From the NCBI GenBank assembly GCA_900315095.1, contig OMXS01000029.1, forward strand, positions 1 through 32,401: DNA of 32,401 bases, given 5' to 3'. Source of the DNA: an uncultured Prevotellaceae bacterium (lineage in GTDB: Bacteria; Bacteroidota; Bacteroidia; Bacteroidales; Bacteroidaceae). Positions 1-32,401 of the stretch are shown here, piece by piece (within the stretch, counting starts at the first letter, position 1; every line of letters begins with the position of its first letter). A program made the translations under genes and the position numbers. The notes beneath the pieces are model-generated. The model saw only the letters and a program-made list of their open reading frames with translations. It made no database searches and was not told where the DNA came from.

Positions 1-162
1 TCCAATGCTTTTTCCTATACTTGGCGCACATGTCAGTGGTTCTGAATTTCAGTACCCTGACCTCACTTGGAAGGAGTTGTGTGGCCAAATGGCTAATCTC
101 GTTGCAGAAAGTGGGGGTAACAAGGGCCAATTGTCACACCTTACGATTGGATTAATTGGACT

Positions 163-266
163 ATTTCACGATTTCACAATTTCACAATTTTACAATTTCA
201 CGATTTCACGATTTCACGATTTTACGATTTTACGATTTCACGATTTCACGATTTCACGATTTCACG
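163..266. repeat. Octamer tandem repeat, 13 copies of ATTTCACG
   Basis: Thirteen back-to-back 8-nt units read from 163 to 266. The consensus is ATTTCACG, with variants ATTTCACA, ATTTTACA and ATTTTACG. There are no spacers. The unit length is not a multiple of three, so copy-number change would shift any reading frame that passes through. Confidence 0.9.
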
Positions 267-270
267 ATGA

Positions 271-326
271 ATTAAGCATTAAGCATTACGCATTAAGCAT
301 TACGCATTACGCATTAAGCATTAAGC
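271..326. repeat. Heptamer tandem repeat, 8 copies of ATTA(A/C)GC
   Basis: Eight consecutive 7-nt units, ATTAAGC or ATTACGC, start four bases after the octamer array. The same heptamer family recurs downstream of the HtrA gene at 2167-2201, so this is a dispersed class of intergenic repeat in this genome. Between 327 and 512 I see only AT-rich sequence with no gene. Confidence 0.9.
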
Positions 327-512
327 AAGCGGGTACAAGGTAGGTGTTTCTTAACATTTGTCTCTTTTTGTTTTAACATTCTGAACTCTTTTTTGCTTTT
401 TCATTTTTTCAATATTGACGTTTTGATAGCAAAATGCCGTTAAACCTGAGTTTTTATTGTTAAAAGAGGACAAAAGTTGAGACAAAATGGCATATGACAC
501 GGTTTTTGCATA

Positions 513-520
513 TATATTTG
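513..520 (+). promoter_or_regulatory. Candidate -7 box (TATATTTG) of the HtrA gene
   Basis: TATATTTG matches the Bacteroidetes -7 consensus TAnnTTTG and would start transcription near 527, about 30 nt before the ATG at 558. No good TTTG lies 19-21 nt upstream, so only the -7 element supports this. Confidence 0.4.
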
Positions 521-557
521 CAACGACATAATTGGTAATTTCTAAATTTATATAAAA

Positions 558-2036
558 ATGAAAATGACAATGAAAAAGTTTCAAAACATCCTTCTCTACA
601 CAGGTGTAGTAGTTGCTTTGGCATTTTCTGCCGGAGCATTTATCAAGGCAAACGCTGCCTCCACATCTTCACAATCGGCACCGGTGGCCGGTCAGCCCGT
701 TGACCTCACTTATGCTGCTGAAAAGGCACTCCCTGCCGTGGTGCATATAAAGTATCTGCAGAACAGCAAGGTGCAGGAGGTGGAAGTGGACTCTAATCCT
801 TTTGGCGACTTCTTCGACCCGTTCGGATTCTTCGGCAATCCAGGTCAGGGTGGCAAGCAGCGCCGTCAGGTGCAGACACCTAAGAGGGAGGCGAGCGGCT
901 CAGGTGTCATCATCTCTGCCGACGGATATATCGTCACAAACAATCACGTCGTGAACGGTGCTGACGAATTGACAGTTACCCTTAATGACAACCGCGAGTT
1001 CTCGGCACGTATCATTGGTACGGACGAGACTACCGACCTGGCGCTGATTAAGGTTGACGGCAAGAACCTGCCCACGCTGCCCATCGGCGATTCTGACAAG
1101 CTGAAAGTGGGGGAGTGGGTGCTCGCTGTGGGCAACCCGTTCAACCTGAACTCTACGGTTACGGCTGGTATCGTGAGTGCTAAGGCTCGTTCGCTGGGCG
1201 CTAACGGCGTGGAGAGCTTCATACAGACGGATGCTGCCATCAACGCAGGAAACTCTGGTGGCGCGCTCGTGAACACTAGTGGCGAGCTGGTGGGCATCAA
1301 CGCTATGCTCTATTCTCAGACGGGCAGCTACAGCGGCTACGGCTTCGCTATCCCTACCACTATTATGAATAAGGTGGTTGACGACCTGAAGAAATACGGT
1401 ACTGTACAGCGCGCCGTTATCGGCATCCGCGGTCAGGACGCTCACAACTATATCGACGCCCAGAAGGCTCAGGGCAAGGAGGTTGACCTCGGCACCAACG
1501 AGGGTATCTATATCGCTGAGGTTGACGAGGACGGCGCCGGTGCTGCCGCAGGTCTCGAGAAGGGTGACGTCATTACCAATATCGACGGCAAGAAGGTTAC
1601 CAAGATGGCTGAGCTGCAGGAGTATCTCGCTAACAAACGCCCGGGCGACAAGGTTCAGATTACTTATCTGCACAAGAAGAGCAAGAAGACTGCTACGGTC
1701 ACTCTGAAGAACACTCAGGGCAACACCAAGATAATGAAGGAGGGCGACATGGATGTTCTGGGTGCTAACTTCCGCGAGGTTAACGATCAGGAGAAGCGCC
1801 AGCTGGAGATTAACTACGGTCTTAAGGTGACCAACGTTACTGGCGGTGCCATGAAGGGACGCATCAACAAGGGATTCATCATCCTCAACGTGAACAACAA
1901 GCCGATGAAGTCGGTTAGCGACCTTCAGGCTGTTGTTAAGGAGGCAAGCCAGAGCAAGGACCAGGTGCTCTATATCAAGGGTATCCAGCCTTCAGGAAAG
2001 ATTGACTACGTGGCTGTTCCTCTGGGAGACGAGTAA
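558..2036 (+). CDS. HtrA/DegQ-family periplasmic serine protease
   Basis: A 492-residue envelope protease and chaperone of the DegP/DegQ/HtrA family, which degrades misfolded periplasmic proteins. An N-terminal hydrophobic segment (about residues 9-28) is a signal peptide or anchor. The trypsin-like domain has the full triad: His130 in TNNHVV, Asp160 in TTDLALI, and Ser233 in GNSGGAL. Two PDZ domains follow at about 285-385 (carboxylate loop near GIYIAEV) and 396-475. A Phe/Gly-rich stretch at 81-99 resembles the flexible LA loop. Length matches the family. ATG codons at 558, 564 and 570 are all possible starts; the third gives MKKFQNILL, an equally natural signal peptide. The gene stands alone, with a candidate promoter upstream and a strong terminator about 70 nt downstream. 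Confidence 0.93.
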   Translation: MKMTMKKFQNILLYTGVVVALAFSAGAFIKANAASTSSQSAPVAGQPVDLTYAAEKALPAVVHIKYLQNSKVQEVEVDSNPFGDFFDPFGFFGNPGQGGKQRRQVQTPKREASGSGVIISADGYIVTNNHVVNGADELTVTLNDNREFSARIIGTDETTDLALIKVDGKNLPTLPIGDSDKLKVGEWVLAVGNPFNLNSTVTAGIVSAKARSLGANGVESFIQTDAAINAGNSGGALVNTSGELVGINAMLYSQTGSYSGYGFAIPTTIMNKVVDDLKKYGTVQRAVIGIRGQDAHNYIDAQKAQGKEVDLGTNEGIYIAEVDEDGAGAAAGLEKGDVITNIDGKKVTKMAELQEYLANKRPGDKVQITYLHKKSKKTATVTLKNTQGNTKIMKEGDMDVLGANFREVNDQEKRQLEINYGLKVTNVTGGAMKGRINKGFIILNVNNKPMKSVSDLQAVVKEASQSKDQVLYIKGIQPSGKIDYVAVPLGDE

Positions 2037-2057
2037 CCCCCCCACCATCTCCCCCAA

Positions 2058-2094
2058 AGCCTCTCCCCCGACCCCTCCCCCGTAGGGAGGGGAG
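2058..2094. repeat. Left copy of a 37-nt inverted repeat
   Basis: The C-rich stretch starting AGCCTCTCCCCC and ending GTAGGGAGGGGAG is repeated in inverse orientation at 2517-2553 with two mismatches. Its second half (CCCCTCCC..GGGAGGGG) also folds on itself. Confidence 0.85.
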
Positions 2095-2105
2095 GTGGAA
2101 ATCAC

Positions 2106-2140
2106 AAAAAATGCCTCTTCCTTTTGGGAGAGGTATTTTT
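2106..2140 (+). terminator. Rho-independent terminator after the HtrA gene
   Basis: A 10-bp stem (2112-2121 with 2126-2135, two G-T wobbles) closes a TTTT loop and is followed by TTTTT at 2136-2140. An A-run at 2106-2111 on the other side extends the stem, so it may also stop transcription on the minus strand. Confidence 0.8.
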
Positions 2141-2166
2141 GTTCCTTATCCGCTCGAGAGGGTCGC

Positions 2167-2201
2167 ATTACGCATTATGCATTATGAATTATGCATTATG
2201 A
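2167..2201. repeat. Heptamer tandem repeat, 5 copies of ATTA(C/T)G(C/A)
   Basis: Five 7-nt units (ATTACGC, ATTATGC, ATTATGA, ATTATGC, ATTATGA) belong to the same heptamer family as the array at 271-326. Confidence 0.8.
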
Positions 2202-2341
2202 ATTGTATCCCCTCCTGACCTCCCCCCGCTCGGCTTCGCCGCTTGCCAGAGCAAGAACTAGGGGGCGGAAATGTAACACAATAAGTGGCTGCATGTCTTA
2301 TGGCGTGTGGCCATTTTTTTATGAGAAACCCTCATTTTTGG

Positions 2342-2380
2342 CACGGATTTCACGGATTTAACACAGATTTAACACGGTTT
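2342..2380. repeat. Degenerate tandem repeat of CACGGATTT(AA)
   Basis: Three to four imperfect units related to ACACGGATTTA lie in the gene-free stretch between the HtrA gene and the next minus-strand gene. No coding potential is seen. Confidence 0.6.
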
Positions 2381-2404
2381 TTGCGTTGTGATGGTTAAAA
2401 ACGT

Positions 2405-2485
2405 GTAGGGGCGTACCCCTGTGTGCGCCCGTAATAACACCAACATGAGGCATCCATTCGGGCGCACACGGGGGAGCGCCCCTAC
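2405..2485. repeat. Inverted pair of a 26-nt palindromic (REP-like) element
   Basis: One copy at 2405-2430 (GTAGGGGCGTAC..GTGCGCCC) faces an inverted copy at 2460-2485 (GGGCGCACACGG..GCCCCTAC) across a 29-nt spacer. Each copy is itself partly palindromic (GTAGGGGCG against CGCCCCTAC). The same element occurs as dimers at 3189-3252 and 4792-4856. Confidence 0.85.
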
Positions 2486-2516
2486 AATTAAGATGATATT
2501 AGTCCGTGTTTTTCTA

Positions 2517-2553
2517 CTCCCCTCCCTACGGGGGAGGGGCTGGGGGAGAGGCT
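2517..2553. repeat. Right copy of the 37-nt inverted repeat
   Basis: Inverse of 2058-2094 with two mismatches. Together the pair brackets about 420 nt of non-coding sequence. The stretch 2037-2621 holds only this pair, the terminators, the heptamer and palindromic repeats and degenerate tandem repeats; no gene was seen. Confidence 0.85.
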
Positions 2554-2555
2554 AC

Positions 2556-2591
2556 AAAAAAAATCCGCAACACCTATTGTGGTATTGCGGA
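2556..2591 (-). terminator. Terminator for the minus-strand gene at 2622-3089
   Basis: An 11-bp stem with one mismatch (2564-2574 with 2581-2591, 6-nt loop) is followed on the minus strand by eight T's (A-run 2556-2563). It lies about 30 nt past the stop codon at 2622. Confidence 0.8.
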
Positions 2592-2621
2592 CGGATAGTT
2601 GGTTTTGCCTAAATATTAACT

Positions 2622-3089
2622 TTATTTCTTGTACTTTGTGCGAGCTGCCTCGAGAGCCTTCACCCAGTCGGTATTGAGGTTGAACTGAGTGATGTAGTTC
2701 TCGTTATAGTATGCCTCGGTAAGAGTGGTGTCGTTGTCATCATAACGAGGGTTGTCGATGCAATACTGCTTGAAGTCCTGCATTATCTTTTTCTGCTGAC
2801 TCTTCTTTGCCTTCTCGTAGTTAGAGAGGTACAGGTCGAGAAACTCGTACAGGGCAAGAGCCTGGTCGTCGAGTTCCACTTTCTTATCGGGCATCTGCTC
2901 GAGGGTGCGCTGAGCGGTATAGCACAACTCGTCGTACTTGAATGTGGCAATCTTGCGGAGGTCGACAGGCTTTGTCTCGTCCTCTGCTGTCTCGCGTGCC
3001 ATGTTAAGGGCTGCCTGGTAAACTTCTTGTGCGTTAGCACCGATAAACGCTGCGCATGTGAGCGCCATTGCGATAAATAATCTTTTCAT
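2622..3089 (-). CDS. Small secreted protein of unknown function
   Basis: A 155-residue protein with a clear signal peptide, MKRLFIAMALTCAAFIGANA, followed by Q-E, a cleavage context common in Bacteroidetes. The mature part is about 135 residues, predicted mostly helical and rich in Lys, Glu and Asp, with Tyr-rich segments (AYYNENY near the C-terminus). No catalytic motif or metal site is visible. Length, signal peptide, own terminator and an A+T-rich upstream region support a real monocistronic gene. I do not recognise the family; a periplasmic or outer-membrane-associated location is inferred from the signal peptide only. Confidence 0.75.
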   Translation of the reverse strand: MKRLFIAMALTCAAFIGANAQEVYQAALNMARETAEDETKPVDLRKIATFKYDELCYTAQRTLEQMPDKKVELDDQALALYEFLDLYLSNYEKAKKSQQKKIMQDFKQYCIDNPRYDDNDTTLTEAYYNENYITQFNLNTDWVKALEAARTKYKK

Positions 3090-3188
3090 GTTATAAAAAT
3101 AAAGTTTATTTCTTGTTTAACGTTATATTTCCGATATTGTTTAATATTCGCTATCTTAATTAATCTTTTTTAACTGCCTGCTTTGAAC

Positions 3189-3252
3189 GGGCGCACACGG
3201 ATGTTGCCCCTACATTGTTCTACATCGGGCGCACACGGGGGAACGCCCCTAC
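3189..3252. repeat. Tandem dimer of the palindromic repeat, downstream of the ABC gene
   Basis: Two direct copies (3189-3213 and 3227-3252) of GGGCGCACACGG..GCCCCTAC are separated by ATTGTTCTACATC and followed by AAATTAAC. The same dimer with nearly the same spacer lies at 4792-4856, on the other side of the ABC ATPase gene. Confidence 0.88.
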
Positions 3253-3257
3253 AAATT

Positions 3258-3285
3258 AACAGCCAACAGCCAATAGCCAACAGCC
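3258..3285. repeat. Heptamer tandem repeat, 4 copies of AACAGCC
   Basis: Four 7-nt units (AACAGCC, AACAGCC, AATAGCC, AACAGCC) end a few bases before the stop codon of the minus-strand ABC gene at 3291. Confidence 0.85.
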
Positions 3286-3290
3286 ATCAC

Positions 3291-4781
3291 CTAACTTCTC
3301 GCCTTCTGCAGCATTATGTGGTTGTCGATGCACGAGGGCAGTTCCTCCTGGTAGTGGGATACCATTATCATCGTCTTGTCCTTGCGCTTGACGAATGTGT
3401 TTATGATGTCCTTGACCAGTTTGCGGTTGGCGTCGTCAAGTCCGTGTAGCGGCTCGTCGAGAATCAGCAGGTCGGGGTCTTTCACGAAGGCGCGTGCCAG
3501 CAGCACGAGGCGTTGCTCGCCCGAAGAGAGTTTCAGGAATGTGCGCTCCTCCATATCCTCCAGTCCGAAGATGTTCATCCAGAAGCGGCACTTCTCGTAG
3601 TCCTTTTCATCGGGCTTCGCGTAGAGTCCTATAGAGTCCATCAGTCCGCTTGCCACTATCCTTATTGCGGGCAGGTCTTTGTTGTATGCCCTGTGCATCT
3701 CAGGAGACACATATCCTATGTGCTTCTTTATATCCCAGATGCTCTCTCCTGTGCCTCTTTCCTTGCCGAAGAGCGTGATGTCGCACGCGTAACTCTGAGG
3801 ATTGTCGGCGCAGACGAGCGACAGCAGGGTGCTTTTCCCAGCTCCGTTCTCGCCGCTCAGAGCCCATTTCTCGCCCTTGCGGACGGTCCAGTTGAGTGTG
3901 TCGAGAATGACGTGGCTGCCGTATCTTATGCTCACCTCGTTCATCTTTACCACCTCATCGCACTTCTCGGCATAGTCGCCGTTGTATTCAAGGTTCAGGA
4001 TGAGTTCCTTCTTCTCGTCGCTCAGTCCCTCGATGGCCATTGAACTGCGCTTGGCGCGGTATTCGTCGAGTGTCATCTTACGGCCCACCTTCATGTTGTT
4101 CACCTCCACCACATGCGTGATATAGTCGGGGATGTCGTTTGTCTTTGACAGGACGAGAATGGTCTGCAGTCTCAGTTCGCTCGTTATCGTCTCGAGCAGT
4201 TGTCTCAGTTGCTCGCGGGTGCCTGCGTCAAGGCCTATGAACGGATTGTCCATTATCAGCACTTTGGGCTCTGCCATAAGCGTCTTCACGAGTTGCAGTT
4301 TCCTCATCTCGCCGCTCGAAAGCATCAGCAGCAGCTTGCCCTGAAGTGCGTCGATGCCAAACAACCGGTATATCTTCTCCCTGAACTCGCGCCTCTGCTG
4401 AGTGTCGGCACCACAAAGGTTGTATGCCTCGTCGAGGGCGTCGCTCACGCGTGGGGCGTCATCAGAAATCTCCATCTGGTTCCAGCGTTGCTGCAGGAAG
4501 TACGTGCGGTCGTTCTCGGCGCCGTAAGAGTCGCGGAAAGTGATATATTTTATGTTGTCGCTATTCAACTCATGACGGTTTGGCGAGAAGTCATATTCCA
4601 CGCCGTTCCCGATGAGCGGATGGCGCGATGTCACGATGTCTATGAACATCGATTTCCCCGCCCCGTTAGGTCCCACGACAGCCACCTGCTCGCCCTCGAG
4701 GAGGGTGAAGTTGACAGGTTCCGCCATGTTCCACGCCGGATTGCGCGTTATGCCGTTTACAATATTTATTACCTTCTTCAT
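3291..4781 (-). CDS. Tandem ABC ATPase without membrane domain (ModF/PhrA-like)
   Basis: 496 residues with two ATP-binding cassettes and no membrane segments, the architecture of E. coli ModF/PhrA. NBD2 is canonical: Walker A GENGAGKS 310-317, signature LSSGE 418-422, Walker B LLILDE 438-443 with Glu443, and H-loop His476. NBD1 has Walker A GPNGAGKS 37-44 and signature LSSGE 154-158, but Walker B reads LIMDN (Asn179 replaces the catalytic Glu) and the H-loop residue is Lys213. One site is therefore probably hydrolytically weak. Substrate and partners are unknown; a role in transport is not implied because no permease is encoded nearby. A palindromic repeat ends only 10 nt upstream of the ATG, in the 5' leader. 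Distal member of a minus-strand series below ruvC. Confidence 0.85.
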   Translation of the reverse strand: MKKVINIVNGITRNPAWNMAEPVNFTLLEGEQVAVVGPNGAGKSMFIDIVTSRHPLIGNGVEYDFSPNRHELNSDNIKYITFRDSYGAENDRTYFLQQRWNQMEISDDAPRVSDALDEAYNLCGADTQQRREFREKIYRLFGIDALQGKLLLMLSSGEMRKLQLVKTLMAEPKVLIMDNPFIGLDAGTREQLRQLLETITSELRLQTILVLSKTNDIPDYITHVVEVNNMKVGRKMTLDEYRAKRSSMAIEGLSDEKKELILNLEYNGDYAEKCDEVVKMNEVSIRYGSHVILDTLNWTVRKGEKWALSGENGAGKSTLLSLVCADNPQSYACDITLFGKERGTGESIWDIKKHIGYVSPEMHRAYNKDLPAIRIVASGLMDSIGLYAKPDEKDYEKCRFWMNIFGLEDMEERTFLKLSSGEQRLVLLARAFVKDPDLLILDEPLHGLDDANRKLVKDIINTFVKRKDKTMIMVSHYQEELPSCIDNHIMLQKARS

Positions 4782-4791
4782 CTATTTTTGC

Positions 4792-4856
4792 GGGCGCACA
4801 CGGGGGTACGCCCCTACATCGTTCTATATCGGGCGCACACGGAGGTACGCCCCTAC
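4792..4856. repeat. Tandem dimer of the palindromic repeat, upstream of the ABC gene
   Basis: Copies at 4792-4817 and 4831-4856 are separated by ATCGTTCTATATC and followed by AAATTAAC, matching the dimer at 3189-3252 in the same orientation. It fills most of the 137-nt gap between ruvC and the ABC gene and would put a stable hairpin just before the ABC start codon. Confidence 0.88.
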
Positions 4857-4918
4857 AAATTAACTCCTCGCTCGACCCGAAGGGGCGCTTTTACCAAGCG
4901 GAGCGACTAAAAGAACTC

Positions 4919-5476
4919 CTAACTCTTCACTCTTCCCTGGTTCTTATTTGCGAAATCCTTCCAGCTGCTATAGTGCTTGGCATCCGTTTCAGGCCGCGAC
5001 ATCTGCATGAAATGGCAGTATGCGGCGGCGAGGGCGTCGGTAGCGTCCATGAATTTCGGCATCTCCTCCTTGTCGAGTTTCAGCAGTTTCTGAAGCATTC
5101 CCGCCACCTGTTCCTTCGAGGCGTTTCCGTTTCCTGTCAGCGCCAGTTTTATCTTCATCGGGGCGTATTCATGGATTGGCACGCTATGATGTATCGCGGC
5201 GGCGATGGCCACTCCCTGCGCACGTCCAAGTTTCAGCATCGACTGCACGTTCTTTCCGAAGAAGGGAGCCTCGATGGCCATCTCGTCGGGCAGGAACTCG
5301 TCTATGATGCCTGTGACGCGCTCGAAAATCTTTCCCAGTCGGAGATACGGGTCACTCTCCTTGCGCATGTCTATGACTCCCATAGCAACCATCTGGGCGG
5401 TTCTGTTCTCCACCTTGATGATGCCATAACCCATTACGTTCGTTCCCGGGTCGATGCCAAGAATCACCTTCTCCAT
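4919..5476 (-). CDS. ruvC: Holliday junction resolvase RuvC
   Basis: A 185-residue endonuclease that cuts four-way recombination intermediates together with RuvAB. The start [20 protein letters not shown] is the hallmark RuvC N-terminus. The acidic catalytic residues are in place: Asp9 (GIDPGT), Glu69 (MAIEAPF), and Asp144/Asp147 (FMDATDALA). Length fits bacterial RuvC. The ATG at 5476 directly follows the stop codon of the MBL-fold gene (TAA-ATG, no gap), indicating translational coupling and leaving no doubt about the start. The C-terminal ~25 residues beyond the catalytic core are polar and basic. Confidence 0.96.
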
Positions 5477-6121
5477 TTATTTCAGATAAGGATTCATGGC
5501 CAGTTCGTTGCCGATGGTGGTCTTTCCGCCGTGTCCGCTGTAAATAACGGTATCGGCAGGCAACTTGGCAATCACGTTCATCAGGCTGTTCCTCATATCT
5601 GTGAACGAGCCGCCTTCGAAGTCGGTTCTTCCTATGCTCATCTGGAAGAGGGTGTCGCCTGTGAATGCCACCTTCTCCTGTTCGCAATAGAATGTCACGC
5701 TTCCCGGGGTGTGTCCTGGTGTCTCAAGAATGGTGAACTCGTGGCTGCCGAATGCTATAACATCGTCCTTGGTGAGATATTTCCCCACGGGAGGCACCTC
5801 GCGCTCGTACTCGATGCCGAGGAAAGCCATTGACTGCTGTGACAAAGCGCTCATCAGGAACTCGTCCTTGCCGCTCACCTCCGCCTTAAGCCCGTACTGC
5901 TCGTATGCGAAATCGTTGCCCATGCAATGGTCGAAATGTCCGTGGGTGCAGATGAGTTTCACGGGCGTCAGTCCGTTGGTCATGATATACTCGGCCACTT
6001 CCAGGCGTTCTTGGTCGTAGTATGCGCCACAATCGATTATAACACATTCGCCCGTCTCGTCACTTACGATATAAGTGTTCTCTTGAAACGGGTTGCAAAC
6101 ATATTTCTGAATGTTCAGCAT
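5477..6121 (-). CDS. MBL-fold metallohydrolase (glyoxalase II-like)
   Basis: 214 residues of the metallo-beta-lactamase superfamily, close in pattern to hydroxyacylglutathione-hydrolase-like proteins. The metal-binding motif THGHFDH gives His60, His62, Asp64 and His65. The remaining ligands are His137 in GHTPGS, Asp156 in FTGDTLF, and His197 in YSGHGGK. No signal peptide, so cytosolic. The natural substrate is not evident; a thioester hydrolase role is the usual guess for this subgroup and is inference. Immediately upstream of ruvC with no intergenic base. Confidence 0.9.
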   Translation of the reverse strand: MLNIQKYVCNPFQENTYIVSDETGECVIIDCGAYYDQERLEVAEYIMTNGLTPVKLICTHGHFDHCMGNDFAYEQYGLKAEVSGKDEFLMSALSQQSMAFLGIEYEREVPPVGKYLTKDDVIAFGSHEFTILETPGHTPGSVTFYCEQEKVAFTGDTLFQMSIGRTDFEGGSFTDMRNSLMNVIAKLPADTVIYSGHGGKTTIGNELAMNPYLK

Positions 6122-6195
6122 AATTGTATATAGTTTTGTTTATTTCTTTAATTAGAAGGTAGAGGTAGAAGGACATCACTATAACCCAACATCCC

Positions 6196-6819
6196 TCACA
6201 CCGGCAGGTAGATAACGTATTTCTCCTTGAACCACTCTTCCGTGAAGAAGTTGCTTATCTCCCATGTATCAATCAGTTTCCTGAACGGTTGTATCTCGCC
6301 CTCGATGTTACCGCCTTTCAGCACTATCACTCCGTTGGGCAAAGGGTTTATCTGTTTGCCTCCGATGTTCTTCCTCACTATCTTCATGAGGTCGGGCAGG
6401 GGCATCACGGCGCGGCTCACCACGAACTGATAATGGCCTTTCTCCTCTTCACCTCTTCGCTGCACTATCTCGACATTCTTCAGTCCTATGGCGTTTGCAA
6501 TCTCCTGCGCCACCCGTATCTTCTTGCCTGTGCCGTCAATCATGGTGAAGTGGCACTTCGGGAAGGCTATTGCAAGCGGTATGCCGGGGAACCCGCCACC
6601 TGTGCCGAAGTCGAGAATGCTTGTGCCTTCCCTGAAGTTAATGGCACGGGCGATGGCAAGCGAGTGTAGCACATGATGCTCGTAGAGCATGTCGATGTCT
6701 TTTCTCGAGATGACGTTTATCTTTGAGTTCCAGTCTCTGTAGAGCGCGTCTAAAGCGGCGAACTGCTCCATCTGCTGCTCGTCGAACTGGCTTCCGAAAT
6801 ATTTCTTTATGAGTTCCAT
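6196..6819 (-). CDS. rsmG: 16S rRNA (guanine-527-N7)-methyltransferase RsmG
   Basis: A 207-residue SAM-dependent methyltransferase that makes m7G527 in 16S rRNA. Diagnostic RsmG features are NVISRKD (35-41) and the SAM-binding loop ILDFGTGGGFPGIPLAI (68-84). A second motif follows with PDLMKIVRK near 140. Length matches the family (~205-240). The start lies 5 nt after the stop of the upstream lipoprotein gene, implying co-transcription, and a 74-nt gap separates it from the MBL-fold gene downstream. Confidence 0.95.
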   Translation of the reverse strand: MELIKKYFGSQFDEQQMEQFAALDALYRDWNSKINVISRKDIDMLYEHHVLHSLAIARAINFREGTSILDFGTGGGFPGIPLAIAFPKCHFTMIDGTGKKIRVAQEIANAIGLKNVEIVQRRGEEEKGHYQFVVSRAVMPLPDLMKIVRKNIGGKQINPLPNGVIVLKGGNIEGEIQPFRKLIDTWEISNFFTEEWFKEKYVIYLPV

Positions 6820-6824
6820 TCTTC

Positions 6825-7661
6825 TTAAATCCTTTCCTTCAGATAAGGGTTGATGTCCGAATAATCTATCTTCACGAGAATTCTGCCGATGTCGTGAGTG
6901 GCTATCTCGTCGGCATTATAAATGAATGTCACGCCGTCAGCCTCAAGCATGAAGTTCTTGGAAGGGTAGGGGTCGATGCCCTTGAATATCGACAGTTCGT
7001 TCAGTTGCTTGATGTCGTCTACGTCACGCTGGCTGCACAACTCTTTCACTATCAGTTCGGCAACGAACTTCTCGGAACCGCCCACCAGCACATCGTCAAG
7101 TGTGAGCACCTTCTTCTTGTCCATATCGATGTTGCGTGCCACCAGCGTCTGCGTCTCGTGAAGCGCGCCGCTGCTGTATGTCGCCTCCGCCATATAAACC
7201 ACGATGCCTTTGCGCCCCTGCTTTATAGAGGTGTTGACATCATACGCGATGTTGTAACTGTCGAAGTTGTTGCGGTCCACCTCATAGAGGCTCCTGTAGT
7301 CGCGCTTGTACTCGTCGGCATATCTGCGCACAAACGAGTCGACGGCCAGCGGAATGTCTTGCATGCCGCCGCCGATGGAGAAATAGTCGGGAGTGATGAT
7401 GCCAGAGCTTATCAGTCTTGAGTTAGCCTCCTTAAGACTGTCTGACTTAGAGTAGATGATGTTCATGTGCAGGGTGCATGTGGGCGAAACGGAGTCGGCG
7501 GTGAGGTTCACCGTGATGTCCTTCTTCGCCGAGTCGGCGTCGAACCTTGCCAAATCGTTGCCTTCCGCGCTGCTTCCAAAGTACTCGCACGACGAAAGGG
7601 CGCCTGCCGTCAGAACCAATAATGTAGCCGCTATTAACGGACGGAATATCTTGCGCATCAT
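6825..7661 (-). CDS. DUF3298-domain lipoprotein (RsiV-like)
   Basis: A 278-residue lipoprotein. I place the start at 7661 (or the adjacent ATG at 7658): AAGGA precedes this ATG pair at good spacing, and the encoded N-terminus is a lipoprotein signal with lipobox ALSSC (Cys25). An upstream in-frame ATG at 7721 would sit at the predicted transcription start. The C-terminal part (VLTLDDVLVGG.. and later LEADGVTFIYNADEIA) shows the DUF3298 pattern, preceded by a DUF4163-like segment, as in RsiV/PdaC-type proteins. Role unknown; RsiV relatives bind lysozyme or act on peptidoglycan in other phyla, but that is not evidence for this one. First gene of the run with rsmG, the MBL-fold gene and ruvC. 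Confidence 0.8.
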   Translation of the reverse strand: MMRKIFRPLIAATLLVLTAGALSSCEYFGSSAEGNDLARFDADSAKKDITVNLTADSVSPTCTLHMNIIYSKSDSLKEANSRLISSGIITPDYFSIGGGMQDIPLAVDSFVRRYADEYKRDYRSLYEVDRNNFDSYNIAYDVNTSIKQGRKGIVVYMAEATYSSGALHETQTLVARNIDMDKKKVLTLDDVLVGGSEKFVAELIVKELCSQRDVDDIKQLNELSIFKGIDPYPSKNFMLEADGVTFIYNADEIATHDIGRILVKIDYSDINPYLKERI

Positions 7662-7729
7662 TTTCCTTATATAACCATAGTTGTTGCTTTCGTGCAGAGA
7701 CATCATGCGATATGGCTGCACTCAGGGTG

Positions 7730-7737
7730 CAAAGTTA
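7730..7737 (-). promoter_or_regulatory. Candidate -7 box (TAACTTTG) for the lipoprotein-rsmG operon
   Basis: On the minus strand this reads TAACTTTG, matching TAnnTTTG. Transcription would begin near 7723, giving a ~60-nt leader to the ATG at 7661. No clear -33 partner. Confidence 0.4.
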
Positions 7738-7796
7738 CGAATTTTTCATGAAATGAGCATATTAAGCGCCTAAAATTCCACTTTTTTGTATTTATA

Positions 7797-7828
7797 TTTC
7801 GCCATAACCGAGGAAATGATTAATTTTG
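7797..7828 (+). promoter_or_regulatory. Candidate promoter of the HAD-panB run
   Basis: TAATTTTG at 7821-7828 fits the -7 consensus; TTTC at 7797-7800 is a one-off match to TTTG at a 20-nt spacing. The start site near 7835 lies downstream of the possible TTG at 7826 and supports the ATG at 7853. Confidence 0.45.
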
Positions 7829-7852
7829 CACCCCGAAACTGAAATAATTAGC

Positions 7853-8479
7853 ATGGACAAAGCATACAAGGCAGCGTTATTCGATTTGGATGGAGTGGTG
7901 TTCGACACCGAACCACAATACTCGGTGTTCTGGGGTGGCGAGTGCCGCAGGTATCATCCTGAAGAGCCAGGTCTTGAGCATAAGATTAAGGGGCAGACGC
8001 TTGTGCAGATTTTCGACAAGCACTTCTCCGGAGAACTGGAAAAGGAGCGCGAGGCAATAACGGAGCGTCTCTATGACTATGAGGCCAATATGAACTACGA
8101 TTATATCGCCGGCTTCGAGAAACTCATAGCGTCGCTACGCGAGAGAGGCATCAAGACTGCCGTTGTCACAAGCTCGAACAACGCCAAGATGGAGGCTGTT
8201 TACAGGAAACGCCCAGAGTTCAAACTGCTCTTCGATGCCATTCTCACATCTGAGGATTTCAAGGAGAGCAAGCCCTCGCCCGACTGCTATCTCACGGCAG
8301 CCCGCCGTTTCGGACTTCAGCCCGCCGATTGTGTCGTCTTTGAGGACAGTTTCAACGGACTTCGTTCAGGACGTGCCGCAGGAATGACCGTTGTGGGGCT
8401 TGCCACAACCAACAGCGAGGATGACGTCGCTCCCTTGTCGGACATCGTTATTAAGGATTACACGAATTTCAATATTTAA
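7853..8479 (+). CDS. HAD-superfamily phosphatase, beta-phosphoglucomutase-like
   Basis: A 208-residue soluble HAD hydrolase with all four motifs: FDLDGVVFD with nucleophile Asp11 and Asp13 (motif I), VVTSSN (motif II), Lys in KESKPSPDCY (motif III) and VVFEDSFNGL (motif IV). The helical cap between motifs I and II is the small C1 type of the phosphoglycolate phosphatase/beta-phosphoglucomutase group. The frame is open back to a TTG at 7826, but the ATG at 7853 is better placed relative to the promoter. Substrate cannot be told; sugar phosphates are typical. 15 nt upstream of panB, probably co-transcribed. Confidence 0.88.
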   Translation: MDKAYKAALFDLDGVVFDTEPQYSVFWGGECRRYHPEEPGLEHKIKGQTLVQIFDKHFSGELEKEREAITERLYDYEANMNYDYIAGFEKLIASLRERGIKTAVVTSSNNAKMEAVYRKRPEFKLLFDAILTSEDFKESKPSPDCYLTAARRFGLQPADCVVFEDSFNGLRSGRAAGMTVVGLATTNSEDDVAPLSDIVIKDYTNFNI

Positions 8480-8494
8480 TAATCAAATAAAATC

Positions 8495-9316
8495 ATGGCA
8501 GGATATTTAGTAAGCGATACGCGTAAGGTTACTACGCACCGCTTTATCGAAATGAAGCAGCGTGGTGAGAAAATCTCTATGCTCACATCTTATGACTATA
8601 CTATGGCGGGAATCGTTGACAACGCCGGAATTGACGGCATTCTCATCGGCGACTCTGCCTCAAACGTAATGGCGGGCAACGCCACAACGCTGCCTATGAC
8701 CGTTGACCAGATGATTTATCATGCACGTTCGGTGGTGCGCGGAGCCAAGCGCGCGCTGGTGGTGTGTGACATGCCTTTCGGCTCTTATCAGGTGGACCGT
8801 CACGAAGGCGTTAAGAACGCAGTCAGGATAATGAAGGAGAGCGGTTGCGATGCCTTGAAACTCGAGGGTGGCGAGGAGATTATAGATACCGTGAAGGGCA
8901 TTCTCGATGCCGGTATTCCTGTCATGGGACACCTGGGACTCACACCTCAGAGCATCAATAAGTTCGGCACCTATGCCGTGCGCGCTAAGGATGAAGAAGA
9001 GGCTGAGAAACTGCGCCGCGACGCCGCCTTACTTCAAGAGGTGGGATGCTTCGCCGTAGTGCTTGAGAAAGTGCCCGCCGTGCTGGCTGAGGAGGTGACA
9101 AAGAACCTTACCATACCAACCATAGGCATCGGCGCCGGAGGCAAGACTGACGGCCAGATACTTGTTGTGGCAGACATGCTCGGAATGACTCGCGGCTTCA
9201 GCCCACGTTTCCTCCGTCGTTATGCCGACCTCAACGGAATCATTACTGATGCTATCGGCCAGTATGTTTCTGACGTGAAGAGTCTTGACTTCCCTAACGA
9301 ACAAGAGAGTTATTAA
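8495..9316 (+). CDS. panB: 3-methyl-2-oxobutanoate hydroxymethyltransferase
   Basis: 273-residue PanB, the first committed enzyme of pantothenate (CoA) synthesis; it transfers a hydroxymethyl group from methylene-tetrahydrofolate to ketoisovalerate. The signature is clear: [27 protein letters not shown] with the metal-binding Asp, [17 protein letters not shown] and IPTIGIGAG. Length is typical. No panC or panD was seen in the window, so the rest of the pathway lies elsewhere. Confidence 0.96.
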
Positions 9317-9356
9317 TCAACGAGAGCAGACGTTCTCACTATTTTGACCTTTAAAA

Positions 9357-10489
9357 ATGTACACCCAAAACACTCCTGTGCATGTGCATCTGTGGCACAG
9401 AGGCTTCTGGGCATTGGCATTTGCCAACCTGCTGTTGTCGATGTCCGTGTTTATGTTCCTGCCAATATTGCCGTATTGGCTGGGACAGCATTTTGGGCTT
9501 AGTGCATCAAAGGTGGCGCTGCTCTTTGTCATACATGCCGTAGGCATCTATCTGCTCGGTCCCCGATGCTCGATGCTCGTCCAGCGCTATCGTCGGAACG
9601 TGGTGTGCGCCATATCCATTTTACTGACCTCTCTGTCGAGTTTCGTGCTATACTATTCGCTGTTATTCAGTTGGTTGGCTCTGTGTTCTATGGCCTTTCG
9701 CAGATGGTCCTTTCGGGCACTCTCATCATAGACGTCTGCGAGTCGTTCCAGCGCACCGAGGCGAATCATTCTGCCGCGTGGTTCGGGCGTTTAGGACTCG
9801 CCCTGGGACCTATTGCCGCCATACTTACAGCGCCCCGTTTTGGGTGCGAGACAGTACTCCTTGCATCATCGGTTTGCGGTTTGCTTGCAATGCTGCTCGT
9901 GCTGTTTACCGATTTCCCTTTCCGCGCTCCCGAGGACAATCTTAAGGCGTTCAGTACCGACCGCTTCTTCCTCACTCGCGGCATCTGGCTCTTCGTGAAT
10001 TTCATGATGATAATGATTGCTGTGGGCATCGTCGTTGTCAATCATCAGGACGTGCGCTTCTTCGTGCTGATGCTTGGCGGTTTTCTCATTTCGTTGCTCT
10101 CGCAGAAATTTGTCTTTGCCAATGCTGAGTTGAAGAGCGAGATACTCTCAGCCCTTGTGCTCATCATAGGCGCACTTCTGCTTATGATTTTCAGGGACTC
10201 TGATGTGGCGTCGCTTGCCGCCGCATTGCTTACAGGTGTCGGCGTGGGCGTTTCGGCCACCCGTTTCCTGCTGTTCTTCATCAAACTGAGCCCTCATTGC
10301 AAGCGAGGCACTTCGCAATCCACGTTCTTCCTTACATGGCAGTCGGGCCTTGCTTTGGGCGCCGCTCTCGGCATCGTGGCGGGCCAGTCGGGTGCTGGAT
10401 ATGTTGTTGCCCTTGCCTTTGTCGTGGTTGCCTTGCTCTTGTACCACTTCTTCACTCACACGTGGTTCATGAACAACAAGAGCCGTTGA
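9357..10489 (+). pseudogene. MFS transporter with an apparent frameshift
   Basis: Two overlapping frames together make one ~12-helix major facilitator protein of about 375 residues. The first (from ATG 9357) gives the N-terminal helices, including a start resembling HRGFWALAFANLLLSMSVF, and runs to a stop at 9729-9731. The second carries the rest, beginning clearly at FYGLSQMVLSGTLIIDVCES and passing EANHSAAWFGRLGLALGP to the stop at 10489. Family continuity passes from one frame to the other between about 9655 and 9690, equal to loss of one base. No slippery heptamer is visible there. It is a recent pseudogene or a sequencing/assembly error. Substrate unknown. Follows panB by 40 nt. Confidence 0.7.
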
Positions 10490-10574
10490 TGCTCGGCGTG
10501 GCGACGGTTTCGCTGCAGCAAGGGCGTAGAAAAGGCGTGCTTGCGAGAAAAATTACAAAAATATATAATAATCT

Positions 10575-10605
10575 TTTGTTTTTTGTCGGAAAGTATGTAT
10601 TTTTG
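10575..10605 (+). promoter_or_regulatory. Promoter of rpoD (TTTG-N19-TATTTTTG)
   Basis: A perfect Bacteroidetes promoter: TTTG at 10575-10578, 19 nt, TATTTTTG at 10598-10605. Predicted start near 10612, 19 nt before the ATG of rpoD. Confidence 0.75.
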
Positions 10606-10630
10606 CAACTGCTAAAAAAATTGATACCGA

Positions 10631-11494
10631 ATGAGACAACTGAAAATCTCTAAATCTATCACAAACCGTGAAAGCGCAGCGTTGGACAAATATCTGCAGG
10701 AAATAGGTCATGAAGAACTGATTTCTGTGGAGGAAGAAGTGGAACTGGCCCAGCGCATTAGGAAGGGCGACCGCAAGGCTCTCGAAAAACTGACAAAGGC
10801 AAACCTCAGGTTTGTGGTGTCGGTGGCTAAGCAGTACCAGAACCAGGGACTGTCGCTCCCAGACCTTATCAACGAGGGCAACCTGGGACTTATCAAGGCG
10901 GCAGAGAAGTTCGACGAGACGCGAGGCTTCAAGTTCATCTCGTATGCCGTGTGGTGGATACGCCAGAGCATACTGCAGGCAATAGCAGAACAGAGCCGTA
11001 TCGTGAGACTGCCTCTGAACCAGGTTGGCGCGATGAACAAGGTGAGCCGCATGCAAAGCAAGTTTGAGCAGGAGAACGAGAGACGCCCGAGTCTCGTGGA
11101 GATTGCCGAGAGCGTTGACCTGCCTGCCGAGAAGATAGAAGACGCCATGAAGGTGCAGTCGAGACATGTATCGGTGGACGCCCCGTTCATCGACGGCGAG
11201 GACAACAGCCTGCTCGACATACTGCCTAACGACGACGCTCCGATGGCAGACAACTCGCTCGTGATTGAATCGCTGAGAGACGAGATAAAGCGCGCCTTGC
11301 AGACCTTGAACGACCGCGAGCGGAAGATAGTGGAGGCGTTCTTCGGCATAGACCAGCCTGAGATGACTCTCGAGGAGATTGGCGACAAGTACGGCCTTAC
11401 CCGTGAGCGCGTGAGGCAGATTAAGGAGAAGGCCATCAGGCGTCTCCGCAACAACACCAAGAACAAGTTGCTCAGATCGTATCTCGGCAGCTGA
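10631..11494 (+). CDS. rpoD: Primary sigma factor (RpoD/SigA, Bacteroidetes type)
   Basis: A 287-residue group 1 sigma factor directing RNA polymerase to housekeeping promoters. Region 1.2 begins at [10 protein letters not shown]. Region 2 includes [20 protein letters not shown] and the -10-binding [15 protein letters not shown]. Region 3 follows, and region 4 has [21 protein letters not shown], the -33/-35-binding helix-turn-helix. There is no region 1.1 or long non-conserved insert, which is normal for Bacteroidetes primary sigma factors and accounts for their TAnnTTTG promoters. Strong own promoter upstream. The next gene starts 33 nt after the stop with no visible terminator or promoter between, so the RRE/kinase cassette downstream may share this transcript. 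Confidence 0.96.
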
Positions 11495-11527
11495 AAAATG
11501 ATAGAATAGTCAGGATAAAACAAGGAT

Positions 11528-12028
11528 ATGAAGAAAGCATTATATATCATCATTGCCGTCTTGAGTATGGCAAGTACGGTGAGCATCATGGCAAAGGGCG
11601 GCGAAGAGCTGGCACAGAAGATGTATGTCTTCGGCGTGTCCACCTCTTTCAACGACAGCACGGTGTTCTTCACGGAAATCATGGAGCTAGAGGGCGCGTG
11701 GGTAGAGTCGAAGACAGGCTTCATCGTGGGCCGCGACAACTACAGTTATCAGTTGCGTGACCATCTGGAAAGCAAGGGATACCCCAAGCGCACATGCATC
11801 TTCATTTCTGGCAAGAACCTGAAGGACGTGACGAAGAAATACGACAAGCTGAAGTCGCGCTACGTGAAAAAGGGCGGCTCGGACATCCTGCTCATAGACA
11901 AGTCGGAGTTTACGTTCAAACCCATAGCTGCAATTCAGGGCACCAGTCAGGAGACACAAGCAGAGATGCCTAAGTCAAAGGGCAAGAAGAAACGCGAGAA
12001 ACAAAACAAGGCTCCAGCAGGTAAATAG
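11528..12028 (+). CDS. Secreted protein of unknown function preceding the kinase/protease/RRE cassette
   Basis: A 166-residue protein. MKKALYIIIAVLSMASTVSIMA is a signal peptide; AAGGA-like sequence precedes the ATG. The mature domain (about 24-135) contains VFGVSTSFNDSTVFFTEI, then DNYSYQLRDHLESKGYPKRTC, then a Lys-rich helix (KKYDKLKSRYVKKG). The last ~25 residues are strongly basic and low in complexity (KSKGKKKREK). It resembles conserved hypothetical Bacteroidetes proteins but I can assign no function. Only 5 nt separate its stop from the kinase start, so it is almost surely in the same operon and could be the exported client of that cassette (inference). Confidence 0.8.
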   Translation: MKKALYIIIAVLSMASTVSIMAKGGEELAQKMYVFGVSTSFNDSTVFFTEIMELEGAWVESKTGFIVGRDNYSYQLRDHLESKGYPKRTCIFISGKNLKDVTKKYDKLKSRYVKKGGSDILLIDKSEFTFKPIAAIQGTSQETQAEMPKSKGKKKREKQNKAPAGK

Positions 12029-12033
12029 AACTT

Positions 12034-12936
12034 ATGTCAACAGCAGATAACTACAAGTCATACTTCTTCAATATTGCAGAGCTGAACGTCAAGATAACCT
12101 TCAAGGAATCGAGATACAACAGCATGCGCTTATTGCCTTCCTTCGCTCCATTCAAAACGGCAGAGGAAGGCAAAGATCTTTTTTTCCATCTGACCATCGA
12201 CGACGAACTGCCGCCGGTCAGGGAGGGGAAGACAAGGATTGACAACTTCGATACCGGCAACGGACACACCATCGTGGACAAATTGCAGGACGGAGGCTAC
12301 CAATATATAATAAAAGACATCAACGATGCCGATTGCTGCATGCTGCAGACCAACAAGGACTTCGACGACTGCCGATGCGCCCTCAACGGCAACTACAACA
12401 TGAGGTGCTTCGGGCTTAACAACGCCCTGATGCTCATATTCGCTTTCGCTGGCAGCCATCGGCAGACCCTGCTCATTCATGCTTCGCTCGTGAGGAACAA
12501 CGGATGGGGATATGCATTCATAGCAAAGAGCGGAACGGGAAAGAGCACACAGGTGAGCAACTGGCTGAGATACATACCAGGCAGCGACCTCATGAACGAC
12601 GACAATCCTATAATAAGGGTGCTCGAAGACGGCAAGCCATACATCTACGGAGGTCCGTGGAGCGGCAAGACACCATGCTACCGCAACGTGAAGGCACCAC
12701 TTGGCGCGATAACACGAATAGACAGGGCTCAGCAGAACAGCGTTGACAGGCTAAGGCCGGTTGAGGCTTTCGCTTCCGTGCTGCCGTCATGCTCTTCGAT
12801 GAAGTGGGACAAGGAGATATTCAACAACGTGTGTAACACGGTAACAAGGATAGTAGAGACAACAGGGATTTTCATCCTGCATTGCCTACCTGACAAAGAG
12901 TCAGCAATAGTATGCCACAGGGAGATATCAAAGTAA
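12034..12936 (+). CDS. HPr-kinase-like P-loop kinase
   Basis: 300 residues. The C-terminal half has the HPr kinase/phosphorylase fold signature: LIHASLV with His149, P-loop AKSGTGKST at 164-172, and the acidic pair Asp189-Asp190 in LMNDDNP. A conserved-looking PWSGKTPCYRN follows at 208-218. The N-terminal ~130 residues resemble neither the HPr-kinase N-domain nor another family I know. The lasso-peptide kinases (PadeK type) belong to this broad group, so a peptide or protein substrate rather than HPr is plausible; no PTS genes are nearby. It overlaps the downstream peptidase gene by 25 nt, indicating coupled translation. Substrate is inference. Confidence 0.75.
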   Translation: MSTADNYKSYFFNIAELNVKITFKESRYNSMRLLPSFAPFKTAEEGKDLFFHLTIDDELPPVREGKTRIDNFDTGNGHTIVDKLQDGGYQYIIKDINDADCCMLQTNKDFDDCRCALNGNYNMRCFGLNNALMLIFAFAGSHRQTLLIHASLVRNNGWGYAFIAKSGTGKSTQVSNWLRYIPGSDLMNDDNPIIRVLEDGKPYIYGGPWSGKTPCYRNVKAPLGAITRIDRAQQNSVDRLRPVEAFASVLPSCSSMKWDKEIFNNVCNTVTRIVETTGIFILHCLPDKESAIVCHREISK

Positions 12937-13403
12937 CAGAAAAGCAATTCAGCAACGCTATACTGATTCCCGAAATCATAAAGATGATTAACGAGGGACA
13001 CACGGTTACGTTGCCGCTGAAGGGCTTCAGCATGAGGCCGTTCCTCGAGGACGGGCGCGACAAGGCGTTGCTTACAAAGCCCGTGAACCCCAAGGTGGGC
13101 GACCCTGTGCTTGCCGAGACCTATCCGTTGCACTTCGTCCTTCACAGAATCATAAAGATTGACGGCGACGATGTGGTGCTTCGTGGTGACGGCAATCTGG
13201 GCAACGAATACTGCAAGATGAGCGATGTGAAAGCAGCTGTCATAGGATTCTACCGCAAGGGCAGAACCACTCTCGACCGTACCGATGGGAAGAAATGGCG
13301 CGTATACTCGTTCGTGTGGATGCATCTCTCGCCTATAAGACGTTATCTGCTTGCGTTCCATCGCCGTATATGGCTTCGATTGTTCCCTAGCAAACATGCA
13401 TAA
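12912..13403 (+). CDS. S24/S26-family peptidase, Ser-His type
   Basis: 163 residues with the signal-peptidase core: LKGFSMRPFL gives nucleophile Ser40; FVLHRIIKIDGDDVVLRGDGN gives His78 where bacterial type I signal peptidases have Lys, plus the GDGN box (92-95). A Ser-His pair is the pattern of archaeal and ER (Sec11) signal peptidases. There is no N-terminal membrane segment; the C-terminus (WMHLSPIRRYLLAFHRRIWLRLF) is amphipathic and basic and might bind the membrane. The start at 12912 lies inside the kinase gene; an internal Met25 is less likely because it would cut the domain edge. Probably processes a peptide handled by the neighbouring kinase and RRE protein (inference). Confidence 0.78.
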   Translation: MPQGDIKVTEKQFSNAILIPEIIKMINEGHTVTLPLKGFSMRPFLEDGRDKALLTKPVNPKVGDPVLAETYPLHFVLHRIIKIDGDDVVLRGDGNLGNEYCKMSDVKAAVIGFYRKGRTTLDRTDGKKWRVYSFVWMHLSPIRRYLLAFHRRIWLRLFPSKHA

Positions 13404-13431
13404 TGACTGTTTCATTAAAACATAAATATAT

Positions 13432-13704
13432 ATGAAGACAAAACCAGGTTTCACGCTTCGTGACATTTGCGGCGAGTATATTATTGTTGCAGAAGGATTG
13501 GAAAACATCGACTTCAGCAACATAATAAGCCTTAACGAGTCATCGGCCTACTTATGGAAGAAGGTAGAGAAGATGGACTCCTTTACTGTAGAAGACCTTG
13601 CCCGTTTCCTGACAGACGAGTATGAGGTTGACATGAAAACGGCAATGGCCGACTCTGAAGCCCTCGCAAAACAATGGCTGTCGGTGGGGGTCGTAAGTGA
13701 ATAA
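13432..13704 (+). CDS. PqqD-family protein (RiPP recognition element)
   Basis: A 90-residue stand-alone PqqD-like winged-helix protein. The hallmark ISLNESSAYLWKKVE lies at 32-46, with the following FTVEDLARFLTDEYEVD helix and a C-terminal helix (ALAKQWLSVGVV). PqqD and related RRE domains bind leader peptides and present them to modifying enzymes. The gene closes the run kinase, peptidase, RRE, starting 28 nt after the peptidase stop. No radical-SAM, cyclodehydratase or lasso cyclase gene is present in the window, which is unusual for an RRE. Confidence 0.85.
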   Translation: MKTKPGFTLRDICGEYIIVAEGLENIDFSNIISLNESSAYLWKKVEKMDSFTVEDLARFLTDEYEVDMKTAMADSEALAKQWLSVGVVSE

Positions 13705-13823
13705 AATGACTGCAAAAGAGTTCTTTTTTGTATATAAACCAACATTATTCGTTTAATTTTGCATAAAATTTAAATGATTTAATGTGTCTATGTATAAATA
13801 ATATTAAATTTTAAACACGATTC

Positions 13824-13854
13824 TTGACTTTTATTAATAATATTATTAAATTTG
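13824..13854 (+). promoter_or_regulatory. Candidate promoter of the HTH-DPP III pair
   Basis: CTTGAC with TTG at 13824-13826, 20 nt, then TAAATTTG at 13847-13854, which matches TAnnTTTG. Predicted start near 13861, about 19 nt before the ATG at 13880. A second -7-like box, TAATTTTG, lies at 13754-13761 with TTTG 23 nt before it, a longer than usual spacing. Confidence 0.55.
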
Positions 13855-13879
13855 CGTACAAATAATCTGGACAATTAGT

Positions 13880-14353
13880 ATGGCAAAGTATAACATTACC
13901 GAGAAGAAAGAAAAGACAGCGGCGTATAGAACCCTAATAAACCCAAGTCTCATGGACAAGTTAGAGCAAAGAATTTTAGACATCATCTTCGCTCAAAAAA
14001 AGTACAGAGACCCCAACTATTCTGCTAAGAAACTCGCAGAGGAACTTAAAACAAACACAAGATATATCTCTGCGGTGGTAAATGTGAGATTCGGAATGAA
14101 TTACACATCGCTTATTAATAAATATAGAATTGAAGAGGCAATGGTAATTCTCGCTGATCCTGAATACCGCAAGACCAATATGGAGGACGTAAGCGCAATG
14201 GTTGGTTTCTCTAACAGACAGTCGTTCTATGCATCCTTCTACAGGGTTACAGGCATCACTCCGCGCGATTATAAACTTGCAAAGGAAAGTGCGGGCGAGG
14301 AAACGTCATATGCCAAGACAAAGAAGAAGGCTAAAAAAACAAAGCATAAATGA
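13880..14353 (+). CDS. Stand-alone AraC-type helix-turn-helix protein
   Basis: 157 residues with little beyond the AraC DNA-binding domain. The first HTH spans about YSAKKLAEELKTNTRYISAVVNVRFGM; the second covers MEDVSAMVGFSNRQSFYASFYRVTGITPRDYK, the classic AraC signature. There is no ligand-binding domain, only ~30 residues before the HTH and a Lys-rich tail (TKKKAKKTKHK). Such output-only AraC proteins are seen in Bacteroidetes, where they may sense through partners. It overlaps the next gene by 4 nt (ATGA), so it is translationally coupled to the DPP III-like peptidase; local regulation is possible but untested. Confidence 0.85.
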   Translation: MAKYNITEKKEKTAAYRTLINPSLMDKLEQRILDIIFAQKKYRDPNYSAKKLAEELKTNTRYISAVVNVRFGMNYTSLINKYRIEEAMVILADPEYRKTNMEDVSAMVGFSNRQSFYASFYRVTGITPRDYKLAKESAGEETSYAKTKKKAKKTKHK

Positions 14354-16308
14354 CGGTTGACAAATTCAGTTATTCTGATGAATCCTTCGCGGACATACAG
14401 ATGCTCCGTTACCAGTTGAAGGGTTTCGAGGACCTTTCGCTACAACAAAAGAAGTTAATTTATTATCTTTCTGAAGCAACACTTTATGGTCGAGACATCA
14501 CTTTCGACCAGTTCGGAAAGTACAACCTTATAATAAGAAAGACGCTCGAGGCGATTCTCCTATCGTATAAAGACGACAGGGAATGTGAGCAATTCAAGGC
14601 CCTTGAGGTGTATCTCAAGAGGGTGTGGTTCTCTAACGGCGTCTATCATCACTACGGGTGCGAGAAGTTCGTGCCAGAGTTTTCCAAGAGTTTCTTCATC
14701 GAGGCATTAAAGGGGGCGGACAAGGCTCTGCTTCCTCTTGACCGTTTCGGTACGACAGAGGAGTTGTGCCAGACGCTCTGCCGTGTTATATTCGAACCTG
14801 ATGTGCTCCCAAAGAGAGTGAACAAGGCCGAGGGTGCCGATGTGGTGGCTTCTTCAGCATGCAATTTCTATGAGGGCGTAAGTCAGAAGGAAGTGGAAGA
14901 TTTCTATAATGGCATGAAGAACGAGAATGCTGATGACAAGGAGCCGGTATCTTATGGACTTAACTCGAAACTGGTAAAGCGTGACGGAAAACTCGTGGAA
15001 CTCGTGTGGAGCGAGAACGGCATGTATGCCGATGCCATAAAGCACATCACCTACTGGCTGGAAAAAGCAGCCGGCGTGGCTGAGAATGACAAGCAGCGGC
15101 AGTATATAGAGACGCTTGTAAAGTATTACCGAACGGGCGACTTGCGCCTCTTCAACGACTATTGCATACAATGGGTTGGCGAGCACGAGGCGCAGGTGGA
15201 CTTCGTAAACGGCTTCATCGAGGTTTATGGCGACCCTCTCGGCCTTAAAGGTTCGTGGGAGGGAATTGTTGAGTATAAGGATTTAGAGGCCACGAGGCGC
15301 ACCCAGACAATCAGCCAGAATGCACAATGGTTTGAAGACCATAGTCCTGTTGACCCGCGTTTCCGCAAACAGAAAGTGAAGGGCGTAACGGCGAATGTAA
15401 TTTGTGCAGCCATGCTAGGAGGCGACGAGTATCCATCTACAGCAATAGGCATCAATCTGCCTAATGCCGACTGGATAAGGGCAGAACATGGAAGCAAGAG
15501 CGTCACTATTGGCAACCTTACCGATGCATATAACAAGGCGGCTCGTGGCAGCGGATTCAAGGAGGAGTTCGTGGTCGATGCCGATACTATAGCCATGATA
15601 GAGAAATATGGAGATGTATGCGATGACCTTCATACAGACCTTCATGAATGCCTTGGTCATGGTAGTGGACAGTTGCTGCCTGGTGTTGACCCCGACGCTC
15701 TTAAGGCATACGGAAACACGATAGAGGAGGCGAGGGCAGACCTTTTTGCACTCTATTACATTGCTGATGAGAAACTTGTGGAACTGGGTCTCACGCCAAA
15801 CGAAGAAGCATACAAGAGCCAGTATTATACTTATATGATGAATGGCTTGATGACTCAACTTACAAGAATTAAGCCAGGCAACGATATCGAGGAGGCTCAC
15901 ATGCGCAACCGCGCTCTCATAGCACATTGGTGTTTTGAGAACGGCAACGCGATACAGATGGAGAAGAGAGACGGAAAGACATTCGTTAACATCAGCGACT
16001 ATAAAGAACTGAGGGTCCTTATCGCTCGGTTGCTTGCTGAGATACAACGCATTAAGAGCGAGGGCGACTTCGAGGCTGCAAAAACACTCGTGGAGAACTA
16101 TGCCGTCAAGGTTGACGCCGACCTTCACAAAGAGGTGCTCGAGAGATATGAACGGCTGCATCTTGCTCCATACAAGGGCTTCATAAATCCTGTAATGACA
16201 CCTGTTACTGACAGCAACGGCGAGATAACAGACATCAACGTCGACTACACAGAGGGGTATTCTGAGCAGATGCTTAGATATAGCAAACAATATGGTACAT
16301 TGGTTTAA
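14350..16308 (+). CDS. Dipeptidyl peptidase III-like zinc peptidase (M49)
   Basis: A 652-residue M49 metallopeptidase that releases N-terminal dipeptides from short peptides. The zinc site is HECLGH at 432-437, the same sequence as in the Bacteroides thetaiotaomicron enzyme, followed by EEARAD at 459-464, which supplies the third ligand (Glu460). Length fits DPP III. Unlike many Bacteroidetes homologues, no signal peptide is visible at this start (MTVDKFSYSDESF), so a cytosolic location is likely. The ATG at 14350 overlaps the HTH gene by 4 nt, which favours this start over any internal Met. Confidence 0.92.
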   Translation: MTVDKFSYSDESFADIQMLRYQLKGFEDLSLQQKKLIYYLSEATLYGRDITFDQFGKYNLIIRKTLEAILLSYKDDRECEQFKALEVYLKRVWFSNGVYHHYGCEKFVPEFSKSFFIEALKGADKALLPLDRFGTTEELCQTLCRVIFEPDVLPKRVNKAEGADVVASSACNFYEGVSQKEVEDFYNGMKNENADDKEPVSYGLNSKLVKRDGKLVELVWSENGMYADAIKHITYWLEKAAGVAENDKQRQYIETLVKYYRTGDLRLFNDYCIQWVGEHEAQVDFVNGFIEVYGDPLGLKGSWEGIVEYKDLEATRRTQTISQNAQWFEDHSPVDPRFRKQKVKGVTANVICAAMLGGDEYPSTAIGINLPNADWIRAEHGSKSVTIGNLTDAYNKAARGSGFKEEFVVDADTIAMIEKYGDVCDDLHTDLHECLGHGSGQLLPGVDPDALKAYGNTIEEARADLFALYYIADEKLVELGLTPNEEAYKSQYYTYMMNGLMTQLTRIKPGNDIEEAHMRNRALIAHWCFENGNAIQMEKRDGKTFVNISDYKELRVLIARLLAEIQRIKSEGDFEAAKTLVENYAVKVDADLHKEVLERYERLHLAPYKGFINPVMTPVTDSNGEITDINVDYTEGYSEQMLRYSKQYGTLV

Positions 16309-16320
16309 TGTCTTCAGAAT

Positions 16321-16935
16321 ATGGATACAGCAGAAAAACTGAGACAGATTAAGCAGTCGTTCAGGTTGAGAATGAACGGAAGCACCTCGCGCTCGATGAG
16401 GGAGAAAGGCGTGGATTATCACATCAACTGGGGCGTTTCCTTGCCCGACTTAAAGCTAATGGCAAAGGAATACGGAAAGGATTATGACCTTGCCATCGCT
16501 CTCTGGAAAGAGGACATCAGGGAGTGCAAGATTCTTGCCACGATGATAATGCCAGCCGAGCAGATTTTGCCCGAAGTGGCAGACATCTGGATGGAGCAGA
16601 CGCCTTCGCAAGAGATAGCCGAACAGGCGGCGTTCAATCTCTATCAGTATGCTCCGTTTGCATCTGAAAAAGCATTCCAATGGGTTTCTTCTGGCATGCC
16701 TTTATATCAGGTGTGCGGCTATCAGATTCTTGCTCGATTAATGTATCAAGGCAAAGAACCTAACGAACGTTCTGTCAATGAGTTGCTAGACCAGGTTCAA
16801 GCATCTGTACAAGACGAGAGCATAGCCGTTCGCCATGCTGCTATGACGTGCATTCAACGATATGCTGAACTTGGGGATGAACATCTGGAGAAGGCTGTCA
16901 AGGCGATGAAAGCAGTTGGTGTGGAACTCTATTGA
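16321..16935 (+). CDS. AlkD-like HEAT-repeat protein (putative DNA alkylation repair)
   Basis: 204 residues, all-helical with HEAT-like repeats. The segment IALWKEDIRECKILATMIM (near 58-76) matches the AlkD family pattern LW(K/D)xxxxExRxLA. AlkD homologues are DNA glycosylases removing N3/N7-alkylated purines. The other AlkD catalytic residues cannot be verified by eye, and the protein is somewhat shorter than Bacillus AlkD, so catalytic function is uncertain. Starts 12 nt after the DPP III stop and may be co-transcribed. Confidence 0.75.
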   Translation: MDTAEKLRQIKQSFRLRMNGSTSRSMREKGVDYHINWGVSLPDLKLMAKEYGKDYDLAIALWKEDIRECKILATMIMPAEQILPEVADIWMEQTPSQEIAEQAAFNLYQYAPFASEKAFQWVSSGMPLYQVCGYQILARLMYQGKEPNERSVNELLDQVQASVQDESIAVRHAAMTCIQRYAELGDEHLEKAVKAMKAVGVELY

Positions 16936-16958
16936 AAATATAAAATATTATTAAATGT

Positions 16959-16989
16959 TTTGCTGTTCATAATAATTGTTGTATTTTTG
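16959..16989 (+). promoter_or_regulatory. Promoter of the fur-purA-hisS operon (TTTG-N19-TATTTTTG)
   Basis: TTTG at 16959-16962, 19 nt, then TATTTTTG at 16982-16989: a perfect consensus match. Predicted start near 16996, 19 nt before the ATG at 17015. Confidence 0.75.
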
Positions 16990-17014
16990 CACATACAAAG
17001 TTTCTCTGTGTAAA

Positions 17015-17521
17015 ATGGACGATGTAAAAGTTGAGGTAAAACAGATTCTTACCCAATATCTTGAACAGAACAACATGCGCAAGACTGTCGAGCGATTTGC
17101 CGTGCTTGAAGCGGCATATAGTTTCGGCACATTCTTCACAATAGAGGAACTTAATGACATTCTTGAGCGTAAAAGTTTCCCCGTAAGCCGTGCTACCTTG
17201 TACAATTCGCTGAAGCTCTTCCAGATGCTTCAACTTGTGGTGTGCCATAGGCTTAACGATGGAACAAAGTATGAAGCCACATACATCCGTCACAGCAACT
17301 GCCATCAGATTTGCACCATGTGCGGGAAGGTGTCGGATGTGGATTCGCGCAAGATTGCAGAAACCGTCGAGAATACGAGGTTCAAGCGCTTCAGGCGCGA
17401 GAGCTTTTCACTTTATGTTTATGGCATTTGCAGTTCGTGCCAGGCAAAGATGACTCGTGAGCGTAACCGCAAGTCGAAAGAGAAAGTAGCGAACAAAAAA
17501 AACAAACATAATAAAAAGTAG
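17015..17521 (+). CDS. Fur-family metalloregulator
   Basis: 168 residues. The N-terminal winged helix includes MRKTVERFAVLEAAYSF and FPVSRATLYNSLKLF, the Fur recognition helix region. The dimerisation half carries structural-zinc cysteine pairs CTMC (100/103) and CSSC (139/142), with His93, Cys96 and His97 nearby; the usual HHHDH metal stretch is replaced by YIRHSNCHQIC. The C-terminus is a Lys/Asn-rich tail. Which metal or peroxide it senses cannot be told. The frame is open to a TTG at 16976, but that lies inside the promoter, so the ATG at 17015 is the start. Only 3 nt precede purA. Confidence 0.9.
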   Translation: MDDVKVEVKQILTQYLEQNNMRKTVERFAVLEAAYSFGTFFTIEELNDILERKSFPVSRATLYNSLKLFQMLQLVVCHRLNDGTKYEATYIRHSNCHQICTMCGKVSDVDSRKIAETVENTRFKRFRRESFSLYVYGICSSCQAKMTRERNRKSKEKVANKKNKHNKK

Positions 17522-17524
17522 AAA

Positions 17525-18799
17525 ATGAAATCAGGAAAAGTAGATGTCTTGCTGGGTCTCCAGTGGGGCGATGAGGGAAAAGGAAAGGTTGTTGATGTTC
17601 TTACGCCTAATTACGACGTGATAGCACGTTTCCAAGGTGGCCCTAATGCCGGTCATACTCTTGAGTTTAAGGGTGAGAAATATGTGCTTAGAAGCATCCC
17701 TTCTGGCATCTTCCAGGGTGGCAAGGTGAATATTATCGGTAACGGCGTTGTGCTTGCACCAGACCTTTTCATGCAAGAGGCAAAGGATTTGGAGAAGAGC
17801 GGACATGATCTCAGAAACCGTCTGCATATCTCAAAGAAGGCTCATCTCATTATGCCTACTCACCGCCTGCTCGATGCTGCTTACGAGAAGCAGAAAGGAA
17901 AAAGCAAGGTGGGAACAACCGGTAAGGGCATCGGCCCTACATATACCGATAAGGTAAGCCGTAACGGCCTTCGCGTTGGTGATATCTTTGACCACTTCGA
18001 GGAGAAATATGCCGCACATAAGGCTCGCCATGAGGAGATACTCAAGTCACTCAACTTTACCGACTATGACATTACCGAGGTGGAGAAGACTTGGATGGAA
18101 GGCATCGAATATATGAAGCAGTTCAATATCGTTGACTCTGAGTATGAAATAGACCAGATTCTCAGAAGCGGCAAGAGCATCCTATGCGAGGGCGCTCAAG
18201 GCACTATGCTCGATATTGACTTCGGAAGTTATCCATTCGTGACATCATCGAATACAGTTTGTGCTGGCGCTTGTACTGGTTTGGGCATAGGTCCTAACAA
18301 GATTGGCGAGGTGTTCGGTATAATGAAGGCATATTGCACTCGCGTGGGTGCTGGTCCGTTCCCTACAGAACTCTTTGACGAGACAGGTGCTAAGATTCGC
18401 GACCTCGGTCATGAGTATGGTGCTGTAACGGGACGTGAGCGCCGTTGTGGATGGATTGACCTCGTGGCGTTGAGATATGCTATTGCTGTAAATGGCGTCA
18501 CTCAGCTTATCATGATGAAGAGTGATGTGCTCGATGGTTTCGACACAATCAAGGCATGCGTGGCATACAAGCAGAATGGTGTTGAGATTGACCATTTCCC
18601 ATATAGCATCGAAGAGGGCATCGAACCTGTTTATAAGGAACTGCCAGGATGGAAGACCGATATGACTAAGTTCACATCAGAGGATGAGTTCCCTGTAGAG
18701 TTCAAGAATTATATCGATTTCCTCGAGGCAGAACTTGAGACTCCGATAAAGATTATTTCAATTGGTCCTGACCGTGACCAAACAATAGTTAGAAAATAA
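17525..18799 (+). CDS. purA: Adenylosuccinate synthetase
   Basis: 424-residue PurA, which makes adenylosuccinate from IMP, aspartate and GTP in AMP synthesis. The N-terminal [14 protein letters not shown] is the GTP-binding/catalytic loop with Asp16. [35 protein letters not shown] and the late motif [10 protein letters not shown] are all present. Length matches the family (~420-430). It follows the Fur gene by 3 nt and shares one base with hisS (TAATG), so all three are one transcript. Confidence 0.97.
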
Positions 18800-20160
18800 T
18801 GGCAAACAAACCTAACATTCCAAAAGGCACGCGCGACTTCTCTCCAACAGAGATGTCGAAGCGTAACTATATATTCAACACCATTAAAGAGGTATATGCA
18901 CTCTATGGCTTCCAGCAGATAGAGACTCCGGCTATGGAGACATTGCAGACGCTAATGGGCAAGTATGGAGAGGAGGGCGACAAACTGCTCTTCAAGGTGC
19001 TTAATAGCGGCGATTTCCTCAATAAGGTTTCTGATGACGAATTGCGTGAGAAGAATGCGCTTCATCTTGCATCACGTATTTGTGAAAAGGGATTGCGCTA
19101 CGACCTTACCGTTCCTTTTGCGCGCTATGTGGTGATGCATCGCGAGGAGCTCCAGATGCCTTTCAAACGCTATCAGATACAGCCGGTATGGCGTGCCGAT
19201 CGTCCTCAGAAGGGACGCTATCGTGAGTTCTACCAATGTGATGCCGATATCGTGGGTTCCGACTCCTTACTCAACGAGGTGGAACTGATGCAGATAGTTG
19301 ATACTGTATTCACTCGCTTTGGAGTTCGCGTTCAGATAAAGATAAACAATCGCAAGATACTCTCTGGTATTGCTGAGGTGATTGGCGAGGCAGATAAAAT
19401 AGTCGACATTACTGTTGCGATTGACAAACTTGACAAGATAGGCCTTGAGGCTGTAAACGAGGAACTTGCCAACGATGGCATAAGTCCTGAGGCAATAGAG
19501 AAACTGCAACCGATAATAACGCTTAGCGGCTCTAATGATGACAAGCTAAAGGTCATCAGCGAGGTGCTTGCTGCCTCGGAAGTGGGCATGAAGGGTGTTG
19601 AGGAGACTCGATTTATTCTCGACACTTTGACCAAGTGTGGATTGAACAACGAGATGCAACTTGACCTTACTCTTGCCCGTGGCCTTAACTATTACACGGG
19701 TGCCATTTTCGAGGTTAAGGCTCTTGATGTGCAGATAGGAAGCATTACAGGCGGAGGGCGTTATGATAACCTTACAGGTATCTTCGGCATGCCAGGACTT
19801 AGCGGCGTGGGTATCTCGTTTGGCGCCGACCGCATTTTTGACGTGCTTAACCAGCTTGACCTTTATCCCAAGGAGGCAGTTGATGCTACACGGCTTCTCT
19901 TCATCAACTTCGGCGAGAAGGAGATGGAGTATTGTCTTCCAATAGCGTCAAAGGCTCGCAAGGCGGGCATCGCAACCGAGATATATCCTGATGCTGTGAA
20001 GATGAAGAAACAGATGAGCTATGCCAATGCCAAGAACATTCCGTTTGTTGCCATCGCTGGCGAGAACGAGATTGCCGAGGGTAAGGTGATGCTCAAGGAT
20101 ATGGTGAAGGGCGAGCAGAGGCTTGTAAGTGCCGATGAACTCATAGAGGCTCTTGCCTAA
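18799..20160 (+). CDS. hisS: Histidyl-tRNA synthetase
   Basis: 453-residue class II aminoacyl-tRNA synthetase charging tRNA-His. Class II motif 1 lies near the N-terminus ([18 protein letters not shown]), motif 2 is [13 protein letters not shown], and motif 3 is in [16 protein letters not shown]. The histidine-binding boxes [12 protein letters not shown] and [13 protein letters not shown] are intact. A C-terminal anticodon-binding domain (~360-450) follows. ATG overlaps the purA stop by one base. Confidence 0.97.
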
Positions 20161-20199
20161 GAACAAAACAAACTACTTAAAAAACTAATTCTGCTACTT

Positions 20200-21195
20200 A
20201 TGAAATACTTTAAATCTGCCGTGCTGCTATTGGCGGCATTGTTCGTACTATCCGCATTCAACAAGGACAAGCGGATAACTATATTCATGGTTGGCGATAG
20301 CACAATGGCCAACAAAGACATCTCTGGAGGAAAGGTTGAAAGAGGGTGGGGCATGATGCTCTGCAACTACTTTTCTGACGATGTTGTTGTGGACAATCAT
20401 GCCAAGAACGGCAGGTCGAGCAAGAGTTTCATTGATGAAGGCCGTTGGGACAAGGTACTCGAGAAAATCACTCCTGGCGACTATGTTTTCATCCAGTTCG
20501 GGCATAACGATGAAAAGGATGCTCCTGCGCGTCATACAGAACCTGGTACCACCTTTGACGCTAACTTGCGTAAATATGTCATAGAGACTAGGGAAAAAGG
20601 TGGAATCCCCGTGCTCTTTAATGCTGTGGCAAGAAGGAAGTTCTATCGTGAAGGTGACGATAGCGTGGATGATGAATCGCTCAGAGACACGAAGTATGCT
20701 GACGAGAAGATAAATAGTGACACCTTGATTGATACTCACGGACTTTACCTGCTCTCTCCGCTTAACGTGGCCAAAGAACTGAACGTTTCTTTTGTTGATG
20801 CCAATAAGATTACTCGTGAACTTGAACAAAGCATGGGACCTATAGAGTCGAGAAAACTGCACATGTGGTTCCGTCCTGGCGAAGAGCCGAGCGTGCCTGA
20901 AGGAAGACAAGACAACACGCACTATAACATATATGGTGCCAATCTTGTTGCTTCACTTCTTGTTGATGAAATTGCCCGACAAGTGCCAGCTCTGAAAAAG
21001 TATGTACGTCATTATGACAGTAGTGTGGCGTCTAACGGTATGGGATTGTATTTCTCTCCACAAGAGGCAGTAGACAAGGCTCCTCTTCACAAGAAAACAA
21101 CAATACTCATTAACGAAGGTACATGGAAGAAGCCGTCTGTGCCCAAAGGCAAGAAAATAAAGTTCGTGAGGCGCAAGGGTGCTCGTTGGGAGTGA
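20200..21195 (+). CDS. SGNH-hydrolase esterase, rhamnogalacturonan acetylesterase-like (CE12)
   Basis: 331 residues, exported by a signal peptide (MKYFKSAVLLLAALFVLSA). The SGNH blocks are complete: VGDSTM with nucleophile Ser34, NHAKNGRSS with Gly71, QFGHNDEKD with Asn103, and QDNTHYN with Asp238 and His241. This pattern is that of CE12 rhamnogalacturonan acetylesterases, which deacetylate pectin. After the SGNH domain ends (~270), a ~60-residue tail (GLYFSPQEAVDKAP then TTILINEGTWKKP) resembles the first beta-helix turns of a CE8 pectin methylesterase but stops there. No polysaccharide utilisation genes (SusC/D) adjoin it. 39 nt after hisS; promoter not seen. Confidence 0.87.
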   Translation: MKYFKSAVLLLAALFVLSAFNKDKRITIFMVGDSTMANKDISGGKVERGWGMMLCNYFSDDVVVDNHAKNGRSSKSFIDEGRWDKVLEKITPGDYVFIQFGHNDEKDAPARHTEPGTTFDANLRKYVIETREKGGIPVLFNAVARRKFYREGDDSVDDESLRDTKYADEKINSDTLIDTHGLYLLSPLNVAKELNVSFVDANKITRELEQSMGPIESRKLHMWFRPGEEPSVPEGRQDNTHYNIYGANLVASLLVDEIARQVPALKKYVRHYDSSVASNGMGLYFSPQEAVDKAPLHKKTTILINEGTWKKPSVPKGKKIKFVRRKGARWE

Positions 21196-21251
21196 TACTT
21201 TTCTTTGCCTGTTTTTATTTGTCATATTATTGCCTTTGTAAGGATATACAT

Positions 21252-21286
21252 CTGAGCATGTCAGGAAGCACTTCTGACATGCTCAG
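21252..21286 (+). terminator. 13-bp hairpin after the esterase gene
   Basis: CTGAGCATGTCAG (21252-21264) pairs perfectly with CTGACATGCTCAG (21274-21286) over a 9-nt loop, 57 nt past the stop codon. No T-run follows (TTATATATAA), so termination is likely but not certain. The rest of 21196-21519 holds only the rubrerythrin promoter and leader. Confidence 0.5.
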
Positions 21287-21436
21287 TTATATATAAATGA
21301 GGTGGTCAGAAGACACAAGTGAGAGAGTGATTAGCCGTTAATAACTCCTTCAAAAGATACAAGTGGCAGAACAGCATGTTAAATCTAATATAATTGCCTA
21401 ATCATTTCGTTACTACTTCATAAAAAATGTAAATCA

Positions 21437-21468
21437 TTTGGTGGAATAACTTTTAATATTTATATTTG
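21437..21468 (+). promoter_or_regulatory. Promoter of the rubrerythrin gene (TTTG-N20-TATATTTG)
   Basis: TTTG at 21437-21440, 20 nt, TATATTTG at 21461-21468. Predicted start near 21475, leaving a ~45-nt leader before the ATG at 21520. Confidence 0.72.
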
Positions 21469-21519
21469 CAGAAACATATTTGGATTTGCAACTAATTATT
21501 AATCTTAAACAAAATCATT

Positions 21520-22074
21520 ATGAAGAAAAAGTTTATTTGCACCGTTTGTGGATATGTTCACGAAGGTCCGGAACCACCAGAGAAGTGCCCTGTATGTAAA
21601 GTGCCAGCCAGCAGGTTTAAGGAACTCGTAGAAGACGACGAAGAGTCTTTCGCAACCGTTCATGAACTCGGAGCTGCCCGCAAGGAAGGTGCTGACGAGG
21701 AAATGATAAAGGACTTGAAGAACCATTTCGATGGAGAGTGTGGTGAAGTGGGTATGTATCTTGCTATGAGCCGTCAGGCTGATCGCGAAGGCTACCCAGA
21801 GATTGCTGAGGCTTTCAAGCGCTATGCTTTTGAGGAGGCTGAGCATGCAAGCAAGTTCGCAGAACTCCTTGGCGATGTGCTGAAAGATACTAAGAGCAAC
21901 CTCGAGGCTCGCATAGCAGCAGAACGTGGTGCTTGTGAGGACAAGTTCCGTATTGCACGCAACGCTAAGGCTGCAGGCATGGATGCCACTCACGATACCG
22001 TTCATGAAATGGCAAAGGATGAGGCTCGCCATTGTGCAGGCTTCCAAGGCCTCTATAAGCGTTTCTTTAAGTAA
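21520..22074 (+). CDS. Reverse rubrerythrin (N-terminal rubredoxin domain)
   Basis: 184 residues. A rubredoxin-like Fe(SCys)4 domain comes first, with Cys7/Cys10 (CTVC) and Cys23/Cys26 (CPVC). The four-helix ferritin-like diiron domain follows at about 62-184, with ligand motifs GECGE, EEAEH (Glu105-His109) and KDEARH (Glu168, His171). Classical rubrerythrins carry these domains in the opposite order, so this is the 'reverse' type. These proteins reduce hydrogen peroxide (and in clostridia oxygen) in anaerobes. Cytosolic, with its own promoter. Electron donor genes are not adjacent. Confidence 0.93.
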
Positions 22075-22100
22075 TTGTGAGCTTTGAACAACTAGAATTT

Positions 22101-22137
22101 TCATGTAGGGGCATAGTTATCTATGCCCTTAACATGA
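22101..22137. repeat. Palindromic element related to the GTAGGGGC repeats
   Basis: TCATGT-A-GGGGCATAG-TTAT-CTATGCCC-TTA-ACATGA forms a long hairpin 27 nt past the rubrerythrin stop. It keeps the GTAGGGGC edge of the 26-nt repeats but has a different core (CATAG/CTATG). It might also terminate the rubrerythrin transcript, though no T-run follows. Confidence 0.65.
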
Positions 22138-22178
22138 TTTTATAGGCATATAGTAAATAATGTAATAACACCTCAAAT

Positions 22179-22613
22179 ATGAATATAGGCGACAGGCTGG
22201 AGAGTCTTCTTGAGAGACAATATTGGGTAGTTGACATGCTTCCAAAGCAGGTTCCTGCTGATAGTGAAGGGCAGTACTTCAAGATTGAGCAGTATTATCT
22301 TGAGTCTCCAAGAAAAGAAATCATATGCGAGAAATACACTAACATTTTGATAAAGTTGAACTGCTACTACGATTTTGATATTCTATTTGATGAAAAGTGG
22401 CAAAATAATCCCACTCCTCATTTTCTTGCAGAATGTGTATCACGTTGTTTTAGCTCTAGCCGTCCTCTGTTTGTCTTACTCGATTCTTCTGATGCGTTGC
22501 TCGGCCTTGACGGCGATGACACAACCATGACTATTTATAACCCAAATGAAAACCTCCTTGAGTTAGTTGGCGCTTTGGCATCTTCAGAAGGATTGTTTTT
22601 ATGGAAACCTTAA
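22179..22613 (+). CDS. Hypothetical protein of unknown function
   Basis: 144 residues, no signal peptide and no membrane segment. Notable stretches are MNIGDRLESLLERQYWVVDMLPKQ at the start (about the first 24 residues), a Tyr/Asp-rich middle (LNCYYDFDILFDEKW), and MTIYNPNENLLELVGALASSEGLFLWKP at the end. No known motif recognised. The length, a compact acidic composition and a 38-nt gap to the thioesterase gene support a real gene, probably co-transcribed with it. Confidence 0.7.
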   Translation: MNIGDRLESLLERQYWVVDMLPKQVPADSEGQYFKIEQYYLESPRKEIICEKYTNILIKLNCYYDFDILFDEKWQNNPTPHFLAECVSRCFSSSRPLFVLLDSSDALLGLDGDDTTMTIYNPNENLLELVGALASSEGLFLWKP

Positions 22614-22651
22614 ATATAAATCGTGAAATTGAAAAATAGTAAAATCCAACC

Positions 22652-23353
22652 ATGTATAGTTTAAAGTATAAAGTAACTACAAGTACCTGTGATAGCGAGG
22701 GGCGACTGAAACTATATTCCGCGCTCCAGATGATGCAGGACTGCTCGGAGATGTGGATAGATAGTGAACCTGGCGTAAAAGAGTATTTTGCCGCACAGAA
22801 CATGGCCCAATTGCTTGCATCGCGTCAAGTGGAGATTGTTCGTGTACCTGAATATAAGGAGGAACTTACGGTCACCACTTCGGTATATGGAATGAAACCC
22901 ATGTTCGGATTCCGTAACACATACATCTATGACGCGGAGGGCAAGCCTTGCTATAAGACATGGAGCATGGGAGCCTTTGTTGATAAAGCCAACGGAAAAC
23001 TAAAGCGTGTGGATGATGCTACTATTGCATCGATGACATTAGAGCCTCAGTTGGAAATGAACTATGGCGACCGTCGAATCATTCTTCCACGAGAGGGTGG
23101 GGAAACACAAGAACCATACAAGGTGCTTCGTGCAGACATCGACTATAATAAACACATGAATAATGCCAACTATGTACGCATAGCAATGGAACTGCTTCCT
23201 GAAGACTTCGAAGTTAAGGGCATGAGGGTGGAGTATCGTGTGGCTGCAAAATTGGGAGATGTGCTTAATCCTATAGTATATCGTGTCGACGACAAGATTA
23301 TTGTCGCTCTTATGGTTGAAAACGAGGTAAGTGCAATAATAGAGTTCGAGTGA
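22652..23353 (+). CDS. Acyl-ACP thioesterase (FatA-like)
   Basis: 233 residues forming a double hotdog fold. It would release fatty acids from acyl carrier protein in the cytosol. The C-terminal hotdog carries DIDYNKHMNNANYV (162-175 region) with the Asn166/His168 pattern (N-x-H-x-N-N) of FatA/FatB-type enzymes. The N-terminal hotdog starts YKVTTSTCDSEGRL with the LQMMQDCSEMW helix. Length fits bacterial family members. The neighbouring hypothetical gene upstream is likely in the same transcript. Confidence 0.88.
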   Translation: MYSLKYKVTTSTCDSEGRLKLYSALQMMQDCSEMWIDSEPGVKEYFAAQNMAQLLASRQVEIVRVPEYKEELTVTTSVYGMKPMFGFRNTYIYDAEGKPCYKTWSMGAFVDKANGKLKRVDDATIASMTLEPQLEMNYGDRRIILPREGGETQEPYKVLRADIDYNKHMNNANYVRIAMELLPEDFEVKGMRVEYRVAAKLGDVLNPIVYRVDDKIIVALMVENEVSAIIEFE

Positions 23354-23407
23354 CAATACACTTGGTATTACGTGTACCGACTACGAATTACAAGAAAAAT
23401 GTTATTA

Positions 23408-24292
23408 TCAACCTTGCCTTAGTTGTAAGGGAGTAACGCCAAAGTGCTCTCTAACGTACTTGCTGAAAAATGATGAGTTGGGGAATCCGAGTTGATCGCT
23501 TACTTGCTTAATGCTGAGGTCGGTTTGGCGCAGATAATAGCGGATATCCTCCATCACGTGTTCCGTAATCCACTCGTTGGCCGTCTTGCCTGAGTATTTC
23601 TTGCAGATGACAGAAAGGTATTTCGGCGAGATGCAAAGTTCGCAGGCGTATGATTCTACCGTGCGGTGCTTTACTTTCGTGGTGTGAAGCAAGTCTAGGA
23701 ATCTTTGAAAATGTCCGCTCGCTGCTTTCGTATCAGACGGCTGCCGTACATCATTATTCAGTTGTTGTTGCATTGCTCCGCAGAGTCCAAGCATGGCACA
23801 ACGAACAAGTGACTGGATGACATCAGTACGGAAAGGCATGTCGGGGGCTTTCTCATAGCATAGCCCCAGCATATCGTAGAAATGGGTATAGAAACGGATG
23901 TCTTCATCGTTTAAACTGATAACATGCAGCCGTTGAATGTACATCACCTCATTCCATATGTTCATCTTTTCATGTAGGAAACTCTGAAGTATCTGATGGG
24001 TGAAAAACATTGCCTTGATATTGAAATCGGGACTGACCATAAGGTCGGTTATAACTGTGTTTGCAGGAATAACCGCCACTTGGTTTTGCTTTACCTCAAT
24101 AATCTGCCCGTTCAACTGCCCCTGCACACGTCCGCTAGTGCAAATCGCTATTGCCGTCATTGACACATGAGCCTCGCTGACTACAGCAAATTGTTGAATA
24201 CTATCAACAATGACAATGTCGTCGTCGGAGTATCCCACATTGATAGCTTCATTATTAGTGAGGGTCTGTAGCGTAATTTCTTCTTGCTGCAT
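23408..24292 (-). CDS. AraC-family transcriptional regulator next to the efflux operon
   Basis: 294 residues. An N-terminal cupin-like sensing domain (with QNQVAVIPANTVI) is followed by a C-terminal AraC double HTH: ISPKYLSVICKKYSGKTANEWI and IKQVSDQLGFPNSSFFSKYVREHFGVTPLQLR. The open frame reaches a TTG at 24316, but that lies in the -7 box; the ATG at 24292 gives a normal short leader. It is transcribed away from the RND efflux genes, so it most probably controls them. The paired 11-mer sites between the genes fit that role. Confidence 0.9.
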   Translation of the reverse strand: MQQEEITLQTLTNNEAINVGYSDDDIVIVDSIQQFAVVSEAHVSMTAIAICTSGRVQGQLNGQIIEVKQNQVAVIPANTVITDLMVSPDFNIKAMFFTHQILQSFLHEKMNIWNEVMYIQRLHVISLNDEDIRFYTHFYDMLGLCYEKAPDMPFRTDVIQSLVRCAMLGLCGAMQQQLNNDVRQPSDTKAASGHFQRFLDLLHTTKVKHRTVESYACELCISPKYLSVICKKYSGKTANEWITEHVMEDIRYYLRQTDLSIKQVSDQLGFPNSSFFSKYVREHFGVTPLQLRQG

Positions 24293-24313
24293 GTGAATGT
24301 TTGATTTTGGATG

Positions 24314-24321
24314 CAAAGGTA
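24314..24321 (-). promoter_or_regulatory. -7 box (TACCTTTG) of the AraC regulator gene
   Basis: Minus-strand TACCTTTG matches TAnnTTTG; transcription would start near 24307. There is no TTTG at -33; the AAATAGAACAT element occupies that position instead. Confidence 0.55.
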
Positions 24322-24341
24322 AGTGTTTTTGATTAAATACG

Positions 24342-24352
24342 ATGTTCTATTT
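24342..24352 (-). promoter_or_regulatory. Candidate AraC operator, left site (AAATAGAACAT on minus strand)
   Basis: ATGTTCTATTT on the plus strand. Read on the minus strand, AAATAGAACAT ends 20 nt before the -7 box of the regulator gene. An exact inverted copy lies at 24409-24419. Confidence 0.6.
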
Positions 24353-24408
24353 AGGATATTTTATGTTACATATCACTCTTTATGGTAGAAATAGCAGTAT
24401 AATAGTAC

Positions 24409-24419
24409 AAATAGAACAT
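24409..24419 (+). promoter_or_regulatory. Candidate AraC operator, right site (AAATAGAACAT)
   Basis: Exact inverse of 24342-24352. It ends 21 nt before the -7 box of the efflux operon, again taking the -33 position. AAATAG also occurs exactly 20 bp upstream (24389-24394), suggesting a direct-repeat half-site two helical turns away. Confidence 0.6.
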
Positions 24420-24440
24420 TAAAATTCGCATTTATTCCAC

Positions 24441-24448
24441 TATTTTTG
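24441..24448 (+). promoter_or_regulatory. -7 box (TATTTTTG) of the RND efflux operon
   Basis: TATTTTTG matches TAnnTTTG; the start would be near 24455, 15 nt before the ATG at 24470. The -33 TTTG is absent, as expected for an activator-dependent promoter. Confidence 0.6.
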
Positions 24449-24469
24449 CACTAAAAATCATAAGTAATA

Positions 24470-25504
24470 ATGAAAAGAAGTGTTTTAGGACTATTGGTCA
24501 TCATTGCTCTGTATAGTTGTAGCGAGAAGAATACGAGTAAAGTCAAGGCGCCAATACGAGTGGTTACAGAAGTGGTTCATGCCACTAATGGAGAAAATGG
24601 GCAAACCTATGTGGGTATTGTAGAAGAGCGTGAGGCTACTGCAGTAAGCTTTACTGGAATGGGTGTAGTGAAGCGTTTGTATGTAAGGGAGGGCCAGGTC
24701 GTCAGACGCGGACAACTCATTGCAGAAATGGATGACACCCAGGCCCGTAACATACTCAGCGGTGCTGAGGCACAGATGACTCAAGCCAATGATGCCTTAC
24801 ATCGTTACCAGATGCTCCACGATAATGGTTCGCTGCCTGAAGTGCAATGGGTTGAGATTCAAAGTAAGGTGGCCCAAGCTAAATCGCAACTGGAGGTGGC
24901 CAAAAAGAATCTTGCAGATTGCAGGTTGGTGGCTCCTGTTAACGGCATTGTCGGCAAGAAGATGATTGGAGCTGGTGAGACTGCTTTGCCATCTCAGGCC
25001 GTGGTGAGTATCCTTGACATTAGTATTGTTAAGGTGAAGGTGGCTGTTCCCGAGTCTGAAGTGAGCGGTATTAGTGCTAATACGCCTTCATATATAAAGG
25101 TTGAAGCCATTGACAGGAGTTTTGCAGGAGGTAAGATAGAAAAAGGTGTAGTGGCCGATGCCTTGACACATACCTACGATGTTCGCATCAATGTTGTAAA
25201 TAGCGAGCGTAACCTGTTACCGGGAATGGTAGCCAGCGTGCGTTTTGAAAGTCATGCCATCCCCCCATCTTTAAAAGACGAGGGAAGTATTTATACCGTG
25301 CCAGTTGCATCTGTCCAACGCAATGCCAATGGCGGTTTGTTCGTATGGACAATAGCTAAAGACAGTACTGCTCATCGTACCGATGTGAGCATCGGTGATA
25401 CAAAAGGCAACCGTGTGATATTGAAGAGTGGCGTCAGCGAAAATCAACGTGTCATCACCGAGGGTTACCATAAGCTAAGCGAGGGAACGAAAGTGGTGTT
25501 TTAA
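24470..25504 (+). CDS. RND efflux periplasmic adaptor (MFP) lipoprotein
   Basis: 344 residues. A lipoprotein signal ends in LYSC with Cys17. The adaptor layout follows: a beta-barrel/lipoyl half (VKRLYVREGQVVRRGQLIAEMD), an alpha-helical hairpin rich in Gln/Ala (about 95-145), the second lipoyl half (ADCRLVAPVNGIVGKKMIGAGE) and a membrane-proximal C-terminal domain. It links the inner-membrane pump to the outer-membrane channel. First gene of the three-gene efflux operon, 30 nt before the pump gene. Confidence 0.92.
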   Translation: MKRSVLGLLVIIALYSCSEKNTSKVKAPIRVVTEVVHATNGENGQTYVGIVEEREATAVSFTGMGVVKRLYVREGQVVRRGQLIAEMDDTQARNILSGAEAQMTQANDALHRYQMLHDNGSLPEVQWVEIQSKVAQAKSQLEVAKKNLADCRLVAPVNGIVGKKMIGAGETALPSQAVVSILDISIVKVKVAVPESEVSGISANTPSYIKVEAIDRSFAGGKIEKGVVADALTHTYDVRINVVNSERNLLPGMVASVRFESHAIPPSLKDEGSIYTVPVASVQRNANGGLFVWTIAKDSTAHRTDVSIGDTKGNRVILKSGVSENQRVITEGYHKLSEGTKVVF

Positions 25505-25534
25505 TAGACAGTTGTATAATTGAGAATTGACAAT

Positions 25535-28500
25535 ATGAAGCGAAAGATGTCATGGCTCAAATGGCCATTAGAGCATTACTCAATATCATTGCTCATCATA
25601 GGAATATTGTTTGTGCTGGGCATTTATGGCATGTATATCATGCCGAAGGATGAATTCCCCCATGCCACCATCCGTCAGGGTGTGGTGGTGGCTGTCTATC
25701 CCGGAGCCACTAGCGAAGAGATAGAACAGCAGGTGGCTCTTCCATTGGAACGTTACCTATTTACATACGGTGAAGTGAAGCGTTCCAAGACTACAACGAC
25801 GTCTCAAAATGGCTTGTGTGTCGCCATGGTTGAACTGAACGACAACGTGAATAATAAGGACGAAGTATGGTCTAAGATAAAGCATGGTCTGAACAGTTTT
25901 AAGTCGCAGTTGCCGGCAGGTGTAATTGCCATCATGGTCAACGATGATTTCGGCAACACGTCCGCATTGCTGATTGCTATCGAGAGCAGCCAGCGCAGCT
26001 ACCGTGAACTGAAGAAGTACAGCGACGACCTATCTGATCGCTTACGTCATATTCCGTCGGTGGCCAATGTGAAGATATTCGGTGAACAGAAGGAGCAGAT
26101 AACGCTCTATGTTGACCGTCAGCGGTTACAGGCCTACGGCATTGGTCAACAGGTCCTTTTCTCTCACTTACAGGCTCAGGGCATTACTACCATGAGTGGT
26201 AGCATCAGCGACAAAGACCAGCAGGTGCCCATACATATTGAACCTACGGAGAACAGTCTTGAGGAAATAGGAAATCAGATTATCTTCAGCGACCCTGCTA
26301 CTGGCAAGGTGGCACGTGTGCGCGATGTGGCTCGTGTGGTTCGTGAATACGACAGCAATGCCAGTCGTATAGAGCAAGACGGACACCCTTGCATATTGCT
26401 TTCGATGGAGATGACGGCAGGCAACAATGTGGTGATTTATGGCGAGGAGGTGGACAATGTGTTGCAGAAATTTCGCGAAGACGAACTGCCCGACGATGTC
26501 AACATTACCCGCATCGCTGACAAACCCAAAGTGGTTGCCATGAGTGTAAGTTCGTTCTTGCGCGACCTTCTCATATCGATGGCCATTATCATCTTGGTCA
26601 TGATGGTGTTATTCCCCATTCGCTCGGCTATTGTAGCTGCCATCACTATACCGTTGAGCACGTTTGTATCAGTTGCAATCATGTATATGATAGGCATCGA
26701 ACTCAACATCGTCACACTAGCAGCACTAATCGTTGTGCTGGGTATGATAGTCGATAATAGCATCGTGGTCATCGATGGATATTTGGAATATCTAGGCAAG
26801 GGCTATGAACCAAATAAGGCTGCCATAGAGAGTGCACGCCAGTACTTCATGCCAATGATGCTGGCAACAATTTGTATCTGTGCCATTTTCTATCCATTCC
26901 TGCTTACTTTTAAGGGCATGTTTTATGATGCCATGAAGGACTTCCCGTTGACCATTACCATAAACCTCATGGTGTCGCTCTTTCTGGCAGTAACCGTAAT
27001 CCCTTTCTTAGAGGTTCGCATCATTAAGCCTAACAAAGTGACTACGGGCGGAAATAAAATCACTCAGTTCGTACAGCGCACATATAACAAAGTGCTCGAT
27101 TGGACATTCGGTCATCCGTGGATGACTATCGGTGGCGGTATGGGTGTCATAGTGCTGTCAACACTCATAATGCCCTCGCTGAAGATTCGCCTATTTCCTT
27201 ATGCCGACCGCAACCAGTTTGCCGTAGAGATTTTCTTGCCTGACGGCAAGGGACTCTCTGAGACTGAGGCCGTGTCTGACTCCGTGTATAGAGTGCTTCG
27301 TCTTGATGAGCGAATCACAGGTGTAACGAGTTTCATTGGTTGTTCGTCTCCCCGTTTCATGGATGCTTATGCACCACAGATGGCAGGCAATAATTTCGCA
27401 CAGTTTATCGTTAACACTACGTCGGATAAGGCCACATTGGATTTGCTTGCCGAATACCAACCTCGTTTGAGCGAGGCTTTTCCTAATGCCTATGTAAAGT
27501 TCAAGAGACTTGACTATTTGTCCGTTCCCGAATTGGAATACCGTTTCTATGGTGAAAATCTTGACTCGTTGCATGTGGTGGCTGAACGTCTTATGGACCT
27601 CATGCGTAAAATGCCTGAACTAGAGTGGGTGCATACCGACTTTATGCAACCTTATCCTATTATTAATGTAGAACTTGATCCTGTAGCCTCGTCACAGTTG
27701 GGCATCACTCGCTCTACAGCTGCTTTGGCAATCAGTTCCACAACGAGTGACCTGCGCATAGGGCAAATGTGGGAAGGTGACTATGAACTGCCCATTGTGG
27801 TAAAGGACAATAGCGATATGACCTACTCTGATATCCAGAATCTTGGTATTGCTACCCCTGTCAGTATGTTATCTGGTGGTCTTAACTCCACCAACAATAC
27901 TGTACCATTGCGACAAGTTGCACATGTCTGTCCAAAATGGTCTGAGAGTCGTATCATCCATCGTTCAGGCGAACGTTGCATCACAGTTACTGCACAATTC
28001 GCCCAAGGAGTTTATACAAGTCCTATTGAAAAACGTATTGTAAAGATGATGCAAGAAATCGAGTTGCCACAAGGTGTGCGTTGTGAGGTAGGTGGCGAGA
28101 TAGAATATGGCGACGAAGCATTACCTCAAATCTTTGGAGGCATCAGCATCGCTATGCTCATAGTGTTCTTCTTCTTACTTTTCAACTTTAAGAAATATGG
28201 CATCACAACCGTGTGCATGGCAGCCCTTGCTCTGATGATTCCTGGTGCGCTCATCGGATTGGGCATGATGAACCGTGCACTTGGATTGACATCCATATTC
28301 GGACTTATTACGCTGATGGGTATGATAATGCGTAATGAGATTCTTATCTTTGAGCATGCCATTGACCTCATAAAAAAGTATGTGGCCGAAAATGGAGATT
28401 GGAACGTTGATCGCAATGCATATAATAGAGCAGTTCGACAAGCTGCCTATGATGCTGGCAAACGCCGCATGGTACCTATCTTCCTCACCACCGCCACGAC

Positions 28501-28645
28501 TGCTGTTGGCGTAGTGCCTATGATTATTGCCCAGTCGTCATTCTGGATGCCTGTGGGAGTTACCATTTTTGCAGGTGGAATCGGTTCACTTGTCATGGTT
28601 GTTACCATGCTCCCAGTTGTTTATTGGAAAGTATCTACAAAATAA
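25535..28645 (+). CDS. RND-family efflux pump, inner-membrane permease
   Basis: 1036 residues with the 12-helix, two-large-loop RND architecture. TM1 is near 13-33 (SLLIIGILFVLGIYGMYIM); the helix cluster 340-480 and its repeat near 860-1030 are clear. In the TM4 relay motif GMIVDNSIVVID, Asp407 is kept but the second acid of AcrB is Asn408; in TM10, GMIMRNEILIFEHA has Arg933 where AcrB has Lys940. This fits a non-AcrB RND subgroup that still uses proton motive force. The open frame starts at a TTG (25520), but the ATG at 25535 is the natural start. Substrates unknown; the AraC neighbour suggests inducible drug, bile or peptide efflux (inference). Confidence 0.93.
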   Translation: MKRKMSWLKWPLEHYSISLLIIGILFVLGIYGMYIMPKDEFPHATIRQGVVVAVYPGATSEEIEQQVALPLERYLFTYGEVKRSKTTTTSQNGLCVAMVELNDNVNNKDEVWSKIKHGLNSFKSQLPAGVIAIMVNDDFGNTSALLIAIESSQRSYRELKKYSDDLSDRLRHIPSVANVKIFGEQKEQITLYVDRQRLQAYGIGQQVLFSHLQAQGITTMSGSISDKDQQVPIHIEPTENSLEEIGNQIIFSDPATGKVARVRDVARVVREYDSNASRIEQDGHPCILLSMEMTAGNNVVIYGEEVDNVLQKFREDELPDDVNITRIADKPKVVAMSVSSFLRDLLISMAIIILVMMVLFPIRSAIVAAITIPLSTFVSVAIMYMIGIELNIVTLAALIVVLGMIVDNSIVVIDGYLEYLGKGYEPNKAAIESARQYFMPMMLATICICAIFYPFLLTFKGMFYDAMKDFPLTITINLMVSLFLAVTVIPFLEVRIIKPNKVTTGGNKITQFVQRTYNKVLDWTFGHPWMTIGGGMGVIVLSTLIMPSLKIRLFPYADRNQFAVEIFLPDGKGLSETEAVSDSVYRVLRLDERITGVTSFIGCSSPRFMDAYAPQMAGNNFAQFIVNTTSDKATLDLLAEYQPRLSEAFPNAYVKFKRLDYLSVPELEYRFYGENLDSLHVVAERLMDLMRKMPELEWVHTDFMQPYPIINVELDPVASSQLGITRSTAALAISSTTSDLRIGQMWEGDYELPIVVKDNSDMTYSDIQNLGIATPVSMLSGGLNSTNNTVPLRQVAHVCPKWSESRIIHRSGERCITVTAQFAQGVYTSPIEKRIVKMMQEIELPQGVRCEVGGEIEYGDEALPQIFGGISIAMLIVFFFLLFNFKKYGITTVCMAALALMIPGALIGLGMMNRALGLTSIFGLITLMGMIMRNEILIFEHAIDLIKKYVAENGDWNVDRNAYNRAVRQAAYDAGKRRMVPIFLTTATTAVGVVPMIIAQSSFWMPVGVTIFAGGIGSLVMVVTMLPVVYWKVSTK

Positions 28646-28648
28646 AGT

Positions 28649-30022
28649 ATGAAAAAAAGTATTATTATAGTAATTGCAGCGGTTTGCCTCCCTTTGTCAG
28701 CACAGGTGGCAAGTCCACTCCATCAAAGGGATGAACAGGGGGAGATATTGTCACTTCAGCAGATTCTCGACTCCGCACGTAAGAATAATATTGCTATTCG
28801 CCATGCGCAACAGAGTATAGATGCTGCTGTGGAGCAGCGCAAGGAAGCATTTACAAAGTATTTTCCGAATGTCAGCGGTACAGGATTGTGGTTCAATGCC
28901 AATAAAGGTATGGCAGAGATTACAATCAACCCCTCAGAAGTAATACCTTCGTCGTTGGCATCCACGATTACTGCTCATTTGCCCGCCGAGGCCTTGGCTG
29001 CATTGGCCAGTCCCATCAGCGTCTCGATGATGAAGAACGGTGCCATCGCAGGTATTACAGCCATACAGCCAGTATATTCAGGTGGGCAAATTGTAAATGG
29101 CAACCGTTTGGCTAAGGTTGGTGAGGATGTTGCCCGTTTACAACTGCAACTCTCTGAAAACGAAGTGGAGAGGACTGCCGAACAATATTTCTGGCAAATC
29201 GTCTCTCTTCAAGAAAAGATAAAGACTGTTGCTGCAGTTGAAACCATGCTGTCAGATATTCATAGGGATGTTGATGTGGCGGTACGTGCAGGCTTGATTC
29301 TTCGCAATGACCTCCTACAAGTGCAACTGCGTCAGAACGAAGTGGAGAGTCAGAAGCTGAAACTACATAACGGCATCAGCATCGTCAAACAACTGTTGGC
29401 TCAATATTGCGGACTTCGCGACACCACCTTCGTACTGTCAGTAGATCATGATGCTGTTCCCGACCTTCCTGTCAGGCAAAATTACGGACAAGCATTGCTC
29501 AGCACTCCCGAATATCAGCTATTGGACAAACAAGTTGAAGTTGCAAAATTACAAAAGCATATTGCAGTTGGTCAAAATCTGCCAACAGTTGCAGTCGGTG
29601 CTGGTTACAACTATCATAACATGCTAGACAACAACCGTACCTTTGGAATGATATTTGCAACCGTCAGCGTTCCTATATCCGACTGGTGGGGTGGTTCCCA
29701 TGCCATCAAGCGCAAGAAGATAGCGTGCCAACAGGCACAGGAGCAACTTGCCGATAATGCCCAACTGCTTACTATTCGCATGCAGAATGCTTGGAACAAC
29801 GTAGTGGAAGCCCGTCAGCAACTTGATATAGCTCAACGCAGCATTGAACAAGCCGATGAGAATTTGCGCATACATCGCGACTACTACCGTGCTGGCACAT
29901 GCAAGATGGCTGACCTGCTTGAAGCGCAACTGTTCTATCAGCAGGCATGCGACAAACGTACCGATGCCTATGCTGACCTGCAAAACAAACTCTTGGAATA
30001 CAAACAATCTGTTGGGCAATAG
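28649..30022 (+). CDS. TolC-like outer-membrane efflux channel
   Basis: 457 residues. The signal peptide MKKSIIIVIAAVCLPLSA is followed by Q. Two repeats of the outer membrane factor fold are visible: SLQQILDSARKNNIAIRHAQQSIDAA with the beta-strand segment near FPNVSGTGLWFN, and later LDKQVEVAKLQKHIAVGQNLPTVAVGAGYNY with long coiled coils. It would form the trimeric exit duct of the efflux pump. It starts 3 nt after the pump stop, so the three genes make a complete tripartite system. Confidence 0.93.
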   Translation: MKKSIIIVIAAVCLPLSAQVASPLHQRDEQGEILSLQQILDSARKNNIAIRHAQQSIDAAVEQRKEAFTKYFPNVSGTGLWFNANKGMAEITINPSEVIPSSLASTITAHLPAEALAALASPISVSMMKNGAIAGITAIQPVYSGGQIVNGNRLAKVGEDVARLQLQLSENEVERTAEQYFWQIVSLQEKIKTVAAVETMLSDIHRDVDVAVRAGLILRNDLLQVQLRQNEVESQKLKLHNGISIVKQLLAQYCGLRDTTFVLSVDHDAVPDLPVRQNYGQALLSTPEYQLLDKQVEVAKLQKHIAVGQNLPTVAVGAGYNYHNMLDNNRTFGMIFATVSVPISDWWGGSHAIKRKKIACQQAQEQLADNAQLLTIRMQNAWNNVVEARQQLDIAQRSIEQADENLRIHRDYYRAGTCKMADLLEAQLFYQQACDKRTDAYADLQNKLLEYKQSVGQ

Positions 30023-30085
30023 TGATAATCATACCTTTGATTCAAATTCAAATCAGGTATCCTAGTATCATTTGCATTAATATCA

Positions 30086-30130
30086 TTCTCACTTGTATTT
30101 CCTGAGGAAATCAGGAGATACAAGTGAGAA
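30086..30130 (+). terminator. 20-bp hairpin after the efflux operon
   Basis: TTCTCACTTGTATTTCCTGA (30086-30105) pairs with 30111-30130 over a GGAAA loop, with one G-T wobble. It lies 64 nt after the last efflux gene and before the converging ald gene. No immediate T-run; TTTTT occurs about 10 nt later. Very stable, so probably a bidirectional terminator. Confidence 0.6.
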
Positions 30131-30247
30131 AACTAAGGAGTGTTTTTAGAATCATTAAACCGTATGCTTTGAAATGCCCAACAAATGTCATGTTGACAGT
30201 TCCTCGCCCCAGAAGTGAAAGATACGTTAGTATTATGGTTAATTGCT

Positions 30248-31357
30248 TTAATTCAAATCAATGTGCTCGTAAGGGAGTCCGAAGACGTCGGCAACGGCCT
30301 TATATACCACTTTTCCTTCAACTATGTTCAGACCTTTCATCAAGGCTGCATCATCACGGCATGCCTTTTGCCAACCCTTATCTGCCAGCGCAATGGCATA
30401 TTTCAACGTGGCGTTTGTGAGGGCGATGGTTGATGTGTTGGGCACAGCGCCAGGTATGTTTGCAACACAATAGTGAACGATGCCATCAACCTCATATACA
30501 GGCTCACTATGAGTAGTGGGGTGGGAGGTCTCGAAACACCCACCTTGATCTATAGCTACATCAACAAGAACTGTTCCTGGCTCCATTAGTTTCAACATGT
30601 CGCGTGTTATTAGATGAGGAGTCTTGTCACCAGGTACAAGCACAGAACCGATTATTATGTCAACAGATGGCAGTTCCTTGCGGATGTTGTGTTCATTTGA
30701 ATATAGAGTGCGCACGTTAGGCGGCAGCTCGTTGCCCAACTGACGAAGTCGAGGAAGCGAGATGTCGGTAATGGTTACCTGAGCGCCAAGACCTGCAGCC
30801 ATGCGAGCAGCAGCCTCTCCAACGATACCGCCGCCTAGCACCAGCACATTAGCAGGGCGTACACCAGGAACACCACTTATCAGCTTGCCTTTGCCACCCT
30901 TTGTCTTTTGCAGATAATAAGCACCATTTAGTGTGGCCATTCTGCCTGCAACCTCACTCATCGGTATTAGAAGTGGCAAAGCACCATTGTCCAGTTGCAC
31001 GGTCTCGTATGCTAGACAAACGGCGCCGCTCTTCAGCATGGCATCGGTTAGTTCCTTCTCGCATGCGAAGTGGAAATAGGTGAACACAAGTTGCCCTTTT
31101 CTCACCAATGGATATTCTGGTTCTATTGGTTCCTTCACTTTCACTATCATCTCTGCCTCGCGATAGACATCCTCGATGGCAGGGAGAATTTCGGCTCCCA
31201 CTTTTGTGTAGTCTTCGTCACAGAAACCGCTGCCCATTCCAGCAGTACTTTGCACAAACACCTTATGCCCATGCCTTACCAGTTCGCCAACGCCCGCAGG
31301 AGTCATGCCCACACGGTTTTCGTTGTTCTTAATCTCTTTTGGTATGCCTATTCTCAT
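30248..31357 (-). CDS. ald: Alanine dehydrogenase
   Basis: 369 residues, NAD-dependent oxidative deamination of L-alanine to pyruvate and ammonia. From MRIGIPKEIKNNENRVGMTP the key residues fall at the family numbering: Lys75 (VKVKEP), His96 (YFHFA), Rossmann loop GGGIVG 175-180 with Asp198, and Asp270 (VDVAIDQGG). Length is typical (~370). The frame is open to an ATG at 31441, but the extra 28 residues (MASADTTYEYF..) match nothing in the family, so 31357 is chosen. No convincing promoter is directly upstream; a promoter and terminator-like leader lie at 31469-31574. Confidence 0.95.
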   Translation of the reverse strand: MRIGIPKEIKNNENRVGMTPAGVGELVRHGHKVFVQSTAGMGSGFCDEDYTKVGAEILPAIEDVYREAEMIVKVKEPIEPEYPLVRKGQLVFTYFHFACEKELTDAMLKSGAVCLAYETVQLDNGALPLLIPMSEVAGRMATLNGAYYLQKTKGGKGKLISGVPGVRPANVLVLGGGIVGEAAARMAAGLGAQVTITDISLPRLRQLGNELPPNVRTLYSNEHNIRKELPSVDIIIGSVLVPGDKTPHLITRDMLKLMEPGTVLVDVAIDQGGCFETSHPTTHSEPVYEVDGIVHYCVANIPGAVPNTSTIALTNATLKYAIALADKGWQKACRDDAALMKGLNIVEGKVVYKAVADVFGLPYEHIDLN

Positions 31358-31468
31358 AATATTTAAATTTATGTGGTTAATTAATAGTTTTCGGTCGTAA
31401 AGATACAAAAAATATTCATAGGTTGTATCAGCAGAAGCCATTTTTTTTCATCTTGATTGTTACTAAAC

Positions 31469-31500
31469 AAAAAAAAATTGATTGTCTCACGACAATCAAT
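31469..31500 (-). terminator. Strong minus-strand intrinsic terminator upstream of ald
   Basis: ATTGATTGT (31477-31485) pairs perfectly with ACAATCAAT (31492-31500) across a 6-nt loop. On the minus strand it is followed by eight more T's (A-run 31469-31476). It ends a short transcript from the promoter at 31544-31574, or terminates read-through from the DUF3256 gene, or attenuates ald. Confidence 0.8.
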
Positions 31501-31543
31501 CCTTTAATAACCTTAATAATCTAATACCATGAAAAACACGTTG

Positions 31544-31574
31544 CAAAATTACTCATAAAAAATTAATATGCAAG
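31544..31574 (-). promoter_or_regulatory. Minus-strand promoter between the DUF3256 gene and ald (CTTG-N19-TAATTTTG)
   Basis: On the minus strand TAATTTTG (31551-31544) matches TAnnTTTG, with CTTG (31574-31571) 19 nt upstream, one mismatch to TTTG. The start would be near 31537, about 40 nt before the terminator hairpin and 180 nt before ald. Confidence 0.5.
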
Positions 31575-31600
31575 CATTTAGGATTTCAACAGCGTCGGAT

Positions 31601-32245
31601 TTAACATTCTATAAATGTTTGTCCGTTCCATTTAAACTTCCTTTGCTTAAATATTGCATTAATATTTAGTAATTCTGCTTTTGGTATAAGTGGATGACTT
31701 AATGATAAAGTCAGTACTGGCTCATTAGCAGACACTTCCGCAGAAATCATTACAGGGTCAATCATAGAAACCAGTTCGTTGTAACGTTCTTGAGATATTG
31801 TGTCTGGGCGAATTGTGAATTGACTGGTGAGCAATTTTGCATCATCTGTTACGGGCAAGCCAAATGTGTCCTTAATAGGCTTCCATGAGGAATTAAAAAA
31901 ACTTATTTCGCTCTCAGGTTCTGGAGCGGTAAAAGTCTTAATCAGACAAATAACAAAAGAAGACTCTGTGGGTAACTTCTTTATTTGTAATGTCGTGTTG
32001 CTATTCAACTGCACATGGGCGTAATCGCTTGTTAATGAATCTATTGCGGAACTCCCTTCGAGCATGTTCTTTGAACTTGACTTCATCTTCATCTGGTAAA
32101 AGTCAGCCATCTCCGTTCGCATGTTCATGTCTAAATAGGCAACGATGCTGTCAGGCATCTGAATCCACAAGTCGCGCAAGGACTGGGCGTTAATAGTAAT
32201 CAACGGAGTTGCAAGCAGAGTTGCTATTATAAATAAATACTTCAT
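31601..32245 (-). CDS. DUF3256-family secreted protein
   Basis: 214 residues from the ATG at 32245, giving the signal peptide MKYLFIIATLLATPLITINA then Q. The mature protein has the Bacteroidetes DUF3256 pattern: SLRDLWIQMPDSIVAYLDMNMRTEM at its start (split here as SLRDLWIQMPDS and IVAYLDMNMRTEM), DSLTSDYAHVQLN, and ICLIKTFTAPEPESEISFF. Function unknown; likely periplasmic. Earlier in-frame ATGs exist at 32263 and 32299, but the predicted transcription start near 32272 makes the longer form impossible and leaves only 9 nt before 32263. Confidence 0.85.
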   Translation of the reverse strand: MKYLFIIATLLATPLITINAQSLRDLWIQMPDSIVAYLDMNMRTEMADFYQMKMKSSSKNMLEGSSAIDSLTSDYAHVQLNSNTTLQIKKLPTESSFVICLIKTFTAPEPESEISFFNSSWKPIKDTFGLPVTDDAKLLTSQFTIRPDTISQERYNELVSMIDPVMISAEVSANEPVLTLSLSHPLIPKAELLNINAIFKQRKFKWNGQTFIEC

Positions 32246-32278
32246 TCCAAACGGTTTAATCATTATTATTGCTAAATG

Positions 32279-32310
32279 CAAAAGTACAACATTTTCCATT
32301 TATAAGCAAC
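32279..32310 (-). promoter_or_regulatory. Promoter of the DUF3256 gene (TTG-N20-TACTTTTG)
   Basis: On the minus strand TACTTTTG (32286-32279) matches TAnnTTTG, with GTTG (32310-32307) 20 nt upstream. Start near 32272, 27 nt before the ATG at 32245. Confidence 0.55.
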
Positions 32311-32320
32311 AAAATAGCAT

Positions 32321-32358
32321 AAAAAATGGCAAAGTCCCATTTGCGAGACTTTGCCATT
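32321..32358 (-). terminator. Intrinsic terminator for the minus-strand gene at the right edge
   Basis: A perfect 12-bp stem, AATGGCAAAGTC (32325-32336) with GACTTTGCCATT (32347-32358), 10-nt loop, followed on the minus strand by T's (A-run 32319-32326 region). It lies 22 nt past the stop codon at 32381. Confidence 0.8.
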
Positions 32359-32380
32359 AGAATGATATTGCGGAATGTTT

Positions 32381-32401
32381 TTACTCCTCAACTGCAGCCT
32401 G
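32381..32401 (-). CDS. C-terminal end of a gene cut by the right edge
   Basis: The minus strand from the window end reads Gln-Ala-Ala-Val-Glu-Glu-stop, with TAA at 32383-32381, and the strong minus-strand terminator follows at 32358-32321. The acidic, Ala-rich end is ordinary for a ribosomal or other abundant cytosolic protein, but six residues do not allow identification. Confidence 0.4.
   Translation of the reverse strand, partial: QAAVEE

Follow-up and report, generated by a model that had tools for sequence, protein, structure and literature searches.

Three tightly packed genes at 12034-13704 of the window (the whole stretch of DNA that was analysed, 32,401 nucleotides from an uncultured Prevotellaceae bacterium) very probably form the tailoring core of a Bacteroidales RiPP pathway similar to that of the linear polyphosphorylated peptides (LPPs) and made up of one fixed cassette and dispersed precursors. 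A conserved core, a precursor family, the co-occurrence of the two, operon linkage in relatives and the coupling of precursor genes to partner genes are apparent in the sequences compared. Binding, phosphorylation, cleavage, export and a role for the partner are the steps predicted from them, and these would run as follows: a PqqD-type RRE would bind the YxxP leader of small precursors, an HprK-like kinase would phosphorylate a Ser just past the leader (a step shown for the LPPs of Bacillota in the main text of Popov et al. 2026, Nat Commun, PMC13381572), a signal-peptidase-like Ser-His enzyme would then cut off the leader, and the product would be finished and exported by an NTP transferase and an MsbA-like exporter whose genes lie at other places in this genome. 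The Prevotella core, at a fixed place near rpoD, would serve several precursors encoded in trans at scattered sites, and each of these would be made together with a large surface or secreted protein. The cassette and the two genes 5' of it are:

10631..11494, + strand: RpoD/SigA-type sigma factor (SIG), a syntenic neighbour (Pfam/NCBIfam scan)
11528..12028, + strand: UP, a small protein with a signal-peptide-like N-terminus (by eye), a kept neighbour without Pfam/NCBIfam family
12034..12936, + strand: HprK-like P-loop kinase, 300 aa, predicted peptide Ser kinase and LppK counterpart (conserved motifs; weak ScmC, HprK_rel_A, PEPCK and HprK matches)
12912..13403, + strand: S24/S26-type peptidase, archaeal-type signal peptidase I-like, 163 aa, predicted leader peptidase and LppS counterpart (Ser40, His78, GDGN)
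13432..13704, + strand: stand-alone PqqD-type RRE, 90 aa, predicted leader-binding protein and LppB counterpart (PF05402; TfuB1 and LppB profile matches)

Sequence features of the kinase, peptidase and RRE

The preliminary description of this DNA had recognised a kinase, a Ser-His peptidase and a stand-alone PqqD-type RRE in these genes, and the residues that it named in the kinase and the peptidase are present. The three ORFs lie on the same (+) strand, those of the kinase and the peptidase overlapping by 25 nt, and the proximity of the sigma factor gene is probably just the genomic address of the cassette. The kinase found no match in the Pfam scan of the window protein. Against NCBIfam it matched ScmC with E=1.7e-5 and 24.3 bits (cut-off 125) and HprK_rel_A with E=0.0025 and 17 bits (cut-off 200), scores so far under the family cut-offs that membership in either was rejected and the protein is taken as a weak relative of the two. 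ScmC and HprK-related A kinases adjoin PqqD proteins. A profile of 15 relatives of the kinase matched PDB chains weakly throughout (PEP carboxykinase with E=0.0044, ABC-transporter P-loops from E=0.014 and HPr kinase 1ko7 with E=0.29), and because PEP carboxykinase and ABC-transporter P-loops are among these matches, the similarity lies mainly in the P-loop region.

Residue conservation was counted over 40 kinases and 38 peptidases from the fetched neighbourhoods of relatives. His149, Ser166, Gly167, Gly169, Lys170, Ser171, Thr172, Asp189, Asp190 and PWSGK (208-212) are kept in all 40 kinases and Thr168 in 39 of them; the motifs SGTGKST and N188-D-D are conserved. Ser40 of the peptidase is present in 37/38 and His78 in 38/38, and its GDGN motif is likewise conserved. 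The match of the peptidase to Pfam PF00717 is weak and under the cut-off (E=0.026); archaeal signal peptidase I (TIGR02228) is the top NCBIfam match of both peptidases scanned, below cut-off in each case (E=0.004 for the window protein and 2.2e-6 for that of locus L097), and a profile of 15 relatives matches signal peptidase I and SEC11 chains with E 0.015-0.027. The identities of the kinase and the peptidase, both of which fall below the curated cut-offs of every named family, are predicted from motif, context and weak profiles, and conservation of the named residues supports the view that both are active enzymes.

The RRE matches PqqD (PF05402) with E=1.8e-12, above the curated cut-off, and its profile matches the lasso RRE TfuB1 (5.8e-8) better than LppB (9x8z; E=1.3e-5), so a discrete RRE like that of LPP clusters is present here. 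Asp74 is invariant and Asn35 is kept in at least 90% of 19 RREs; in the profile alignment (with a deduced numbering shift of 18) these residues of the window RRE align with Asp70 and Asn33 of LppB, which hold the leader in 9x8z according to the main text of PMC13381572.

Could the cassette be the remnant of a lasso-peptide cluster that has lost its cyclase? The RRE profile is nearest to lasso RREs (TfuB1), and paeninodin-type lasso clusters are described (main texts of PMC13381572 and PMC7533575) as holding an HprK-like kinase, a PqqD/B1 RRE, an NTP transferase, a lasso cyclase and a B2 peptidase, with leaders that in Bacillota mostly carry WxxP; an RRE, an NTP transferase and a kinase predicted to be of this type are shared by the Bacteroidales system. 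Their cyclase C and B2 proteins, however, were found neither among the 16 window proteins nor among the 10 neighbour proteins of relatives that were scanned, a signal-peptidase-like enzyme stands here in place of lasso B2, the catalytic-type residues and motifs are intact, and there are many precursors with intact leaders (below), all of which makes a lasso remnant extremely unlikely. No cyclase, radical-SAM, YcaO or peptide-type ABC exporter was found among the 16 window proteins scanned against Pfam.

Spread, gene order and larger operons

Within the family, 206 of 251 genomes have the kinase, 207 the RRE and 204 the peptidase, and each gene occurs in 25 of 30 genera. At the order level the kinase occurs in 43/295 genomes, and in the phylum it is rare (8/296 genomes at a stricter threshold). 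The preliminary description had considered that the three genes might be adjacent only in this genome, and had proposed a synteny search; the order is in fact conserved across Prevotella-type genomes, kinase-peptidase-RRE being kept in 73 of the best 80 named loci. UP lies immediately 5' of the kinase in 68 of the same 80 and 5' of a C11-kinase pair in 4 more, and the arrangement SIG-UP-(C11)-KIN is found in 54/80. The closest named relative among the matches listed is Prevotella koreensis, at 82% identity. The exceptions to the order are L209 (peptidase and RRE displaced, on the opposite strand), L236 (peptidase undetected; NTP transferase, RRE and exporter genes accompany the kinase), L232 (an RRE match 5' of the kinase, in a 5.4-kb stretch) and L200, L224, L229 and L258 (RRE undetected, in stretches of 3.2-11.6 kb). 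The preliminary description had also allowed for homologues always sitting beside a known RiPP synthase; this does not appear to be so, as the 10 neighbour proteins scanned include no known cyclase or synthase.

Several features of the surroundings were seen in addition. The C11 gene, which encodes a clostripain-family peptidase, lies between UP and the kinase in some genera (L074:8330-9460, L233, L234, L240 and L242). An AraC-type regulator gene followed by an M49 peptidase gene lies 3' of the cassette at 13880-16308 of the window; Prevotella koreensis (L184) has this pair beside its cassette, and in L068 the pair is a few kb off, on the opposite strand. Peptidase or kinase matches fall inside open frames of 659-684 aa at L087:7756-9810 and in L299-L301, which suggests natural fusions, possibly with an exporter. 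In L086, L088 and L096 the cassette genes lie amid Wzz-type and polysaccharide-export genes, which is reminiscent of the capsule loci in which LPPs of Bacillota are reported to lie (main text of PMC13381572).

Some other genera have a larger operon, kinase-peptidase-RRE-nucleotidyltransferase-ABC exporter, in which the nucleotidyltransferase matches PF14907 (E=3.3e-33) and the exporter PF00664/PF00005, with MsbA as its nearest NCBIfam model. Neither gene is seen beside the window cassette, which in this respect differs from the LPP clusters of the main text of PMC13381572, where both are in the cluster. The genome that carries the window has an NTP_transf_5 match (E=4.6e-35) on contig 26, amid apparent polysaccharide genes, and its best exporter match, 39% identical, is on contig 31 (the next full-length matches are 24-25% identical). 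A peptide route by phosphorylation and proteolysis, as proposed in the preliminary description, is therefore well supported by synteny, by co-occurring candidate precursors (below) and by the Bacillota LPPs (main text of PMC13381572), but the cassette is not the minimal system envisaged there, since an exporter and a nucleotidyltransferase adjoin it in relatives and have counterparts elsewhere in its own genome. The earlier statement that the window holds no transporter was mistaken: it encodes an RND efflux set at 24470-30022, complete with HlyD-type, AcrB-type and OEP components by Pfam scan, and an MFS-like protein (9566-10489) whose match is under the cut-off.

The presence of the cassette in ~82% of family genomes and its place near rpoD, unlike the patchy Bacillota LPPs (main text of PMC13381572), might mean that the kinase and peptidase have a housekeeping role on another cellular protein, with the RRE as a reused scaffold. 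We regard this as very unlikely, because the cassette genes of relatives sit with an exporter, an NTP transferase or a precursor, and 33 of the 45 genomes without the kinase are also without detected peptides.

Candidate precursor peptides and their association with the cassette

The candidate precursors of the LPP-like pathway are small proteins of ~40-90 aa that have a YxxP leader and, usually 19-20 residues past its Tyr, a Ser; their tails are acidic and vary. Short ORFs (45-70 aa) near five cassette clusters of other genera have the YxxP motif in common, and these ORFs led to one member in the window's own genome and to matches in 40/41 genus genomes at a loose E<=1, the best peptide having an E below 0.01 in 35 of the 41. 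A first regular-expression hunt for YxxP ORFs returned mostly noise and was superseded by a profile of the leader, built from 40 N-termini with seeds taken partly from cassette neighbourhoods. This profile finds at least one peptide in 199/251 family genomes at E<=0.1, a threshold at which about one chance match per ten genomes is expected, and up to 23 in a single genome. The commonest residues in 91 collected peptides are K-K-x-Y-x-x-P-x-x-E-V followed by hydrophobic-A/C-A/G-Ser, and 74 of them have their first Ser 19 or 20 residues after the Tyr; since the 91 were gathered using YxxP and the leader region, these features are partly selected. The last 15 residues are 25% D/E and 7% K/R, with a Trp among them in 62/87. 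Pairs with similar leaders have cores of median identity 0.27, compared with 0.26 for random pairs (85 pairs, including 5 self-pairs); similar leaders with cores no more alike than random are the pattern expected of a leader attached to a variable core. No family name was found for the peptides in NCBIfam (8 scanned) or Pfam (3 scanned). No precursor was found in the window, and the nine peptides of its own genome at E<=0.5 are all in trans to the cassette; just 4 of the nine have the Ser at offset 19-20.

Small ORFs that co-occur with the cassette, which the preliminary description had suggested looking for, were thus found, and they track the kinase over the 251 genomes and also within genera. 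Both are present in 187 genomes, the kinase only in 19, a peptide only in 12 and neither in 33 (Fisher p=3.8e-18), and the median number of peptides per genome is 4 with the kinase and 0 without it. When permuted within genera (some genus labels being inferred), the 187 genomes observed to have both compare with 177.8 +/- 1.8 expected (p<=5e-5). Nine of the 19 kinase-only genomes have a weak kinase match (E above 1e-40), and one of the 19, G367, has a peptide that had been missed; eleven of the 12 peptide-only genomes are <95% complete, and the other, G403, is 99% complete.

Physical linkage was seen at both taxonomic levels. At least 6 of 30 order-level kinase loci (1.5 kb on each side) hold a peptide (L014, L019, L020, L023, L024 and L025). 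Of 20 larger regions, 10 have a peptide gene immediately upstream of the kinase (two of these peptides match at E 0.03-0.05), and in 8 the order is RRE-peptide-kinase; these 20 regions were chosen from the 43 order-level genomes with six already known to be positive, so that 4 of the 14 others are newly positive, and the profile used included none of their sequences. In the remaining 10 clusters no local precursor was recognised, the ORFs returned by a pattern re-search being unlike the family by eye. Within the family, a peptide lies <=10 kb from a cassette gene in at least 8 genomes by eye (G258, G431, G510, G322, G480, G438, G521 and G327), the first four of which had supplied seeds to the leader profile.

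Partner genes and comparison with LPP pathways

The peptide genes are also tied to genes of large proteins. A peptide lies <=150 nt behind a gene for a protein with a G-[IVL]-Y-[IVL]-x-N/G-G-K-K-like C-terminal tail in 38/87 cases, as against 4/977 same-strand gene pairs; 17/87 precede a lipoprotein-like gene (by pattern only), and 32/87 have neither partner by these patterns, in several cases owing to the end of the stretch or to an overly strict tail pattern. In the window's own genome 9/9 peptides (E<=0.5) sit 3-20 nt behind tail-protein genes, and as this spacing was no search criterion it supports the weak peptide matches as genuine. In L243 the two genes overlap by 4 nt, the peptide starting within the end of the tail gene. 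A rule that every tail protein has a peptide was rejected, since of the 15 tail proteins encoded near cassettes only 2 have a YxxP ORF behind them, compared with 27/1161 other genes (loose pattern; Fisher p=0.05). The scanned partners have BspA-type leucine-rich, InlB-type, Calx-beta or chitobiase-type domains, one being without any; one downstream partner has GLUG motifs, and one shows a weak similarity to fimbrillin (PF13149, E=6.5e-5, under the cut-off). By these matches the partners are surface- or secreted-type proteins. The C-terminal tails, which may be type IX secretion signals, gave no Pfam or NCBIfam match to such a signal in any of five proteins scanned, each a tail protein or an upstream partner (L175, L176, L163, L164 and L143); the sole weak type IX match is internal and in a different, downstream partner (L104).

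The YxxP proteins might instead work for their partner genes, say by chaperoning or regulating secreted proteins, without being cassette substrates, and their co-occurrence with the kinase would then reflect shared ancestry. The precursors of the window's own genome, which have no linkage to the cassette and follow genes for large proteins, fit such a role, as do the 38 peptides behind tail-protein genes. It is nevertheless unlikely, as the association of kinase and peptide persists within genera, a peptide gene lies between the RRE and kinase genes in the 8 distant Bacteroidales regions noted above, and YxxP is a known RRE-binding motif whose Tyr and Pro are needed for efficient binding (main text of PMC13381572).

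How closely does the Bacteroidales pathway resemble that of LPPs? The LPP RiPPs, described for the lpp cluster of Paenibacillus alginolyticus, are encoded with a signal-peptidase-like LppS, a discrete RRE LppB, an HprK-like LppK, an NTP transferase LppN and an MsbA-like LppD; their precursors have 35-200 aa and the motif YxxPxVLxHQxIxFETxxS, with a Ser 18 residues from the Tyr, and it was shown biochemically in Bacillota that LppK adds several phosphates to core Ser3 and that LppS cuts the leader (main text of PMC13381572). Counterparts of all five are found here as genes (a discrete RRE, an NTP transferase, an MsbA-like exporter, an archaeal-type signal peptidase and a kinase predicted to be HprK-like), and both systems have a YxxP leader, a variable C-terminus, a Ser soon after the leader and no cyclase (here among the proteins scanned). 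The candidate precursors are of the LPP kind in size, YxxP N-terminus and variable C-terminus, though in trans in the window's own genome, and their mostly 19-20-residue Tyr-Ser spacing is within 1-2 residues of that of LPPs. Because these parts match, we consider the two to be the same kind of machine. The leader motif here (Y..P..EV ... L-A/C-A/G-S) is otherwise unlike that of LPPs, the precursors are, unlike those of LPPs, dispersed and tied to genes of large proteins, and the window cassette is without an exporter and NTP transferase in its cluster, for which last reason we call it an LPP-like variant and not an LPP cluster. LPPs are patchily distributed in Bacillota, to which they are "restricted" according to the discussion and "predominantly" confined according to the results of PMC13381572 ("Bacteroid" does not occur in its main text), whereas the cassette here is in Bacteroidales, near-universal in the family and at a fixed locus. 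No report of a Bacteroidales system was found in the part of the literature that was covered.

If this reading is correct, the LPP-type pathway would widen from a patchy, mainly Bacillota trait to one common in the Prevotella family, found in human and ruminant microbiomes. It would have its proposed substrates in a large family of small proteins without a name in the libraries scanned, and the purpose of phosphorylated linear peptides would become testable through their coupling to surface-type protein genes. A further reading, which we hold to be less likely than not, is that the one rpoD-linked cassette of Prevotella and relatives serves the whole genome: it would phosphorylate and trim peptides of which as many as 23 were detected in one genome, and each of these would be made together with a surface or pilus-like protein whose export, anchoring or marking at the cell surface it would aid. 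This would be a peptide-modification pathway for surface-protein biogenesis, not for chemical warfare.
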